A stretch of 64,000 nucleotides of DNA from Antarctobacter albus (GTDB lineage Bacteria > Pseudomonadota > Alphaproteobacteria > Rhodobacterales > Rhodobacteraceae): contig NZ_FMZI01000003.1 of NCBI RefSeq assembly GCF_900101505.1, positions 186,001-250,000 of the forward strand, given 5' to 3'. This document shows positions 1 to 64,000 of the stretch, in pieces. The notes under the pieces are model-generated. The model searched no databases. It was not told where the DNA came from and saw nothing but the letters and a program-made list of their open reading frames with translations. How positions within the stretch are numbered: the first letter of the stretch is position 1; each line of letters opens with the position of its first letter. The translations under genes and the position numbers were made by a program.

Positions 1-3000
1 CCGAGATTCGCCGGCCAGTCCGCTGCCAGCCATGCATTCCGGAAACCCGCTTGCCCAGCAGGGCGACCGGCATGGGCCCCTCGCGCTTGACGATGCCCGC
101 AATCAGCCTTTCAAGGACGAGAATGTACTCGGCATCGTAGAATTTTTCGGGGTCCGGGATCGCCTCATCCAAACCTGCATCGTTCGACCGCTCTGCGACG
201 GCTGCGTCTGACGCCCTGGTGTACTGGGCCTCCTGCCGGACAGGATCGGGCTCTGCGGTTGTTTCATTGACAATGGGTTTGGCGGTATCGGGAGCCACTG
301 GCTGACGGTCATTCGAGACTTCGGTGACTTCATCCTGCTGCTCTGGACGCATAGCTTTGCGGGCCGCGTCTTTTTCAGCTCTCTTGATGCGATCCATTTC
401 AAGATGCGCGGTCAGCGCGGCGTTTATGCGTTCGACCACTGCCGCGGGGTTGCGGAACCAGTCGGTCGACCAGATCCGAAATATCGTCCAGCCAAGGTTC
501 TCAAGCACCGCCTGCCGCAACTTGTCACGATCTCGCGCCGTGGCAGAGCCGTGATAGGTTGCGCCGTCGCATTCGATCCCGGCGAGGTAGATGCCAGCAT
601 GATCCGGATGCACGACGCCCAGGTCGATACGGAAGCCTGACACGCCGATCTGTGGGCGCAGTTCCCATCCTTTCGCCTCGATGGCGGCCTTGATCGCGGC
701 CTCGAAGAGGTTCTCGACCGGGCCAAGCGAACCTTCGTCCTGGGCGGGGAGCGCCTCGGGACCGCGCGCAGCGAAGTCCAGGAAGTTCTTGAGATGCCTT
801 ACGCCAATGGCCCTGGTCCGGGTCAGATCAATCTGGTCGGCACGGATCGAAGCAAAGACATGCAACTCGGCTCGCGCGCGGGTGACTGCCACGTTTAGAC
901 GCTTTTCGCCACCATCGCCATTCAGGGCGCCAAAGGCCATTGACAGCTTGCCGGCATGATCTGGACCGAAGGTGATCGAAAACAGCATCACGTCGCGTTC
1001 GTCGCCCTGAATGTTCTCCAGGTTCTTGACGATGACCGGCTCTTCCCGGGCGTCCTCGAAGAACCACTCCAGATCGGGGTTCTTGCGCCGCTCTTCGTCG
1101 AGCAGGTCCAGGATAAGCCCCTGCTGCTCGGCGTTGAAGGTGATGACGCCGAGCGTCAGTCTCTCTTCCTCCGGCCAGGTCAGCCATTCGTTCAGGCGCC
1201 GAACAGTCATGCGGACGATGGCGCGGGCCTCTGCCTCGTTGGTCCGGCCCTGACCCCGACCGTATACGCCATCGACCTGGTGCAGGCTGACCGCCCCCGA
1301 AGCCGTTTCCGGAGACGGGAAGGTCACCAGGCGGCCGCCGTAGTAATGCCAGTTGGAGAAGGCGATCAGGGCCTCGTCCCGGCTGCGGTAGTGCCAGTCG
1401 AGCTGCTGGGTCGGGATACCTGCTGCGGCGACCTCGTCCAGGATCGATGCAAGATCGCGCTCTGACTCGGGCAATTCTTCTTCGCCGGAGTCGCTGCGCC
1501 CGAAGAAATTTGTCGGGGGCAGCTGCTTGGGGTCCCCCACGATGATCGCCTGTTTGCCACGCGCGATGGCGCCAATCGCATCCCAGGTGGTGATTTGCGA
1601 CGCCTCGTCGAAGATCACCACGTCGAAGGCGGCCTGCCCGGCCGGGAGGTACTGTGCCACCGAAAGAGGGGACATCAGCACACAGGGCGCCAGCTTGGTG
1701 AAGGCGTCGGGCATTTCCGAGATCAGCTTGCGGATCGGCATGCTGGGCCGCTGCAGGTTCAGCTGATGCCTCAGGGTTCCGAGTTCCGATTTGCGAGGCA
1801 CGCCGTCCTGTGCGGGCAGCCCATGCTGGATGCGGGACAGGACCTGACCGGCGGCCATCTCCGTCGCGCGGTCGTCCAACGCCCGGAACCGCCTGATCGC
1901 ATCCTCATGCGACCAATGCGAGAAGCCGCGCAGCTCGGGCTGCGCATCCATCGTTCGCGGAAGCCACCAAGCCGCGTAGGCCGCGGCAAAGGCCGCATCG
2001 ACGTCGCCCTCGATCCGGCCCTCTTCGACCGCAAGGACCAGGGCATCGAGCCCGGCGCCCTTGGCTTGAGAACGCACTTCGATCCACCGGGTCCAGTCCT
2101 GCAAGTGTTCCTTGTTGTCCTGGATTTCCTGCAAGGCTACGAGCAGCTCTGACAGGGCGAGACCTTCGGGCGATGCCTGAGATACTTGCGCGAAGGCGGC
2201 GATGTGCTCTTTCCAGGTGTCGTGCTTGCGCTGGAACCGGGTCACTGCGTTTCGCAGATCGCCGGCACTCCGTTTGGCGAGGCTCAGGCACGCCCCATCC
2301 CAGCGGGCCGGGTCTGAGACGGCAGGTGCGGCCTCGGCAAGCGCGGCCTTCAATGTGCGCGCCTGTTCGATCCAGCTGGCAAGGTGTGCCGCATCGGTTT
2401 CCACGCCCTTGACCGCGGGGCATTCGGTCAGCGGGGTTGCCGCGATCTCGGCCCGGGCGCGATTGGCGTCAGCCAGCGCGGTGATGTCCGAATGGGGATC
2501 CGCTTTCCCGCCCTCCGCGTAGGACTGCAAGAGCTTGCGCACCGAGGATTTGGCAAAGACCGAGAAAGGCCACATCTTGGTCTGCGCGAGCCGCCAATCG
2601 GCATCGAGTTGATCCAACGGAATGGAATCCAACCGATCCATCGGATAGCGCCCGGCGGTCCGTCCGGCAGCGGCGGTGTAGGCCGCAAGCCTGTCCCGCA
2701 GCATTTCGGCCTGCGCCTGCATTTCCTCGACATCGTGCGCCAGTGCCCAGCTCACGTCGTCACCATCGGCGGGGATCGAGGACAGGGCCAGCAGTGGAGC
2801 CAGCTCGGCAGTCTCGCCGGTCCCCGTCCAGGTCAACCCGGCATGATGAGCGAGGGCCTCGGTTGCCTCGGCCAGCTCTCGGGTTGCCGTGCTCAGCTTG
2901 GCACAGCGGTCCAGAAGATCCGCTTGCCAGCCGAAGGACCACTCTTCTGCCTGCACCAGTGGAAGGGGCTTGCGGTCCGCGACGATTTCCCGGCATCGTC

Positions 3001-5542
3001 CCAGGGACTCGGCCATTTTCCGAAGGTGTGTGTAGCTTTCCGCGTCATGAGCGTCCTTGTGCGCGAAGGACAGGCTGAAGGGGTGTTCGTGGCCTGTGGC
3101 TGTCCCGATGGCCTGGAAGACACTGAAACCCTGTGTCCCCTTTGCGTGCAGCGCCGTAACGTATGTGTTCAACTGTTCCCGGGTGACGGATAGCTCATCC
3201 GTCACCTCGATCCATTCGTCCCTCGCGCCGCTGGCGGAACGGGCCCAACTGCGGCCAAGCTGGCTCAGCACCGACTTTCGGTCGGACTTGTTGGAATGGA
3301 GTTCCAGCACCGCATCACCAAGCCCGTGCGACGCAAGCCGCCGCTGCACCACGTCCAGCGCTGCCGATTTCTCGGCCACGAACAGCACAGTTTTCTGCAT
3401 GGCGAGGCATTGCGAGATGATGTTGGCGATGGTCTGGCTCTTGCCGGTCCCCGGCGGGCCGATCAGGACGAAATCGTGTCCCTCCTGCGCGGCCAGGACG
3501 GCGGCAAGCTGAGAGGAATCCGCGGGCAACGGCGTGAACAGGTCGCGCGGTGCCAGCCTTCTGTCTACATCGACCGCCATCGGCAGCCCCGGCATGTCTT
3601 CGGCCAGGAAGGGCTCGGTCGGGTTGTCGACGAGGTGCTTGACCAGCGCGCTTTCGCGCAGGCTGTCTGTCCGCTCTACCAGGTCCTTCCACATGAGGAA
3701 CTTGGCAAAAGAAAAGGTCGAGAGCGCCAGTTCCTCGACCACCTCGAAACCGGCGACGTCGCGGACCTTGTGGCGCATGATCTCGAAGATCCGAGGCAGG
3801 TCGAAACCGCTCTCGTCGCGCGGAAGGTCGCCTTCCAGCTCTGGTACTTGCAGGTCGAAATCGCGCTTGAGGAATTCCAGCAACGTGGTGTTGAAGCGTA
3901 CCTCGTCTTCGTGATGTTCGATCACGAACTCCGATTGCGCGGACTTTCGCGAGATTTTCACCGGCACCAAAAGCAAGGGGGCGCGGTAGTTGCGGGTATC
4001 TCCTTCGGACTTTTTCCAGCGCAGAAAACCGGCGGCCAGGAACAGCGTATTCGTACCGCCCTCCTGCATGTCGCTCTTGGCCCGGCGATGCAGTTCAAGC
4101 AGCCTTCGGTCGCTTTCCTTGCGCGTCAGCGGCACCGCGATCTGGCCTTTCCCGAAGGCATCCTTTGCGACCTCCGCAAGGAGCCTGGGTTCTTCCTGTG
4201 CCAGGAGATCGCGCGTGCCGACAGGGTCCTCGTCCTTCAGTGCCAAGGCGCGGAACTTCTTGCCGTCGGCAAGCTGGTCCTCAAGTGCCGAGACATCAGG
4301 GCACAGGAAAGGCAGCGTCTGCTTGCTGTCCTTGAAGTTCAACAGTCGATTGCGCAGCGACAAGTCCAGCAACTTGCGCTGCCATCGGGAAATCCGGTCC
4401 GCCGGCGTCGCGGCTGCGTCCTCGATCAACTCTCCCGGCAGCAGGCCCAGATCCAGCGGTTGCGGCAAGGCGGCCGGGCTTGCGACCGGCTCTTCCACCT
4501 CCGATTCTCGTTCGAGACGATGGCCTGCAAGCGGACGGATCCTTGCGGCCCGGGCGCGCCGGATGTCGACCGCCATGACGAAGCTGTGTTCATTCCGCTC
4601 GGAGGTCAGTTCTCGCGCGGTTTCGACAGCTTGTTCGAAACCGACACTGGGTTTCTTCGTCAGCAGCGTGGTCTCCATGACCACGAACTCACGCGCATCT
4701 ATCGCCTTGCGGACCGTCATTACGTCCGGCTCGCTGACGGTCCCGAAATCCCGTTCGGTCAGCCAGACACCGGTCCAGGCATGCCCCTCGGAGAACAGCA
4801 CCACGGGATTGAGACCTGCGGCCTCGAAGCAACCGGCCAGCAACAGGGCGCTGTCCAGGCAGGTTGCAAGACCTTCGGATTTGATCCGGCCCGGATCGCG
4901 GACCTTTTGACCACGCGTTTCAAAGCTCGCAGGTGGCACCGCGTAGGTCAGCCCCATGCCGGTGACTGCCGACCAAATCGCGCCGGCCAACATCCACGCG
5001 CGGGCGGGATCACGGGATTGATAACCGTCCATCGCGCCGTTCTGCCCGGCGCCTTCCAGGAGTCGGCTGGCCTCTTTGAGGATGCCGGCAACGACCGCGT
5101 CGTTGGGCGACACAAAGGCCGCAAGCAGATGCGCCATGTCGCCCACTCCGCCCCACTCGTCACGAGCGAGCATTTCAATCGGGCGTCGTTCAATCAGCAG
5201 GTCGGTGTCGCCCTGCCGGACAAGGAAGTGCAGGTCTCCCCATTCGGCCTCGTTGAGGCCACCCAGGAGGGTGGTGTACAACGGGGTCTCCAGGTCATGC
5301 AGATCTTGTCGCTGCCCGGGGACCAGTCGATCCAGCGTCCAGCTTTTTGAACGGATCAATCCGGGCATGCAGGTCAAATCGAGTGTAATATTGTCGAGCG
5401 GCGTATCGGACAAGTTCTGCAATTGCACCTTTTTCAGGATGGAAACACCATTCTGAGAAGAGGCGAAATTCACTTTCCGCGCGACGGTCAGTTCGAGAAT
5501 AAGGTCGCCCGGGCTTTCTTTGCCCGTCCCATCAAATGACAT
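1..5542 (-). CDS. DUF4011/SF1 helicase/Vsr-like nuclease/DUF3320 protein, 3'-truncated by the window edge
   Basis: One frame stays open from the ATG at 5542 to the left edge, at least 1847 residues, with no stop; the C-terminus lies outside. A transglutaminase-like core with a Cys in LDSALLLAG and a His in EGHAWTGVW comes first (about residues 210-260). A DUF4011-type segment follows, then Walker A GPPGTGKSQ near residue 695, Walker B DEAS near 1310 with GDPKQLPPT, and helicase motif VAVTRARAELH. A Vsr/DUF559-like nuclease with IDLG and IECDG acidic residues lies near 1635-1705, and the last residues (LLGKRVSG..GWQRTGRRI) resemble the start of DUF3320. From memory, DUF4011-helicase-Vsr proteins (Hhe) are reported as anti-phage systems, so a DNA-targeting defence role is inferred. 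Codon third positions look less GC-rich than in neighbours. Confidence 0.85.
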   Translation of the reverse strand, partial: MSFDGTGKESPGDLILELTVARKVNFASSQNGVSILKKVQLQNLSDTPLDNITLDLTCMPGLIRSKSWTLDRLVPGQRQDLHDLETPLYTTLLGGLNEAEWGDLHFLVRQGDTDLLIERRPIEMLARDEWGGVGDMAHLLAAFVSPNDAVVAGILKEASRLLEGAGQNGAMDGYQSRDPARAWMLAGAIWSAVTGMGLTYAVPPASFETRGQKVRDPGRIKSEGLATCLDSALLLAGCFEAAGLNPVVLFSEGHAWTGVWLTERDFGTVSEPDVMTVRKAIDAREFVVMETTLLTKKPSVGFEQAVETARELTSERNEHSFVMAVDIRRARAARIRPLAGHRLERESEVEEPVASPAALPQPLDLGLLPGELIEDAAATPADRISRWQRKLLDLSLRNRLLNFKDSKQTLPFLCPDVSALEDQLADGKKFRALALKDEDPVGTRDLLAQEEPRLLAEVAKDAFGKGQIAVPLTRKESDRRLLELHRRAKSDMQEGGTNTLFLAAGFLRWKKSEGDTRNYRAPLLLVPVKISRKSAQSEFVIEHHEDEVRFNTTLLEFLKRDFDLQVPELEGDLPRDESGFDLPRIFEIMRHKVRDVAGFEVVEELALSTFSFAKFLMWKDLVERTDSLRESALVKHLVDNPTEPFLAEDMPGLPMAVDVDRRLAPRDLFTPLPADSSQLAAVLAAQEGHDFVLIGPPGTGKSQTIANIISQCLAMQKTVLFVAEKSAALDVVQRRLASHGLGDAVLELHSNKSDRKSVLSQLGRSWARSASGARDEWIEVTDELSVTREQLNTYVTALHAKGTQGFSVFQAIGTATGHEHPFSLSFAHKDAHDAESYTHLRKMAESLGRCREIVADRKPLPLVQAEEWSFGWQADLLDRCAKLSTATRELAEATEALAHHAGLTWTGTGETAELAPLLALSSIPADGDDVSWALAHDVEEMQAQAEMLRDRLAAYTAAAGRTAGRYPMDRLDSIPLDQLDADWRLAQTKMWPFSVFAKSSVRKLLQSYAEGGKADPHSDITALADANRARAEIAATPLTECPAVKGVETDAAHLASWIEQARTLKAALAEAAPAVSDPARWDGACLSLAKRSAGDLRNAVTRFQRKHDTWKEHIAAFAQVSQASPEGLALSELLVALQEIQDNKEHLQDWTRWIEVRSQAKGAGLDALVLAVEEGRIEGDVDAAFAAAYAAWWLPRTMDAQPELRGFSHWSHEDAIRRFRALDDRATEMAAGQVLSRIQHGLPAQDGVPRKSELGTLRHQLNLQRPSMPIRKLISEMPDAFTKLAPCVLMSPLSVAQYLPAGQAAFDVVIFDEASQITTWDAIGAIARGKQAIIVGDPKQLPPTNFFGRSDSGEEELPESERDLASILDEVAAAGIPTQQLDWHYRSRDEALIAFSNWHYYGGRLVTFPSPETASGAVSLHQVDGVYGRGQGRTNEAEARAIVRMTVRRLNEWLTWPEEERLTLGVITFNAEQQGLILDLLDEERRKNPDLEWFFEDAREEPVIVKNLENIQGDERDVMLFSITFGPDHAGKLSMAFGALNGDGGEKRLNVAVTRARAELHVFASIRADQIDLTRTRAIGVRHLKNFLDFAARGPEALPAQDEGSLGPVENLFEAAIKAAIEAKGWELRPQIGVSGFRIDLGVVHPDHAGIYLAGIECDGATYHGSATARDRDKLRQAVLENLGWTIFRIWSTDWFRNPAAVVERINAALTAHLEMDRIKRAEKDAARKAMRPEQQDEVTEVSNDRQPVAPDTAKPIVNETTAEPDPVRQEAQYTRASDAAVAERSNDAGLDEAIPDPEKFYDAEYILVLERLIAGIVKREGPMPVALLGKRVSGMHGWQRTGRRIS

Positions 5543-6169
5543 TTTCGAAACCCCGTCGCCAAAACAATTCGGAGAATAGTCACGCACAGGGCCAACTGAC
5601 TGTCAATTCGGCGATGGTTTGCGCTGAACTGCTATACCCTTGTTCCGCATCGTTACGTTGGTCCAATCCAGTGGGGCTGTTTCCAAACGCTGAGGACGCT
5701 CCCGCCGGGTGCTCCGTCGAAAGGGGGACCAGGGAAGGTGGTGCTTGCGGTCGTTGAGTCCTGTCGCTTGATCGCGCAAAGCGATCCGCCTTGCGGGCGG
5801 CCCTTCTGCGGTTGATGGATGTGTCTACGCGGGCATTCAGGCATCCCGCGCCGAAGTCGGCGAAGGCGTTCAGAACCCGGAACCGGGACCCAGCGCATTG
5901 GCACCAGGTCGAGCAGCTACCGCTGGCTTGGCTATTGCGGGATCTGCGGGCGCCGATGGAAGGACTGTCGCCGCTCGAACGCCGGTTCCTTCATCCTGAT
6001 CCACAGAGCCGTGTCTGCAGGTGGCTGCGACTTGCTTCGACATGCGCGCCGATAAGGGCCCCGGGGCAATGGTCCTTTCAGGGCGGCCAGTAGGGGCGTC
6101 GACGCAACGCCACGCGGGCGTTGCGTCGAAATCCCTTCGCGCCGGCAGACTGTCAGGCGTGGCGTCGGA
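5543..6169. other. 627-nt stretch without a convincing gene
   Basis: Only short open frames occur here on both strands, none with a recognisable domain or a clear Shine-Dalgarno sequence. The first 150 nt, upstream of the giant minus-strand gene, are visibly more AT-rich and probably hold its promoter. The part nearest the aldehyde dehydrogenase contains a strong hairpin (6099-6129). A decayed gene or mobile-element remnant is possible, but I cannot identify one. Confidence 0.5.
6099..6129 (-). terminator. Perfect 13-bp hairpin downstream of the aldehyde dehydrogenase
   Basis: TCGACGCAACGCC (6099-6111) and its exact reverse complement (6117-6129) flank a 5-nt loop, 41 nt beyond the aldehyde dehydrogenase stop. 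No T-tract follows on either strand, so it may act as a 3' mRNA-stabilising structure or a Rho-assisted terminator rather than a classic intrinsic terminator. Confidence 0.45.
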
Positions 6170-7609
6170 TCACTCCGCTGCCCAGCCCGACACGGCCTTG
6201 ACCTCGACGAAATCATGGATGCCCCAACTGCCACCCTCGCGGCCATTGCCGGACATCTTCATGCCGCCGAAGGGCGCGCCCGCGCCCCGGCTTTCGCCGT
6301 TCATCTCGACCATGCCCGACCGCAGGGCGCGGGCCATCCGCGCCCGCCGCGCGCCGTCCTGGCTCTGGACATAGTTGGTCAGCCCGTAGGGCGTGTCATT
6401 GGCGATCTGCACCGCCTCGTCCTCGTCCTCGAACTTCAGGATCGACAGCACCGGGCCAAAGATCTCCTCCTGCGCGATGGTCATGTCGTTGGTGACATCG
6501 GCAAAGACCGTGGGTCGGACGTAAAAGCCCTTGTTGAACCCCTCGGGACGGCCGGGACCGCCTGCGACCAGCCGGGCACCTTCCTCGATGCCCTTTTCGA
6601 TCAGGCCCTGGATCTTGTCCCACTGGCTGCCATTGACCACGGGCCCGATGTGCCGCCCTTCCTCGGAGGCCGGACCCACCGTGATCTTCTCGGCAATCGC
6701 CGCCGCTTCTTCGACCACGCGATCATAGATCGGCGCCTCGACCAGCATCCGGCTGGGCGCGTTACAGCTTTGCCCCGAATTGTTCATCATGTGCAGCACG
6801 CCGCGCTTGACCGCCTTTTCATCCGCATCGGCAAAGACCAGGTTCGCGCCCTTGCCGCCAAGCTCCAGGTGCACGCGCTTCAGCGTGTCCGCCGCGGCGA
6901 TCGAGATCAGCCGCCCCGCGCGGGTCGAGCCGGTAAAGCTGACCATGTCGACGTCCGGGTGGCTGGACAGTTGCGAACCGACGCCCGTACCGTCCCCGTT
7001 GACCAGGTTGAACACGCCCGGCGGCAGGTCGGCGGCCTCCATGATCTCGGCAAAGATCATGGCGTCCAGCGGGCTTTCCTCGGAGGGCTTCAGGACCATC
7101 GTGTTGCCCGCCACCAGCGCCGCGCCCACCTTGAGCGTGATCTGGTTCATCGGCCAGTTCCACGGGGTGATCAGGGCGCAGACGCCCACAGCCTCGTGGA
7201 TGATCCGGTCGTTCGGGGCGTGGTCGCCCAGCGGACGTTCCCAGGGGAATTCCTTGGCCGCTTGGATGAAGGTCTTGAGGTGACGGATGCCGGCGCCGGC
7301 CTGCAGCGTCTTGGCCATGTCGATGGGGGCGCCCATTTCCATGCTGATCGCAGTGCCCAGGTCCTCGGTCCGTGTCTTGTAGGCTGCGTAGACGCGTTCC
7401 AGTGCCGCGATGCGCTCTTCGACGGGCGTGGCCATCCAGCCGGGCAGAGCGGCCTTGGCGGCCGCCACGGCGGCATTGGTATCGGCTTCGCCGCCCAGCG
7501 AGATCACGGCGCAGGGTTCTTCCGTGGACGGGTCGATCACCTCGTGGGCGGTGCCCGCCAGCGGCTCGACCCAGGCGCCGTTGATGTAGAACTGACGTTT
7601 CTCGATCAT
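6170..7609 (-). CDS. NAD(P)+-dependent aldehyde dehydrogenase family protein
   Basis: This 479-residue protein has the normal length of the ALDH superfamily and oxidises an aldehyde to a carboxylate in the cytosol; the physiological substrate is not evident. The oxyanion Asn lies in TPWNWP (about 151), the general base Glu in LELGGKG (249) and the catalytic Cys in GQSCNAPSR (282). The start at 7609 is chosen because AGGAG sits about 7 nt upstream and the domain begins at once (YINGAWVEP); an upstream in-frame start would add 36 residues with no family match. It is divergent from the peroxiredoxin gene. Its leader contains a long perfect hairpin (7635-7677), suggesting post-initiation control. 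Confidence 0.93.
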   Translation of the reverse strand: MIEKRQFYINGAWVEPLAGTAHEVIDPSTEEPCAVISLGGEADTNAAVAAAKAALPGWMATPVEERIAALERVYAAYKTRTEDLGTAISMEMGAPIDMAKTLQAGAGIRHLKTFIQAAKEFPWERPLGDHAPNDRIIHEAVGVCALITPWNWPMNQITLKVGAALVAGNTMVLKPSEESPLDAMIFAEIMEAADLPPGVFNLVNGDGTGVGSQLSSHPDVDMVSFTGSTRAGRLISIAAADTLKRVHLELGGKGANLVFADADEKAVKRGVLHMMNNSGQSCNAPSRMLVEAPIYDRVVEEAAAIAEKITVGPASEEGRHIGPVVNGSQWDKIQGLIEKGIEEGARLVAGGPGRPEGFNKGFYVRPTVFADVTNDMTIAQEEIFGPVLSILKFEDEDEAVQIANDTPYGLTNYVQSQDGARRARMARALRSGMVEMNGESRGAGAPFGGMKMSGNGREGGSWGIHDFVEVKAVSGWAAE

Positions 7610-7634
7610 GTCATAACTCCTGCGTAGAAAGACA

Positions 7635-7677
7635 GGCGTCCGGCCGTTCCGGAAAGCTCCCGAAACGGCCGGACGCC
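7635..7677. promoter_or_regulatory. Perfect 14-bp hairpin in the aldehyde dehydrogenase leader
   Basis: GGCGTCCGGCCGTT (7635-7648) and its exact complement (7664-7677) enclose a 15-nt loop. The 3' arm read on the + strand runs into CCGTTTT, resembling an intrinsic terminator facing the peroxiredoxin gene. Read on the minus strand it lies in the 5' leader just upstream of the AGGAG of the aldehyde dehydrogenase. It could block antisense transcription or control the leader; which one is not decidable from sequence. Confidence 0.5.
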
Positions 7678-7738
7678 CGTTTTGCGGCACTCTGTCACCC
7701 CCTCCACAGAGGCGCAAGACGGGGCTTTACATCTGCAA

Positions 7739-7755
7739 TTTAGAATGTATCTAAA
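7739..7755. promoter_or_regulatory. Dyad TTTAGA-n5-TCTAAA between divergent genes
   Basis: An exact 6-bp inverted repeat with a 5-nt spacer lies 48 nt upstream of the peroxiredoxin start, in an AT-rich patch of an otherwise GC-rich intergenic region. It is a plausible operator for a redox or aldehyde-responsive regulator. It does not match the OxyR pattern closely. Confidence 0.35.
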
Positions 7756-7803
7756 CAAGCATAGTCAAACCCGAGCATTTCGGACAGGAAAGGACATCTG
7801 ATT

Positions 7804-8457
7804 ATGGCCCTGCGTATCAACGACGAACTTCCCAACCTTACCGTGACCACCGACCTGGGCGAGGTCACTCTGCATGACTGGATTGGCGACAGCTGGGCGA
7901 TCCTGTTCTCGCACCCCAAGGATTTCACCCCCGTCTGCACCACCGAATTCGGCGCCGTCGCACAGCTGGCCGCCGAGTGGGAAAAGCGCGGCACCAAAGT
8001 GATGGGCATTTCCGTCGACGGTGTCGAAGAGCACAAGCAGTGGAAAGGTGACATCGAAAAGACCTCCGGTGCGGCGGCTGCGTTCCCGATCATCGCGGAC
8101 GAGGACATGGCGGTGTCCAAGGCGTTGGACATGCTGCCCGCGGACGCCTACCTGCCCGATGGTCGTACCGCCGCTGACAGCGCCTCGGTGCGCTCGGTCT
8201 TCATCGTTGCGCCGAACAAGAAGGTGCAGCTGATGATGACCTACCCGATGTCGGTGGGACGCAACTTTGCCGAGGTCCTGCGCGCGCTGGACGCCCTGCA
8301 GGCGACTTATGAAACCCCGATCGCCACCCCGGCCAACTGGACCGTGGGCCAGGACGTGATCGTGGCGCTGTCGCTGAACGACGAGCAGGCCAAGGAAAAG
8401 TTCGGCGAGGTCAACGTCGTGCTGCCTTACCTGCGCACCACCAAGATGCCGGCCTGA
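7804..8457 (+). CDS. 1-Cys peroxiredoxin (Prx6-type)
   Basis: This 217-residue thiol peroxidase reduces hydrogen peroxide and organic peroxides. The peroxidatic Cys45 sits in the expected P-x3-T-x2-C context (PKDFTPVC). The long C-terminal part with YLRTTKMP at the end is typical of the Prx6 subfamily, which lacks a resolving cysteine at the usual position. AGGAAAGGACATCTGATT precedes the ATG. It is divergent from the aldehyde dehydrogenase and ends at an intrinsic terminator (8483-8510), so it is probably a single-gene transcript, possibly controlled by the dyad at 7739-7755. Confidence 0.95.
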   Translation: MALRINDELPNLTVTTDLGEVTLHDWIGDSWAILFSHPKDFTPVCTTEFGAVAQLAAEWEKRGTKVMGISVDGVEEHKQWKGDIEKTSGAAAAFPIIADEDMAVSKALDMLPADAYLPDGRTAADSASVRSVFIVAPNKKVQLMMTYPMSVGRNFAEVLRALDALQATYETPIATPANWTVGQDVIVALSLNDEQAKEKFGEVNVVLPYLRTTKMPA

Positions 8458-8482
8458 TCCGGCCCCGGACCCGACAGACAGG

Positions 8483-8510
8483 CGGGCGTCCCATGTGGGG
8501 CGCCCGTTTT
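8483..8510 (+). terminator. Intrinsic terminator of the peroxiredoxin gene
   Basis: Ten-base-pair stem CGGGCGTCCC / GGGGCGCCCG (one G-T wobble), 4-nt loop ATGT, followed by TTTT. It starts 26 nt after the stop codon. Confidence 0.85.
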
Positions 8511-8577
8511 CATTGATACCGGGCGCTTGCACGCGGGGACGTCGCGGCCTAATCGGAATGGAACAGGAGGCCTCACC

Positions 8578-9615
8578 ATGCGGGACCCGTTCATTCTTGG
8601 CGACCAGAGGGTTGCCCCCGGCACACGGCGGACGGTGGATCTGCCGGTCTCCGTGCTGTCCGATCATACCCCGGTGACGCTGTCTGCACATGTGGTGCAT
8701 GGCAAACGGCCCGGTCCGGTCATGTTCGTCTCGGCTGCCATCCACGGCGACGAGGTCATCGGGGTCGAGATCGTTCGGCGCCTCTTGCGGGCGGCGCCGG
8801 TGGCGCGGCTGTCGGGGACGCTGGTGGCGGTGCCGATCGTCAACTCCTTCGGCTTTATCAATCGTTCCAGGTACTTGCCTGACCGGCGCGACCTGAACCG
8901 CAGTTTCCCGGGCTCTCCTCAGGGGTCGCTGGCGGCGCGCCTTGCGCATCTTTTCCTGACCGAGATCGTAACCCGCTGCGACGTCGGCATCGACCTGCAT
9001 TCCGCCGCCGTCGGCCGCACTAACCTGCCGCAGATCCGACTGACGGCGGGGAATGCGCGTCTGCGCGAACTGGGGGGGGCCTTTGCGGCACCGGTGACAA
9101 TGATGTCCAAGACCCGCGAGGGGTCGCTGCGCCTTGTGGCACAGAACGCCGGTGTCGATGTGCTGCTGTACGAGGCGGGCGAGGGGCTGCGGTTCGACGA
9201 ACACGCGGCCCGTGCCGGGGTCTCGGGGATCCTGCGGGTGATGGCGCGGCTGGGCATGATCGCGGGGCGCGGTGTGCCGCGCGCCCGGGTCGGCTCGGTG
9301 ATCTGCGAGCGGTCGTCCTGGGTGCGGGCCTCCTCCGGGGGGCTTCTGCGCACGCTGAAACGCCGGGGCGATTACGTCGAGGCCGGGCAGGTGCTGGGCG
9401 TCGTCTCCGACCCGTTCGGAGAGCGCGAGGCCGAGGTGATCGCAGATGTGACCGGCATCCTGGTGGGACGGTCCGACCTGCCCGTGGTGAACGAGGGCGA
9501 TGCCCTGTTCCATATTGCCGAACCGCTGGAACCCGAAAAGGCCGAAGCGGCGGCGGAACGGTTCGATGCCGACCTGGAGGCGCCGCCCCTCTTCGATGAG
9601 GATGAGATCATCTGA
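8578..9615 (+). CDS. Succinylglutamate desuccinylase/aspartoacylase family zinc hydrolase
   Basis: This 345-residue M14-like metallo-deacylase shows the zinc ligands H56-x2-E59 in AAIHGDEV and H141 in GIDLHSA, and a catalytic Glu candidate in LLYEAGEG. The C-terminal part from about residue 250 forms the beta-barrel-like module common in this family. The start at 8578 follows AGGAGG by 10 nt, whereas an upstream in-frame GTG-like start lacks support. The acylated substrate is unknown. Relatives are often beside rimK-type ligases, but none is present here; the gene lies between the peroxiredoxin terminator and exonuclease III. Confidence 0.9.
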   Translation: MRDPFILGDQRVAPGTRRTVDLPVSVLSDHTPVTLSAHVVHGKRPGPVMFVSAAIHGDEVIGVEIVRRLLRAAPVARLSGTLVAVPIVNSFGFINRSRYLPDRRDLNRSFPGSPQGSLAARLAHLFLTEIVTRCDVGIDLHSAAVGRTNLPQIRLTAGNARLRELGGAFAAPVTMMSKTREGSLRLVAQNAGVDVLLYEAGEGLRFDEHAARAGVSGILRVMARLGMIAGRGVPRARVGSVICERSSWVRASSGGLLRTLKRRGDYVEAGQVLGVVSDPFGEREAEVIADVTGILVGRSDLPVVNEGDALFHIAEPLEPEKAEAAAERFDADLEAPPLFDEDEII

Positions 9616-9719
9616 TTGATCTCAAAGAGTTTATTTCCACACTCCCGGCGTGGGGAAACGTGGTTGCGCAGGCCGTCCCGGCTTGGCAGTCTCGCCGGGC
9701 CTGAAACCCGGAGTCGCCT

Positions 9720-10508
9720 ATGCCCTTTACGCTTGCCACCTGGAACATCAACTCGGTCCGGCTGCGGGCGGGGCTGGTCGAGAAGCTCTTGACCGAGGAA
9801 GCGCCGGACGTGCTGTGCCTGCAGGAATGCAAGTCGCCGGTGGCCAAGATCCCGCACGAGATCTTTGCAGCGCTGGGCTATCCGCACATGGTTGCGCGGG
9901 GCGAGAAGGGCTATAACGGCGTGGCGATCCTGTCGAAACTGCCCATCGAGGACGTGGGCGACAAGGATTTCGCTGACCTGGGGCACGCGCGCCATGTTGC
10001 GGCACGCATGGATAACGGTCTGACAATCCACAATTTTTACGTTCCCGCTGGCGGCGATGTGCCGGACCGCGACAAGAACGTGAAGTTCGGCCAGAAACTG
10101 GATTACGTCGCCGGGATGCGCGACTGGTTTGCCTCTGAAAAACCACAAAAGGCGATACTGGTGGGCGATCTGAACATCGCCCCGCTGGAGGATGATGTCT
10201 GGGATCACAAGAAGATGCTCAAGGTGATCTCGCACACGCCGGTCGAGGTCGAGGCGCTGGGCGAGGCACAAGATGCTGGGGCTTGGGTGGATGTGACCCG
10301 CAAGGACTTGCCCGTGGGCAAGCTCTATAGCTGGTGGTCCTATCGTGCGAAGGACTGGGATGCCGCTGACAAGGGGCGGCGGTTGGACCACGTCTGGGCA
10401 ACGCCGGACATCGCCAACGCGGCGCACGGCAGCCGTATCCTGCGCGACGCGCGCGGTTGGGAAAAACCGTCGGATCACGCGCCCGTCTTTGCCAGTTTCG
10501 ACCTCTAG
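9720..10508 (+). CDS. xth: Exodeoxyribonuclease III
   Basis: This 262-residue protein of the endonuclease/exonuclease/phosphatase fold performs AP-site incision and 3'-end trimming in base excision repair. Visible motifs are TWNINS at the N-terminus, LQECK with the metal-binding Glu36, GDLNIAP with the catalytic Asp/Asn, and the C-terminal SDHAPV carrying the catalytic Asp-His pair. Its length matches the family. It is separated from the next gene by a cluster of palindromes (10515-10563) that starts 6 nt after its stop. Confidence 0.95.
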   Translation: MPFTLATWNINSVRLRAGLVEKLLTEEAPDVLCLQECKSPVAKIPHEIFAALGYPHMVARGEKGYNGVAILSKLPIEDVGDKDFADLGHARHVAARMDNGLTIHNFYVPAGGDVPDRDKNVKFGQKLDYVAGMRDWFASEKPQKAILVGDLNIAPLEDDVWDHKKMLKVISHTPVEVEALGEAQDAGAWVDVTRKDLPVGKLYSWWSYRAKDWDAADKGRRLDHVWATPDIANAAHGSRILRDARGWEKPSDHAPVFASFDL

Positions 10509-10514
10509 TTTTTT

Positions 10515-10563
10515 GTACAAAACGTACGTTTTGTACGTCGAAATCGGCAAAACGTACAAAACG
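10515..10563. promoter_or_regulatory. Perfect 22-bp palindrome plus a third copy of GTACAAAACG
   Basis: Positions 10515-10536 form a perfect 22-bp palindrome, GTACAAAACGT followed by its complement. A further direct copy of GTACAAAACG lies at 10554-10563, so the decamer occurs three times in 49 bp, twice direct and once inverted. The patch is strikingly AT-rich for this genome and lies 100-150 nt upstream of the thioredoxin-TPR gene. It is best read as a cooperative operator for an unidentified regulator. Confidence 0.5.
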
Positions 10564-10666
10564 CGCCGGAGGCGGCCAAACCGGATGAACCGGGCCGCCG
10601 CCCTTGCATCCCGGGCCACGCTACGCCATCTACGCCACTGAACATATTCAACCGCGTGAGGGCGAC

Positions 10667-11578
10667 ATGCTGGAACTGGGCGGCGGCCAACCGGCTGCGG
10701 ACAACCTGATCAAAGACATCTCCGAAGCGGAGTTCATGGCGGAAGTCGTGGACGGCTCTGCCGAGGTTCCCGTCATCGTCGATTTCTGGGCGCCCTGGTG
10801 CGGCCCCTGCAAGACGCTTGGCCCGATGCTCGAAGATGCGGTCAAGGCGGCCAAGGGCGCCGTCAAGATGGTCAAGGTCAACGTAGACGAGGCCCAGCAG
10901 ATCGCCGGGCAATTGCGCATCCAGTCGATCCCGACGGTCTATGCCTTCTTCAAGGGTCAGCCGCTGGACGGGTTCCAGGGCGCGCTGCCGCAATCCGAAC
11001 TCAAGGCCTTTGTCGATCGCGTCGTGCAGGCGGCGGGTGGCGATGCCTCGGGCGGGCTGGATGATGCCGTGGCCGCAGCCGAAGAGATGCTGGACCAGGG
11101 CGCGGCGGTGGATGCGGCGCAGACCTTTGCCGCCATCCTGGAAGAGGACCCGGCCAATGCCGCCGCCTACGCGGGACTGGTGCGCGCCCACATTGCGATG
11201 GACGACCTGGAGCAGGCCGAGGCGATCCTGAACGGCGCCCCGGTCGAGATTTCCAAGGCACCGGAACTGGAAGCGGCCCATGCGGCGCTGGAACTGGCGA
11301 AACAGGCGGCGGATGCGGGCCCGGTGGCCGAACTGACCGCCAAGGTCGAAGCCGACCCCGAGGACAAGCAGGCGCGGTTCGACCTGGCGCAGGCGATGTA
11401 CGCCAATGGCGATGCCGCTGGCGCGGTGGACCAGCTGCTGGAGATCTTCCGCAGCGACCGCGAGTGGAACGACGGCGCCGCAAAGGCGCAGCTTTTCACC
11501 ATCTTCGAGGCGCTGAAGCCGAATGATCCGGTGGCGTTGAACGGACGCCGCAAATTGAGCTCGATGATATTTGCCTGA
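10667..11578 (+). CDS. Thioredoxin-TPR co-chaperone (YbbN/CnoX family)
   Basis: This 303-residue protein begins with a thioredoxin domain containing the canonical WCGPC motif (Cys45, Cys48) and the cis-Pro loop SIPTVYAF. A C-terminal half of TPR-like helices follows (about 130-303, many Ala/Glu-rich repeats). CnoX/YbbN proteins hold oxidised or unfolded clients for chaperones; the retained CxxC suggests some redox activity. The ATG at 10667 is chosen because GAGGG precedes it and the upstream in-frame residues look non-native. The next gene (Lon substrate domain) starts 27 nt later, suggesting a proteostasis operon. Confidence 0.9.
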   Translation: MLELGGGQPAADNLIKDISEAEFMAEVVDGSAEVPVIVDFWAPWCGPCKTLGPMLEDAVKAAKGAVKMVKVNVDEAQQIAGQLRIQSIPTVYAFFKGQPLDGFQGALPQSELKAFVDRVVQAAGGDASGGLDDAVAAAEEMLDQGAAVDAAQTFAAILEEDPANAAAYAGLVRAHIAMDDLEQAEAILNGAPVEISKAPELEAAHAALELAKQAADAGPVAELTAKVEADPEDKQARFDLAQAMYANGDAAGAVDQLLEIFRSDREWNDGAAKAQLFTIFEALKPNDPVALNGRRKLSSMIFA

Positions 11579-11605
11579 CCGGTCGCGCAGTCTACCTTGT
11601 CGGGC

Positions 11606-12247
11606 ATGACACGGCTCAAAGATCTGCCGGGCAAGATCCCGGTTTTCCCCCTGCCGGGGGCGCTCCTGCTGCCGCGGGCGCGCCTTCCGCTCCACATCTT
11701 CGAGCCGCGCTACCTCGCGATGCTCGACGATTGCCTGAAAACGGAAACCCGTCTGATCGGCATGATCCAGCCGCACCAGGTGCCGGGCCGCGAGGAACGG
11801 GGCCTGCACCGGATCGGCTGTGCGGGCCGGGTGACGCAGTTCTCGGAAACCGAGGACGGGCGTTACATGATCACGCTGACCGGAATATCGCGCTTTCGCA
11901 TCGTGCGAGAGGTCGAGGGGTTCACGCCTTACCGCTGTTGCGAGGTCAACTGGGACGGGTTCGAACGCGACCAGCAGGGGGCAGAGACGGACACGTGCTT
12001 TGAGCGGGTGCGTTTCATGGACTTGCTGGATCGCTTTTTCGCGGCCAAGGACCTGTCGGCGGACTGGGATACGCTGCAGCAGGCGGATGACGAGTTGCTG
12101 GTGAACTCGCTGTCGATGCTGCTGGACTTCAACCCCGAGGACAAGCAGGCGCTGCTGGAAGCGCCCTCTTTGAGCACACGGCGCGAGACGCTGGTGACAT
12201 TGATCGAATATGCGCTGCGCGGCGGCGAGGAGGACCTGATTCAATGA
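11606..12247 (+). CDS. Lon substrate-binding (LON_substr_bdg) domain protein
   Basis: This 213-residue stand-alone homologue of the Lon protease N-domain has the typical opening [13 protein letters not shown] and HIFEPRY. The ATPase and protease domains of Lon are absent. Such proteins are widespread in alphaproteobacteria; their biochemical role is unproven. A TTG nine nt upstream is an alternative start. The stop overlaps the ATG of the following Trm112-like gene, so translation is coupled. Confidence 0.9.
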
Positions 12248-12420
12248 GCGTTGAATTTGACCGGCGGATGCTGGAGGCGCTGATCTGCCCGGTGACGCAG
12301 ACTGGTCTGCGCTATGACGTGGACCGGCAGGAATTGATCAGCACGGCGGCGGGGCTGGCCTATCCGATCCGCGACGGCATCCCGGTCATGCTGCAGGACG
12401 AGGCGCGGCGGCTGGACTGA
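12244..12420 (+). CDS. Trm112-like small protein (58 aa)
   Basis: A 58-residue protein starts at the ATGA junction with the previous gene. It contains LICPVTQT (Cys15) and the C-terminal signature [11 protein letters not shown], diagnostic of the Trm112/YcaR family. The usual zinc ribbon is reduced to a single cysteine, as in many bacterial members. Eukaryotic Trm112 activates methyltransferases; in bacteria the function is unknown. It ends three bases before the stop of the convergent protease-like gene, with no room for a terminator between them. Confidence 0.88.
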
Positions 12421-12423
12421 GGG

Positions 12424-13275
12424 TCAGTCCTGAACCGCGGGCTTGAGAACGCGTGAGCGTTCGAGGATTCGGCCTATCGGGATCGCGTGTTCGACGCTGT
12501 TCCCGAACCCGCCGAGATGCAGGCCGATCACCCGGGTTTCGAGAGCGTGGACAAGCGGAGAGCCTTCGTTTCCCGGCAGGGTATCGCAGGTGTGCCGTAG
12601 ATCGCCGTCCAGTATGGCCGGTGTGGCGACCCAGCAATCCTCGTAAGCGACGTTTTGGGGAAAGCCCAAAGGATGCCCGTAGAGCCGGAGAGGCTGATGG
12701 CCGAGCGGGGCTGAGTGGGTGAGCGCAAGGGTACCGTAGCGTTCGCCCGGCTGGCCCGACGTGATCCTGAGAACCGCATAATTCAGGGCCTCGTCGATTT
12801 CGACCGGGGTCGAATCGACCTCGAAGGCTTCGGCGCTGTCGGGATCGGTCTTGTCCAGGTAGCCGAGGGTAAAACGGATGGACTCGATCTCTGCGGCCTT
12901 GCCCGCCGGGCGAGGGGTGCCTTGGGCGCAGAGCGCGGTGGTCAGCAGCAGATCCACGGTGACGAGAAACCCGGTGCAGGACAGGACGCCTGTACCGGTG
13001 CTGACATCCAGCCGACCGACCGGGCGTCCGGTCTGCGCGATCATGGAGGTCTTGCCGAAACGCGCGACCTCTTCGATTTCGGGCATTCCGAAAGGCAGGT
13101 ATCCCTCGCCACGGTCGCCTTGCATCCAGAGCGGAAGAGGCAGGACGGTGTCCCCGAAGCTGTCGGTCGGGAAGATGTTTTCGTAGTCGGACGCGGCGGG
13201 ACTGGCCAGAAGACAGGTTGTCGCCAGGACTGCGAGCAAGGATCGGATCATCGGGCTTGGGTTTCGTTTCGCCAT
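12424..13275 (-). CDS. Catalytically dead trypsin-like protein (pseudoprotease)
   Basis: This 283-residue exported protein has a signal peptide (LLAVLATTCLLA core, cleavage near SPAAS-D). It aligns along its length with the protease domain of the upstream gene, but all three catalytic positions are changed: His to Leu115 (TTALC for TNHHC), Asp to Asn165 (LNYAVL for LDYTLL) and Ser to Glu237 (GNEGS for GNSGS). The four cysteines of the paralogue are kept, so a folded, non-hydrolytic periplasmic protein is likely. It follows the active protease by 58 nt in the same direction. An internal ATG at 13251 is an alternative start; AGG eight nt upstream of 13275 favours the longer form. Confidence 0.85.
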   Translation of the reverse strand: MAKRNPSPMIRSLLAVLATTCLLASPAASDYENIFPTDSFGDTVLPLPLWMQGDRGEGYLPFGMPEIEEVARFGKTSMIAQTGRPVGRLDVSTGTGVLSCTGFLVTVDLLLTTALCAQGTPRPAGKAAEIESIRFTLGYLDKTDPDSAEAFEVDSTPVEIDEALNYAVLRITSGQPGERYGTLALTHSAPLGHQPLRLYGHPLGFPQNVAYEDCWVATPAILDGDLRHTCDTLPGNEGSPLVHALETRVIGLHLGGFGNSVEHAIPIGRILERSRVLKPAVQD

Positions 13276-13333
13276 ATCGCCTGTTCGTACACCGGGGGAG
13301 GACAGGGGAGCAAGGCAGGGGCGATTCCGGGCG

Positions 13334-15421
13334 TCAGGGCAGGAGGCTGCGCATCGCCTCGCGCGTGCGGGGGCCGATGCGGCCGTCGGTGGGGCCCTGG
13401 TAGACGCCCGCGCGGGCCAGGGCCTCTTGCAAGGCGCGGGCGGTGTCGCGGGGCCAGTCGGCGGTGTCGCGGGTCACGGGCCCGTCGCTGCCTGCGCGCA
13501 GGGCCTCGATGTAGAGCCGGGCCGCCTCTGCCGGGTCCTGGCTGGTGCCGCGCCCATTCTCGGTCATCCATGCCAGGCTTGCGAGCGAGACCGGGTCACC
13601 CTGCGCCGCCGCCTTGCGATACCAGCCGATCGCCGTGGCATCGGAGGCGGTCACGCCGGTCCCTGTCATGTAGAGAGTGCCGAGAGCCTGCTGGGCTTCC
13701 GCGTAATCCTGTTCGGCGGCGGCGGTGTACCAGCGGGCGGCGGTTGTCATGGACTTGTCGACCCCGCGCCCGTTTTCGTACAGAAGGGCGAGGTTGAACT
13801 GCGCCGCGGCGTTGCCCTGTTCGGCGGCCCTGGCGAACCAGTAGGCGGCGGTTTCGTCCGACTGATCAACGATGGTTCCGGCCAGGTAGAGGTCACCCAG
13901 CTGGTCCTGCGCGCCGTGATAACCGGCCTCGGCGCCCTCACGGTAGAGGGTCAGGGCCCGGTCGGGATCGGCGGGGACACCCTGGCCGTGCTGGTAGATC
14001 ACGCCCAGCCCGGTCTTGGCGATCGGGTGACCCTGTTCTGCGGATTTCTCGAACATCTCCAATGCCTTGTTCTGGTTCTTCGGTGTGCCCAATCCCCAGA
14101 GGTAGGCAACGCCCAGGCCCGCCTGGCCGACGGCGTCGCCGGTGTCGGCGGCGGCCTTGTATGCGGAAAAGGCCTCGTCATAGCGTTCCGCGGCGCTGAA
14201 TGCCTCTGCCAGGAAGGCGGTCATGCGGGGGTGAGCGGGAAAGCTGTCCAGAGCGCGTTGGCAGGCCGCGATGGCGGCACTGGCATCCATTGCCTCGAAG
14301 ACCGTGCCGTCGCTGCGCATCAAGCCCGCCGCGCGGTCGGGGTGAAACCTGTCCCCGGCGAGACGGTCGCAGGCCTGCACGTCGGCATTTGCCGCCATGC
14401 GTTCCGCCAGCGTGGGCGGGGGCGGTGGGGCCGGTTGCAGTGCCGCCAGCAGCCGGGCGGCGGTGCGTGCGGCAGAGGTGCCGGGCGCCTCTGTTACCAG
14501 CGATTCAAGCGCGCTGCGGCGGTCGTCGTCATCGTCGATCAGCAGCGCGTCGGACAGGCGCGTCAGGGCGCGGCCCTCGGCATTGTCCGGACCGCCGGAC
14601 CCCTTGGCGGGCGACAGCAGGTTCGAGGCGGCCAGGATCGCCGCCATCGGAATGGCATAGTTGACGCTGTTGTTCGCCGATCCGGCATGATGCAGCCCGA
14701 CCACCTGCCGCGTGCCTGCGTCAATCACCGGAGAGCCGGAGTTGCCCGGCATGGTATCGCAGGTGTGCAGCAGCTTGTTGTCCGAAAGCGCGGGGGCATT
14801 GGCGCGGCATTTCTCGCGGCTGATCCGCTGCGCCTCGCCCATCGGGTGGCCGATGATCCAGTAGGGATCGTTGTCATGGGGCGTGACGGCGGCCAGTTCC
14901 AGCGTGCCGAAATCGCGCCCCGGCGTGTCGCCCAGGATGCGCAGCAGCGTGTAATCCAGCGGTTTCGAGGTCTCGACCGGGACCGGGTCGACGAGGAAGG
15001 AGCTGGTGCCCTCGGTCACGCCTTCCTGAGTGTAGCCCATGACGAACCGCACGCCGACGATGGATTTCGCCGCGGCCCGGCTGTCGTCGAGGATGCCGGG
15101 CACGCAGTGATGGTTGGTCATCAGGATGTCGTCACCGACCAGGAAGGCGGTGCAGGGAAAAACGCCCTTGTCCGTCGCCACGTCCAGCCGCCCGACGGAG
15201 CGCCCGATGCGGGCAAAGACCGACTGGCTGGAATAGGCGGAGATGAATTCGTTGTTGTAGGCGCCGTAGGCGGCCTCGGGGATGACATCGCTGCCGAACT
15301 GCTTGCGCGACAGGACGGTCTTGCCAAAGCTGTCGAGGTCGAACCCAAGCAGGCGGTCCTGCTGCGCGGCCAGCGGCGTGGCAAGCAGGAGCGCGGCGGC
15401 AATGGTCAGGCGGCGGAACAT
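13334..15421 (-). CDS. Secreted trypsin-like serine protease with Sel1 repeats
   Basis: This 695-residue exported protein has a signal peptide ending near LAAQQ and a trypsin-like domain with an intact triad: His105 in TNHHC, Asp156 in LDYTLL and Ser228 in GNSGSP. About six Sel1-like TPR repeats (roughly 390-640) contain AEQG and GLGV..GQGV motifs. A short C-terminal peptidoglycan-binding-like repeat (GPTDGRIGPRTREAM) completes it. This suggests a periplasmic or cell-wall-associated protease. The start at 15421 is preceded by GGGAGA; a longer frame exists but would bury the signal peptide. It is the first gene of a two-gene unit with its inactive paralogue. Confidence 0.9.
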   Translation of the reverse strand: MFRRLTIAAALLLATPLAAQQDRLLGFDLDSFGKTVLSRKQFGSDVIPEAAYGAYNNEFISAYSSQSVFARIGRSVGRLDVATDKGVFPCTAFLVGDDILMTNHHCVPGILDDSRAAAKSIVGVRFVMGYTQEGVTEGTSSFLVDPVPVETSKPLDYTLLRILGDTPGRDFGTLELAAVTPHDNDPYWIIGHPMGEAQRISREKCRANAPALSDNKLLHTCDTMPGNSGSPVIDAGTRQVVGLHHAGSANNSVNYAIPMAAILAASNLLSPAKGSGGPDNAEGRALTRLSDALLIDDDDDRRSALESLVTEAPGTSAARTAARLLAALQPAPPPPPTLAERMAANADVQACDRLAGDRFHPDRAAGLMRSDGTVFEAMDASAAIAACQRALDSFPAHPRMTAFLAEAFSAAERYDEAFSAYKAAADTGDAVGQAGLGVAYLWGLGTPKNQNKALEMFEKSAEQGHPIAKTGLGVIYQHGQGVPADPDRALTLYREGAEAGYHGAQDQLGDLYLAGTIVDQSDETAAYWFARAAEQGNAAAQFNLALLYENGRGVDKSMTTAARWYTAAAEQDYAEAQQALGTLYMTGTGVTASDATAIGWYRKAAAQGDPVSLASLAWMTENGRGTSQDPAEAARLYIEALRAGSDGPVTRDTADWPRDTARALQEALARAGVYQGPTDGRIGPRTREAMRSLLP

Positions 15422-15508
15422 GGGTGTCTCCCAACAGGCGTGTCTGGCCTGCAGTATAGCAGGTTGACGCAACGTCGGGAGCGGGGTTTTCCTGACCTCC
15501 CGGCGCGC

Positions 15509-16474
15509 CTAGACCTCGAGCGCGCGGGCCAGCATGGCCGGATCCAGGTTGCCGCCGGAAATGGTGCAGATCACCGCCTCACCGGCCAGTTCGTCACCGT
15601 GAAAGAGCGCCGCCGCAAGGGCCACGGCGCCGCCCGGTTCGGCCACCAGCTTGAGGTGCCGCAGGGCCAGCGACATGGCACGCAGCACCTCCTGGTCCGT
15701 CACCACCACGCCGGGGCCGCAGAGGCGGGCATTGATCGGAAAGGTCAGCTCTCCGGGCATCGGGGTCAGGATCGCGTCGCAGAGACCACCGGCCTCTTGC
15801 GCGTTACGCTCGCGACTGCCCGAGTGCAGCGAGCGCGCGGTGTCATCGTAGCCCTCGGGTTCGGCGGGGCGCACGCGCAGCCCCGGCGCGCGGGCCTCCA
15901 GCGCCAGGGCGATCCCGGCGGTCAGGCCGCCACCGCCGCAACAGACCAGCACGTCGGCCTCTGTCACACCTGCCTCGGCGGCCTGTTCGGCGATTTCCAG
16001 TCCGCAGGTGCCCTGGCCGGCAATGACCTGCGGTTCGTCGTAGGGTCTGACCAGCGTCAGCCCGCGTTCGGCGGCAATCGCGGCGCCGATCTCTTCGCGG
16101 CTTTCGGTTGTCCGGTCGTAGAGCACAACCTCGGCGCCGTAGCTGCGAGTGCCCTCGATCTTGGCGGCGGGCGCGTCTGACGGCATCAGGATCACCGCCG
16201 GAACCCCCAGCTTTTGCGCGGCCAGCGCCACCCCCTGCGCGTGGTTGCCCGAGGAAAAGGCGATCACGCCCTTGGCGCGCTGGTCTTCCGGCAGGGCGGT
16301 CAGGGCCGACCAGGCACCGCGGAACTTGAAACTGCCGGTATGTTGGAGGCACTCGGGCTTGACCAGGACGCGGCGCCCGGCGATGGCGTCCAGCGCCGGC
16401 GAGGACAAGAGCGGCGTGCGGCGGGTGATGCTGCGGGCGCGGGTGGCGGCGGCCTCGATCATCTGGATGTTCAT
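15509..16474 (-). CDS. PLP-dependent threonine/serine dehydratase family enzyme
   Basis: This 321-residue fold-type II PLP enzyme carries the Schiff-base Lys in TGSFKFRGA, the Asn loop SSGNHAQG and the glycine loop CCGGGGLTAG. Length and motifs fit catabolic threonine dehydratase, serine racemase or EutB-like hydroxyectoine dehydratase; there is no C-terminal ACT regulatory domain. No ectoine genes are nearby, so the substrate is left open. GGAG lies about 6 nt upstream of the ATG at 16474. It is divergent from the DUF1643 gene. Confidence 0.88.
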   Translation of the reverse strand: MNIQMIEAAATRARSITRRTPLLSSPALDAIAGRRVLVKPECLQHTGSFKFRGAWSALTALPEDQRAKGVIAFSSGNHAQGVALAAQKLGVPAVILMPSDAPAAKIEGTRSYGAEVVLYDRTTESREEIGAAIAAERGLTLVRPYDEPQVIAGQGTCGLEIAEQAAEAGVTEADVLVCCGGGGLTAGIALALEARAPGLRVRPAEPEGYDDTARSLHSGSRERNAQEAGGLCDAILTPMPGELTFPINARLCGPGVVVTDQEVLRAMSLALRHLKLVAEPGGAVALAAALFHGDELAGEAVICTISGGNLDPAMLARALEV

Positions 16475-16569
16475 GGGGTGCTCCGGTGACTGTGGCGGCA
16501 GGGGGCCGCAGGCAGGTGTGAATGTCAATCGCCCTTGAACCCCCGGCGCGGGCGGGGCAGCTTGCGGCC

Positions 16570-17088
16570 ATGATCGAAAGGCACGCGGAAAAGGATGGAG
16601 AGCGGAGCACCGCCTGGTATTCGCCTTGCGAGCGCTATCGTTACGGGCTGCGCCGGGTCTGGGATCCGGGCGCGGGAGAGGTGCTGTTCGTGATGCTCAA
16701 CCCCTCGACGGCCAGTGAGTTGGCGAACGACCCGACCATCGAGCGCTGCCAGCGACGGACGAAGGCGCTGGGCTACGGGGCGATGCGGATCGCCAACCTG
16801 TTCGCCTTTCGCGCCACCCGGCCCCAGGACCTGCGCCGCGCCGAGGACCCGGAAGGGCCGGAGAATGCCGCGCTGTTGCGCGACTGGTCGGGCGCGGCGG
16901 ATCTGACGCTGGCGGCCTGGGGTGTGCATGGCGCCTTGCAAGGGGCGGGGCCGCGTGCGGCGCCACTGCTGCGGGGCGATGTGCGCCACCTGGGTCTGAC
17001 AAAGGCGGGCCACCCGCGCCACCCGCTCTATGTGTCCTACGCGGTCCACCCCGAACCCTGGCCGATGGAGATGCGCTATGCCGCCTGA
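16570..17088 (+). CDS. DUF1643 family protein
   Basis: This 172-residue protein has the DUF1643 hallmarks: YRYGLRRVWD, VMLNPSTAS, a C-x-RR segment and a late AAWG..G motif. The function is unknown. Family members normally start close to a MI-x-R-H sequence, so 16570 is preferred. An ATG at 16522 with a better Shine-Dalgarno (AGGTG) would add 16 residues and cannot be excluded. It overlaps the next gene by 11 nt, indicating co-transcription. Confidence 0.8.
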   Translation: MIERHAEKDGERSTAWYSPCERYRYGLRRVWDPGAGEVLFVMLNPSTASELANDPTIERCQRRTKALGYGAMRIANLFAFRATRPQDLRRAEDPEGPENAALLRDWSGAADLTLAAWGVHGALQGAGPRAAPLLRGDVRHLGLTKAGHPRHPLYVSYAVHPEPWPMEMRYAA

Positions 17089-17365
17089 AACAGAGACCGA
17101 GGCCCTGCGGCAGGAAGTGGCGCGCCTGGCCGATGAGGTCAAGCGCCTGAACCAGCACCGTTTTGTCCGGGTGCACAACAACCTGGCGCGGTTGATGGCC
17201 TTTCAGTTCCTGCGGGGCATGATGCTGGGCCTGGGGACGGCATTGGGGGCCACGGCGCTGGTTTCGGTCGTTGTCCTGCTGCTGAGCCAGATCGAGTTCA
17301 TCCCGATCCTGGGCGACTGGGCGACCGCGTTGATCGAGGAAATCAAGATCGACGAGGCCGAGTAA
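17078..17365 (+). CDS. Small membrane protein with coiled-coil N-terminus (DUF5665-like)
   Basis: This 95-residue protein has a charged helical N-terminus (EALRQEVARLADEVKRLNQ), probably a short coiled coil, then one transmembrane segment (about 47-70, GTALGATALVSVVVLLLS) and an acidic tail. This pattern resembles the DUF5665 family. No function is known. It is translationally coupled to the DUF1643 gene. Confidence 0.65.
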   Translation: MPPETETEALRQEVARLADEVKRLNQHRFVRVHNNLARLMAFQFLRGMMLGLGTALGATALVSVVVLLLSQIEFIPILGDWATALIEEIKIDEAE

Positions 17366-17461
17366 GCCTTGCTTTACCCCGTGCTGCCATAGTCGCGGCC
17401 TGAACCGGGGCGGCGTGGTGTGCCCGTCGTTGCCGGTACGGCGGAAAACGGGGCTGCAACG

Positions 17462-18088
17462 ATGTATCTACTGGCCGGGCTCATGGGGCTGATAGCGCTT
17501 GGTTCGGTGGCCATCGTCAGCATCGGTGACGATGCGGACGAGGCGCTTGCCGACACGGGCGACGATGGGGACGATGGCCTGCCGGCCTCGCCCCTGTCGC
17601 CGGCCTCACTGGGGGTGTTCCAGTTCTTTCCGCAGGGGATCGACGAGGGCACGCCGGAGGGCGCCGCGCTTGAGGACGGGCGGTCGCTGTTTGCGCGCAT
17701 GGGGTTGATCAACCTCGCCGGGCTGGACCCGGTCGAGGATGCTGAGCTGGCAGAGACGGGGACAGAGACGGGCGCAGGGGCCTTGCAGCTGGAGTCTTTT
17801 GGGGTCGATGTGCCGGCGGCGCCGAACGACGCGTCGGCAGAGCTTGCCGGCGCGGACCCGCTGGACTACGACGCGGAGGAAGATCAGCTGGTGATCGTCT
17901 ATGACGACAGCGCCGGCGGACCGGAACCCGAGCTGGAGGTGTCCGCCCGCGAGGATGATCCGGAGACGACCGAGATCCGCCTGGGCGGGACGGTTCTGGC
18001 CAGCCTGCTCACTGCCGAGGCGCCGCCGCTGTCCTCGATCGTGCTGGTGGGCGAAAGCGATGCCGCCGCGCTGGACCTGGCGACGTAG
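17462..18088 (+). CDS. Hypothetical membrane-anchored acidic protein
   Basis: This 208-residue protein begins with a single hydrophobic segment (MYLLAGLMGLIALGSVAIV), followed by a very acidic, Ala/Asp/Glu-rich region. A C-terminal part contains DQLVIVYDD and ETTEIRLGG, reminiscent of modules in large RTX-like roseobacter surface proteins; that resemblance is only by eye. No catalytic motif is visible. The ATG at 17462 places the hydrophobic stretch at the N-terminus. Function unknown. Confidence 0.65.
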   Translation: MYLLAGLMGLIALGSVAIVSIGDDADEALADTGDDGDDGLPASPLSPASLGVFQFFPQGIDEGTPEGAALEDGRSLFARMGLINLAGLDPVEDAELAETGTETGAGALQLESFGVDVPAAPNDASAELAGADPLDYDAEEDQLVIVYDDSAGGPEPELEVSAREDDPETTEIRLGGTVLASLLTAEAPPLSSIVLVGESDAAALDLAT

Positions 18089-18217
18089 GTTAGCGGGCTT
18101 GCCAAGGGGGCTGGAATCGCGTACCTGCGCGCATCCGCTTTGGCGGACCTCTCCACGGGCCTTGCTGGACGACATCCCGGCTTGTGCCATAACCCTTTGA
18201 TCCGAAAGGAGACCCCG

Positions 18218-18487
18218 ATGTCGATCACCGCGGAAGAAAAGACCCGCCTGATGAAGGAATACGCCACCAAGGAAGGCGACACCGGTTCGCCCGAAGTGCA
18301 GGTGGCCATCCTGACCTCGCGTATCTCGACCCTGACCGAACACTTCAAGACCCACAAGAAGGACAACCACTCGCGTCGTGGCCTTCTGATGATGGTTGCC
18401 CAGCGCCGCAAGCTGCTGGACTACCTCAAGGGCAAGGACGAAGAGCGCTATCGCTCGCTGATCGGCCGCCTGGGCATCCGCCGCTAA
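18218..18487 (+). CDS. rpsO: 30S ribosomal protein S15
   Basis: This 89-residue protein matches S15 throughout: [24 protein letters not shown] and [12 protein letters not shown]. It binds the 16S rRNA central domain during 30S assembly. AAGGAG lies 8 nt before the ATG, and a strong terminator follows at 18515-18550. In many bacteria rpsO is directly followed by pnp; here three genes intervene. Confidence 0.98.
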
Positions 18488-18514
18488 GGCACTGTCCCGT
18501 CGCTGAACGGATTG

Positions 18515-18550
18515 ACCGCGTTTCCCCTCCGGGAAGCGCGGTTTTTCTTT
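18515..18550 (+). terminator. Intrinsic terminator of rpsO
   Basis: A 12-bp stem (ACCGCGTTTCCC with GGGAAGCGCGGT, one wobble), 4-nt loop CTCC, then TTTTTCTTT. It begins 28 nt after the rpsO stop. Confidence 0.92.
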
Positions 18551-18583
18551 GCGCAGTGGAGTTTGGGGCTGGCCGGGTTTGTT

Positions 18584-18600
18584 ATGTTATACTATAACAT
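18584..18600. promoter_or_regulatory. Zur box upstream of the COG0523 GTPase
   Basis: ATGTTATACTATAACAT is a perfect 17-bp palindrome matching the proteobacterial Zur consensus core ATGTTATAnTATAACAT at every position. It lies 34 nt upstream of the GTPase ATG and after the rpsO terminator, so zinc-dependent repression of the following gene(s) is strongly suggested. Confidence 0.85.
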
Positions 18601-18633
18601 ACACCTGTTTCTTGTCGAATAGGGAGCTTGACC

Positions 18634-19836
18634 ATGCCCGACACCGATCCCCGCATCCCCGTGACCGTGCTTTCCGGATTCCTGGGGGCGGGTAAGACCA
18701 CGCTGCTCAACTGGGTGTTGAACAACCGCGAAGGGCGGCGCGTCGCCGTGATCGTGAACGACATGTCCGAGGTGAACATAGACGCCGACCTTGTGCGCGC
18801 GGGCGGCGCGAACCTCAGCCAGACGGACGAGACGCTGGTGGAAATGTCCAACGGCTGTATCTGCTGCACCCTGCGCGAGGACCTGCTGATCGAGGTGCGG
18901 CAGCTGGCTGAAGAGGGGCGTTTCGACACGCTGCTGATCGAATCGACCGGCATCGCAGAGCCGCTGCCGGTGGCAGCAAGCTTTGCCTTCCGGGATGACG
19001 CGGGCCAGAGCCTGTCGGATGTCGCGCGGCTGGACACGATGGTGACGGTGGTGGATGCCTGCAACCTGCTGGAGGATTTCTCCAGCCATGATTTCCTGGC
19101 GGACCGGGGCGAAAGCCTGGGCGAGGAAGACGAGCGCACCCTTGTCGACCTGCTGACGGACCAGATCGAGTTTGCCGATGTCGTCGTTCTGAACAAGGTC
19201 AGCGATGCGGGCGCGCTCAAGGTGGACGCAGCGCAAAAGATCATCCGCAGCCTGAATGCCGATGCGCGCATCATCCGCACGGATCACGGCGAGGTGGCGA
19301 CCGCCGAGATCCTGGAAACCGGACTGTTCGATTTCGACAAGGCGCATGAACATGCCGCTTGGGCGAAGGAACTGTACGGTTTTGCCGATCACGTCCCCGA
19401 GACCGAGGAATACGGCATCGCCAGCTACGTCTTCCGGGCGCGCGACCCCTTTGACCCGGAGCGTATCCACGCGCTGCTGAACGGCAGCCTGCCGGGCGTG
19501 ATCCGGGCAAAGGGGCATTTCTGGCTGTCGACGCGGCCCGACTGGGTGGCCGAATTCTCGCTGGCGGGCGCCTTGTCGAGCGTGAAACCGCTGGGCAAGT
19601 GGTGGGCGACGGTCCCGAAGGAGAACTGGCCCAAGGATGCGCGGGCGCAGGAGTATTTCCTGGCCCATTGGGCCGAGCCTTTTGGCGACCGGAGGCAGGA
19701 ACTGGTCTTTATCGGTGCGGGGATCGACTGGGCCGACCTGAAGGCGCGGTTGGAAGCCTGTCTTGTGTCTGAGGTGACGGGGGCGGAACAACCGGACCCG
19801 TTCCCCCAGTGGCGGGACGCGCGAGAGGTGGCGTGA
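18634..19836 (+). CDS. COG0523 (CobW/ZigA-type) GTPase, probable zinc metallochaperone
   Basis: This 400-residue G3E GTPase has Walker [13 protein letters not shown] (about 15-26), the metal-binding CICC motif (Cys75, Cys77, Cys78), ESTGIAEP switch and NKVS base recognition. A C-terminal CobW_C domain contains [13 protein letters not shown]. The Zur box directly upstream assigns it to the zinc-starvation branch rather than to cobalamin synthesis. AGGGAG at 18621 sets the start at 18634; a TTG two codons earlier is less likely. The stop overlaps the ATG of the DUF6525-like gene. Confidence 0.93.
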
Positions 19837-20075
19837 TGGCCCGCCGCAACGGCAACCGTGGTGCGGTGGCGATCAGGCCGCGCCGCCGCCGGGGCGACGC
19901 GATGCGGGTCTACGACAGCCTGCCGGCGCCGCTGCGGCGTTGGATGGCCGGGGCGGTGCTGCCCTGGTCGCCGGAATCCTGCCTGGCGATCTGGCGCCGT
20001 GCCGGTGGCCCGGACGAGGCGCTCGAGCGGCTGAACCGGGCAGAGCGCGCGACGTTGGACAGGGCGGGCCTGTGA
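19836..20075 (+). CDS. DUF6525-like small basic protein
   Basis: This 79-residue protein has a strongly basic N-terminus (RPRRRRGD) followed by MRVYDSLPAPLRRWM and a helical WSPESCLAIWRR segment, typical of a Rhodobacteraceae family annotated DUF6525. The start overlaps the GTPase stop (TGATG), so it is probably under the same Zur control. Function unknown. It converges with the antiporter gene with one base between the two stops. Confidence 0.75.
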   Translation: MARRNGNRGAVAIRPRRRRGDAMRVYDSLPAPLRRWMAGAVLPWSPESCLAIWRRAGGPDEALERLNRAERATLDRAGL

Positions 20076-20076
20076 C

Positions 20077-21342
20077 TCAGACCAGGTCGGGTTCGCGCCC
20101 GACCCGGTTGGCCAGCTTGCCGATGGTCAGCCCCTGCACGATGATCGAGAAGACCACGATCACGTAGGTGACGGTCAGGATCAGCGGCTTCCACTCGCTG
20201 TCGGGCAGCGACAGGGCGAGGGCGACAGAGATGCCGCCCTTGAGCCCGCCCCAGGTCATGATCGGCATGACGCCGGGGGCGAAACTCCGGAACGGCCGCA
20301 GCATCAGGATCGGTACCACCACCGCGCAAAGCCGCCCGAACAGCGCCAGCGCGATGCAGATGACGCCGGTCACCAGCATGTCGGTTTCAAGTTGCACGGC
20401 AAAGATTTCGACCCCGATCAGCATGAAGAGGACGGCGTTCAGGATCTCGTCCACCAGTACCCAGAATTTCTCGACGTATTCGCGGGTTTCCTCGGACATG
20501 CCGTGCTTGGCCCCGATGTCGCCGATCAGCAGGCCGGCGCAGACCGCCGCGATGGGGGCCGAGACATGCAGCGCGATGGCCAGTTCGTAGCCGCCGAAGG
20601 CCAGCGCCAAGGTCATCAACACCTCGAGGGAATAATCGTCGATATGGCGCATGACGCGGAAGGTCAGCCAGCCCAGGACAAGGCCCAGCACCGCACCGCC
20701 GAGCGCCTCCTGTGCAAAGAGCCTGGCCGCGTCCAGCGCGGGGCTGGCGTGGGCGGCATCGCCGTGGCCATGCGAGAGCGCCGGAAAGGCCAGCCCGACC
20801 AGCACCAGGAAGACGACATAGCCCACGCCGTCATTGAACAGGCTTTCGCCCGCGACCTGGGTTTCCAGTGATTTGCGCAGGTTGGCCTGTTTCAGGACGC
20901 CCATGACGGCGACGGGATCCGTGGGCGAGATCAGCGCCCCGAAGACCAGCGCAATCAGCAGCGGCGCGCCGGTCAGCCAGTGAAAGCCAAGCCCGATCAC
21001 CGCGGTAGACAGCGCCACGCCGATGGTGGCCATCAGCAGGACCGTGGGCCAGACCGCGCGCAGGTCCGAGAGTTTGACGTGCAGGGCGCCCGCAAACAGC
21101 AACAGTCCCAGCATCCCCTCCAGCAGGGCGTCGGAGAAATCTATGCCGGTGACGATGGCGCGCAGATCCTCGGCCAGGGTGAGCGAGGGCACCATCGTGT
21201 CCAGCGCAAGGGCCGCCATCGAGGTCAGCAGGGCGACGACGAGGATGCCGATCGCTGAAGGCAGGCGCAGGACGAAATAGTTGATGGCACCAAAGACCGC
21301 GGCAAGGACGATGAGGAGGGAAGCAATCTGAAGAATGTTCAT
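20077..21342 (-). CDS. CPA1-family Na+/H+ antiporter
   Basis: This 421-residue inner-membrane protein has about twelve hydrophobic helices. The family signature SPTDPVAVMGV carries the transport Asp, with ESLFNDGVGY following and GGLKGGISVALAL near the C-terminus, as in NhaP-type exchangers. It should expel Na+ (or K+) in exchange for protons. A His-rich loop SHGHGDAAH lies between helices. No cytoplasmic regulatory domain is present. The gene is divergent from pnp and interrupts the usual rpsO-pnp neighbourhood. Confidence 0.92.
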   Translation of the reverse strand: MNILQIASLLIVLAAVFGAINYFVLRLPSAIGILVVALLTSMAALALDTMVPSLTLAEDLRAIVTGIDFSDALLEGMLGLLLFAGALHVKLSDLRAVWPTVLLMATIGVALSTAVIGLGFHWLTGAPLLIALVFGALISPTDPVAVMGVLKQANLRKSLETQVAGESLFNDGVGYVVFLVLVGLAFPALSHGHGDAAHASPALDAARLFAQEALGGAVLGLVLGWLTFRVMRHIDDYSLEVLMTLALAFGGYELAIALHVSAPIAAVCAGLLIGDIGAKHGMSEETREYVEKFWVLVDEILNAVLFMLIGVEIFAVQLETDMLVTGVICIALALFGRLCAVVVPILMLRPFRSFAPGVMPIMTWGGLKGGISVALALSLPDSEWKPLILTVTYVIVVFSIIVQGLTIGKLANRVGREPDLV

Positions 21343-21642
21343 GGGTTTGGCCTGATGAAATCACGTTCCGCGCTGTAGCACGCCCTCTGGTAACGGCAAA
21401 TGGCAATGATCCGGGCCGAACCCGCCGCCAAGAACCTGCCGGGCCGCAAAAAATCGGACTTTGGGGCGGCTGGCATGGAACGCAACGGCTTCACAAAAGG
21501 CGCTTGCTGCTGTATGGCGCCAGTCATCTGAGACGTGACGCTTTGACCCCGGCGCATGGGATGATGAAGGGGTCGGCGGCAATGGGGCCGCCATTCAAAC
21601 GGAGGACCGGCAGGGGCCGGAGCGCCTCCTAGAGGATAACTG
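21343..21642. other. Antiporter/pnp intergenic region with structured pnp leader
   Basis: This 300-nt divergent control region holds no gene. Close to pnp two small hairpins can form, GGCGGC..GCCGCC (about 21573-21590) and CCGGC..GCCGG (about 21608-21621). Enterobacterial pnp is autoregulated through RNase III cleavage of a leader hairpin; these structures may play a similar role, which is inference. Confidence 0.4.
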
Positions 21643-23781
21643 ATGTTCAAAGAAGTCAAAAAGTCGATGCAGTGGGGCGAGGAAACGCTCACACTGGAAA
21701 CCGGCAAGGTTGCCCGTCAGGCCGACGGCAGCGTCATCGCCACCCTGGGCGAGACCAGCGTCATGGCCAACGTGACCTTTGCCAAGCAGCAGAAGGAAGG
21801 CCAGGACTTCTTTCCGCTGACCGTCCATTACCAGGAAAAATATTACGCGGCCGGCAAGGTGCCCGGCGGCTTCTTCAAGCGTGAAGCACGGCCGACCGAG
21901 AAGGAAACGCTGACCGCGCGCCTGATCGACCGTCCGATCCGCCCGCTGTTCGTCCCCGGCTTCAAGAACGAAGTGCTGGTGATGTGCACCGTCCTGTCGC
22001 ACGACCTGGTCAATGACCCGGACATCGTGGCGATGATCGCCGCAAGCGCCGCGCTGACCATTTCCGGCGCGCCCTTCATGGGCCCGATTGCCGGTGCGCG
22101 CGTCGGCTTTGAAGATGGCGAATACGTCCTGAACCCGACCGTCGAGGACATGGACCAGCTGCGCAACAACCCCGAGCAGCGACTCGACCTGGTTGTCGCG
22201 GGCACCAAGGACGCGGTCATGATGGTCGAGTCCGAAGCCTACGAACTGACCGAAGACGAGATGCTGGGCGCGGTTCTTTTCGCGCATGAGCAGATCCAGC
22301 CGGTCATCGACCTGATCATCTCGCTGGCCGAAGACGCGGCCAAGGAACCCTTCGACTTCCAGCCGCCGGATTACTCGGCCCTGTTCGACGTGATCAAGGC
22401 CGCGGGCGAAGACAAGATGCGCGCCGCCTACGCGATTTCGGACAAGCAGGAGCGCGTGACCACGGTTGCCGCCGTCAAGGAAGAGATCAAGGCCGGCCTC
22501 AGCGAGGAACAGCTTGAAGATCCGAACCTGGGTTCCGCGATCAAGAAGCTGGAATCGATGGTGCTGCGCGGTGATGTGGTCAAGAACGGCCGCCGCATCG
22601 ACGGCCGCGCCCTTGACCAGGTGCGCCCGATCGTCTGCGAAACCGGCCTGCTGCCGCGGACCCACGGGTCGGCGCTGTTCACCCGTGGCGAAACCCAGGG
22701 TCTGGTCGTGACCACGCTGGGCACCGGCGACGATGAGCAGATCATCGACGCGCTGCACGGCAACTACCGGTCGAACTTCCTGCTGCACTACAACTTCCCG
22801 CCCTATTCGGTGGGCGAGGTTGGGCGCGTTGGTTCGCCCGGTCGTCGTGAGATCGGCCACGGCAAACTGGCATGGCGTGCGCTGCAGGCGGTGCTGCCGG
22901 CGGCAACCGATTTCCCCTACACGATCCGCGTGGTCTCCGAGATCACCGAATCCAACGGCTCGTCCTCGATGGCCTCCGTCTGCGGTGGCTCGCTGTCGAT
23001 GATGGATGCGGGCGTTCCGCTGAAGGCGCCGGTTGCCGGTGTGGCGATGGGCCTGGTGCTGGAAGATGACGGCTCCTACGGGATCCTGACCGACATCCTG
23101 GGCGACGAGGATCACCTCGGCGACATGGACTTCAAGGTTGCGGGCACCGAGAACGGCATCACCTCGCTGCAGATGGACATCAAGGTCGCGGGCATCACGC
23201 CCGAGATCATGAAGGCCGCGCTGGCACAGGCCAAGGACGGTCGCCTGCACATCCTGGGCGAGATGGCCAAGGCCCTGTCCTCGGCCGGTGAGTTCAGCGT
23301 GCACGCGCCGCGCATCGAGACCATGCAGATCCCGACCGACAAGATCCGTGAAGTGATCGGCTCGGGCGGCAAGGTGATCCGCGAGATCGTCGAAGTGTCG
23401 GGCGCCAAGGTGGACATCAACGACGAGGGCATCATCAAGATCGCCTCGCCGGACGGTGAGTCCATCCAGAAGGCCTATGACATGATCTATTCGATCGTGG
23501 CAGAGCCGGAAGAGGGCAAGGTCTACAAGGGCAAGGTCGTGAAGATCGTCGATTTCGGCGCCTTCGTGAACTTCTTTGGCAAGCGTGACGGGCTGGTGCA
23601 CGTCTCCCAGATCGAGAACCGCCGCCTGAACCATCCCTCGGACGTTCTGAAGGAAGGCCAGGAAGTCTACGTCAAGCTGCTGGGCTTTGACGACCGCGGC
23701 AAGGTGCGCCTGGCGATGAAGATGGTCGACCAGGAGACCGGTGAAGAGATCACCAAGCAAAAGGAAGAAGCGGAGGAGTGA
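21643..23781 (+). CDS. pnp: Polyribonucleotide nucleotidyltransferase (PNPase)
   Basis: This 712-residue phosphorolytic 3'-5' exoribonuclease of the RNA degradosome carries two RNase PH domains. The second one, catalytic, includes the run [20 protein letters not shown] and [21 protein letters not shown]. The KH domain has the GSGGKVI loop, and the C-terminal S1 domain reads [12 protein letters not shown] and DGLVHVSQI. Length is normal. AGAGGATAACTG precedes the ATG and an intrinsic terminator follows at 23826. Confidence 0.98.
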
Positions 23782-23825
23782 TCCCCGCTGCCCGCCGGCG
23801 GCACGCGCCTTCGGCAGTTTCCCGG

Positions 23826-23851
23826 ACGGGCGGCCTTTGGGCCGCCCGTTT
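23826..23851 (+). terminator. Intrinsic terminator of pnp
   Basis: Perfect 10-bp stem ACGGGCGGCC / GGCCGCCCGT with loop TTTG, followed by a short TT run. It begins 45 nt after the pnp stop. Confidence 0.8.
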
Positions 23852-23882
23852 GCACTTTGATACGAGACGACGACAGGACCCC

Positions 23883-24692
23883 ATGCATCACATTGGCCGG
23901 GCCATTCAGCATCCCCCGACAGAGCTTCCCGTCCTGGAATTTTGGGCGCGCGACTACGACCACGTCTTTGCGGTCTACAACCCGTTTTTCACCGTTCCGG
24001 GGCATCATCCGGACACGACCCATTACGGGCCTGCGCGCATCACCGTGTCCTCCGCCGACGAGTTGAGCGCGCTGGCCGAGGCCCCGCCCGTGCCTGAAAA
24101 CCCGGCGCCGGACGAGTTTCCCGACCTCATCAAGCAGAGCGGCAGCCCGCTGCGCTGGGAGGCGGTGCGCCAGGCGATTGGCGCCCGGGACCGGGCGCTG
24201 TTCGAGCGGACGGTCTGGCTCTGGGCGCTGAACATCGAGCGCGACGATACCGACGACGGGATGCGCGCGGCGCTGACCCGCTATTGCACGGCGCAGGGCA
24301 TCTATCCGCCCGAAGAAGACTGCATGCCCGCGATCATGGAACCGATGCTGAGTGACTACCTGCAGGCGCTGGGCATCGACGAGATCATGCTGTGGGATGA
24401 GTACCGCGAAAATGCCCTGCCGGCCCCGCGCGAGGCGCTGGACCGGGACGAGGTCGCCGTCTGGCTGGACGGGGCGACGGGCAATTCCGTGCGCGCGGTC
24501 AGCGCGCCGGGGTTCCTCATAAGCTGGGCCTTTGACGACGTGCATGGCGTGTTGGCCCTGACCGACGACCTGTACCGCCGCTGCGCGCCGGACCGTTTCC
24601 TGGAATGCCGGGCCTATGGTGTCGGCGGCTACGTCGATCTCTTCAACCCGGCAGAGTTCCTGGACCGGCTGCCGCGCACCGGGACACATTGA
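23883..24692 (+). CDS. Uncharacterised protein, possibly DUF2711-like
   Basis: This 269-residue, mostly helical and acidic soluble protein has no signal peptide or transmembrane segment. The segments LPVLEFWARDYDHVFAVYNPFF near the N-terminus and IYPPEEDCMPAIMEPML in the middle faintly recall DUF2711, but I am not certain. The ATG at 23883 is used; a longer frame would run back into the pnp terminator. The GTG-started IMPACT-like gene follows 7 nt later, suggesting one transcript. Confidence 0.65.
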   Translation: MHHIGRAIQHPPTELPVLEFWARDYDHVFAVYNPFFTVPGHHPDTTHYGPARITVSSADELSALAEAPPVPENPAPDEFPDLIKQSGSPLRWEAVRQAIGARDRALFERTVWLWALNIERDDTDDGMRAALTRYCTAQGIYPPEEDCMPAIMEPMLSDYLQALGIDEIMLWDEYRENALPAPREALDRDEVAVWLDGATGNSVRAVSAPGFLISWAFDDVHGVLALTDDLYRRCAPDRFLECRAYGVGGYVDLFNPAEFLDRLPRTGTH

Positions 24693-24699
24693 GGCGCCC

Positions 24700-25053
24700 G
24701 TGCTGGTGCTGGAGAATATCATCAGCGACCGGGGGTCGCGCTACGCGGTCTCCGGCGGGCCCTGCCGCAGTGCCGACGACGCGGCGGCCTTTCTCAAGGA
24801 GCTGAAACGGCGCAAGAAATTCGCCAAGGCCACGCATAACACCTGGGCCTGCCTGACCGAGGGCGGCCCGCTCAAGAACGACGATGGCGAAAGCGGCGCC
24901 GGCATGGTGATCCTGCGCATGCTGGAGCGTGAGGACCTGCGCGACACCATCGTGGTGGTGACGCGCTGGTACGGTGGCAAGCACCTGGGCGGCGATCGTT
25001 TCCGCCATGTCCAGGAGGCCGTGCGCCAGTTCATAGAGGCGCAGGGCGGCTGA
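24700..25053 (+). CDS. Single-domain IMPACT/YigZ (UPF0029) family protein
   Basis: This 117-residue protein consists only of the UPF0029 N-terminal domain: KATHNTWAC, NDDGESGAGM and the diagnostic WYGGKHLGGDRF. Typical YigZ proteins are about 200 residues with an added ferredoxin-like DUF1949 domain, which is absent. The GTG at 24700 is chosen because TTGAGG precedes it by 6 nt; upstream codons of the same frame overlap the previous gene. Function is uncertain; eukaryotic IMPACT acts on GCN2 signalling. Confidence 0.82.
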   Translation: MLVLENIISDRGSRYAVSGGPCRSADDAAAFLKELKRRKKFAKATHNTWACLTEGGPLKNDDGESGAGMVILRMLEREDLRDTIVVVTRWYGGKHLGGDRFRHVQEAVRQFIEAQGG

Positions 25054-25076
25054 AGCCGCGCCCCGCGCCAACTGGG

Positions 25077-25505
25077 TCAGACGACTTCGGTCTCGACCTC
25101 GATATTGCCCTTGGTTGCGTGCGAATAGGGGCAGATGAAGTGGCCGCGCTCGGCGATCTTTTCGGCCACGTCACGGTCGACGCCGGGCATCGAGACCGCC
25201 AGTTTCACCTTCAGGCCGAAGCCACCTTCGCTACGCCCACCGATACCGACATGGGCTGTGACCTTGGCGTCTTCGGGCACGGTGCCCAGCTTTTCGTTCT
25301 GGGCGACAAAGCGCATGGCGCCGAGGTAGCAGGCGGCATAGCCGGTGGCGAAGAGCTCTTCGGGGTTGTGACCCTTGCCCGAGCCGCCCAGCTCTGTCGG
25401 GCTGGTCATCGTGACCGTCAGCATCCCCGACTCGAGGCCGGCAGAGCCGTTGCGGCCGCCGCCGGTGGCCCAGGCCTCGGTCCAATATTTCGTGTCGACA
25501 CTCAT
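25077..25505 (-). CDS. ohr: Organic hydroperoxide resistance protein Ohr (OsmC family)
   Basis: This 142-residue thiol peroxidase has the two catalytic cysteines in GYAACYLGAM and HFICPYSHAT, as in Ohr rather than OsmC. It reduces lipid and other organic hydroperoxides using lipoylated partners. It is divergent from a MarR-family gene of the OhrR type, the classic arrangement for peroxide-induced derepression. Confidence 0.95.
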   Translation of the reverse strand: MSVDTKYWTEAWATGGGRNGSAGLESGMLTVTMTSPTELGGSGKGHNPEELFATGYAACYLGAMRFVAQNEKLGTVPEDAKVTAHVGIGGRSEGGFGLKVKLAVSMPGVDRDVAEKIAERGHFICPYSHATKGNIEVETEVV

Positions 25506-25528
25506 GACATTCTCCTTTCGTGCAGGAA

Positions 25529-25595
25529 TTTATCGTGTGCGAAACATCTGTGTCGTGTGTGGATTTGTCAATGCTTGCGATTTTATCCTGCGCGA
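25529..25595. promoter_or_regulatory. Two direct repeats TTTATCsTGyGCGA in the ohr/ohrR control region
   Basis: TTTATCGTGTGCGA (25529-25542) and TTTATCCTGCGCGA (25582-25595) differ at two of 14 positions and lie 53 bp apart between the divergent ohr and ohrR genes. They could be OhrR or RNA-polymerase recognition elements. They do not match the TACAATT-type OhrR box described in other proteobacteria. Confidence 0.35.
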
Positions 25596-25609
25596 TCTAT
25601 TCCTGTGTC

Positions 25610-26077
25610 ATGTCCAGTTCTCTCTCTCCCTCGGAAATGCTCTGCTTCGCACTGTATTCGGCGGGCCACGCCATGCAGCAGGCCTACAAGCCGCTGTTGG
25701 ATCCGCTTGGCCTGACCTATCCGCAATACCTGGTGCTGACGGCGCTTTGGTCGGCGGATGACCGGCCGCTGGGATCGCTGGCGGTGCAGATGCAACTGGC
25801 CTCGAACACGCTGACGCCCCTTGTCAAACGGTTGGAGGCCAAGGGCCTTGTGACCCGGCGCCGCGACCCGGAGGACGAACGCCAGGTGCGCATCCGGCTG
25901 ACCGAGGAGGGGCGCGCATTACAGGCCCAGAGCGCGGATATAGCGCGCTGTTTCCTGGAACGGGCGGGGCTGACCATGAGCGACGCGGCAAGACTGCGAG
26001 ACGAGGTGATGACCCTGCGCGACAACCTGCGCGACGAGGCGGAACTGGACCCCGTGCGGAACGATCCCGCCGCCTAG
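25610..26077 (+). CDS. ohrR: MarR-family peroxide sensor (OhrR type)
   Basis: This 155-residue winged-helix regulator has the sensing Cys near the N-terminus in LCFALYSAGH, the hallmark of OhrR. The helix-turn-helix region LAVQMQLASNTLTPLVKRLEAKGL and the wing RRRDPEDERQVRIRLT follow. Oxidation of the Cys by organic peroxides should release it from the ohr promoter. The ATG at 25610 gives the usual length; in-frame ATG at 25571 would add 13 residues. It is divergent from ohr. Confidence 0.9.
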   Translation: MSSSLSPSEMLCFALYSAGHAMQQAYKPLLDPLGLTYPQYLVLTALWSADDRPLGSLAVQMQLASNTLTPLVKRLEAKGLVTRRRDPEDERQVRIRLTEEGRALQAQSADIARCFLERAGLTMSDAARLRDEVMTLRDNLRDEAELDPVRNDPAA

Positions 26078-26200
26078 GGCTCTGTCGGCGTGGCGGCCAA
26101 GGGGAACGACGGCCCCTTGTTTACCCTTATGCCCTCGCGCGTAAATCGGGATAGCACTGACACGGGAACGCCCCCTTCGGCACTCACGGGACGCACCCCG

Positions 26201-26226
26201 GGGTCCCGGTGTCATCGCCGGGACCC
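26201..26226 (+). terminator. Possible terminator of ohrR
   Basis: Perfect 9-bp stem GGGTCCCGG / CCGGGACCC with an 8-nt loop, 124 nt after the ohrR stop. Only a weak CTTT follows, so efficient intrinsic termination is uncertain. Confidence 0.4.
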
Positions 26227-26268
26227 GACCCTTTGTGTGCGTATTGGAACCCCTTGACGGATCGGAAC

Positions 26269-26349
26269 AAAAAAAGGCCGGGCAAGATGCCCGGCCAGGT
26301 CCAACAGGGAGGTGCATGCGATAACCCGCACATGCGACGGGACCTCTTG
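26269..26349 (-). ncRNA. Candidate FNR-controlled small RNA, about 80 nt
   Basis: Read on the minus strand, an FNR-like box (26397-26384) is centred exactly 41.5 nt before a start predicted from the -10-like TTTAAT (26362-26357). The transcript would form an outer stem AGGTCC/GGACCT (26345-26340 with 26302-26297). Inside are a GCATG/CATGC hairpin and an unpaired CACCTCCC (26314-26307), which is an anti-Shine-Dalgarno motif. It ends with a 9-bp terminator stem GGCCGGGCA/TGCCCGGCC and seven T (26296-26269). The following gap to the next gene has no coding frame. The alternative is that only the terminator is real and serves the response-regulator gene ending at 26464. Confidence 0.5.
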
Positions 26350-26363
26350 GAGCCAGATTAAAA

Positions 26364-26397
26364 CATGACCGAGTCATGAAACTATGATCTGGGTCAA
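26364..26397 (-). promoter_or_regulatory. FNR/CRP-type box and adjacent CATGAC-CGA-GTCATG dyad
   Basis: TTGACCCAGATCAT on the minus strand (26397-26384) matches TTGAT-N4-ATCAA at eight of ten positions. Next to it a perfect 6-bp dyad with a 3-nt spacer (26364-26378) lies in the predicted promoter spacer. Together they look like an activator site plus an operator driving the small RNA. Confidence 0.45.
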
Positions 26398-26463
26398 ATC
26401 CGCTCGAAACAAAACTTAGCCGTGCATCTTTGTTCCGTGCAATGCGACCTAAGTGTGTGCCAC

Positions 26464-27150
26464 TCAGCTTACAAGGCGGTATCCGCCAGATTCTGTCACC
26501 AGCAAGCGCGCGTTCGACGGATCGGGTTCGATCTTTTGCCGCAGGCGATAGATATGCGTTTCCAGCGTGTGCGTCGTCACGCCGGCATTGTAGCCCCAGA
26601 CCTCGTGCAGCAGGGTGTCGCGCGGCACGACACCCTCTGTCGACCGGTAGAGGAACTTGAGGATGTTGGTCTCTTTCTCGGTCAGACGGATCTTCTTTTC
26701 GTCTTCCGTGACCAGCATCTTCATCGAGGGTTTGAAGGTATAGGGGCCGACAGTGAACACCGCGTCCTCGGACTGTTCGTGCTGGCGCAGCTGGGCGCGG
26801 ATACGCGCCAGCAGGACCGGGAACTTGAACGGCTTGGTCACATAGTCGTTGGCGCCCGCATCGAGGCCAAGGATCGTGTCGGCGTCGCTGTCATGTCCGG
26901 TCAGCATGATAATCGGCGACTTCACGCCCTGCTTGCGCATCAACCGGCACAATTCGCGCCCGTCGGTGTCGGGCAGGCCGACGTCCAGGATCACCAGGTC
27001 GTAGATCTGTTCCTTGACCCGGGCCATCGCGCTGGCGCCTGCATCCGCCTCGAAGACCTCGAAGTCCTCGGTCATGACCAGTTGCTCGGCCAGGGCCTCG
27101 CGCAGGTCTTCTTCGTCGTCGACCAGCAGGATGTTTCGCAGTTGCGCCAT
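26464..27150 (-). CDS. OmpR/PhoB-family response regulator
   Basis: This 228-residue regulator has a receiver domain (Asp12/Asp13 in LLVDDE, phospho-acceptor Asp56 in ILDVGLPD, Lys in YVTKPF) and a C-terminal winged-helix DNA-binding domain (RLTEKETNILKFL and THTLETHIYRLRQK). The sequence recalls the essential CenR-type regulators of alphaproteobacteria, but I do not assign the name. No histidine kinase is adjacent, so it is an orphan here. It is divergent from the GTP cyclohydrolase gene. Confidence 0.93.
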   Translation of the reverse strand: MAQLRNILLVDDEEDLREALAEQLVMTEDFEVFEADAGASAMARVKEQIYDLVILDVGLPDTDGRELCRLMRKQGVKSPIIMLTGHDSDADTILGLDAGANDYVTKPFKFPVLLARIRAQLRQHEQSEDAVFTVGPYTFKPSMKMLVTEDEKKIRLTEKETNILKFLYRSTEGVVPRDTLLHEVWGYNAGVTTHTLETHIYRLRQKIEPDPSNARLLVTESGGYRLVS

Positions 27151-27296
27151 TGTGCGGCCCTCCGTGTTGCCTTTTCTCGCAGATGTGGACAGAGTGCGCC
27201 TCCGGCAAGCTTTGCTGCAAGACTTTCACGTCCTCGTGTGCTGAGGGCGGAAATGTTACAGGATGCCGGGGAGTTGACCAGCCGGAGGGTGCAGAG

Positions 27297-28379
27297 GTGG
27301 GACTGGGTCCGGACCTGAATGAAACATTGGCGCGGGCCCGGGCGGACCTGCGCATGGGGGTGCCCGTGGGTCTGCGCGCGGATGGCGCGCATGTGCTCGT
27401 CGCCGCTGCCGAGACCCTGTCCGAGGCGCGGCTGTGCGCGATGCGGGCGCTGGGGCCTCTGGACCTGGCCCTGACCGACCGGCGGGCGGCCACGTTGAAG
27501 GCGCGGGCCTATGACGGCGACGTGGCGCGGGTGATCGTGCCCGGGGATGCGCGCCTGTCCTGGGTGCAGGACCTAGCCGATCCCGCCGATGACCTGGCCA
27601 ACCCGATGAAAGGCCCGTTGCAGACCCGGCGCGACGGCTCGGTCATGCTGCACCGGCTGGGGCTGCAGTTGTGCAAGGGCGCGCGGTTGCTGCCGGCAGC
27701 CTTGGTCGTGCCCGTGGCGCCCGGAACCGCCGCGGCACAGGGCCTGCTGGAAATAGACGGCATGGAGGCGGCCCCGCTGCTGGAGGCCCTGCCGGAGCTG
27801 GAGCATGTGGTCTCCGCCCGCGTGCCCCTGCGCGCCGCCGAAAACGCGCGTCTGCACATCTATCGCCCCGCGGACGGGTCCGAAGAACATTATGCCATCG
27901 AGATCGGCCGCCCCGACCGTGCCCGGCCAGTGCTGGCGCGGCTGCATTCGGCCTGTTTTACGGGCGATCTGCTGGGATCGTTGAAATGCGACTGTGGCCC
28001 GCAGCTGAACGCGGCGCTGATGCAGATGGGGCAGGAAGGCGCGGGCGTGCTGCTGTACCTGCAACAGGAAGGGCGCGGGATCGGTCTGGCGAACAAGATG
28101 CGCGCCTATGCCTTGCAGGACCAGGGGTTCGACACGGTCGAGGCGAACCACCGGCTGGGGTTCGAGGATGACGAGCGCGATTTTCGGCTGGGGGCGCAGA
28201 TCCTGGACAAGATGGGCTTTTCCGCTGTCCGGTTGATGACCAACAACCCGGCCAAGATGCGGATGATGGAAAGCTGCGGCATTGGCGTGGCCGAGCGCGT
28301 CCCGCTGAAGGTGGGCGAGACCGTGCACAACACCCATTATCTGGCGGTGAAGGCGGCGAAGTCGGGGCACCTGCTGTAA
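27297..28379 (+). CDS. ribA: GTP cyclohydrolase II with extra N-terminal domain
   Basis: This 360-residue protein catalyses the first step of riboflavin synthesis. The C-terminal catalytic domain (about 185-360) has the zinc cysteines C220, C231 and C233 (ACFTGDLLGSLKCDCG), QQEGRGIGLANK and TNNPAKM. The first 180 residues are not the RibB domain found in many fusions and are unrecognised; an RLCAMRALGPLDLALT segment suggests an alpha/beta fold. The GTG at 27297 follows GGAGGG and fits the expected N-terminus. A stand-alone RibA is about 200 residues. Confidence 0.9.
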   Translation: MGLGPDLNETLARARADLRMGVPVGLRADGAHVLVAAAETLSEARLCAMRALGPLDLALTDRRAATLKARAYDGDVARVIVPGDARLSWVQDLADPADDLANPMKGPLQTRRDGSVMLHRLGLQLCKGARLLPAALVVPVAPGTAAAQGLLEIDGMEAAPLLEALPELEHVVSARVPLRAAENARLHIYRPADGSEEHYAIEIGRPDRARPVLARLHSACFTGDLLGSLKCDCGPQLNAALMQMGQEGAGVLLYLQQEGRGIGLANKMRAYALQDQGFDTVEANHRLGFEDDERDFRLGAQILDKMGFSAVRLMTNNPAKMRMMESCGIGVAERVPLKVGETVHNTHYLAVKAAKSGHLL

Positions 28380-28536
28380 GTGAGCGCCCGTGGCGGTCGC
28401 CGGGGGCCTTGCCCCCGGACCCCCAAAGGTATTTTCAGCCCAAAGAAACGATAGGCGGTCCCAAGCCGGTGGCGCAGCGGAGGCGGCGTTGTCAGCGCGG
28501 CCTCGCGTGCCTAGCTTTGGTCCGAAGGAGACGCAC

Positions 28537-29538
<1,002 letters not shown>

Positions 29539-29541
29539 GCC

Positions 29542-30000
29542 GTGCCGCAGCCCTGGACATACCGCCACGCCAGCCGCGAATACCGGGCCTTCCTGGACGA
29601 TCTGAAGGCGCGGATGAACCTCGAGTCGGACAACATGGCCTACACGGCGCTGGATGGCGTGTTTCATGTTTTCCGGAGACGGGTGACGGCGGAAGAGGGG
29701 CTGCGCTTTGCCAGTGTGCTGCCCAGCGTGCCCCGGGCGATTTTCGTTGCGGGCTGGCAGCCAGAGGTGCCGCCTGCGCCCTGGGCATCGCGCGATGATC
29801 TGATCCGGGAGGCGCAGGCGCTCAGACCTAATCACAACCTGACCCCGGACAGCTGCATAGAGTCGGTGGCCTGGGCCCTGCGGCGCGCCATCCGGGGGCC
29901 GGAGTGGGAAAGCGCGCTGGCCGCCTTGCCGCCCGAGGCGCGCGCGTTCTGGCGCGTCGAGGTCGCCGATCCGAGCGAGCTGGAGCCCGGAATACGATGA
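29542..30000 (+). CDS. DUF2267 domain protein
   Basis: This 152-residue protein starts at GTG 29542, three bases after the previous stop. It shows the DUF2267 pattern WTYRHASREYRAFLDDLK, AYTALDGVFHVFRRR and LPSVPRAIFVAGW. The fold is helical with no known activity. Its stop overlaps the ATG of the L,D-transpeptidase gene, so the two are co-translated. Confidence 0.85.
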   Translation: MPQPWTYRHASREYRAFLDDLKARMNLESDNMAYTALDGVFHVFRRRVTAEEGLRFASVLPSVPRAIFVAGWQPEVPPAPWASRDDLIREAQALRPNHNLTPDSCIESVAWALRRAIRGPEWESALAALPPEARAFWRVEVADPSELEPGIR

Positions 30001-30527
30001 GCGCCGGCGACATGATCCTGACGCCGCGCGGGCTGCGTTTCGCAGGGCGGGTCTGGCCCTGTTCTGTGGGACGGGGTGGCGTGAGTACGGACAAGCGTGA
30101 GGGGGATGGCGCCACCCCGGCGGGGGAGCACCGCATCACGGGCATGCTTTACCGCCCTGACCGGATCGCGCGACCCGCCGACTGGGCGGTGCCGATCGGG
30201 CCGGGTGACCTTTGGTCGGACGATCCCGGCGACGAGGACTATAACCTCATGGTGCGCGCGCCCTACGCGGGGAGCCATGAGCGCCTGCGCCGTGCCGACC
30301 GCCTGTATGATCTCGTCTTGCTGACCGACTGGAACTGGCCCCGGGCCGAACGGGGCAGGGGCTCTGCCATCTTCCTGCACCGCTGGCGCCGACCGGGGTT
30401 CCCGACCGAAGGCTGCATCGCATTCCGTCCGGACCACCTGCTGAAGATCGCGGTCCGGATCACGCCCGAGACACGGCTGATCGTGCCCGAAACCCTGGCG
30501 CGGACTCTGCCCGGACGGCTCCGTTGA
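29997..30527 (+). CDS. L,D-transpeptidase (YkuD) family protein
   Basis: This 176-residue protein has the catalytic signature FPTEGCIAF with Cys140 and the upstream His128 in IFLHRW, and the DKREGDGATPAGEH strand typical of YkuD proteins. YkuD enzymes form 3-3 peptidoglycan cross-links or attach proteins to the wall. No signal peptide is visible, so export or a cytosolic role is unclear. It starts at an ATGA overlap with the DUF2267 gene. Confidence 0.9.
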   Translation: MSAGDMILTPRGLRFAGRVWPCSVGRGGVSTDKREGDGATPAGEHRITGMLYRPDRIARPADWAVPIGPGDLWSDDPGDEDYNLMVRAPYAGSHERLRRADRLYDLVLLTDWNWPRAERGRGSAIFLHRWRRPGFPTEGCIAFRPDHLLKIAVRITPETRLIVPETLARTLPGRLR

Positions 30528-30781
30528 CCAGTGGTCATGGCGTGTCGTGCCGGGCCGGGGCGGTCAAAACCGCTGTCAAGGGCGCAGGCATATTGCCCGA
30601 ATCGGGCGATTTGACCTTCCGATCGGCTGGTTGCACGCCGTTTTTGTAACCGGAAGAGCCGTATTTGCCTGCCGCATACGCAGATTTCAGCGATTTGCTT
30701 GCATGTCCAAACGTCACGCGCTTTAGTCTGAGCACAATACAGCGGAGAAACATCCGCGAAATAACAGACAGGGAGTCTGAC
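30528..30781. promoter_or_regulatory. Control region of the polyamine-type ABC operon
   Basis: This 254-nt gap contains no gene. A short palindrome GCCCGA-A-TCGGGC (30595-30607) may end the L,D-transpeptidase transcript. The last 150 nt are AT-richer than their surroundings and probably hold the operon promoter, but I cannot place -35 and -10 boxes with confidence. Confidence 0.35.
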
Positions 30782-31885
30782 GTGGCTGATGGAGCTAGTG
30801 GCGACGCATTTGTCGCCTTTGAGCGCGTGCAAAAAAGCTATGATGGCGAAACGCTCGTCGTCAAAGACCTGAACCTCAGCATGCCGAAGGGCGAATTTCT
30901 GACGATGCTCGGGCCGTCCGGGTCAGGCAAGACCACGTGTTTGATGATGCTGGCCGGGTTCGAGACCGCCACGCATGGCGAAATCAAGCTGGACGGCATC
31001 AGCATCAACAACATCCCGCCGCACAAGCGCGGCATCGGCATGGTGTTCCAGAACTACGCGCTGTTCCCGCACATGACCGTGGCCGAGAATCTCAGCTTTC
31101 CGCTGGAGGTGCGCAAGATCGGCAAGGCCGACCGGGAAAAGAAGGTCAAGCATGCGCTGGACATGGTCCAGATGGGTGCCTTTGGCGGCCGCCGCCCGGC
31201 GCAGCTGTCGGGTGGTCAGCAGCAGCGGATCGCGCTGGCCCGCGCGCTGGTCTTCGAGCCCGAGCTGGTCCTGATGGATGAACCGCTGGGCGCGCTGGAC
31301 AAGCAGCTGCGCGAGCACATGCAGTTCGAGATCACCAACCTGGCGCACCAGCTGGGCATCACCGTGGTCTACGTCACGCACGACCAGACCGAGGCTCTGA
31401 CCATGTCGGACCGCGTCGCCGTCTTCAACGACGGGCGCATCCAGCAGCTGGCGCCGCCGGACGCACTGTACGAAAAGCCGCAGAACAGCTTCGTCGCGCA
31501 GTTCATCGGCGAGAACAACACGCTGGAAGGCGTGGTCACGGCGATGAAGGGCGATACCTGCGAGGTGAAGCTGGACAGCGGCGAGATGCTGGACGCGACT
31601 CCGGTCAACGTCAGCGAAGTGGGTGAGCGCACGCGGGTTTCGATCCGGCCCGAGCGGGTCGAGTTCAACAAGGACCGCCTGAAGGAAGGCGCGCACACTT
31701 TGAAGGCCGAAGTGCTGGAATTCATCTACATGGGCGATATCTTCCGTACGAGGCTCCGTGTCGCGGGCAATGACGACTTCGTCATCAAGACCCGTAACGC
31801 ACCCGACCAGGTGCGTCTGGAGCCCGGCAGCCAGATCGAGATCGGCTGGCTGCCCGAAGATTGCCGGGCACTCGACGCCGGGTGA
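30782..31885 (+). CDS. ABC transporter ATPase, polyamine type (PotA-like)
   Basis: This 367-residue ATPase has Walker A GPSGSGKTT, Q-loop VFQNYALFPHMT, signature LSGGQQQR, Walker B LVLMDEP, the switch His in THDQTEA and a C-terminal TOBE_2 domain (RVSIRPERVEF onward). It powers import by the permeases encoded downstream. The GTG at 30782 with GGGAG about 7 nt upstream gives the usual N-terminus; no good ATG exists. First gene of a six-gene same-strand operon. Confidence 0.93.
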   Translation: MADGASGDAFVAFERVQKSYDGETLVVKDLNLSMPKGEFLTMLGPSGSGKTTCLMMLAGFETATHGEIKLDGISINNIPPHKRGIGMVFQNYALFPHMTVAENLSFPLEVRKIGKADREKKVKHALDMVQMGAFGGRRPAQLSGGQQQRIALARALVFEPELVLMDEPLGALDKQLREHMQFEITNLAHQLGITVVYVTHDQTEALTMSDRVAVFNDGRIQQLAPPDALYEKPQNSFVAQFIGENNTLEGVVTAMKGDTCEVKLDSGEMLDATPVNVSEVGERTRVSIRPERVEFNKDRLKEGAHTLKAEVLEFIYMGDIFRTRLRVAGNDDFVIKTRNAPDQVRLEPGSQIEIGWLPEDCRALDAG

Positions 31886-32000
31886 TCCGAATGCCGTCGC
31901 CTGCGCCGTTTGCACGCGCGCGGGGACGCGACCTTGGGGCGAGGTTCGTACCCGTAACATCGCCTCAACCAAGATAACGGGTTAACTAGGGAGTTAAATA

Positions 32001-33116
32001 ATGAAACTCACAAAGACACTGCTGGCCTCCACGGCCCTGACCGTGGCAGCCGCGGGCGTTTCGGCTCAGGACATGTCGCAAGACATGACCATCGTGAGCT
32101 GGGGCGGTGCCTACCAGAACTCGCAGCTGAAAGCCTACGTCGAACCCTATCTGGAAATGCACCCGGATGTGTCGGTGGCATGGGACGAAAGCTCTGCCGA
32201 GGCGGTGGCCAAGCTGCGCGCGATGAACGAAGCCGGCAACATCACCTGGGATCTCGTGGACGTGACCGCCGCATCGGCGATCCGCCTCTGCGACGAAGGC
32301 CTGGCGATGGAAATCGACTTTGACGACGTGCTGGCCGAAGCGCCCGATGGCACCGGCGCGGAAGATGACTTCGGCGACCTGATCGTCTCCGACTGCTTCA
32401 TCCCGCAGATCGTCTACTCGACCACCTTCGGCTATCGTTCCGACATGGTGCCGGAAGGCGTCGAGCCGCCGTCCGACGTCTGCGCCGTCTTCGACCTGGA
32501 AACCTACCCGGGCAAGCGCGCGCTGGAAAAGCGCCCGCTGAACAACATGGAATGGGCGCTGTACTGTGACGGCGTGGCCAAGGACGAGATCTACGACGTC
32601 CTGGAAACCGACGAAGGCCAGGACCGCGCGCTTGCGAAACTGGACACCATCAAGGATCAGGTGGTCTGGTGGTCGGCCGGCGCCGACACGCCGCAGCTGC
32701 TGGCGGATGGCGAGATCTTCATGGGCTCGACCTACAACGGCCGCCTCTTCTCGGTCATCGAGGAGCAGGACCAGCCGGTGGCGATGCTCTGGGACATGCA
32801 GGTGTTCGACCTTGACGGCTGGATTGTGCCCGAGGGCCTGTCCGACGACGCCCTGGCGCGCGTGATGGACTTCCTCTACTTCGCGACCGACACCCAGCGT
32901 CTGGCCGACCAGGCCAAGTACATCTCCTACGGTCCGGCGCGCGAAAGCTCGGCCCCGATGGTGTCGCAGCACGCCGAACTGGGCATCGACATGGCGCCGC
33001 ACATGCCGACCGATCCGGCGAACGCGGGCAACACCCTGCTCTACAACTACGAGTTCTGGGCTGACTACCGCGACGACATCGACGCGAAATTCCAGTCCTG
33101 GCTCGCCCAGAACTGA
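32001..33116 (+). CDS. Periplasmic substrate-binding protein, polyamine type (PotD/F-like)
   Basis: This 371-residue exported protein has a signal peptide (KTLLASTALTVAAAG, cleavage near VSA-QD). The mature protein opens with MTIVSWGGAYQ, standard for the spermidine/putrescine-binding family. Further matches are WDLVDV and YNGRLFSV. The ligand could be a polyamine or another small cation; sequence alone does not decide. AGGGAG precedes the ATG. Two strong hairpins follow it (33128-33191), consistent with higher mRNA stability for the binding protein than for the permeases. Confidence 0.93.
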   Translation: MKLTKTLLASTALTVAAAGVSAQDMSQDMTIVSWGGAYQNSQLKAYVEPYLEMHPDVSVAWDESSAEAVAKLRAMNEAGNITWDLVDVTAASAIRLCDEGLAMEIDFDDVLAEAPDGTGAEDDFGDLIVSDCFIPQIVYSTTFGYRSDMVPEGVEPPSDVCAVFDLETYPGKRALEKRPLNNMEWALYCDGVAKDEIYDVLETDEGQDRALAKLDTIKDQVVWWSAGADTPQLLADGEIFMGSTYNGRLFSVIEEQDQPVAMLWDMQVFDLDGWIVPEGLSDDALARVMDFLYFATDTQRLADQAKYISYGPARESSAPMVSQHAELGIDMAPHMPTDPANAGNTLLYNYEFWADYRDDIDAKFQSWLAQN

Positions 33117-33127
33117 TCTCGCGCCGT

Positions 33128-33191
33128 GGCGGGGATGATCCCCGCCCCGTGAGGACAACATCGTTCGTGGCGGGCGGCACCGCCCGCCACG
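33128..33191 (+). terminator. Two tandem hairpins after the binding-protein gene
   Basis: GGCGGGGA/TCCCCGCC with a 3-nt loop (33128-33146) and CGTGGCGGGCG/CGCCCGCCACG with a 4-nt loop (33166-33191) are both perfect. Neither has a T-tract, so partial termination or 3'-end protection of the upstream message is more likely than full termination. Confidence 0.6.
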
Positions 33192-33218
33192 GACCAAGAC
33201 AAACGACGGGGACACCAC

Positions 33219-33824
33219 ATGCCGAAGGGCTATATCATCGGCCACATCACGGTGACCGATCCCGAACCGTACAAGGAGTACGTGGCCCGGGACACGCCGA
33301 TCCTGCTGAGCTACGGCGCCAGGCCCCTGGTGCGCGGCGGGCAGGCCGAAGTTGTCGAGGGAACGGCCAACGAGCGGCACGTCGTCTTTGAATTCGACAG
33401 CTACGATACGGCGCTGAAGGCCTATCACGACCCCGACTACCAGGACGTTGCCAAGATCCGCCGGGACAATGCGACCAGCGCGATCATGGTCGCCGAAGGC
33501 AATGACGAGGATCTGCCCGAGCCGGCCGGCGAGGCGCCGCTGGGCTACCTGATCGCCCATGTGACGGTGAACGATCCCGAGGCCTACAAGCCTTATGTCG
33601 ACGGCAACACCCCGATCATGCGCGGCTTTGGCGCGCGGTACATCGTGCGCGGCGGACGGGCCGAAGTGCTCGAGGGGGAACTGGGAGCGCGCCACGTGGT
33701 GATCGCCTATCCCAGCTATGACGCGGCCAAGGCCGCCTATCACGATCCGGCCTACCAGGACCTCGTGAAAATCAGACAGGCCCATTCCGAGGGCACACTC
33801 ATTCTAGTGGAGGGCGCGGCATGA
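33219..33824 (+). CDS. Tandem DUF1330 protein
   Basis: This 201-residue protein is two copies of the small ferredoxin-like DUF1330 domain: residues about 1-95 (KGYIIGHITVTDPEPYKEYV) and 108-201 (LGYLIAHVTVNDPEAYKPYV). The halves share the GAR..VRGG.AEV.EG, HVV and AYHDP.YQD segments. DUF1330 proteins are normally single-domain and of unknown function; a covalent pair suggests a fixed dimer. Embedded in the transporter operon and overlapping the permease start (ATGA), it may process or sense the imported compound, which is inference. Confidence 0.9.
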   Translation: MPKGYIIGHITVTDPEPYKEYVARDTPILLSYGARPLVRGGQAEVVEGTANERHVVFEFDSYDTALKAYHDPDYQDVAKIRRDNATSAIMVAEGNDEDLPEPAGEAPLGYLIAHVTVNDPEAYKPYVDGNTPIMRGFGARYIVRGGRAEVLEGELGARHVVIAYPSYDAAKAAYHDPAYQDLVKIRQAHSEGTLILVEGAA

Positions 33825-35593
33825 GCACGCTGAAGGGATCCGGACCGCAGACGTCCGACGCACCGACGCCGGAGGATGCCTTTCACGAGGCGGCCGCACT
33901 GGACGCGCGGGAAAGTGAACCGCGGCACGGCTCCGGCAATGGGGGCCCGGTGCTGGCCGCCGACGGGACACCCCTGAAACGCAGCCTGGCGCGGGCCCTG
34001 CGGGCGCAGAAGATGCGCGCGCTGGCCCTGATCGCGCCGCTGCTGATCTTCGTGCTGCTGACCTTCATTGCCCCCATCGCGGACATGCTGTTCCGGTCGG
34101 TGGAAAACCAGATCGTGCGCGACACGCTGCCCCGCACCGTCGAGGCGCTGGCCGACTGGGATGACACCAGCGGCGAGCTGCCGGGCGATGCGGTCTTCGA
34201 CGCGGCTTACACGGACATCTTCCTGGCCGCCGAATACAAGCTGCACACGCGGCTGGGCTCGCGTCTCAACTACGAGCTGACCGGCGTGTCTTCGCTGTTC
34301 CGCAAGTCGGGTCGTGGCCTGGACGACATCGGCGAAGTCTACCTGGACCAGTTCGAGGACCTCGACGAGGCCTGGGACGAGGCGCTGCCCTGGGCAGAGC
34401 TGATGGGCACCGCCGACAGCGTGGCGGCCTACAAGGCCTGGGTCAAAGCCGAGGACAAGGCCAAGGAGAACAACGAGGACTTCAACGATCCTATCCCGGC
34501 CTTCGAGATGCGCGACGACATCGCCGATGTCTTGCCGCGCACGGCAGAGGCCTATAGCCGGTTCGCGACCTTCGTGCGTGACGAGGACGAGGACAGCCCG
34601 TTCGAGGAAGAACCCTGGACCCTCGTTGTCACCCGGCTTTACGAAGACCTGCGTGATGGCGATGTCTCGTCCTATAACGGACCCCGCGCCGAGATGCTCA
34701 AGGCAGCCGACGCGCTGGTGGACAGCCCTGATTTCCAGACTGCCGATCTTCAGGCCGCATTCGGCGAGATCGACGAGGACTGGCTGGACACACGGGTCTG
34801 GCAGACCATCAAGACCTACAGCCCCGCTTACACCAACGGCTATTTCCTGAACGCGGTGGACATGCAGAAGACGCCGGATGGCGCCGCCATGCGGGACGAG
34901 GACGAACGCATCTACGGCCTGCTGTTCAAGCGAACGATGTTCATGAGCCTTGTCATCACCTTCAGCTGTATCGCGCTGGCCTACCCGGTGGCCTACCTGC
35001 TGTCGACGCTGCCGATGCGTACCGCCAACCTGCTGATGATCCTGGTGCTGCTGCCCTTCTGGACCTCGCTGCTGGTGCGGACCTCGGCCTGGAAGGTCAT
35101 GCTGCAGCAACAGGGGGTGATCAACGACGTGCTGGTCTGGCTGGGACTTGTGGCCGATGACGGGCGATTGGTGATGATCAACAACCAGCTTGGCACGATC
35201 ATCGCCATGACCCATATCCTGCTGCCCTTCATGATCCTGCCGATGTACTCGGTCATGTCCACGATCCCGCCCACCTACGTCCGCGCGGCGAAATCGCTGG
35301 GCGCGACGAACTGGACGTCCTTCTGGCGGGTCTACTTCCCGCAGTCCGTGCCGGGGATCGGCGCAGGCAGCATCCTGGTCTTCATCCTGTCGATCGGCTA
35401 CTACATCACGCCCGAGATCGTGGGCGGCACCACCGGTACGTTCATTTCGAACCGGATTGCCTATCACATCTCGTCGTCGCTGAACTGGGGCCTCGCGGCC
35501 GCGCTTGGGACGATCCTGCTGGCGGTCGTGCTGATCCTCTACTGGGCCTACGACCGGATCGTCGGCATCGACAACGTGAAGCTCGGGGGCTGA
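33821..35593 (+). CDS. ABC transporter permease (PotB-like) with a large extra domain
   Basis: This 590-residue permease has a first transmembrane helix at about 66-88. An acidic soluble insert of roughly 280 residues (about 90-370) follows, and then the normal BPD_transp_1 core with YVRAAKSLGATNW, the EAA loop that contacts the ATPase. PotB-type proteins are usually 280-420 residues. The insert is helical, rich in Asp/Glu, without recognised motif, and should face the periplasm. It is translationally coupled to the DUF1330 gene. Confidence 0.9.
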   Translation: MSTLKGSGPQTSDAPTPEDAFHEAAALDARESEPRHGSGNGGPVLAADGTPLKRSLARALRAQKMRALALIAPLLIFVLLTFIAPIADMLFRSVENQIVRDTLPRTVEALADWDDTSGELPGDAVFDAAYTDIFLAAEYKLHTRLGSRLNYELTGVSSLFRKSGRGLDDIGEVYLDQFEDLDEAWDEALPWAELMGTADSVAAYKAWVKAEDKAKENNEDFNDPIPAFEMRDDIADVLPRTAEAYSRFATFVRDEDEDSPFEEEPWTLVVTRLYEDLRDGDVSSYNGPRAEMLKAADALVDSPDFQTADLQAAFGEIDEDWLDTRVWQTIKTYSPAYTNGYFLNAVDMQKTPDGAAMRDEDERIYGLLFKRTMFMSLVITFSCIALAYPVAYLLSTLPMRTANLLMILVLLPFWTSLLVRTSAWKVMLQQQGVINDVLVWLGLVADDGRLVMINNQLGTIIAMTHILLPFMILPMYSVMSTIPPTYVRAAKSLGATNWTSFWRVYFPQSVPGIGAGSILVFILSIGYYITPEIVGGTTGTFISNRIAYHISSSLNWGLAAALGTILLAVVLILYWAYDRIVGIDNVKLGG

Positions 35594-35595
35594 GG

Positions 35596-35703
35596 ATGAC
35601 CATTTTTCTGGAACAGCCCGATACCGAATTCCGTCCGCACGTGATGCGGGCGGCAATCGAAAAGGCGCGCGCAATGTCCGCGCCCAAGACGCAGGAGCGC
35701 TGA
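35596..35703 (+). CDS. 35-residue microprotein between the permease genes
   Basis: A short open frame starts 3 nt after the first permease stop, with GGGGG upstream, and ends 3 nt before the second permease ATG, filling the gap almost exactly. The product has an acidic start (LEQPDTEF) and a basic helical end (MRAAIEKARAM). No family is recognised. Tight packing in the operon suggests it is translated, perhaps only for coupling. Confidence 0.45.
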   Translation: MTIFLEQPDTEFRPHVMRAAIEKARAMSAPKTQER

Positions 35704-35706
35704 GCA

Positions 35707-36891
35707 ATGGCCGTCGAGACACAAGCCGTCAAACAGCCGATCCAGTTTTCCGCCCCCGTGGTCGGGGCAGCAGGGGGCTTTGCCGGGGTCTTCGTCGGGG
35801 CCGCCAACGGATCGGTCCTGATGGGCATCCTGCTGGGGTTCGTGATATTGGCCGCGCTGGCCTTTGTCGCGCTGGCCGTGCTGGACCCGAAACTGGAAAA
35901 GACCTTCAAGCTGGTCCTGATCGCCGTCATGGCGGTGGCCGGCTACCTGCTCGGTGGCCTGCCGGGCCTCGTGGTCGGTGCGATCTTCGGCTGGTTCTTT
36001 GGCTGGTTCACCTATTGGATCGGCATGGGGCGTCACCGCGTCCCGCTGCCGCCCTACCTGACCTCCGGGCAGGTGCTGTGGGAATACAGTTTCCGCGTGA
36101 TCGCCGGCGCGATCTTCGTCTTCCTGATCACTCCGATCCTCGTGGTCATGCCGCTGTCGTTCAACGCCGAGGATTTCTTTACCTTCACGCCGGAGATGCT
36201 GCGGTTCGACCCCGAGGGCTACAGCCTCAAGCATTACCGCGACTTCTTTACCTCGTCGGAATGGCAACAGGCACTGCGCAACTCGCTGATCATCGCGCCG
36301 CTGGCGACGCTGCTGTCTGTCAGCTTCGGCACCCTGGCGGCCATCGGCCTCAGCTCGGAACATGTGCCGTTCCGTCGGGCGATCATGGCGATCCTGATTT
36401 CGCCGATGATCGTGCCGCTGATCATCTCGGCCGCCGGCATGTACTTCTTCTACTCGCGGATCGGCCTGCAGGGGACGCTGATGGGCGTGGTCCTGGCCCA
36501 TGCCGCGCTTGGCATTCCCTTCGTGATCATCACCGTCACCGCGACGCTGGTGGGCTTCGACCGTTCGCTGACGCGGGCGGCGGCCAATATGGGCGCGGAC
36601 CCGGTCACGACCTTCTTCCGCGTGCAGATGCCGCTGATCCTGCCGGGGGTGATTTCGGGTGGCCTGTTCGCCTTCATCACCTCTTTTGACGAGGTCGTGG
36701 TTGTGATCTTCGTCGGCTCTGCCCAGCAGCAGACGTTGCCCTGGCAGATGTTCACCGGCCTTCGGGAACAGATCAGCCCGACGATCCTGGCGGTTGCGAC
36801 GATCCTTGTCGCGATCTCGATCATGCTGCTGACCACGGTCGAGATCCTGCGCCGCCGGTCGGAGAAGATGCGGGGTATGAGCCCGGGTTAA
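35707..36891 (+). CDS. ABC transporter permease (PotC-like) with extra N-terminal helices
   Basis: This 394-residue permease has an N-terminal extension of about 130 residues with three hydrophobic segments (around 15-60 and 68-105), then a standard PotC-type core. The EAA loop is TRAAANMGADPVTTFFRVQ and the end is SFDEVVVVIFVGSAQQQTLP. PotC proteins are normally about 260-290 residues. It is the last gene of the importer operon and is followed by a terminator at 36915. Confidence 0.92.
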   Translation: MAVETQAVKQPIQFSAPVVGAAGGFAGVFVGAANGSVLMGILLGFVILAALAFVALAVLDPKLEKTFKLVLIAVMAVAGYLLGGLPGLVVGAIFGWFFGWFTYWIGMGRHRVPLPPYLTSGQVLWEYSFRVIAGAIFVFLITPILVVMPLSFNAEDFFTFTPEMLRFDPEGYSLKHYRDFFTSSEWQQALRNSLIIAPLATLLSVSFGTLAAIGLSSEHVPFRRAIMAILISPMIVPLIISAAGMYFFYSRIGLQGTLMGVVLAHAALGIPFVIITVTATLVGFDRSLTRAAANMGADPVTTFFRVQMPLILPGVISGGLFAFITSFDEVVVVIFVGSAQQQTLPWQMFTGLREQISPTILAVATILVAISIMLLTTVEILRRRSEKMRGMSPG

Positions 36892-36914
36892 GGATCAAAT
36901 CCAACGAAAATCGG

Positions 36915-36942
36915 ACGCGCGGCACCCCGGTGCCGCGCGTTT
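36915..36942 (+). terminator. Intrinsic terminator of the ABC operon
   Basis: Perfect 11-bp stem ACGCGCGGCAC / GTGCCGCGCGT with loop CCCG and a short TTT, 23 nt after the last permease stop. Confidence 0.75.
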
Positions 36943-37002
36943 GCGTTCAGGATTCGAAAAGGGTTTGCGTTTTAGGGTCGTCCCCAAGCAGGAGGCGCGC
37001 CC

Positions 37003-38241
37003 ATGTCCGAACTCGATCCCGCATTCCCGTCCGGGGTGTCCAAATCAGAGGCCACGTTCCAGGTGAACGAGGCTTTCTATTCCCGCACCGACAAGCGGGC
37101 GGTGATAAAGGCGGGCAACGAGGTGTTCCAGCGTGTCGCGGGACATGAATGGGAAGAGCTGCTTGGCGCCCCGCACAAGCTGATCCGCCACCCGGACATG
37201 CCGAAGGGCGTGTTTCACATGCTCTGGGAACGGTTGAAGGCGGGCAAGCCGACCGGGGCCTATGTCAAGAACCGGCGGATCTGCGGGCGATTTTACTGGG
37301 TCTACGCGTTGGTGGCGCCGACCGAGGATGGCTACATCTCGACCCGGATCAAGCCGGTCTCTTCCCTCCGGGCCGAGGTCGAGGCGCTGTATGCGGGGAT
37401 GCTGAAGCACGAGCAGGACGGCATGAGCGCCACAGACAGTGCCGAGACCTTGCAGAAGTGGATCCGCGACCAGGGGTTTGCAACCTATGACAACTTCCAG
37501 AGCCACGCACTGGCGACGGAGTTCGAGGCCCGTTCGCGCCAGATGGGGCGTTCGCTGGACCCGATGCTGCAGCGGTTCGTCGACATGTCGCGTGCCATTG
37601 CCGAGGTCTGGGACGAGGCCGACAGGATGACCGAGGCCTTCAAGGCGATCCGTACAGTGCCGATGAACATGCGGATCATCGCCTCGCGGCTGGAAAACGT
37701 CGGTGGTCCGATCAGCGCGATTTCGGTCAACTACAGCCAGATGCTCGAAGAGATGTCGACCTGGGTCAAGACCTTCGTCGAAGGGGACGATTGCGTCTTT
37801 GCCCATATCCGCAGTGCCATTTTCATGGGGCAGTTCCTGTGTTTCGCCTCGGCCGTCGAACGCGAGATGATCACCGGCTTCGGCACCAGCCAGGACGCCT
37901 ATCCGGACACCATCGACGTCGCGCGCGAGATTGCCGAACTGACGGAGCACGAACAGCGGTTCATGCAGCAGACCATCGACAGGCTGTCGTCTGTGGAACG
38001 CGAGGCGCGGCGCTTTGCCCACAGCGTCCTCGACATGAAACGCTATGTCACCGGTCTCAGCTCGACACGGATGATGTGCAAGATCGAAAGCGCCAGCCTG
38101 TCGGAATCAGGCAGCTCTCTGGCCGGGATCGTCGAACAGCTGGACAGCTGCCAGCAGGAAATCGAGGATCGCCTTGCCCGGGTGATGGACCTCAATGCCG
38201 TGATCCAGAACAACACCGCCCTGTTGCGGTCGATGATCTAG
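37003..38241 (+). CDS. Aer-like PAS domain protein without chemoreceptor domain (copy 1)
   Basis: This 412-residue cytosolic protein has an Aer-type PAS domain (about 20-120) with the signature APHKLIRHPDMPKGVF and GAYVKNR, the motifs around the FAD pocket of aerotaxis receptor Aer. The remaining 290 residues are helical (YDNFQSHALATEFE, RIIASRLENVGG, MLEEMSTWVKTF, SSTRMMCKIESASLSES). There is no transmembrane helix, HAMP or MCP hairpin tip. It probably senses redox state and signals through an unknown partner. AGGAGG lies upstream of the ATG. A close paralogue follows 91 nt downstream. Confidence 0.85.
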   Translation: MSELDPAFPSGVSKSEATFQVNEAFYSRTDKRAVIKAGNEVFQRVAGHEWEELLGAPHKLIRHPDMPKGVFHMLWERLKAGKPTGAYVKNRRICGRFYWVYALVAPTEDGYISTRIKPVSSLRAEVEALYAGMLKHEQDGMSATDSAETLQKWIRDQGFATYDNFQSHALATEFEARSRQMGRSLDPMLQRFVDMSRAIAEVWDEADRMTEAFKAIRTVPMNMRIIASRLENVGGPISAISVNYSQMLEEMSTWVKTFVEGDDCVFAHIRSAIFMGQFLCFASAVEREMITGFGTSQDAYPDTIDVAREIAELTEHEQRFMQQTIDRLSSVEREARRFAHSVLDMKRYVTGLSSTRMMCKIESASLSESGSSLAGIVEQLDSCQQEIEDRLARVMDLNAVIQNNTALLRSMI

Positions 38242-38332
38242 ACAGGACGTGCCAGGACGGCCCCGTCTTTCCCCACTTCAATGGCGTCGTGCCGGTGTTC
38301 TGCCTGACGCCCTGTTGCCCCAGGATTGACCA

Positions 38333-39580
38333 ATGACGGAACACAACCCGCGCTTTGCCGCAGAGTCGAATTTTGCCGCCGCCGAGGCCCAGTTTCACCT
38401 GACGGAACTGTTCTACTCCCGCACCGATGAGCGCGGCATCATCAAGGCGGGCAACTGTGTGTTCCAGCGTGTCGCCGCCTATCCTTGGGAAGAGATGCTT
38501 GGCGCGCCGCACAAGCTGATCCGGCATCCGGACATGCCCAAGGGGGTCTTTCACCTGCTGTGGGATCGGATCAAGGCGGGCAAACCCACCGGGGCCTACG
38601 TCAAGAACCGCAGCAAGACCGGCCGGTACTACTGGGTCTTCGCGCTCGTCTCTCCCGCGGACGGTGGGTATATCTCGACCCGGATCAAGCCAAGTTCGGA
38701 GCTTTTTGCCACGGTGTCGGGCCTGTATGCCGATCTGCTGAGCCGCGAAAAGGAAGACGGGCTGAGCCCGCGAGACAGTGCCGAGGCGCTGCTGGCCGTC
38801 ATAAGGGCGCAGGGGTTTTCCAGTTACGACACCTTCCAGAGCCACGCGCTTGCGACCGAGTTCGAGGCGCGCGCCACCGCGACCGGGCAGGGGATCGACC
38901 CGCTGCAGCGGCGGTTTCTGGAAATGTCGCGGGCGATTGCGCAGGTCGGGGTGGAAACCGCAGACCTCACGGAGTCGTTCAAGGTGATCCGCACGGTGCC
39001 GATGAACATGCGGATCATCGCCTCGCGGCTGGAAAACGCCGGCGGCGCGATCAGCGCGATATCGGTGAACTACAGCCAGATGCTCGAAGAGATGTCGACC
39101 TGGGTAAAGACCTTTGTCGACGGCGACGCATGCGTATTTGCCCGGATGCGCGACGCTATTCTGTGCGGCCAGTTCCTCAGTTTCGCGACTGCGGTCGAAC
39201 AGGAGATGATCGAATGTTTCGACACCAATGCGGCGCTTTATCCCGACTGCATGGATGCCAAGGTGGAGATGGCGGAAGTGGCCGCCCATCGCCAGAAGTT
39301 CCGGGACGAAACCGTGGCATCTCTGGTGCGGGTAGAGGCCGAGGCCAAGCGTTTCGCCCGCAGCGTCCTGGACATGAAGCGGTATGTCACGGGCCTCAGC
39401 TCGACCCGGATGATGTGCAAGATCGAAAGCGCCAGCCTGTCGGAGTCGCGCAAGGAGCTGGAGGGGATCGTCGAGCAACTGGATGCCTGCCAGAAGGGCA
39501 TCGAGCAACGCCTTGCCCGCATGACGGAACTGAACGCGGTGATCCAGACCAACACGGCAATGCTGCGCGCGATGTTGTAG
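38333..39580 (+). CDS. Aer-like PAS domain protein without chemoreceptor domain (copy 2)
   Basis: This 415-residue tandem paralogue of the preceding gene has the same architecture: PAS with APHKLIRHPDMPKGVF and GAYVKNR, then a helical C-terminus sharing long identical runs such as VTGLSSTRMMCKIESA. Differences cluster in the middle of the helical region and at the ends. AGGA lies before the ATG. Retention of two diverged copies suggests that they form hetero-oligomers or respond to different ranges of the same signal; that is inference. It converges with dxs. Confidence 0.85.
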   Translation: MTEHNPRFAAESNFAAAEAQFHLTELFYSRTDERGIIKAGNCVFQRVAAYPWEEMLGAPHKLIRHPDMPKGVFHLLWDRIKAGKPTGAYVKNRSKTGRYYWVFALVSPADGGYISTRIKPSSELFATVSGLYADLLSREKEDGLSPRDSAEALLAVIRAQGFSSYDTFQSHALATEFEARATATGQGIDPLQRRFLEMSRAIAQVGVETADLTESFKVIRTVPMNMRIIASRLENAGGAISAISVNYSQMLEEMSTWVKTFVDGDACVFARMRDAILCGQFLSFATAVEQEMIECFDTNAALYPDCMDAKVEMAEVAAHRQKFRDETVASLVRVEAEAKRFARSVLDMKRYVTGLSSTRMMCKIESASLSESRKELEGIVEQLDACQKGIEQRLARMTELNAVIQTNTAMLRAML

Positions 39581-39615
39581 CGTCGCGCGTCAGGTCCGGT
39601 TTCCGGTCTTGATCG

Positions 39616-41541
39616 TCAGGCGCGTTTGTCCAGAACCGCAGCGCCCAGGGTGTCCAGCACCTTGGCCTCGATGTCCTCGGCGTTCAGCTTGGCAACGGCG
39701 TACATGTCTCGCGGGCTGGCCTGGTCGATGAAGATGTCGGGCAGCACCATCGAACGGTACTTCAGCCCGGTGTCAAAGACGCCTTCCTCGGCCAATAGCT
39801 GCGCGACGTGGCTGCCAAAGCCGCCCACCGCGCCCTCCTCGATGGTGATCAGCGCGTCATGGTCCCGCGCCAGGCCCAGGATCAGATCCCGGTCCAGCGG
39901 CTTGGCAAAGCGCGCATCCGCAACGGTGGGGGAAACGCCGCGCGCCTCCAGCGCCTCGCAGGCCTCGAGTACCTCTTTCAGCCGCGTACCGAAGGACAGG
40001 ATTGCCACGCCCTTGCCCTCGCGGATCATCCGGCCCTTGCCGATTTCCAGAACCTCGCCACGCTCCGGCATCTCGACGCCCATGCCCTCACCGCGCGGAT
40101 AGCGAAAGGCGATGGGGCCGCTGTCATGCGCCGCGGCGGTGGCGACCATGTGTTTCAGCTCGGCCTCGTCGGCGGCTGCCATGACGACGAACCCCGGCAG
40201 GTTCGCCAGGTAGGCCACGTCGTAGGATCCTGCGTGGGTCGCCCCGTCGGCCCCGACCAGCCCGGCACGGTCGATGGCAAAGCGCACCGGCAGGCGCTGG
40301 ATCGCAACGTCATGCACCACTTGGTCATATCCGCGCTGCAGGAAGGTCGAATACATCGCGCAAAAGGGCCGCATGCCACCCGCCGCAAGCCCCGCGGAAA
40401 AGGTCACACCATGCTGTTCCGCGATGCCCACGTCGAAGCAGCGCGAGGGGTAGCGTTCCGCGAACAGGTCCAGCCCGGTGCCATCGGGCATCGCCGCCGT
40501 CACCGCGCAGATGCGCGGATCCTCGGCCGCCTCCTGCAAAAGCGCCTGGGCAAAGACCTTGGTATAGGACGGCGCGTTCGAGGGCGCCTTTTTCTGCTTG
40601 CCCGTGACCACGTCGAACTTGGCCCGTGCGTGGCCCTTGTCCGGGGCGTGCTCGGCGTGGGAATAGCCCTTTCCCTTCTTGGTCAGCACATGCAGCAGGA
40701 TCGGCCCGGTCGCCCGCTGCCGCACGGTGCGCAGGACCGGCAGCAACTGGTGCAGGTCATGCCCGTCCAGCGGCCCGAGGTAGGAAAACCCCAGTTCCTC
40801 GAACAGCGTGCCGCCGACGGTCATGCCCTTGAGCATCTCCTTGGCCCGCTTGGCCCCCTCGCGGAACGGTTCGGGCAGCATCGAGACGGCGCCCTTGGCG
40901 GCAGCCTTGAGGTCCTGGAACGGCGCCTCGGCATAAAGCCGGCTGAGATAGGACGACAGCGCGCCGGTGGGCGGCGCGATGCTCATCTCGTTGTCGTTCA
41001 GGATCACGATCAGCCGCTTGCCCAGGTGGCCGGCGTTGTTCATCGCCTCGAAGGCCATGCCGGCGCTCATGGCGCCATCACCGATCACCGCGATCGCATC
41101 GCCGTGACCGGTGTCGCAAACACCGCCCAGGTCGCGGGCCACGGCAAAGCCGAGTGCAGCGGAAATCGAGGTCGAGCTATGGGCCGCACCAAAAGGATCG
41201 TAGGGTGACTCGGATCGCTTGGTGAACCCTGACAGCCCGTCCTTCTGGCGCAGCGTGTTCATGCGATCGCGCCGCCCGGTCAGAATCTTGTGCGGGTAAC
41301 ACTGGTGGCTGACGTCCCAGATGATCTTGTCCCGGGGTGTATCGAAAATCGCGTGCAGGGCGACCGTCAGTTCGATCACCCCCAGGCCCGCGCCCAGGTG
41401 GCCGCCGGTTTCCGACACGGCGGCAATCGTCTCGGCGCGCAGTTCCTCGGCCAGCTGCTCCAGCTCGGCATCTGAGAAATGCTTGAGATCGGCCGGGCCT
41501 TGAACGCGGTCGAGCAATGGGGTCTGGGGCCGGTCGCTCAT
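39616..41541 (-). CDS. dxs: 1-deoxy-D-xylulose-5-phosphate synthase
   Basis: This 641-residue thiamine-diphosphate enzyme condenses pyruvate and glyceraldehyde-3-phosphate, the first step of the MEP isoprenoid pathway. The TPP motif [16 protein letters not shown], the [10 protein letters not shown] transketolase segment and normal length are all present. GGAGGG precedes the ATG. It follows ispA by 16 nt on the same strand in an isoprenoid operon. Confidence 0.97.
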
Positions 41542-41557
41542 GGCGCCCTCCGTCTGG

Positions 41558-42430
41558 TCAGGTCCGGCGCGAAATAACGAAGCGCGCGGCGTCCTGCAAG
41601 TTTCCAGCTTCGCTGCCGTATACAGATAGGCAGTCGCAGGCCTCTGTCACAAGGGATTCGGCGCGGCGTTTCGCCCCGTCCATCCCCAGCAGGCTGACGA
41701 ATGTCGCCTTGCCCCGGCCGGCGTCCTTGCCCACGGCCTTGCCCATCTGGGCGGCATCGCCCTCGACGTCCAGGATGTCGTCGGCGATCTGGAAGGCGAG
41801 GCCAAGCGCGCGGGCGTATCCCGTCAGCGGGGTGATGTCGGCCCGCGCCATGCGCGCACCGGCCTCGGCCGACCAGCCGAACAGCGCGCCGGTCTTGCCC
41901 GCCTGGAGCGCGGTGATCTGGTCCAGACTCAGGGGCGTGTCCGACTGTTCCGCCGCCATGTCCAGCGCCTGTCCCAGCACCATCCCGCGCGCGCCCGCCG
42001 CCCGGGCCAGGCTGAGCGCGAGATCGGCGCGCACCACGGCGTCCGGGTGACAGTCTGGGCAGGCCACCAGCTCGAACCCAAGGGTCTGCAGCGCATCGCC
42101 CGCCAGCACGGCGGTCGCCTCGTCCCACTTGCGGTGGACGGTCGGCATCCCACGCCGCATGTCGTCGTCATCCATGCAGGGCAGGTCGTCATGCACCAGA
42201 CTGTAGGCATGGATCGCCTCGATGGCACAGGCGGGCCAGATCGCCTGCGCAGGCGCTATGCCGTGAATGCGCGCGCCTTCCAGCACCAGATAGCCGCGCA
42301 GGCGTTTCCCGCCCGCGGCAGCATAGCCCATCGCCTGCACCACCGGCAGGCCGCCCAAATCCGACAGAACGTGCCGGAGGTGATCCTCGATCGTGCGGGC
42401 CGCCTCTGCCAGCCCGTCCTGAAAGCCCAT
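41558..42430 (-). CDS. ispA: Geranyl/farnesyl diphosphate synthase (polyprenyl synthetase)
   Basis: This 290-residue short-chain trans-prenyltransferase has the first aspartate-rich motif [14 protein letters not shown] and the second [23 protein letters not shown] covers the pyrophosphate-binding Lys/Arg. It makes farnesyl diphosphate for quinones, carotenoids and undecaprenyl phosphate. Its ATG overlaps the xseB stop by one base and dxs follows. Confidence 0.95.
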
Positions 42431-42672
42431 CAGAGCCCCTCGACCGGCTTCGTCCCCACCGGGTTGCCATCGCCGTCCAGCGTGATGGCCGCCACCTTTT
42501 CCTCGGCGTCCTTCAGCTTGTCCTCGCAGCGCTTCTTCAGCTTGGCGCCGCGTTCATAAAGCGAAATGGACTCTTCCAGCGCCACGTCGCCGCGTTCCAG
42601 CAGGCCCACGACCTTTTCCAGCTCGGCCATCGCCTGCTCGAAACTCATTTCCTCGACCGGGGTTTCGCTCAT
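42430..42672 (-). CDS. xseB: Exodeoxyribonuclease VII small subunit
   Basis: This 80-residue helical protein has the XseB signature MSFEQAMAELEKVVGLLERGD and LEESISLYERGAKL. It binds the large subunit XseA (not in this window) in the single-strand exonuclease. It overlaps the deacetylase gene stop by 4 nt and the ispA start by 1 nt. Confidence 0.95.
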   Translation of the reverse strand: MSETPVEEMSFEQAMAELEKVVGLLERGDVALEESISLYERGAKLKKRCEDKLKDAEEKVAAITLDGDGNPVGTKPVEGL

Positions 42673-43592
42673 CTGCCCGCCTCCATCAGTAGTTCCACAT
42701 GCGCCTTTCCGCTGTCGCTGAGCGCGCCAAGGTCATAGCCGCCTTCGAGGCAGGACACCACGCGTCCGCCGCATTCATCTGCCGCCAGCGCGCACAATTC
42801 GCGGGTGATCCAGCGGAAGTCCTCGACCGTCCATTCCAGTTGCGCCAGCGGATCGTCCTGGTGGGCGTCGAACCCGGCCGAGATGATCAACAGTTCGGGC
42901 CGGAAGGCGCGCATCCGCGACAGGGCAGGGGTCCAGGCCGCGCGCATCTCGGCGCCCCCCGATCCCGGCGGCAAGGGCAGGTTCTGCACGTTGTCATGGG
43001 CGCCGCGTTCCTCCGCGCTGCCGGTGCCTGGCCAGAGCGGCATCTGGTGCGAGCCGATGAACAGTGTGCGCGCCTCATCCCACAGAAGGTCCTGCGTGCC
43101 ATTGCCGTGGTGCACGTCGAAATCGACCACGGCAACCCGGCTCAGCCCATGCGTCTCCAGCGCATGTTTCGCGGCAATGGCCACGTTGCCGAAGAAACAG
43201 AAGCCCATCGGCGTCTCCGTCTCGGCATGGTGCCCGGGCGGGCGCATGGCGCAAAAGGCATTGTCCACCTCGCCCGCCAGCACCGCGTCCACCGCCGCAA
43301 CGGCGGCTCCCGCCGCCCGCGAGGCTGCACGGAAGGATCCCGGCGACATCCAGGTATCGGCATCCAGCTGGGTATTCCCGCTGTCCGGCACGCCGCCGCG
43401 GATGCGGTCGATATACCGCTGCGGGTGGCTCAGCCGCAGCTGCGCCTCCTCGACCTCGGGTGCGCTGCGACGATCAAGGTCCAAACCTGCCAGCGCATGC
43501 AGCAGGTGCTCGATCCGGGCCACGCGCTCCGGGTGCCCCTCGGGCGTCACATGATCCAGCGCATCCGCATGGGTGAAAAGTGCCGTTGTCAT
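42669..43592 (-). CDS. Histone deacetylase family (acetoin utilisation/AcuC-like) amidohydrolase
   Basis: This 307-residue zinc hydrolase of the arginase/deacetylase fold has the active-site His pair in RPPGHHAE, zinc ligands in VVDFDVHHGNG and AGFDAHQDD, and the catalytic Tyr loop LEGGYDL. Bacterial members deacetylate polyamines or small amides; the true substrate is unknown. It is the first gene of the xseB-ispA-dxs run and starts just downstream of the petR terminator. Confidence 0.93.
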   Translation of the reverse strand: MTTALFTHADALDHVTPEGHPERVARIEHLLHALAGLDLDRRSAPEVEEAQLRLSHPQRYIDRIRGGVPDSGNTQLDADTWMSPGSFRAASRAAGAAVAAVDAVLAGEVDNAFCAMRPPGHHAETETPMGFCFFGNVAIAAKHALETHGLSRVAVVDFDVHHGNGTQDLLWDEARTLFIGSHQMPLWPGTGSAEERGAHDNVQNLPLPPGSGGAEMRAAWTPALSRMRAFRPELLIISAGFDAHQDDPLAQLEWTVEDFRWITRELCALAADECGGRVVSCLEGGYDLGALSDSGKAHVELLMEAGR

Positions 43593-43627
43593 CGCGCCCC
43601 CCTGATTCTTCTCTCTAAAATTACTCA

Positions 43628-43648
43628 GAAACGCGCCCGGAGGGCGCG
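43628..43648 (-). terminator. Terminator of the petPR transcript
   Basis: Perfect 7-bp stem CGCGCCC / GGGCGCG with a 3-nt loop, followed on the minus strand by TTTC. It begins 44 nt beyond the petR stop and separates it from the deacetylase gene. Confidence 0.7.
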
Positions 43649-43691
43649 ACTCCGCCCGACCAAACCGCGAAACGCCCGGGGCCGCAACCCG

Positions 43692-44393
43692 TCAGTCGGG
43701 CGCCAGCATGTATCCCGCCCCGCGCACCGTCTGCAGGTAGCGCGGCTGTTTCGGGTCGGCCTCCAGCTTGCGCCGCAACCGCGTGATCTGGACGTCGACC
43801 GCGCGTTCCTGGGCCTGTCCCTTGTCGCGGCCCAGTTCCTCGACCAGTTTCGCGCGGCTCAGCGCCTCGCCCGGGCGGGCGGAAAAGATGCGCATCAGCT
43901 GGCTTTCGGTGGCGGTGAGGCGGACCATCTCCTCCCCCTGCCACATCTCGCCGCGCTCGATGTCATAGCGGAAATCGCCCAGGGTCAGCAGTTTGGGCGC
44001 GCTATCCTCGGCGCTGGGTTCCGGCATCCTCCGAAGGATCGCGTTGATCCGGAGCAAGAGCTCCTTGGGCTCGAACGGCTTGGCGAGGTAATCGTCGGCG
44101 CCGGCTTCCAGCCCCTTGATGCGGTCCTCGGTCTCGGACCGGGCGGTCAGCAGCAGGATCGGCGTCTGAGAGGTTTCGCGGATGCTCTGGGTCAGGCTCA
44201 CGCCGTCTTCGCCAGGCATCATCACGTCCAGGATGATCATGTCGAAATCCAGTCCCGACAGCAGCCGCCGGGCATGCGCCGCGTCGCGGGCCGCCGTCAC
44301 CAGGAAACCGTTGCGTACCAGGAATTTCTGCAACAGCCCCCGGATGCGTTCGTCATCGTCCACGATCAGCAGATGCGCGTCGTTCTCGGTCAT
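43692..44393 (-). CDS. petR: OmpR-family response regulator (PetR-like)
   Basis: This 233-residue regulator has receiver residues D12-D14 and phospho-Asp56 (ILDVMMPGEDG), Lys in YLAKPFEP, and a winged helix with RLTATESQLMRIF and QERAVDVQITRLRRKLE. In Rhodobacter capsulatus petR lies next to a MarR-type gene petP, the same arrangement as here, with a 4-nt overlap. The signal and targets are unclear and no kinase is adjacent. Confidence 0.9.
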   Translation of the reverse strand: MTENDAHLLIVDDDERIRGLLQKFLVRNGFLVTAARDAAHARRLLSGLDFDMIILDVMMPGEDGVSLTQSIRETSQTPILLLTARSETEDRIKGLEAGADDYLAKPFEPKELLLRINAILRRMPEPSAEDSAPKLLTLGDFRYDIERGEMWQGEEMVRLTATESQLMRIFSARPGEALSRAKLVEELGRDKGQAQERAVDVQITRLRRKLEADPKQPRYLQTVRGAGYMLAPD

Positions 44394-44893
44394 CCCCTGC
44401 CTCCCCTCAGCTTGTGGTACTGCCGTCGCAGTTCCGGGTCCATCATTGCCTCCAGGACCCGGCGAAATCCGGCGACCGCCTCGGGGCCGGCATCGCGAAA
44501 GGCGGCGCGCATGCGGCTCCTCTGGGCATCTGACAGTTCGCGTTCCAGCGTCTCGCCCGCCTCTGTCAGGTAAAGGTGCCGTTCCCGCTTATCGGTCCGC
44601 CCGACCTGGCTTTGCACCAGGCCGTCCTCGATCAGGGTACGCAGCACGCGGTTGAGCGATTGTTTCGTCACGCCCAGGATCGTCAGCAGGTTGTTCACCG
44701 TGGTGCCGGGCGCGGTATGGATGAAATGCAATGCCCGGTGATGTGCACGGCCATAGCTGAGCCCGTCCAGGATCCGGTCTGGATCGGCGGTAAAGCCCCG
44801 GTAGGCAAAGAACATCGCCTCTGCACCCTGTCGCAACTGCTCGTCGGTAAGGAAAAGCAGGGTCTCGCCCTGCGGGCTGCGCCCCTCTGACAT
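44390..44893 (-). CDS. petP: MarR-family regulator (PetP-like)
   Basis: This 167-residue winged-helix protein contains HTAPGTTVNNLLTILGVTKQSLNRVLRTL and the wing VGRTDKRERHLYLTEAG. The N-terminal FLTDEQLRQGAEAMFFAYRGFTADPD is typical of the PetP group. GAGGGA precedes the ATG at 44893; an ATG 33 nt upstream lacks a ribosome site. It overlaps petR (ATGA), so the pair is co-expressed. A dyad upstream (44941-44961) may be its own operator. Confidence 0.88.
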   Translation of the reverse strand: MSEGRSPQGETLLFLTDEQLRQGAEAMFFAYRGFTADPDRILDGLSYGRAHHRALHFIHTAPGTTVNNLLTILGVTKQSLNRVLRTLIEDGLVQSQVGRTDKRERHLYLTEAGETLERELSDAQRSRMRAAFRDAGPEAVAGFRRVLEAMMDPELRRQYHKLRGGRG

Positions 44894-44940
44894 GGTTCCC
44901 TCTGCCCCTTGCTGGTTTTGCGCCATTTTAAGTCAGCCTT

Positions 44941-44961
44941 GTTGACATTCCAAGAGTCAAC
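44941..44961. promoter_or_regulatory. Dyad GTTGAC-n9-GTCAAC upstream of petP
   Basis: An exact 6-bp inverted repeat with a 9-nt spacer lies 48 nt upstream of petP and 100 nt upstream of ilvE in the divergent control region. It is a candidate MarR-type operator. Confidence 0.4.
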
Positions 44962-45061
44962 TGGTAGCGAGTCGCAGATTTAGCGCAACTTTATGTCCGA
45001 TCCGGACGCATATCGCGCAACAATCGAAAAATTTGGCCCGCTGCACATGAGGAGAGAGAAG

Positions 45062-45934
45062 ATGGCAGATGGAGCATATGACGATCGCGACGGCAAGATC
45101 TGGCTGGATGGTCAGATGGTGGACTGGCGGGCGGCAAATGTGCACGTACTGACCCACGGGCTGCACTACGCCAGCTCTGTCTTCGAGGGCGAGCGGTGCT
45201 ACAACGGCAAGATCTTCCTTTCGCGCAAGCATTCGGAACGGTTGCATTTCTCGGCCCGCGAGCTGGACTTCGAGATCCCTTATACCGTCGATGAGATCGA
45301 GGCCGCCAAGGTGGCCGTCCTTGCTGCCAACGGTCTGACCGACGCCTATGTTCGCGCCGTCGCATGGCGCGGCGCGGGACCGGACATGGGTGTCGCCTCG
45401 GCGCGCAACCCGGTTCGCCTGGCCATCGCGGCCTGGTCCTGGGGCAACTACTATGGCGACGCCAAGATGAAGGGCGCCAAGCTCGACATTTCCAAGTGGA
45501 AGCGCCCCTCGCCCGAAACCATCCCGGTCCACGCCAAGGCGGCTGGCCTTTACATGATCTGCACCACGTCGAAACACGCGGCAGAGGCCAAGGGCTGTTC
45601 CGACGCGCTGTTCATGGACTACCGCGGCTACGTGGCCGAGGCGACCGGGGCCAACATCTTCTTCGTCAAGGACGGAGAGGTGCACACGCCCAAGCCCGAT
45701 TGCTTCCTGAACGGGCTGACCCGCCAGACCGTCATCGGCATGCTGCAGGACAAGCAGATCAAGGTGCATGAGCGTCACATCATGCCCGAAGAGATGGAAG
45801 GCTTTGAACAGTGCTGGCTGACCGGCACCGCCGCCGAGGTCACGCCCGTGGGCCAGATCGGCGACTTCAACTTCGAGGTTGGCGCGATGACGCGCGAGAT
45901 CTCGGAAGATTATGAGAAGCTGGTCCGCAGCTGA
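45062..45934 (+). CDS. ilvE: Branched-chain amino acid aminotransferase
   Basis: This 290-residue fold-type IV PLP enzyme interconverts Val, Leu and Ile with their keto acids. HGLHYASSVFEGERCY, the Schiff-base Lys159 in PVHAKAAGLY and the phosphate-binding EATGANIFFV are present. The ATG at 45062 follows AGGAGAGAGAAG and gives the standard length; an in-frame ATG at 44993 would add 23 atypical residues. It ends at a strong terminator. Confidence 0.95.
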   Translation: MADGAYDDRDGKIWLDGQMVDWRAANVHVLTHGLHYASSVFEGERCYNGKIFLSRKHSERLHFSARELDFEIPYTVDEIEAAKVAVLAANGLTDAYVRAVAWRGAGPDMGVASARNPVRLAIAAWSWGNYYGDAKMKGAKLDISKWKRPSPETIPVHAKAAGLYMICTTSKHAAEAKGCSDALFMDYRGYVAEATGANIFFVKDGEVHTPKPDCFLNGLTRQTVIGMLQDKQIKVHERHIMPEEMEGFEQCWLTGTAAEVTPVGQIGDFNFEVGAMTREISEDYEKLVRS

Positions 45935-45959
45935 GCCAGCCATTCCGGACAGGAACATG

Positions 45960-45984
45960 CGGCGCCCCACCGGGGCGCCGTTTT
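45960..45984 (+). terminator. Intrinsic terminator of ilvE
   Basis: Perfect 9-bp stem CGGCGCCCC / GGGGCGCCG with loop ACC and TTTT, 25 nt after the ilvE stop. It touches the end of the convergent exoD gene. Confidence 0.88.
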
Positions 45985-46607
45985 CATATCAGGCCCGACC
46001 AGATCGAGCCGAGGATCAGAACCAGTACGCCGGCTTGCACATAGCCCGCCAGAAGGTAGATGCCGTCGCGGGTCATCACTCCGAACATCATCATCGACAC
46101 CGCCCCGGCAAAGAACGAGGTCACGAAGGGCAGGAGTTCCAGGATCGGCCAGGAAATCGCGATCAGCGTCACCGAGGCAAAGGCGAAGGGACGCAGCGCG
46201 CGCGAGCTGAGCAGCCGCAGGCGGCCGCTGCTGTGCCGGTCCATCCAACCGGCGGGCTTGCTGAGCCAGTTGATGGCGCGGTTCATCTTCCGCGCGCTGA
46301 TGCTGCGGCGGCAGAGGAATTTCGGCAGCCAGAGGTGCCGTCGCCCCAAGAGCGCCTGTGTCGACACAAGGATGGTGATCAACGCGCCGATGGTCGGCGT
46401 GCCGGGGATGCCGGACACGGGCGAGACCAGCACGATGGCCACGACAAGGATCACGGCCACAAACGACTGGTCCCCGACGCGGCTGAGAACCGTTTCGACA
46501 GAGATCCGCTCGGCGCCGTCTTCGGGGCGCATCGCCTCGAGCAGGTCGCCCAGACTTTGCGGATTGCGCACAGTTTCGGTGTCCGGCGCCTCTTGGGCGT
46601 CCTTCAT
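45984..46607 (-). CDS. ExoD family membrane protein
   Basis: This 207-residue protein has an N-terminal soluble part (SLGDLLEAM, ERISVETVLSRVGDQSFVAVIL) and about four transmembrane helices, matching ExoD of rhizobia, linked to exopolysaccharide production and alkaline tolerance. SGIPGTPTIGALITIL is the family core. It starts inside the end of the epimerase gene (4-nt overlap), so the two are co-translated; the functional link is not obvious. Confidence 0.9.
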   Translation of the reverse strand: MKDAQEAPDTETVRNPQSLGDLLEAMRPEDGAERISVETVLSRVGDQSFVAVILVVAIVLVSPVSGIPGTPTIGALITILVSTQALLGRRHLWLPKFLCRRSISARKMNRAINWLSKPAGWMDRHSSGRLRLLSSRALRPFAFASVTLIAISWPILELLPFVTSFFAGAVSMMMFGVMTRDGIYLLAGYVQAGVLVLILGSIWSGLI

Positions 46608-47470
46608 CCTCCGGACGCCTGTTCGGCGGCAAGAATGGCCGCCAGCGCGCTCTGGTAGTCGGGATAGCGCAGGGTCACGCCCAGTTCCTCCTTGATGCGC
46701 GCGTTGCAGACGCGCTTGCTTTCGCCGTAGAAACTGCGTGCCATCGGGCTGAGTTCCGCCTCTTCGAAGGGCACTTCGGGCGGGATCGGCATTCCCAGCA
46801 TCTCGGCGGCACAGGCGATCACGTCCTGCGGCGGGGCCGGGGCATCGTCGCACAGGTTGTAGGCCGCACCCGGATTGGGCCGCGCGATGGAGGCCCGCAG
46901 AACCTGCGCGATGTCCTCGACGTGGATCCGCGAAAAGACCTGGTTCGGCTTGATGATGCGGCGCGCGGTGCCCTTGCGCAGCTTGGCGAAGGGGCCGCGC
47001 CCGGGGCCATAGATGCCGGCAAGGCGGAAGATGTGCAGAGGCAGGCCGGGGACGGCGGCCCAGGCGGCCTCTGCCTCGACCCGGAGTTGTCCGCGCCGCG
47101 TGGCCGGGTCGAGAGGCGTGTCCTCAGTCACCCATCCGCCCTGGTGGTCGCCGTAAACCCCGGTGGTCGACAGGTAGCCCGCCCATTCGATGCGTGGCGC
47201 GCTCGCGGCGATGGCGGGGCCCACCAGCCGCAGCGCCGGGTCGCCCTCGGCGTCGGGGGCGGCGGACATCAACAGGTGCGTCGCGCGGCCCAGGGCCTTG
47301 GTCACGCTGTCCTCTTGCCAGAGGATCGGTGTCACGCCGGTTGCGCGCATGGCCTCCAGCTTGGCCGGGTCGCGTGTCGTGCCGATCACCTCCCACCCCT
47401 CGGACAGGAGAAGCGGCGCCAGCGCCCGTGCGGAAAATCCGTGGCCAAGAGAAAGCAGGGTCTTTGTCAT
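46604..47470 (-). CDS. NAD(P)-binding epimerase/dehydratase-like protein (YeeZ type)
   Basis: This 288-residue protein has an atypical Rossmann start LLSLGHGFSARALA, then STTGVYGDHQGGWV, with the Tyr of the active site, and FRLAGIYGPGR. This is the pattern of the short YeeZ/YlbE-like atypical SDR group. The substrate is unknown. The ATG at 47470 is used; seven more residues in frame upstream would reach into an inverted repeat (47491-47516). Confidence 0.88.
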   Translation of the reverse strand: MTKTLLSLGHGFSARALAPLLLSEGWEVIGTTRDPAKLEAMRATGVTPILWQEDSVTKALGRATHLLMSAAPDAEGDPALRLVGPAIAASAPRIEWAGYLSTTGVYGDHQGGWVTEDTPLDPATRRGQLRVEAEAAWAAVPGLPLHIFRLAGIYGPGRGPFAKLRKGTARRIIKPNQVFSRIHVEDIAQVLRASIARPNPGAAYNLCDDAPAPPQDVIACAAEMLGMPIPPEVPFEEAELSPMARSFYGESKRVCNARIKEELGVTLRYPDYQSALAAILAAEQASGG

Positions 47471-47490
47471 GCGCCCTAGGTGGCGCCGCA

Positions 47491-47516
47491 CGCGTCAAGA
47501 TGCAAGTCTTGACGCG
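47491..47516. repeat. Perfect inverted repeat with 10-bp arms
   Basis: CGCGTCAAGA (47491-47500) and TCTTGACGCG (47507-47516) flank a 6-nt spacer, 20 nt upstream of the epimerase-like gene and 140 nt upstream of the transglycosylase gene. Each arm carries a TTGACG, so both strands have a -35-like hexamer inside the repeat. It may be an operator or a leader hairpin. Confidence 0.5.
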
Positions 47517-47655
47517 ATGTCGCGGCCTGTGAGGTGGTCGGCACAGCGCCGCCGATCCGCGGTTGCGCGGCGGGCTTTCGCCGACACGACGTCAGCGGAC
47601 TCGCGCGGGCCGGGTCCGCGCGCTACGACAGCGCGCACCTTTCGGAGAGACTCGC

Positions 47656-48135
47656 ATGCTGGCCCGTCGCCTGTTCCTTTTGTCGGCTCTTGCCACCGTC
47701 GCCGCCTGTTCGACCGGACGGCGTGACCCCGTCGCAGCCGATCCCGCGCCGCGCGCGATCCCGCTGCACCCGAACGAGACGCCGGAACTGCGCGCCAAGA
47801 TCAACCGCTGGGCCGACCACTACGAACTGCCCCGTGGGCTGGTCCACCGGCTGGCCATCCGTGAGAGCACCCACAACCCCGCCGCGCGGGCCGGGCCTTA
47901 TTGGGGCCTGTTACAGATCCTGCCGCAAACCGCCCGCACGATGGGGTTCCAGGGCAAGAACAGCGATCTGCTGGATGCGGACACCAACCTGAAATACGGA
48001 CTGAAGTACCTCAAGGGCGCCTATATCGTGGCGGACGGGGACTGGGACAATTCGATCAAGTGGTATGCGCGGGGCTATTACTACGAGGCCAAGCGCAAGG
48101 GCCTGCTCTACGAAACCGGTCTCCGGACGCGCTAG
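47656..48135 (+). CDS. Lytic transglycosylase lipoprotein (SLT domain)
   Basis: This 159-residue lipoprotein has the lipobox TVAAC (Cys18) after a hydrophobic signal. An SLT domain follows with the catalytic Glu70 in LAIRESTHNP, GLLQILPQTARTMGF and NLKYGLKYL. It should cleave peptidoglycan from the outer membrane side of the periplasm. The domain is compact and no other module is present. GGAGAG precedes the ATG at 47656. Confidence 0.92.
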   Translation: MLARRLFLLSALATVAACSTGRRDPVAADPAPRAIPLHPNETPELRAKINRWADHYELPRGLVHRLAIRESTHNPAARAGPYWGLLQILPQTARTMGFQGKNSDLLDADTNLKYGLKYLKGAYIVADGDWDNSIKWYARGYYYEAKRKGLLYETGLRTR

Positions 48136-48170
48136 ACAGGCGGGCCGGGCTGCGCTTAGTCTGCGGTCCC

Positions 48171-48797
48171 ATGCAGGATGATCCCGATCTGGAAGCGGCC
48201 TATGCGCTGCAAACCCCCGACGACAACCGCAGGCTCTATGCCGACTGGGCCGCGACCTATGACGACGAATTTGCCGTCGACATGGACTACATGCTGCCGC
48301 TGCACGTGGCAGAGGCCTTTGCCTCTGTGGGTGGACAGGGGCCCGTGCTGGACCTTGGCGCCGGAACCGGCCTTCTGGGGGCGGCCCTAAAGACCTGCGG
48401 CATCGGCCCGGTGGATGCCACCGATCTCTCGCAAGAGATGCTGGACGTGGCCGGAACCAAGGGGCTGTATGCGCATCTGTTCACCGGAAACCTGCTGGAA
48501 ACTCTGCCGGTCGAGGACGGCGCCTACGCGGGTGCGGCCAGTTCAGGCACATTCACACACGGCCATGTCGGACCCGAGGCTCTGGACGAGGTGCTGCGCG
48601 TGGTGCGGCCGGGCGGCGTAGTGGCGCTGTCGATCAATGCGGAACACTGGGAGGCCAAGGGCTATGACGCCCGCCTGGCGGAGCTGGGCCCGCGCATCGC
48701 CGATCTGGCCGTGCGCGAGGTCCGTATTTTCGGGCCGGAAGCCTCCGGCCCGCATGCCAGGGATCTCAGCCGGGTGGTGACATTCACCCGGGCCTGA
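48171..48797 (+). CDS. SAM-dependent class I methyltransferase
   Basis: This 208-residue protein has the SAM-binding motif I VLDLGAGTGLLG, motif II VDATDLSQEML and the later EVLRVVRPGGVVALS. It has the short form of a Methyltransf_11/25 enzyme, with an N-terminal YADWAATYDDEF motif common in small-molecule methylases. The substrate is unknown. The ATG at 48171 follows the transglycosylase stop by 35 nt. Confidence 0.9.
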   Translation: MQDDPDLEAAYALQTPDDNRRLYADWAATYDDEFAVDMDYMLPLHVAEAFASVGGQGPVLDLGAGTGLLGAALKTCGIGPVDATDLSQEMLDVAGTKGLYAHLFTGNLLETLPVEDGAYAGAASSGTFTHGHVGPEALDEVLRVVRPGGVVALSINAEHWEAKGYDARLAELGPRIADLAVREVRIFGPEASGPHARDLSRVVTFTRA

Positions 48798-48814
48798 CAC
48801 TCGAAGCCTGACGT

Positions 48815-49570
48815 TCAGGTCGCGTAGTCCGAGCCTTCCTCATCGAGGATCGCCTTGAGTTCCTCAAGGTGGTGATGATCGCCACCGGGGTATTCCTCGA
48901 TCTCGCGGGCGGTCTTTTCGGCCACTTCGTCGCTGAGGATGTCCAGCGGCTGTCCCGTCTGCAGCGCGGTGACATAGACCTGGGCCGCGCGTTCGAACAT
49001 GTACATCCGGTTGAAGGTCTCGGCCACCGTGTCGCCGATCACCATGATGCCGTGGTTGCCCATGACCAGCGTCTTGACCTTGGGGTCTGCCATCAGTTCG
49101 GCGCAGCGCTTGCCCTCTTCCTCGAAGGCCAGTCCGCCGTACTGGTCATCCACCGCCTGCCGGTTGAAGAACATCGCCGCGTTCTGGTCCAGCGGCGGCA
49201 GGCGCTTGTCCTTGAGACAGGCCAGCACCGTGGCGTTGATCGAATGGACGTGCATCGCGCAACGCGCGTGCGGGCAGGCGCGGTGCAGCCCGCCATGCAG
49301 GCCCCAGGCGGTGGGGTCCGGCGCGCCGGGGCGGTTCAGGGTTTCGGGATCGTTGGCATCCACCACCAGCATGTCCGAGGCCTTGATGCGCGAGAAATGC
49401 TTGCGGTCGGGGTTCATCAGGAACTTGGTGCCGTCCTCGTTGATCGACAGGCTGAAATGATTGGCCACGGCCTCGTGCATGTTCAGCCGGACGGTCCAGC
49501 GAAAGGCGGCGGCCAGATCCACGCGTTCCTGCCAATGGTCGATGTTGGCGATGTTCTGCGGTGCGTTCAT
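48815..49570 (-). CDS. Class II aldolase/adducin family protein
   Basis: This 251-residue zinc enzyme-like protein has the His-x-His metal ligands in CAMHVHSINAT, a further His in GNHGIMVIGD and the phosphate-loop region NHFSLSIN. Relatives include fuculose-phosphate aldolase and adducin-like decarboxylases; the substrate is not evident. The ATG at 49570 follows GGGGGA; a longer frame is unsupported. It converges with the methyltransferase gene. Confidence 0.9.
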   Translation of the reverse strand: MNAPQNIANIDHWQERVDLAAAFRWTVRLNMHEAVANHFSLSINEDGTKFLMNPDRKHFSRIKASDMLVVDANDPETLNRPGAPDPTAWGLHGGLHRACPHARCAMHVHSINATVLACLKDKRLPPLDQNAAMFFNRQAVDDQYGGLAFEEEGKRCAELMADPKVKTLVMGNHGIMVIGDTVAETFNRMYMFERAAQVYVTALQTGQPLDILSDEVAEKTAREIEEYPGGDHHHLEELKAILDEEGSDYAT

Positions 49571-49605
49571 GAGGGTCCCCCGGTTAGCGTTACCGGGCGA
49601 CCCTA

Positions 49606-50088
49606 TCAGCGCCCGCAGCTTGCACGCAACGTGTCGTAGGCCAGCTGCGCGTCCCGGGTCTCCCAATGTCCTTTCAGGACGTCCATGTCGCCCGCATCGG
49701 CGAGGTGGACCTCGAATCCGATCTCGGCGCTTTCAAGGATGGTTTCGACCAGGCGTTCGGGGGAATCGCGATAGGTCCAGGCCCATTCCCCGCGTGAGCG
49801 GAACAGGACCTTGCGCGGACCCAGAAACAGCGCGTGATCGGCCGCGTCGTCGAAAATTGTGCCATCAGCGAAATCGATGAACATCGACACGCTTTCGTCC
49901 AGGTCCACGGTCAGCATCAGGCGGTCGTTGCCGGGCAGGCGCGTGTTCGTGGCCATCCAGCAATAACCGCGGTCCTCGAAGAGCGCCCAGTTTGCGATAC
50001 GCTCATGGCGCGTGATCTCTTGCTGGGCCAGTGCGGGCAGGGCCGCGGTGGCGAGGCCCGTCAGGGCGATGATCAAACGGTCGAGCAT
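49606..50088 (-). CDS. Exported protein of unknown function
   Basis: This 160-residue protein has a clear signal peptide (RLIIALTGLATAALPALA, cleavage near LA-QQ). The mature domain is mostly beta-predicted and contains RGYCWMATNTR and a Cys near the C-terminus, allowing one disulfide. It vaguely recalls IalB-like periplasmic proteins, without certainty. The ATG at 50088 is preferred over one seven codons upstream because it places the signal peptide at the N-terminus and has GGGG upstream. Confidence 0.7.
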   Translation of the reverse strand: MLDRLIIALTGLATAALPALAQQEITRHERIANWALFEDRGYCWMATNTRLPGNDRLMLTVDLDESVSMFIDFADGTIFDDAADHALFLGPRKVLFRSRGEWAWTYRDSPERLVETILESAEIGFEVHLADAGDMDVLKGHWETRDAQLAYDTLRASCGR

Positions 50089-50159
50089 CAGTCGGATCCC
50101 CTTGGCCAATGGTCGGGCCGTATGTCGATCATAGCTGTCCGGCCTGCCCGCGCAACGCC

Positions 50160-50579
50160 TCAGAGGGGACGCGACGGCACCCAGGCATAGCCGTTGGGAC
50201 AGATGAGAAAGGCCTCGCGCAAGCCGTGGGGTTTGTCCGTGGGCGGTTGCAGGATCAGCATCCCGTTGGCCTCTGCCTTTTCCGCTGCCCTGTCCGGGTC
50301 GCTGTCGTACAGGCGCAGTTCCGCCCCGGCGCCACGTGGCCCTGCCTCGGGCAGGAAGGACAGGTAGGGATTGGCCGAATATGTCCCGTCCGAGTGCAAC
50401 TGGAACACGGTTGCGCCATAGCGGATGATGGCGAAATCCGCGCTGACCCGAAGTGCGGTCATGCCAAAGACGGCCTCCAGCATGGCGGATTGACGGCGCA
50501 CGTCGCGCACCAGCAGGTTGATGCCCATCCCGCGCAGGGAGCCGCCGAAATCCTCGGCCGAAACAGTCTCGTAATCCAT
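50160..50579 (-). CDS. VOC (glyoxalase/bleomycin-resistance fold) family protein
   Basis: This 139-residue vicinal-oxygen-chelate protein contains INLLVRDV, SAMLEAVFGM, VFQLHSDGTY and EAFLICPNGYAWV, one two-module beta-alpha-beta unit. Activity and substrate cannot be deduced. The ATG at 50579 has AGGT about 7 nt upstream; an earlier in-frame start is less likely. It is divergent from amn. Confidence 0.85.
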   Translation of the reverse strand: MDYETVSAEDFGGSLRGMGINLLVRDVRRQSAMLEAVFGMTALRVSADFAIIRYGATVFQLHSDGTYSANPYLSFLPEAGPRGAGAELRLYDSDPDRAAEKAEANGMLILQPPTDKPHGLREAFLICPNGYAWVPSRPL

Positions 50580-50659
50580 GTCAGCACCTATGACCTTTTT
50601 CGCCAACTTGAACCCGGCGAACTTACCTGTCAACCTCCGGCCAAAATCAGGGGGTGGTG

Positions 50660-52144
50660 ATGCAGGACACGGCGGAAAATCTAGAGATCGTCACGCCCGA
50701 TGTGCCGGGGCAGGAAAGCTACGATGACGCCGATCAGGCGGTCGAGCGGCTGTGCGAACTCTACGACGCAGCGGCGATTTTCCTGCGTGACGGGTTCCTC
50801 AAGGCGATGTCGGACGGGCACCCGGGCGTGCGCCTGCGGGCCTATTACCCCGAGATCCGGCTGACCACGACGCGCTTTGACAAGATCGACAGCCGGCTCA
50901 GCTTTGGGCACGTGACGCAGCCGGGCACCTATGCCACCACGGTCACGCGCCCGCATCTGTTCCGCAACTACCTGTCGCAGCAGATCGGCCTGTTGCTGGG
51001 CAACCACGGCGTCAAGATCCGCATCGGCCTGTCGGCGACGCCCATGCCGGTGCATTTCGCCGTGGCCAATTTTCCGGACGTGACCGTCCCGCAGGAAGGC
51101 GCGGCCAATTTCGCGCTGCGCGATGTCTTTGATGTGCCGGACCTGACCACCACCAACGACGACATCGTCAATGGCCAGGCGCAGCCCGCCGCGGATGGGA
51201 CCTTGCCCCTGGCGCCCTTCACCGCGCAGCGGGTGGATTACTCGCTGGCGCGGCTGGCCCATTACACCGCGACCGGCCCCGAGCATTTCCAGAACCACGT
51301 CCTGTTCACCAACTACCAGTTCTACGTCGACGAATTCGAGGCCTACGCCCGTGCCATGTTGGCCGATCCCAACAGCGGCTACACCAGCTTTGTCAGCACC
51401 GGCAATGCCGAGATCACCGACCCGGAGGCGCCGCTGTTGTCGCCCGAGCGGATGCCGCAGATGCCCACCTATCACCTCAAGCGGGGCAAGCAGCAGGGCA
51501 TTACGCTGGTCAACATCGGGGTGGGGCCGTCGAACGCCAAGACCGCGACGGACCACATCGCCGTGCTGCGTCCGCACGCATGGCTGATGGTGGGGCATTG
51601 CGCGGGGCTGCGGAACTCGCAATCTCTGGGGGATTACGTCCTGGCCCATGCCTACCTGCGAGAGGACAAGGTGCTGGACGACGACCTGCCGGTCTGGGTG
51701 CCGATCCCGGCGCTGGCCGAGATCCAGATCGCGCTGGAAGACGCGGTCGAGGCCGAGACGCAATTGAGCGGTTTCGACCTCAAGCGCGTAATGCGGACCG
51801 GCACTGTTGCCTCGCTGGACAACCGCAACTGGGAGTTGCGCGAGAACGCAGGGCCGGTGAAACGGCTCAGCCAGTCGCGGGCCATCGCGCTGGACATGGA
51901 AAGCGCCACGATCGCGGCCAATGGATTCCGGTTCCGGGTGCCCTATGGCACCCTGCTCTGCGTCTCTGACCGGCCTCTGCACGGGGAGCTGAAGCTGCCC
52001 GGTATGGCCTCGGATTTCTATAGATCACAGGTCAGTCGGCACCTTCGCATTGGGATTCGTGCAATGGAAGCCTTGCGCGACATGCCGCTGGAACGTATCC
52101 ACAGCCGGAAACTGCGCAGTTTCGAAGAAACTGCGTTCTTGTGA
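50660..52144 (+). CDS. amn: AMP nucleosidase
   Basis: This 494-residue enzyme hydrolyses AMP to adenine and ribose-5-phosphate in purine homeostasis. An N-terminal AMP-nucleosidase-specific domain (AYYPEIRLT onward) is followed by a PNP/UDP-like catalytic domain with TLVNIGVGPSNAKT, HAWLMVGHCAGLR and the late ALDMESATIAANG. AGGGGG precedes the ATG at 50660; a GTG two codons earlier is possible. Length is typical. Confidence 0.95.
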   Translation: MQDTAENLEIVTPDVPGQESYDDADQAVERLCELYDAAAIFLRDGFLKAMSDGHPGVRLRAYYPEIRLTTTRFDKIDSRLSFGHVTQPGTYATTVTRPHLFRNYLSQQIGLLLGNHGVKIRIGLSATPMPVHFAVANFPDVTVPQEGAANFALRDVFDVPDLTTTNDDIVNGQAQPAADGTLPLAPFTAQRVDYSLARLAHYTATGPEHFQNHVLFTNYQFYVDEFEAYARAMLADPNSGYTSFVSTGNAEITDPEAPLLSPERMPQMPTYHLKRGKQQGITLVNIGVGPSNAKTATDHIAVLRPHAWLMVGHCAGLRNSQSLGDYVLAHAYLREDKVLDDDLPVWVPIPALAEIQIALEDAVEAETQLSGFDLKRVMRTGTVASLDNRNWELRENAGPVKRLSQSRAIALDMESATIAANGFRFRVPYGTLLCVSDRPLHGELKLPGMASDFYRSQVSRHLRIGIRAMEALRDMPLERIHSRKLRSFEETAFL

Positions 52145-52278
52145 CGTAGCGGAAACGGGCACAAAATGCACAATATAAGGGCCTGACGTGCCCCTAATCG
52201 TTGTGTTTTACCCCCATATCCGGTTTTATGTCGGATCAGAGGCCCAATGTAGAGACGGGCGGTGAAGGAGACCATGAA

Positions 52279-52566
52279 ATGGCGAAACCGATGACCAAGA
52301 CGCAGCTGGTGGCAGCACTGGCTGAAAAGATGGACGCGGACAAGAAGACGGCTGGTGCGGCACTGGACGCAATCGGCGAGATCATCACGGCCGAAGTGGC
52401 CGGCGGCGGCGCCGTGACCCTGCCCGGCGTGGGCAAGATCTATTGCCGTGAGCGCCCCGAGCGCATGGTGCGCAATCCCGCGACGGGCGAGCAGTTCAAG
52501 AAAGAAGCCGACAAGCAGGTCAAGGTGACCATTGCCAAGGCTCTCAAGGACAGCGTGAACGCCTGA
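52279..52566 (+). CDS. HU-family DNA-binding protein
   Basis: This 95-residue nucleoid protein has the N-terminal helical dimerisation part (MTKTQLVAALAEKM) and the beta-arm region VTLPGVGKIYCRERPERMVRNPATGEQ. The arm sequence RNPATGE matches HU/IHF, though the IYCRERPER part is unusual and basic. AAGGAG lies 8 nt before the ATG at 52279; an out-of-frame ATG sits 5 nt upstream. A strong terminator follows. Confidence 0.92.
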   Translation: MAKPMTKTQLVAALAEKMDADKKTAGAALDAIGEIITAEVAGGGAVTLPGVGKIYCRERPERMVRNPATGEQFKKEADKQVKVTIAKALKDSVNA

Positions 52567-52621
52567 TCCCGGCGCGCGCCTTTGCGGCGCGCCATCGGGA
52601 CCAAGGTCCCGGCAGAAATCT

Positions 52622-52656
52622 ACAAGGGGTCGCTGCGGCGGCCCTTTGTCTTTTTT
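52622..52656 (+). terminator. Intrinsic terminator of the HU-like gene
   Basis: Twelve-base-pair stem (ACAAGGGGTCGC with GCGGCCCTTTGT, two wobbles), loop TGCG, then CTTTTTT. A smaller GC-rich hairpin (52574-52592) lies between it and the stop. Confidence 0.88.
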
Positions 52657-52692
52657 GGCGGCTTCCCTGTGTTCGGCGATGTGCGGGTCATG

Positions 52693-53289
52693 TCAGGGGC
52701 CGGTCGGCGTATCGGTGCGCGGCGTCCACTCGTACTTGTGACCACCCGGGCCCTCCATCGGGATGTCCAGCATGGCGGCGCGTTCATAGACGACCTGCGT
52801 CGGCACGTTCAGCGTATCGGCGACCAGGTTCGCGCGCCCCTCGTACCAGAGGCTGCAGAACTCCTCGCGCGGCATTAGCAGCATCCGGGCAAAGCGCATC
52901 GCCTCTTTCTGGGCGGCACGGTTGGCGGGGCGATGCAGCGCCTGTATCCCGCAGCGCGGGTGTGCCTCGCGCGTGGTGGGGACATGCATGAGCCAGTAGC
53001 CGACCCCCATCGCGGCGATGAACCTGTCCTGGCGCGGCTTGCTTTTCCTGGGCAGCCAGATACAGGCCTTTCGGTCCAGCGGCACGTCCAGCAGGATTTC
53101 GTGCGGGGGTCCTGAATATTCCAGGTCGACGTTCAGGGCCCGGCACAAGGGATCCAGCGGCCCGCCGTCGCGCAGGGTCAGGCCGGGTGTCTGGGACATC
53201 ATGTCGTTTATCAGGTCCTCGATCTCGGCATCGGTGACGCCGGTCGCCATCGGCTCGACATAGGCATAGGATGGGTATCTGGACGGCAT
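52693..53289 (-). CDS. ImmA/IrrE-like protein without the zinc-binding HExxH
   Basis: This 198-residue protein keeps the ImmA/IrrE layout: IAAMGVGYWLMHVP where FTLAHELGHWLLH-type metalloprotease cores occur, then AQKEAMRFARMLLMPREEF and LVADTLNVPTQVVYERAAML. The HExxH residues are replaced by Met94, Gly95 and Tyr98, so peptidase activity is very unlikely. Active relatives cleave phage repressors or DdrO; this form may be a sensor or scaffold. No XRE-type repressor is adjacent. Confidence 0.7.
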   Translation of the reverse strand: MPSRYPSYAYVEPMATGVTDAEIEDLINDMMSQTPGLTLRDGGPLDPLCRALNVDLEYSGPPHEILLDVPLDRKACIWLPRKSKPRQDRFIAAMGVGYWLMHVPTTREAHPRCGIQALHRPANRAAQKEAMRFARMLLMPREEFCSLWYEGRANLVADTLNVPTQVVYERAAMLDIPMEGPGGHKYEWTPRTDTPTGP

Positions 53290-53412
53290 GGCAGCCTCCG
53301 CTAGGGCAAATCTTCGGGTTCATCGGCCAGGTTGCGGAGTTCTGTCACGCAAAGGGTTTCCAAACCCTCAAGAGGGGCGCAGTCCCATAAGATTGCAGGT
53401 TCTTTCCGGGTA

Positions 53413-54108
53413 TCAGCCCGTGGCGCAGTCGCTCAGCGATTGCCGCTGCCGCCCGTCGGCGTCGAAATTCGCCGGGGCCAGCCATGTCTCAAAGGCGGTG
53501 CGCCGCGCGGGCCATTCGCAATCGATCACCGAATACCAGGCGGTGTCGCGGTTGCGGCCCTTGTAGACCAGGGCCTGCCGGAAAATGCCCTCGAAAGTAA
53601 AGCCCAGCCGCAGCGCGGCCCGGCGCGACGGCGCGTTCAAGGCGTCGCATTTCCATTCGTAGCGGCGATAGCCGAGGTCCTCGAAGACATGGCGCATTAG
53701 CAGGTACTGCACCTCTGTTGCCGCGCGGGTGCCCTGCAACGCGGGCGAAAAGTGGATGAAGCCGACCTCGATGGAGGCGGCCTGCGGGTTGATCCGCAAG
53801 AGCGACAGGAACCCGACGGGACGATCATCGACCAGGACCGTGTAGAAAAGCGGATCGCGGCTGTTGGCCTTGGTCGCTGTCCAGGCACGGGCCGCGTCAC
53901 GGTCGGCAAAGGGCGTCTCGTCGCCCAGGTAGGTCCAGCCGGCGGGATCGGTGAAGACCTCGAAAAAGCTGTCGGCATGATCCGCCGACAGCGGCACCAG
54001 CGTCGCAACCTCGCCGCGCAAGGGGGTGTGCGGGGGCGGCGGGCGGGGCAGGTCCAGCTCGACGGGCAGCCCGATGGGCTGCCCGTATCCGTTCAGGCGA
54101 TAGTGCAT
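53413..54108 (-). CDS. GNAT-family N-acetyltransferase (RimJ/RimL type)
   Basis: This 231-residue protein has a GNAT core: VGFLSLLRINPQAASIEVGFIHFSPALQGTRAA covers the acetyl-CoA strand and loop, then WKCDALNAPSRRAALRLGFTFEGIFRQ. The second part is the RimJ/RimL-like arrangement found in small-molecule or protein N-acetyltransferases. It starts one base upstream of tpa's stop on the same strand, so it is probably co-transcribed with the taurine aminotransferase. Confidence 0.88.
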   Translation of the reverse strand: MHYRLNGYGQPIGLPVELDLPRPPPPHTPLRGEVATLVPLSADHADSFFEVFTDPAGWTYLGDETPFADRDAARAWTATKANSRDPLFYTVLVDDRPVGFLSLLRINPQAASIEVGFIHFSPALQGTRAATEVQYLLMRHVFEDLGYRRYEWKCDALNAPSRRAALRLGFTFEGIFRQALVYKGRNRDTAWYSVIDCEWPARRTAFETWLAPANFDADGRQRQSLSDCATG

Positions 54109-55500
54109 TCAGCCAAAGACGCGCCCAAGCGCGCCGTCCACCGCCGAGACGATCTGGTCGATGTCGTCCTTGGTGGCGATCAGCGCCGGGGAGAAGCACA
54201 GCGTATTGTTGCGCCCGGGGACAGAGCGGTTGGTGGCACCGATGATGACGCCTTGGCCCATGCAGTCGCCCACGACAGCCTGTACCTGCGCCTCGGGCAC
54301 CGGTTCCTTGCTGGTGCGGTCAGCCACCAGTTCGGCCCCCAGGAACAGGCCCTTGCCGCGCACGTCGCCGATCACCGCGTGGCGGTCGGCCAGCGCGTTC
54401 AGCTGGTCGGTCATGTAGTCGCCCATCGCCGTGGTATTGGCCAGCAGGCCCTCGTCCTCGATGATGGCCATGTTTTCGATCGCGGCGGCAGGCCCGGCCG
54501 TGCAGCCGCCAAAGGTGGAAATGTCGCGGAAGTAGTTCATCGGGTCGTCGGCATCGTCCTTGAACATGTCAAAGACACGTTCCGAGGTCACGCAGCAGGC
54601 AATGGCCGCATAGCCAGAGGCCACGCCCTTGGCCATCGTCACGAAGTCCGGTTCGATCCCGTAGTGCTGGTAGCCGAACCAGGTGCCGGTGCGGCCGACA
54701 CCGCAGACCACCTCGTCGATGTGCAGCAGGATGTCGTACTTGCGGCAGATTTCCTGCACCTTCTGCCAATAGCCCTCGGGCGCGGGGATCACGCCGCCGC
54801 CCGCTGTCACCGGCTCCAGGCAGAGCCCGCCGATGGTATCGGGTCCTTCGGCCAGGATCACCTGTTCGATCTGGTCGGCAGCCCATTCGCCGTAGTTCGC
54901 GGCGGGGGCGCCTTCCTGCTCGTGCTTGCGGTATTCCAGGCAGTGCGGCACGCGCACGAAACCGGGCGTGAAGGGGCCGTATTGCGCGTTGCGCTCATCC
55001 TGGCCGCCTGCTGACAGGCAGGCGATCGTGGTGCCGTGATAGTCGCGGTCCCGGTACAGGATCTTGTGCTTCTTGCCGCCATAGCGCTTGTGCGCGATCT
55101 GGCGGATCATCTTGAAGGCCTTCTCGTTCGCCTCGGAGCCGGAGTTCGTGTAGTAGACGCGGGTCAGGCCCGGCATCTTCTCGATAAGCTTTTCGGCGAA
55201 CAGGGCGCCGGGCACCGAACCGGCGGCGCCGGCAAAGTAGTTCACCCGCATCAGCTGGTCGTAGACGGCCTTGGCGATGCGCTCGCGCCCGTAGCCCACG
55301 TTGACTGTCCAGACACCGCCGGACACCGCGTCGAGGTGTTCCTTGCCCGCCTGGTTCCAGACGCGCATGCCCTTGCCCTCGATGATGATGTTCGGGTCCT
55401 TGCTGTCAAAGGCCTTGTGTTGCACCAGGTGGTGCCAGACATGCGCCTTGTCGGCCTCGACAACATGGCTGAGGTCGTTCTGGGAATAGGTTCCGTCCAT
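54109..55500 (-). CDS. tpa: Taurine-pyruvate aminotransferase
   Basis: This 463-residue class III omega-aminotransferase has YYTNSGSEANEKAFK, DYHGTTIACLSAGG, LLHIDEVVCGVGRTG and the PLP Lys in TMAKGVASGY. Together with the divergent tauABC genes this identifies it as Tpa, which converts taurine and pyruvate to sulfoacetaldehyde and alanine. Xsc and Pta, which complete the pathway, are not in the window. Regulation probably involves the direct repeats at 55556-55612. Confidence 0.9.
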   Translation of the reverse strand: MDGTYSQNDLSHVVEADKAHVWHHLVQHKAFDSKDPNIIIEGKGMRVWNQAGKEHLDAVSGGVWTVNVGYGRERIAKAVYDQLMRVNYFAGAAGSVPGALFAEKLIEKMPGLTRVYYTNSGSEANEKAFKMIRQIAHKRYGGKKHKILYRDRDYHGTTIACLSAGGQDERNAQYGPFTPGFVRVPHCLEYRKHEQEGAPAANYGEWAADQIEQVILAEGPDTIGGLCLEPVTAGGGVIPAPEGYWQKVQEICRKYDILLHIDEVVCGVGRTGTWFGYQHYGIEPDFVTMAKGVASGYAAIACCVTSERVFDMFKDDADDPMNYFRDISTFGGCTAGPAAAIENMAIIEDEGLLANTTAMGDYMTDQLNALADRHAVIGDVRGKGLFLGAELVADRTSKEPVPEAQVQAVVGDCMGQGVIIGATNRSVPGRNNTLCFSPALIATKDDIDQIVSAVDGALGRVFG

Positions 55501-55869
55501 TCTCTTGCCCTCCTTGGGTCATCTTGCCGGTCTTGCGCGGAATGCTAGCACATGAGCCAGATTAATGGGCAGCCGTTAGGGCCAGATCTGGCGCGCATAT
55601 AGGGCCAGTTGAGGCGCAAAACGGATGTTCCAAGCCTGCGTTTACAGGGTTTTGTGGGGGTTTCCAGTGGGTTGAATTGTTTTGCCTTTCCGAAATGGGC
55701 AGGCTGTTGGCGCCAAATCGGGCAGGCATCGGGGAAAAATCGTTGATCCGTTGCCCATTTTCCGTTCCGAATTGACCAGAGCGCCCGGCACGAGGCGCTG
55801 CCGAGCGCACATTTGCGTGCGTGAAGACGCGCCGCCCAGGTGGCGGCAAGACAACACGGGAGAAGCGAA
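55501..55869. other. Divergent tpa/tauA intergenic region
   Basis: This 369-nt control region has no gene. Besides the three tpa-proximal repeats it contains a second pair of direct repeats AAATnGGGCAGGC (55693-55704 and 55715-55727, 22 bp apart) in an AT-richer patch upstream of tauA. Confidence 0.5.
55556..55612. promoter_or_regulatory. Three direct repeats GCCAGATTA-like in the tpa/tauA control region
   Basis: GCCAGATTAAT (55556), GCCAGATCT (55581) and GCCAGTTGA (55604) are spaced 25 and 23 bp apart, close to the tpa start. MocR-type regulators such as TauR of Rhodobacter capsulatus bind direct repeats of this kind near tpa, so these are candidate TauR sites; no tauR gene lies within the window. 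Confidence 0.5.
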
Positions 55870-56871
55870 ATGACATTGAAGAACACCCTCAAGGGCGCCG
55901 CTGCTGCGCTGGCCGTCATGGCGGGCACCACGGCTGTTTCCGCGCAGGAGATCACCGTGGGCTATTTCCTGGAATGGCCGATGCCCTTCCAGTACGCCAA
56001 GGCCGAAGGCATGTACGACGAGGCGATGGGCGTGACCATCAACTGGGTCAGCTTCGACACCGGTACTGCCATGTCGGCGGCGATGGCCTCGGGCGACGTA
56101 CAACTGTCGGTCAGCCAGGGCGTGCCGCCCTTCGTGGTGGCGACCTCGGCCGGGCAGGACCTGCAGATCCTCGACGTGGCGGTCAGCTATTCCGACAACG
56201 ACAACTGCGTCGTGCTCGAGGCGCTGGAGATCGACAAGGATTCGGCCATCGAGCTGGAAGGCAAGAAGGTCGCCGTGCCGCTGGGCACCGCGGCGCATTA
56301 CGGTTTCCTCAAGCAGATGAGCCATTTCGGCGTCGACATCACCACGATGGAAGTGGTCGACATGGCGCCCCCGGACGGGGCCGCCGCGCTGGCACAAGGC
56401 TCGGTCGACATGGCCTGTGGCTGGGGCGGTTCGCTGCGCCGCATGAAGGAACACGGCAACGTGCTGCTCACCGGCGCCGAAAAGGAAGACCTGGGCATTC
56501 TCGTCTTCGACGTGACCTCGGGCCCGGCGGGCTGGGTGGCCGAGAATTCGGACATCGTGGCCAGCTTCCTTGCCGTAACAGCCGAGGCCAACGCCATGTG
56601 GGCGGACCCGGCCAACCACGACATGATGCTGCCTGTCATCGCCAAGGACGCTGGCATGGACGTGGATGCGACCGAGGCGACGATCTCGACCTTCGTCTTT
56701 CCCTCGGTGGATGATCAGCTGACCGCCAAGTGGCTGGGCGGCGGCGCGCAGGAGTTCATGAAGGGCGTGGCCGATGTCTTTGTCGAGGCGGGGTCCATCG
56801 ACGCCGCGCTCGACAGCTATGATGCCAACGTCAACACCGGTCCGCTGAGCTCGGCCGCCGGCGGCATGTAA
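55870..56871 (+). CDS. tauA: Taurine ABC transporter substrate-binding protein
   Basis: This 333-residue exported protein has a signal peptide (LKGAAAALAVMAGTTAVSA) and the NitT/TauT fold. EITVGYFLEWPMPFQYAK opens the mature protein, and LGTAAHYGFLKQM and GWGGSLRRM follow. It binds taurine in the periplasm, inferred from the divergent tpa gene. GGAGAAG precedes the ATG at 55870. A hairpin at 56882-56907 follows, as often after binding-protein genes. Confidence 0.9.
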   Translation: MTLKNTLKGAAAALAVMAGTTAVSAQEITVGYFLEWPMPFQYAKAEGMYDEAMGVTINWVSFDTGTAMSAAMASGDVQLSVSQGVPPFVVATSAGQDLQILDVAVSYSDNDNCVVLEALEIDKDSAIELEGKKVAVPLGTAAHYGFLKQMSHFGVDITTMEVVDMAPPDGAAALAQGSVDMACGWGGSLRRMKEHGNVLLTGAEKEDLGILVFDVTSGPAGWVAENSDIVASFLAVTAEANAMWADPANHDMMLPVIAKDAGMDVDATEATISTFVFPSVDDQLTAKWLGGGAQEFMKGVADVFVEAGSIDAALDSYDANVNTGPLSSAAGGM

Positions 56872-56881
56872 GATCCGGCTT

Positions 56882-56907
56882 CGGGGGGCGGCACCGGTCG
56901 CCCCCCG
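56882..56907 (+). terminator. Hairpin after tauA
   Basis: Perfect 9-bp stem CGGGGGGCG / CGCCCCCCG with an 8-nt loop, 11 nt after the tauA stop and no T-tract. It probably stabilises the tauA message relative to tauBC. Confidence 0.55.
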
Positions 56908-56988
56908 GGCACGCGCTCACCACAGAGATTTTGCACGGCGGGCACGCCCTTGCGGTCCCGCAGCCGGATCCAACCGGAAGGCCCCACC

Positions 56989-57795
56989 ATGAGCGGACTC
57001 TCCATCGACAACCTGTCCATGCGCTTTGACCTGCCCAACGGCACCTCGGTCCAGGCGCTCAAGGATGTCTCACTGCAACTGGCCGAAGGCGAACTGTTGA
57101 GTGTGCTGGGCCCGTCTGGCTGCGGCAAGACCACGCTATTGAACATCGTCGCGGGGTTCCTGGCCCCGACCGAGGGGCAGATCACCCTGAACGGCCATGT
57201 CGTCAAGGGGCCGGACGCGGAACGCGGCATGGTGTTCCAGCAGGGCGCGCTGTTCGAATGGATGAACGTGCGCGACAATGTCAGTTTCGGGCCCCGCATG
57301 GCCGGCAAGCGGAAACGGGACTGGGGGCAGCACGTCGATCACCTGCTGGATGTGGTCGGCCTGCGCGACTTCAAGGAAAAGGCGGTCTACGAACTGTCGG
57401 GCGGGATGCAGCAGCGCGTCGCGCTGGCGCGCTGCCTTGCCAACGACCCGGACGTGATCCTGATGGACGAACCGCTGGGCGCGCTGGACGCGCTGACGCG
57501 GGAAAAGATGCAGGGCCTCGTGCTGAAGCTCTGGAAGGAGACCGGCAAGACCATCATCCTGATCACGCATTCGGTCGAAGAGGCGCTTTTACTGGGCGAA
57601 CGCCTGCTGGTCATGGCGCCGCGCCCGGGCCGCATCCACCGTGAATACCGGTTGCCCTTTGCCGACATGGGGGTGAACGCCGACCTGCGCGAGGTCAAGA
57701 AACACCCCGATTTCGGGCAAAGACGCGAAGAGATCCTGGGCATGATCTGGGACATGGAAGAGGAAATCATGGGACGGGCGGAGGAAAGCGCATGA
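56989..57795 (+). CDS. tauB: Taurine ABC transporter ATPase
   Basis: This 268-residue ATPase has Walker A GPSGCGKTT, the Q-loop VFQQGALFEWM, signature LSGGMQQR, Walker B VILMDEP and the switch THSVEEA, in the TauB/SsuB subgroup. It energises taurine import with TauC. The ATG at 56989 gives the normal N-terminus SGLSIDNLSM. Confidence 0.92.
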   Translation: MSGLSIDNLSMRFDLPNGTSVQALKDVSLQLAEGELLSVLGPSGCGKTTLLNIVAGFLAPTEGQITLNGHVVKGPDAERGMVFQQGALFEWMNVRDNVSFGPRMAGKRKRDWGQHVDHLLDVVGLRDFKEKAVYELSGGMQQRVALARCLANDPDVILMDEPLGALDALTREKMQGLVLKLWKETGKTIILITHSVEEALLLGERLLVMAPRPGRIHREYRLPFADMGVNADLREVKKHPDFGQRREEILGMIWDMEEEIMGRAEESA

Positions 57796-57814
57796 TCCGG
57801 GCAGGGCAGGTGCA

Positions 57815-59080
57815 ATGATCGTATTCGCAATCTACATCGCGATCTTCGTCGTCTCGTTCTTCGTCGTGAAATTCGTCGTCCACAAGACGGCGACGGATTA
57901 CACCTCTCTCAAGACGGTGACCTTCGGCGACGAAAGCGCCGTGACCCCGAACCGCATCGCCAGCGTCATCTCGGTGTTGTCGATCTTCCTGCTCTGGGGG
58001 GCCTTCACCGGGTCATCCTATGTGCCCCGTTTCCTGCACGCGCCGGGGCCCTTCATCGGCGACGCGGTCTTTACCTATACCGCCGAGGCCGAGGGCCAGG
58101 CCCCCGATGATGCCACCGTGACGGTGCGTGTCTTCGAAGTGGGAACGGACGTGGACGACCCCAAGGTCGCGCCGGGGGAAGGCTGGGCCAAGAACGACGT
58201 CGATACCGTGGGCGCCTGGCGTTCGGGGCTGATCCGCGTCGACCGAAACGACGAGTTCGGACGCAGTGACGGGCACAAGATCGTTGCCGTGAATGGCCAG
58301 CCGATCGCGCCGGGCCAGTCGGTCCAGACCGAATTCGGTCGTGTCGGCATGTCACCCAAGGGCACGCTGAACTTCGAACCGGCGAAGGGCTGGCAGATGG
58401 AGCCGATCTGGCTGCCGCCCCCCGAGGCAGTCTGGCAACGTCTAAAAGAAACTGCGCGGGACGGGTATCGCGACTCGACCTTGGCCGCACATCTTTGGTT
58501 TTCGCTCAAACGCGTCATCCAGGGTTTTTTCCTTGGCGCATTGGTGGGCATCCCGCTGGGCTATGCGATGGGACTCAGCAACTGGTTCCGGGGCTGGTTC
58601 GATCCAATCGTGGAGTTCATGCGGCCGGTGCCGCCCCTTGCACTGATCCCGCTGGTCATCATCTGGGCCGGCATCGGTGAAAAGGGAAAAGTTATTTTGC
58701 TGTTCCTGGCAGCGCTCTGGATCATGGCCATTGCCGCGCGGGCAGGGGTCTCGGGCGTGGCGATTTCCAAGGTGCATGCGGCCTATTCGCTGGGCGCCAG
58801 CAAGTTCCAGATCATGCGCCATGTGATCGTGCCGAATTCGCTGCCCGAGATCTTCACCGGCGCGCGGGTGGCCATGGGGGTCTGCTGGGGCACGGTGGTC
58901 GCCGCCGAGCTGGTGGCCGCCGAAAAGGGTACAGGAATGATGATCATGGTGGCGTCGAAATTTCAGCTCACCGATATCGTCCTCATGGGGATCATCCTGA
59001 TCGGTATCATCGGCTTTGGCATCGATATCCTGATGCGCATGGCCGAAAAGGCGTTGGTGCCCTGGAAAGGGCGGGTCTGA
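57815..59080 (+). CDS. tauC: Taurine ABC transporter permease with a large periplasmic insert
   Basis: This 421-residue permease has two N-terminal hydrophobic segments (about 3-20 and 47-65). A soluble insert of roughly 120 residues (about 85-205) follows, and then the usual BPD_transp_1 core with AYSLGASKFQIMRHVIVP as the ATPase-coupling loop. TauC is normally about 270 residues. The insert is beta-predicted and faces the periplasm. AGGTGCA precedes the ATG. The gene ends the tauABC unit. Confidence 0.9.
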   Translation: MIVFAIYIAIFVVSFFVVKFVVHKTATDYTSLKTVTFGDESAVTPNRIASVISVLSIFLLWGAFTGSSYVPRFLHAPGPFIGDAVFTYTAEAEGQAPDDATVTVRVFEVGTDVDDPKVAPGEGWAKNDVDTVGAWRSGLIRVDRNDEFGRSDGHKIVAVNGQPIAPGQSVQTEFGRVGMSPKGTLNFEPAKGWQMEPIWLPPPEAVWQRLKETARDGYRDSTLAAHLWFSLKRVIQGFFLGALVGIPLGYAMGLSNWFRGWFDPIVEFMRPVPPLALIPLVIIWAGIGEKGKVILLFLAALWIMAIAARAGVSGVAISKVHAAYSLGASKFQIMRHVIVPNSLPEIFTGARVAMGVCWGTVVAAELVAAEKGTGMMIMVASKFQLTDIVLMGIILIGIIGFGIDILMRMAEKALVPWKGRV

Positions 59081-59111
59081 AGCGCAGCGGCGGCGGCGTC
59101 CTGCGCTTGTC

Positions 59112-59126
59112 GGGGCCTTTGGCCCC
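59112..59126 (+). terminator. Short hairpin after tauC
   Basis: Stem GGGGCC / GGCCCC with loop TTT, 31 nt after the tauC stop; no T-tract, so termination is uncertain. Confidence 0.35.
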
Positions 59127-59209
59127 AACGTCGCGCCGCCCGCCGTCCCGCCATCGGCGCCAAAGGGCACCGTCGGACCTGCCAGCGAACGGTCCCATCG
59201 GGACTGGTG

Positions 59210-60109
59210 TCAGTCGCCCGCCGGGGGATCGGCGGGTTCCGCCGTCTCGGAGCTCATCTGGTCAAGCTGCTGCATCAGGGCCGTGACCCGGGCATCCAGC
59301 CATGTCCGGCCCTTGTTGACCGTTTCGACATAGCTTTGCAGGTAGGGGGCGATCTGCGGGAACTGCGCCGAGAGTCGCGGTGTCGCAACGTAAAGGCCCA
59401 CGCCAAGCGCTGCCACCATCACCACCAGCATGAAGCCGCGGGCAAAGGGGCTGCCGGTCTGGCGCGGCGAGGTCTGTGACGGGCGACCGGCGTCGCGGTC
59501 GACCACACGGGGTTCCGAGGCCGAGCGGAGGGTCTGGTTGATCTCTTCGACATCCGGCAACATGTCGCGCCGCGAGGCGGCCGCCGCAGCCGCTGCGGCG
59601 GCGTGCAACGCGGCATCGTCCTGTTCCGGTTCCGCCTTTGGCTCGGGGCGCTTGGGCGGCTCTTGGACGTCCTCGCCCTTGAGCCGTGCCATGCGCTCGC
59701 GGCTTTCGCGGGCGCGGCGGGCCTGTTCGGATTCCGCGGGCGGCTCCAACCCAAGGTCGGGCTGGGTTTCCAGCCCTTCGGTGGCCCGCTGGCGCGCTTC
59801 GAATTCGCGTTCCTCGCGGAACAGCTCGGCCATTTCCGGGTCGATGCTGCTGCGCGGTGCGGTGTCCGCCGGGATCGGTGCGCTGGTGCCGTCATCGTCC
59901 GGGTCGAGGTCAGGGTCCTCTACGGTGGGCGGGGTCGGGTCCGGCGCGGGTTCGGGCGGACGCTCGGGGCGGGCGGCAGGAGGCTGCGTCACGCGCTTCT
60001 GGAACCAGGTATGCCCGCAGTTCGAGCACTGCACGTCGCGGCCCGCCTCGGGGATCACCTCGAGGGGCACGTCGTATTGAGCGCCGCAATTTGGGCAAAC
60101 CAGCCGCAT
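59210..60109 (-). CDS. MJ0042 zinc-ribbon membrane protein
   Basis: This 299-residue protein opens with an MJ0042-type zinc finger (MRLVCPNCGAQY and VQCSNCGHTWF). A long Pro/Glu/Asp-rich disordered segment follows, with a poly-Ala stretch near 190-200, then one transmembrane helix (about 235-256) and a short extracytoplasmic tail. This architecture is common beside ftsEX in Rhodobacteraceae and suggests an envelope role, but the function is unknown. It is divergent from ftsE. Confidence 0.88.
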   Translation of the reverse strand: MRLVCPNCGAQYDVPLEVIPEAGRDVQCSNCGHTWFQKRVTQPPAARPERPPEPAPDPTPPTVEDPDLDPDDDGTSAPIPADTAPRSSIDPEMAELFREEREFEARQRATEGLETQPDLGLEPPAESEQARRARESRERMARLKGEDVQEPPKRPEPKAEPEQDDAALHAAAAAAAAASRRDMLPDVEEINQTLRSASEPRVVDRDAGRPSQTSPRQTGSPFARGFMLVVMVAALGVGLYVATPRLSAQFPQIAPYLQSYVETVNKGRTWLDARVTALMQQLDQMSSETAEPADPPAGD

Positions 60110-60280
60110 TCCGTCTTGTCCCCGTCTTTTCCGTCCCTTGCGGTGCGTCACCGCCCCGCGTGAACCTTAAGCTGCCCGTATCGGCGGGAAAAGTCCAATT
60201 CTGCGCGGCTTGCGTTGCAACGGCCCGATGGCTCGGGCAAAACTGCCGGCGAAACTGACAAGGCAGAGGCAGAACCGCCC

Positions 60281-60958
60281 GTGATCGAGCTGGACAACGT
60301 GGCCTATTCCTACAGCGGCGCGGCGATCCTCTCCGGGGTCAGCCTGCAGCTTGCTCCGGGGTCGTTCCATTTCCTGACCGGGCCGTCCGGCTCGGGCAAG
60401 ACAACCTTCCTGAAACTCTGCTACGGAGCGCTGCGCCCGACCGAAGGGCAGGTGTCGATCTTTGACGAGGACCTGGCCGCGATGGACCGCGACGCGGTGG
60501 CGATGGCCCGGCGTCGGATCGGCGTCGTGCACCAGGATTGCCAGTTCCTCGACCACCTGCCGGTGGCCGAGAACGTGGCCCTGCCGCTGACGGTCTCGGG
60601 GCAGGCCTCGCCCGACCAGGCCGACAACCTGCGCGAGCTGATGACATGGGTCGGCCTGACCGAGAAGTTCGAGGCCCTGCCGCCGGAATTGTCGGGGGGC
60701 GAACGCCAGCGCGCCGCGCTGGCCCGGGCGCTGATCCTGTCGCCGGATGTGATCCTGGCCGATGAACCCACCGGCAACGTCGACTGGGAAATGTCCCAGC
60801 GCCTGCTGCGCCTGCTGGTCGAGCTCAACCGGATGGGCAAGACCGTGATGATCGCCACCCATGACCTCATGCTGATCCGCGCGGCCAAGAGCCTTGTGAA
60901 CGCGCGCAACCTGCGTATAGCCGGCGGCACGCTGCAGGCGGCGGGGGTGGATCTATGA
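60281..60958 (+). CDS. ftsE: Cell-division ATP-binding protein FtsE
   Basis: This 225-residue ATPase has Walker A GPSGSGKTT, signature LSGGERQR, Walker B VILADEP and switch ATHD, and works with FtsX in septal peptidoglycan hydrolase control. The GTG at 60281 gives the standard IELDNVAYSY start; a TTG 22 codons upstream is unlikely. Its stop overlaps the ftsX ATG (ATGA). Confidence 0.92.
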   Translation: MIELDNVAYSYSGAAILSGVSLQLAPGSFHFLTGPSGSGKTTFLKLCYGALRPTEGQVSIFDEDLAAMDRDAVAMARRRIGVVHQDCQFLDHLPVAENVALPLTVSGQASPDQADNLRELMTWVGLTEKFEALPPELSGGERQRAALARALILSPDVILADEPTGNVDWEMSQRLLRLLVELNRMGKTVMIATHDLMLIRAAKSLVNARNLRIAGGTLQAAGVDL

Positions 60959-61857
60959 GCGCGCTGGACCGGATCAAGACCCTGGCGGCCCGGGACGCGG
61001 GCGCCGACCGGGTGGTGCCCCCGGCGGGCTTTACCGTGCGGCTGACACTGTTCACCGCCGCCGCGATGGCCTTTCTGACGGTCTTTGCCCTGGCGCTGTC
61101 GCTGGCGGCGGGGCGCCTGGCGACCAGCTGGGGAGAGGACCTGGCCCGCGCCTCGACCATCCGTATTTCGGCGCCCGAGGGACAGCTTGCGGCGCAGACC
61201 GCCGCCGTCCTTCGGGTGCTGGAACAGACGCCCGGCGTCGCCTCGGCCCGGGCGCTGTCGCCCGAGGAGCAGCGCGCGCTGCTGGAACCCTGGTTCGGCC
61301 CCGACCTGCCGGTCGAGAGCCTTCCCATGCCGCAGCTTGTCGAGGTGCAGGAAACCGGCGACGGCTACGACGCCGACGGCCTCCGCCTGCGGTTGCAGGC
61401 CGAGGCGCCTGGCGCGGTCTTGGACGAACACAGCCGCTGGCGGCGGCCGCTGGTGACGGCGGCGGGACGGCTGCGCCTTCTGGGCTGGGTGGCGATCCTG
61501 CTGATCGGCGCGGCCACCGGGGCGATGGTGACGCTGGCCGCCAACGCGGCACTGGCGGCGAACGCGCAGGTCATCGCGGTGCTGCGGCTGGTCGGCGCCA
61601 CCGACGGTTATATCGCGGGGGCCTTTGTGCGCCGCTTTACCCTGCGGACGCTGGCGGGGGCGGCGGCGGGCACCCTGATCGGCCTGCTGGCCCTGCTGGT
61701 CATGCCGGCGGGCGGGGATACGGGGGGCATCCTGACCGGGCTGCGCTTTGCCGGGCTGCAATGGCTCTGGCCGCTGTTCGTGCCGCCGCTGGCTGCCGTG
61801 GTGGCCTTTTTCGCAACCGAACTGGCCGCGCGCCGTGTCCTGGGAGAATTGGCCTGA
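60955..61857 (+). CDS. ftsX: Cell-division permease-like protein FtsX
   Basis: This 300-residue FtsX has a cytosolic N-terminus, a transmembrane helix (about 27-52), a periplasmic domain (about 55-165) that binds amidase activators, and three further helices ending with the FtsX core (VLRLVGATDGYIAGAFVRRF). Length is normal. It overlaps ftsE and plsC, so the three are one transcript. Confidence 0.92.
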   Translation: MSALDRIKTLAARDAGADRVVPPAGFTVRLTLFTAAAMAFLTVFALALSLAAGRLATSWGEDLARASTIRISAPEGQLAAQTAAVLRVLEQTPGVASARALSPEEQRALLEPWFGPDLPVESLPMPQLVEVQETGDGYDADGLRLRLQAEAPGAVLDEHSRWRRPLVTAAGRLRLLGWVAILLIGAATGAMVTLAANAALAANAQVIAVLRLVGATDGYIAGAFVRRFTLRTLAGAAAGTLIGLLALLVMPAGGDTGGILTGLRFAGLQWLWPLFVPPLAAVVAFFATELAARRVLGELA

Positions 61858-62588
61858 TGCGATGGGTGATGTCGTTCCTGTTCGTGATCCAGATGTACGC
61901 CATGATGGCGATCATGGGGATCGTCTTTCTGCCTTGGGCGCTGGTGTCGCGCCACGGGGCCCGCACGGCCTGCCGCACCTATTGCCGCTGGGTCCGCCTG
62001 ACTGCGCGCCTTATGGTCGGGCTGCGCACGGAGGTGCGCGGTGAGGTCCCGCAGGGCGAGGTTCTGATCGCCTCCAAGCACCAGAGTTTCCTGGACATCA
62101 TCCTGATCTTCGGCGCCGTTCCGGCGGGCAAGTTCATCATGAAACGAGAGTTGATGTGGGCGCCGGTGATCGGCCAGTACGCCCTGCGCATCGGCTGTGT
62201 CCCGGTCGAGCGCGGCAAGCGCGGGCAGGCCATCGCACGCATGATCAAGGATGTGGCGCGCGGTGCCGCCGTTCCCGGCCAGCTCATCATCTACCCGCAG
62301 GGCACCCGCATCGCGCCGGGGGTAAAGGCGCCCTTCAAGGTCGGCACCGCGATCCTCTACGAACAGACGGGCCAGCCCTGCGTGCCTGCGGCGACAAACG
62401 TCGGCCTGTTCTGGCCACGCAAGGGCATCTACCGCAAGCCCGGGCTGGCGGTTGTGGAATTCCTGCCGGTGATCCAGCCGGGGCTGGAAAAATACGCTTT
62501 TCTCGAAAGGCTCGAGACAGAGGTGGAGACCGCCTCTAACGCGCTCATGAAGGAGGCCGGGTTCGATGCCGAAAATCACCACGCTTGA
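61857..62588 (+). CDS. plsC: 1-acyl-sn-glycerol-3-phosphate acyltransferase
   Basis: This 243-residue membrane-associated acyltransferase has the HX4D catalytic motif KHQSFLD, the substrate motif IYPQGTR and an N-terminal hydrophobic helix. It makes phosphatidic acid from lysophosphatidic acid. The start overlaps the ftsX stop by one base and the end overlaps the flavoprotein gene by 23 nt, so membrane lipid and division genes are coupled here. Confidence 0.92.
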   Translation: MRWVMSFLFVIQMYAMMAIMGIVFLPWALVSRHGARTACRTYCRWVRLTARLMVGLRTEVRGEVPQGEVLIASKHQSFLDIILIFGAVPAGKFIMKRELMWAPVIGQYALRIGCVPVERGKRGQAIARMIKDVARGAAVPGQLIIYPQGTRIAPGVKAPFKVGTAILYEQTGQPCVPAATNVGLFWPRKGIYRKPGLAVVEFLPVIQPGLEKYAFLERLETEVETASNALMKEAGFDAENHHA

Positions 62589-63171
62589 GGAGTTGCACGC
62601 GCATTACGAAGCGCCCGTGCCCTCGTCGATCAAAAAGGTGGCGCAGCACCTGACGCCGCTTTATCGCCGCTGGATCGAAGGCGCGCGGTTCGCCGTCCTG
62701 TCGACCGTAGGACCGGAGGGCGTGCATGGCTCGCCGCGTGGCGACGACGGGCCTGTGGTGCGGGTGGCGGATGAACGGACGGTGTTGATGCCGGACTGGT
62801 GGGGGAACAACCGGCTCGATTGCCTGCGGGACATCGTGCAGGACGGGCGCGCCGCGCTGCTGTTTCTGGTGCCGGGGACAAACACCACCGTGCGGGTCAA
62901 CGGGCGGGCATACCTGACCGATGACGAGGACCTGCGCCGCAGCTTTGCCAAGGGCGACCGCCTGCCCGCCACGGTGATCGTGCTGGAGGTGGCAGAAGTC
63001 TATACCCAATGCGCCAAGGCACTGATGCGCTCACGCCTCTGGACCTGCGGGGATCTGTCGGACGGACTGCCCACCACCGGAGAGATCCTGGCCGACATGT
63101 CGGAGGGCGAACATGGCGGCAAGGACTATGACCGGACCTATCCGGAGTACGCCAAGCCCCGGCTGTGGTGA
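62566..63171 (+). CDS. PPOX-type FMN-binding flavoprotein (MSMEG_1061-like)
   Basis: This 201-residue protein has a split-barrel flavin domain (FAVLSTVGPEGVHGSPRGD, LPDWWGNNRLD-like strand and LLFLVPGTNTTVRVNGRA). It has the length and the C-terminal CAKALMRSRLW of the MSMEG_1061 group of pyridoxamine-phosphate-oxidase-like proteins. Enzymatic activity is unknown. It starts inside plsC and is probably co-transcribed. Confidence 0.88.
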   Translation: MPKITTLEELHAHYEAPVPSSIKKVAQHLTPLYRRWIEGARFAVLSTVGPEGVHGSPRGDDGPVVRVADERTVLMPDWWGNNRLDCLRDIVQDGRAALLFLVPGTNTTVRVNGRAYLTDDEDLRRSFAKGDRLPATVIVLEVAEVYTQCAKALMRSRLWTCGDLSDGLPTTGEILADMSEGEHGGKDYDRTYPEYAKPRLW

Positions 63172-63250
63172 CGGAGCGCGCCGGATGGTGCGCCGCTGCA
63201 CAGGCCATGTTCACCAGCACGGAGAGCGAAACCGCGTCCTGATCCGTTTC

Positions 63251-63266
63251 ATCCTGTGAACAGGAT
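63251..63266. promoter_or_regulatory. Dyad ATCCTGT-GA-ACAGGAT before the dioxygenase gene
   Basis: A perfect 7-bp inverted repeat with a 2-nt spacer lies just upstream of the ribosome site of the dioxygenase. With flanking TTTC/GAAA the arms extend to 11 bp with one bulge. It could be an operator or a translation-blocking hairpin. Confidence 0.45.
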
Positions 63267-63281
63267 CGAAAGGACATCCGC

Positions 63282-63992
63282 ATGAGCACAGCTTCGACGA
63301 CGCGCCGCGCCCTTCTGGCCGGATTTGCCGCCTCTCCCATCGCCGTGGCTGGGGTGGGCGCCTTTCCCCGAGCGGCGCGCGCGCAGGCCGAGGCAGCCGG
63401 GCTGATCACGCCCAATGTCTGCATGGTCCTGCCGGAGACGACCGAAGGGCCCTACTACTTCGATCCCGAGCTTGTCCGCCGCGACATCACCGAGGGGCGC
63501 GAGGGCGAGGCGATGCGCCTGCAATTGCAGGTGGTCGACGCGGATTGCCAACCGATCGAAGGGGCCCGCGTGGACATCTGGCATTGCGATGCGCGCGGGA
63601 TCTACTCGGGCTACAGGAACCGGGGCACCGACTTCGACGCGCGGGGCGAGACATTCCTGCGCGGAACGCAGACCACCGGCGACCGGGGCGTGGCGACGTT
63701 CGACACGATCTATCCCGGCTGGTATCCGGGCCGCACGACGCATATCCACTACAAGGTCTTCCTGGATGAGCGCAGCGTTCTGACCAGCCAGATCTTCTTT
63801 CCCGATGCGCTCAGCGAATACCTGTTCCAGGCAGTCGTCCCCTACAACGAGCGCGAGGACCCGCGCGACACGATGAACCGGGACGACTGGATCGCGCAAC
63901 GTGCGGGCGAGGGCGCCTTTGCCGCGATCCGCGAACAGGCGTCGGGATATGACGCGGCGCTGGTTGTCGGGATCGACCCGGGCAACGCGTGA
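63282..63992 (+). CDS. Tat-exported intradiol ring-cleavage dioxygenase
   Basis: This 236-residue protein has a twin-arginine signal (TTRRALLAGFAA, cleavage near ARA-QA), unusual for this normally cytosolic enzyme class but known for a secreted subgroup. The Fe(III) ligands are two Tyr (in YSGYRNRG and WYPGRTT) and two His (THIHYK). The C-terminus is complete 8 nt before the window edge. It should cleave a catechol-like substrate such as a lignin or humic fragment in the periplasm; the substrate is not evident. Confidence 0.88.
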   Translation: MSTASTTRRALLAGFAASPIAVAGVGAFPRAARAQAEAAGLITPNVCMVLPETTEGPYYFDPELVRRDITEGREGEAMRLQLQVVDADCQPIEGARVDIWHCDARGIYSGYRNRGTDFDARGETFLRGTQTTGDRGVATFDTIYPGWYPGRTTHIHYKVFLDERSVLTSQIFFPDALSEYLFQAVVPYNEREDPRDTMNRDDWIAQRAGEGAFAAIREQASGYDAALVVGIDPGNA

Positions 63993-64000
63993 CCGGATCA

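Follow-up and report, generated by a model that had tools for sequence, protein, structure and literature searches.

Can one small RNA be made in two ways, cut from the tail of an mRNA when the cell is under stress and started from a promoter of its own when oxygen runs low? The question is raised by a locus on the minus strand of a stretch of Antarctobacter albus DNA (64,000 nt, referred to here as the window), for which an initial annotation proposed an oxygen-responsive, FNR-dependent small RNA with an anti-Shine-Dalgarno motif. In this paper, we argue that the RNA belongs to a family that others have already found, and we consider it likely that it has two inputs here: read-through from the neighboring gene cenR followed by processing and a class II FnrL promoter that would give a primary transcript at low oxygen. 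What is new is the conserved promoter architecture, together with a covarying pairing at the 5′ end that has no counterpart in the Rfam drawing of the family.

Identity of the Small RNA

The RNA at 26270–26342 (minus strand) matches Rfam family RF02784 (SorX) over the whole model (positions 1–73 of 73), scoring 89 bits against a gathering score of 46.6 (E 1e-20); no other Rfam family rose above its own gathering score in a scan of the 64-kb window. Going by that match, the RNA is SorX, a small RNA family already named and described. SorX matches at E 0.001 or better turn up in 188 of 198 genomes of the bacterial family and stand above the cut-off in 157.

Measured from the predicted start to the terminator, the candidate RNA would run from 26349 to 26270 on the minus strand (80 nt). 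The predicted fold of 26349–26269 has an energy of −36.4 kcal/mol (z −3.33; none of 200 shuffles was as good) and leaves CACCUCCC unpaired. The unpaired core CACCUCCCUGUUGGAC (26299–26314, minus strand, with CCTCCC from 26312) is presumed to be the pairing region; position 1 of the Rfam SorX model lies 30 nt before it, and an intrinsic terminator (26269–26296, minus strand), a 9-bp stem and then seven T, follows. The initial annotation had called a small RNA gene, a strong terminator with seven T and an exposed core that it read as anti-Shine-Dalgarno. The gene, the terminator and the core have held up; of 60 loci chosen by their SorX score, a choice independent of the core, 58 keep CCUCCC. 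The further claim that nothing in the surrounding gap is coding fared less evenly. The gap, from the end of an ohrR-like gene (26077) to the cenR stop (26464), does measure 386 nt, but open reading frames extend into it, including a 152-aa minus-strand frame (25919–26377) that spans the RNA and has no Pfam match at E ≤ 1.

The other flank of sorX (25077–26077) carries ohr (TIGR03561, above cut-off) and a MarR-type gene whose best NCBIfam match is OhrR, with a score under the cut-off. SorX is reported in PMC9438474 to be protective against organic hydroperoxides and singlet oxygen.

Second copies were also seen. Locus L002 holds, at 1501–1571 (minus strand), a SorX-like RNA that passes the Rfam cut-off at 49.7 bits and has the same CCUCCCUGUUGGAC core, and five genomes of the genus (L247–L251) hold a second SorX-like RNA at 49.6–51.2 bits; it lies behind a LysR-type gene and before a purL-type gene (both named by eye). 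None of the paralogs in L002, L003 and L004 has an FNR box, the best match having three mismatches in each. Tandem SorX matches above cut-off, ∼0.1–1.1 kb apart, occur in G190:C76, G022:C183, G148:C3, G182:C35 and G184:C1.

The Parent Gene and the Published Route

Directly upstream of SorX in the window lies a gene for a cenR-like response regulator of the OmpR family (26464–27150, minus strand; Pfam Response_reg and Trans_reg_C), the counterpart of RSP_0847 and the source of the parent mRNA of SorX. PMC9275681 identifies RSP_0847 as CenR, which is essential, partners CenK and activates its own gene, and SorX is thereby placed on the transcript of an essential, self-regulating envelope regulator. 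In the main text of that CenKR paper, the words “SorX” and “sRNA” are both absent.

Does CenR also govern the parent transcript here? Upstream of cenR, at 27226–27239 (minus strand), stands ACACGAGGACGTGA, which reads as the autoregulation-like motif ACACR-N4-YGTGA, and this motif occurs in 122 of 126 cenR upstream regions (shuffle mean 0.065, largest 3). Because it agrees with ACACGAGCGCGTGAG, the site of CenR that Table 1 of PMC9275681 gives for RSP_0847, the cenR–sorX transcript is probably under CenR control in this organism too. A conserved TGAAACA-like stretch was seen before the motif in the rows inspected. A search for an RpoH promoter in the same 126 regions came to nothing, with three patterns (possibly wrong ones) found in 0, 1 and 1 of them and shuffles giving 0.3, 2.3 and 1.7.

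In Rhodobacter sphaeroides, SorX (RSs2461) is described as a 75-nt RNA processed out of the 3′ UTR by way of a 116-nt precursor; dependence on Hfq likewise belongs to the literature on that species. It is tabled as cotranscribed with RSP_0847 from an RpoHI/II promoter (PMC3320616), its 5′ end is formed by RNase E cleavage (PMC6238624), and a review quotes it as a 3′ UTR-processed RNA (PMC9438474). The initial annotation had held that the neighboring genes alone could hardly explain the geometry of this locus. What it had missed is that SorX sits within the cenR 3′ UTR, so the neighboring gene accounts for part of the feature (PMC3320616 and PMC6238624).

As the type locus of R. sphaeroides 2.4.1 we took L099 of genome G051, because the best SorX match of that genome (2,598,225–2,598,299) adjoins the published RNase E site (2,598,224, with the pre-SorX 5′ end at 2,598,182; PMC6238624). 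There, a cenR-type gene precedes SorX in the same order as in the window.

A Putative FnrL Promoter in the Window

An FnrL/FNR-type box, TTGACCCAGATCAT, lies at 26384–26397 (minus strand), with one mismatch to TTGAY-N4-RTCAA and an exact fit to TGA-N6-TCA, which PMC4263372 gives as the FnrL core. At offset 24 after it comes a −10-like TAATCT (26355–26360, minus strand), which puts it closer to the start, by one base, than where the −10 stands most often in the relatives. FnrL-dependent transcription would be predicted to start at 26349 (minus strand), a C, 41.5 bp after the center of the box and 7 nt before position 1 of the SorX model. A near-perfect palindrome, CATGACTCGGTCATG on the minus strand, occupies 26364–26378 between the box and the −10, where it may be a further operator; it is kept in L006, L245 and L246 and absent from L243 and L244.

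The regulator itself is at hand. The genome encodes FnrL (NF045989, 461.6 bits vs. a cut-off of 300) on the same contig as sorX. FnrL ChIP-seq in R. sphaeroides placed sites in the presumed promoters of RSs0019 and RSs2461 (that is, SorX), and the authors stated that the regulatory influence of these sites could not be established (PMC4263372). FnrL control of SorX was not found in what the literature on SorX says in the parts we cite (PMC6238624, PMC8307010, PMC9779115 and PMC9438474 among it).

Taken alone, the window box is weak evidence; the window holds eight boxes with one mismatch at most, where 2.88 are expected. What lifts it above chance is its conservation, with a perfect box in 15 of 54 held-out loci against a shuffle mean of 0.02.

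The Predicted Promoter among Relatives

The loci came from 80 named contigs, where the surroundings of cenR relatives were taken, and from the surroundings of the 30 best SorX matches. Of these 114 loci (L001–L114), 109 had a cenR-type gene, and in 84 the SorX core followed within 500 nt; the 25 cenR loci lacking the core pattern include some with an altered core and some with no visible SorX. Removal of gaps >80% alike reduced the 84 to 75. The held-out set, fetched after the boxes had first been seen, consisted of the 60 genomes that followed in the list of SorX matches, and 58 of its 60 loci had both a cenR-type gene and the core (54 after near-copies were removed). Together, these are 129 nonredundant cenR–sorX gaps. 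Carrying the core was a condition for all 129, which means that its invariance among them is no evidence, and genomes without SorX are underrepresented in sets picked by cenR similarity or SorX score.

A perfect TTGAY-N4-RTCAA box is present in 37 of the 129 gaps (22/75 in the first set, 15/54 in the held-out one), and 47 (29/75 and 18/54) have a box with one mismatch at most. Two hundred dinucleotide shuffles gave far fewer: for perfect boxes, means of 0.07 and 0.02 for the 75 and the 54, with 2 and 1 the largest counts; for boxes with up to one mismatch, means of 0.98 and 0.59, with 4 and 3 the largest. Stretches of equal length downstream of SorX served as a control and held a perfect box in 1/75 and 0/54 cases, and in the 200 nt upstream of cenR, there was none among 126 regions (and two boxes with one mismatch).

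In 41 loci, the box has no more than one mismatch and lies 60 nt or more ahead of the core. Of these, 27 have TA at offset 23 past the box and a further 9 have it at offset 24 (36/41); when the box is centered at −41.5, offsets 23–28 are positions −12 to −7. The frequency of TA at this class II −10 position was 30/32, 6/9, 7/13, 2/16 and 4/26 for boxes with 0, 1, 2, 3 and 4 mismatches, with a background of 0.092. In 23 of the 41 loci, the start so predicted falls 30, 31 or 32 nt before the core, no more than 2 nt from SorX position 1, and the promoter in those 23 would therefore make SorX directly; the start predicted in the window lies 7 nt further out than position 1. As promoter architecture, the FNR reading is well supported by these elements and agrees with the published ChIP site. 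The box that the initial annotation placed at 41.5 bp thus belongs to a putative class II FNR-type promoter conserved in a good part of the relatives, and the FnrL site at RSs2461 (PMC4263372) accords with it. We infer a start at or near 26349, and induction under anoxia, for this organism. Six loci (L126, L154, L174, L052, L072 and L123) are built otherwise, their box standing right at the SorX 5′ end, 50–56 nt ahead of the core; a class II start would fall there inside or after the hairpin, near the core, and a read-through block or a shorter RNA is possible.

Close relatives bear on the matter too. Five further genomes of the genus were searched, and four (L243–L246) have sorX and the box, which is perfect in L243 and L244 (Mameliella-group); a Mameliella contig (L006) keeps the box and reads like L246 at this site. 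The fifth genome, G198 (L255, G198:C116), keeps cenR and a perfect box, and its SorX breaks off inside the first hairpin, where a transposase-like frame follows; the Rfam scan of this 2.7-kb locus found no SorX.

The initial annotation had named the loss of box, seed and terminator in relatives with conserved flanks as a result that would count against it. The seed and the terminator stay, but a box with one mismatch or fewer is absent from 82 of the 129 cenR–sorX loci. When loci are labeled box or no box on a quickly built tree of 127 cenR genes, the label has to change at least 31 times (seven of the changes are forced by well-supported branches) against a mean of 38.1 when labels are shuffled, with 4–5 of 500 shuffles as low. 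Because of these at least 31 changes, we read the FnrL-type promoter as one that is not stably inherited: it comes and goes.

A Probable Second Pairing in the 5′ Domain

The hairpin loop of the 5′ domain starts with CGGG or GGGG, and the 5′ end of SorX has CCCG or CCCC. Do the two vary together? Of the 129 loci, 110 could be parsed in a register set by CCC and GGG (19 were skipped), and in these, the base that follows CCC and the one that opens the loop form G-C in 57, C-G in 36, U-G in 6, U-A in 1 and other combinations in 10, of which 8 are C-C; G-G is absent. A Fisher value for this table ignores relatedness. Those C-C rows that were inspected have a longer C run that shifts CCCG one base on. 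When the register is left free, the count depends on what is allowed to pair: with G-U included, 103 of 129 loci pair, no excess over the permuted-loop mean of 104.2; with Watson–Crick pairs only, 92 do, against a permuted-loop mean of 60.6 and a largest value of 73 in 500.

Both stretches, the 5′ end and the loop, are unpaired in the structure line of Rfam, and in a MAFFT alignment the two sequence classes are offset from each other by one column. The covariation would be accounted for by a short H-type pseudoknot or by two hairpins that alternate, and either arrangement is predicted to leave the CCUCCC core free.

Targets

What might the core be free to do? In R. sphaeroides, SorX inhibits the translation of potA (PMC9438474). 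The best potA-family match of this genome (TIGR01187, 383.8 bits) starts at 30782, 4.4 kb from sorX, and the stretch 30782–36891 (plus strand) looks by eye like a potA-family gene followed by a binding-protein gene and two permease genes. A potA relative lies within ∼7 kb of sorX on one contig in G199, G200, G201, G202 and G002 as well. The ribosome-binding site of the window potA, ACAGGGAG, pairs with CUCCCUGU of SorX as an 8-nt complement.

We nevertheless set aside potA as a conserved target. Potential relatives were collected by a family search in this genome and G051 and by a comparison of the window potA with 41 genomes, its own included, of which 24 matched at 1e-100. Of the resulting 27 potA-like loci, eight have ACAGGGAG (L217–L222, from this genome and genus, and L225 and L230), six of these coming from this genus, and the R. 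sphaeroides relative (L188) is without it. Moreover, when the window is cut into 12,792 tiles, 580 of them form a better pairing with the core than the potA site does. With so many better tiles and an occurrence of 8/27, we claim no target.

Which Route, Which Regulator and Which Role?

The simplest objection is that SorX is made by processing of the cenR mRNA and by nothing else, the FNR-like box of the window being incidental or decayed. Several points favor it: in R. sphaeroides, RNase E cuts at the SorX 5′ end (PMC6238624) and the RNA is cotranscribed from an RpoHI/II promoter (PMC3320616); most of our loci do without a close box, and a box this good is expected about three times per 64 kb by chance. 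At the type locus (L099), the box departs from the consensus by two mismatches and runs into the cenR stop, yet TATAAA occupies the modal offset. The start predicted from this box (2,598,196) and the published pre-SorX 5′ end (2,598,182) lie 14 nt apart, so that the published precursor is left unexplained by it. In the window, the mismatch in the box, the shifted −10 and a C as the predicted first base also speak against the promoter, as do the six loci with the box 50–56 nt from the core. Against processing alone stand the box and its spacing to the −10 conserved in held-out loci, the perfect boxes in other genomes of the genus and the FnrL ChIP site at RSs2461 (PMC4263372). We regard processing alone as quite unlikely.

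Suppose, then, that the promoter is real. It could be used mainly by another Crp/Fnr protein (a nitric-oxide-sensing or FixK-like paralog), and candidates exist: the genome has 15 HTH_Crp_2 matches, 7 above cut-off, one of which reaches 229.2 bits to the FnrL model (under its cut-off of 300), and in R. sphaeroides, binding determinants are common to CrpK and FnrL (PMC4263372). The ChIP site at RSs2461, however, is FnrL's, and the passage of the same paper on the CrpK table lists RSs0019 and not RSs2461; we think this alternative unlikely. As for role, SorX could be a general anti-Shine-Dalgarno repressor of many mRNAs at low oxygen, as its unpaired CACCUCCC and the core kept in those 58 of 60 score-selected loci might suggest. 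Yet one target has been published, potA (PMC9438474), and against it stand the tile count and the 8/27 occurrence given above; a general repressor strikes us as very unlikely.

Two Probable Routes to One RNA

We are left with SorX supplied from two sides. Under stress, a cenR transcript driven by RpoHI/II would be read through and processed to SorX, as has been published for R. sphaeroides. Many relatives, and this organism with them, would have a class II FnrL promoter in the cenR–sorX gap that starts an RNA at, or a few nucleotides before, the SorX 5′ end, and at low oxygen, SorX would thus also be made directly as a primary transcript. The 5′ hairpin would probably be locked by the second pairing, in which the 5′ end joins its own loop, and CCUCCCUGUUGGA, left free, would pair with purine-rich ribosome-binding regions; what its targets in this organism are we can only infer. 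If a conserved promoter does start at the mature 5′ end, one sRNA would have two interchangeable production routes, and SorX would be tied to oxygen sensing besides singlet oxygen. This would give a concrete reading to an FnrL ChIP site that was published in 2014 without a measured effect.

A wider picture is tempting, and we offer it tentatively, with somewhat less than even confidence: a two-route sRNA of the Rhodobacteraceae in which the stress route and the oxygen route converge on one molecule with a conserved 5′ pseudoknot, so that low oxygen would preload protection for the return of oxygen or light. Gains or losses of the oxygen route would have been frequent, with the RNA and its parent gene in place throughout.

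How does this compare with what is known? A CCUCC-rich motif is found in CcsR1–4 and other sRNAs of R. sphaeroides. Like SorX, CcsR1–4 are stress-linked and derived from a 3′ UTR (PMC8625941). Their parent gene, unlike that of SorX, is ccaF1, and the likeness is one of description. Rfam also holds a model of FnrS, to which the scan of the 64-kb window gave no match. FnrS of Escherichia coli is, too, an FNR-controlled small RNA, named in PMC4263372, where it is said to differ in sequence from RSs2461, and the comparison is one of how the two may work. The nearest likeness is R. sphaeroides SorX itself (RSs2461, RF02784), which the window RNA resembles in sequence, in its two hairpins, in its core, in its terminator and in its site downstream of a cenR-type gene. 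It is unlike the published SorX in one respect, namely that, from the conserved class II promoter predicted in the window and its relatives, one would expect a primary transcript whose 5′ end is the same or nearly so.
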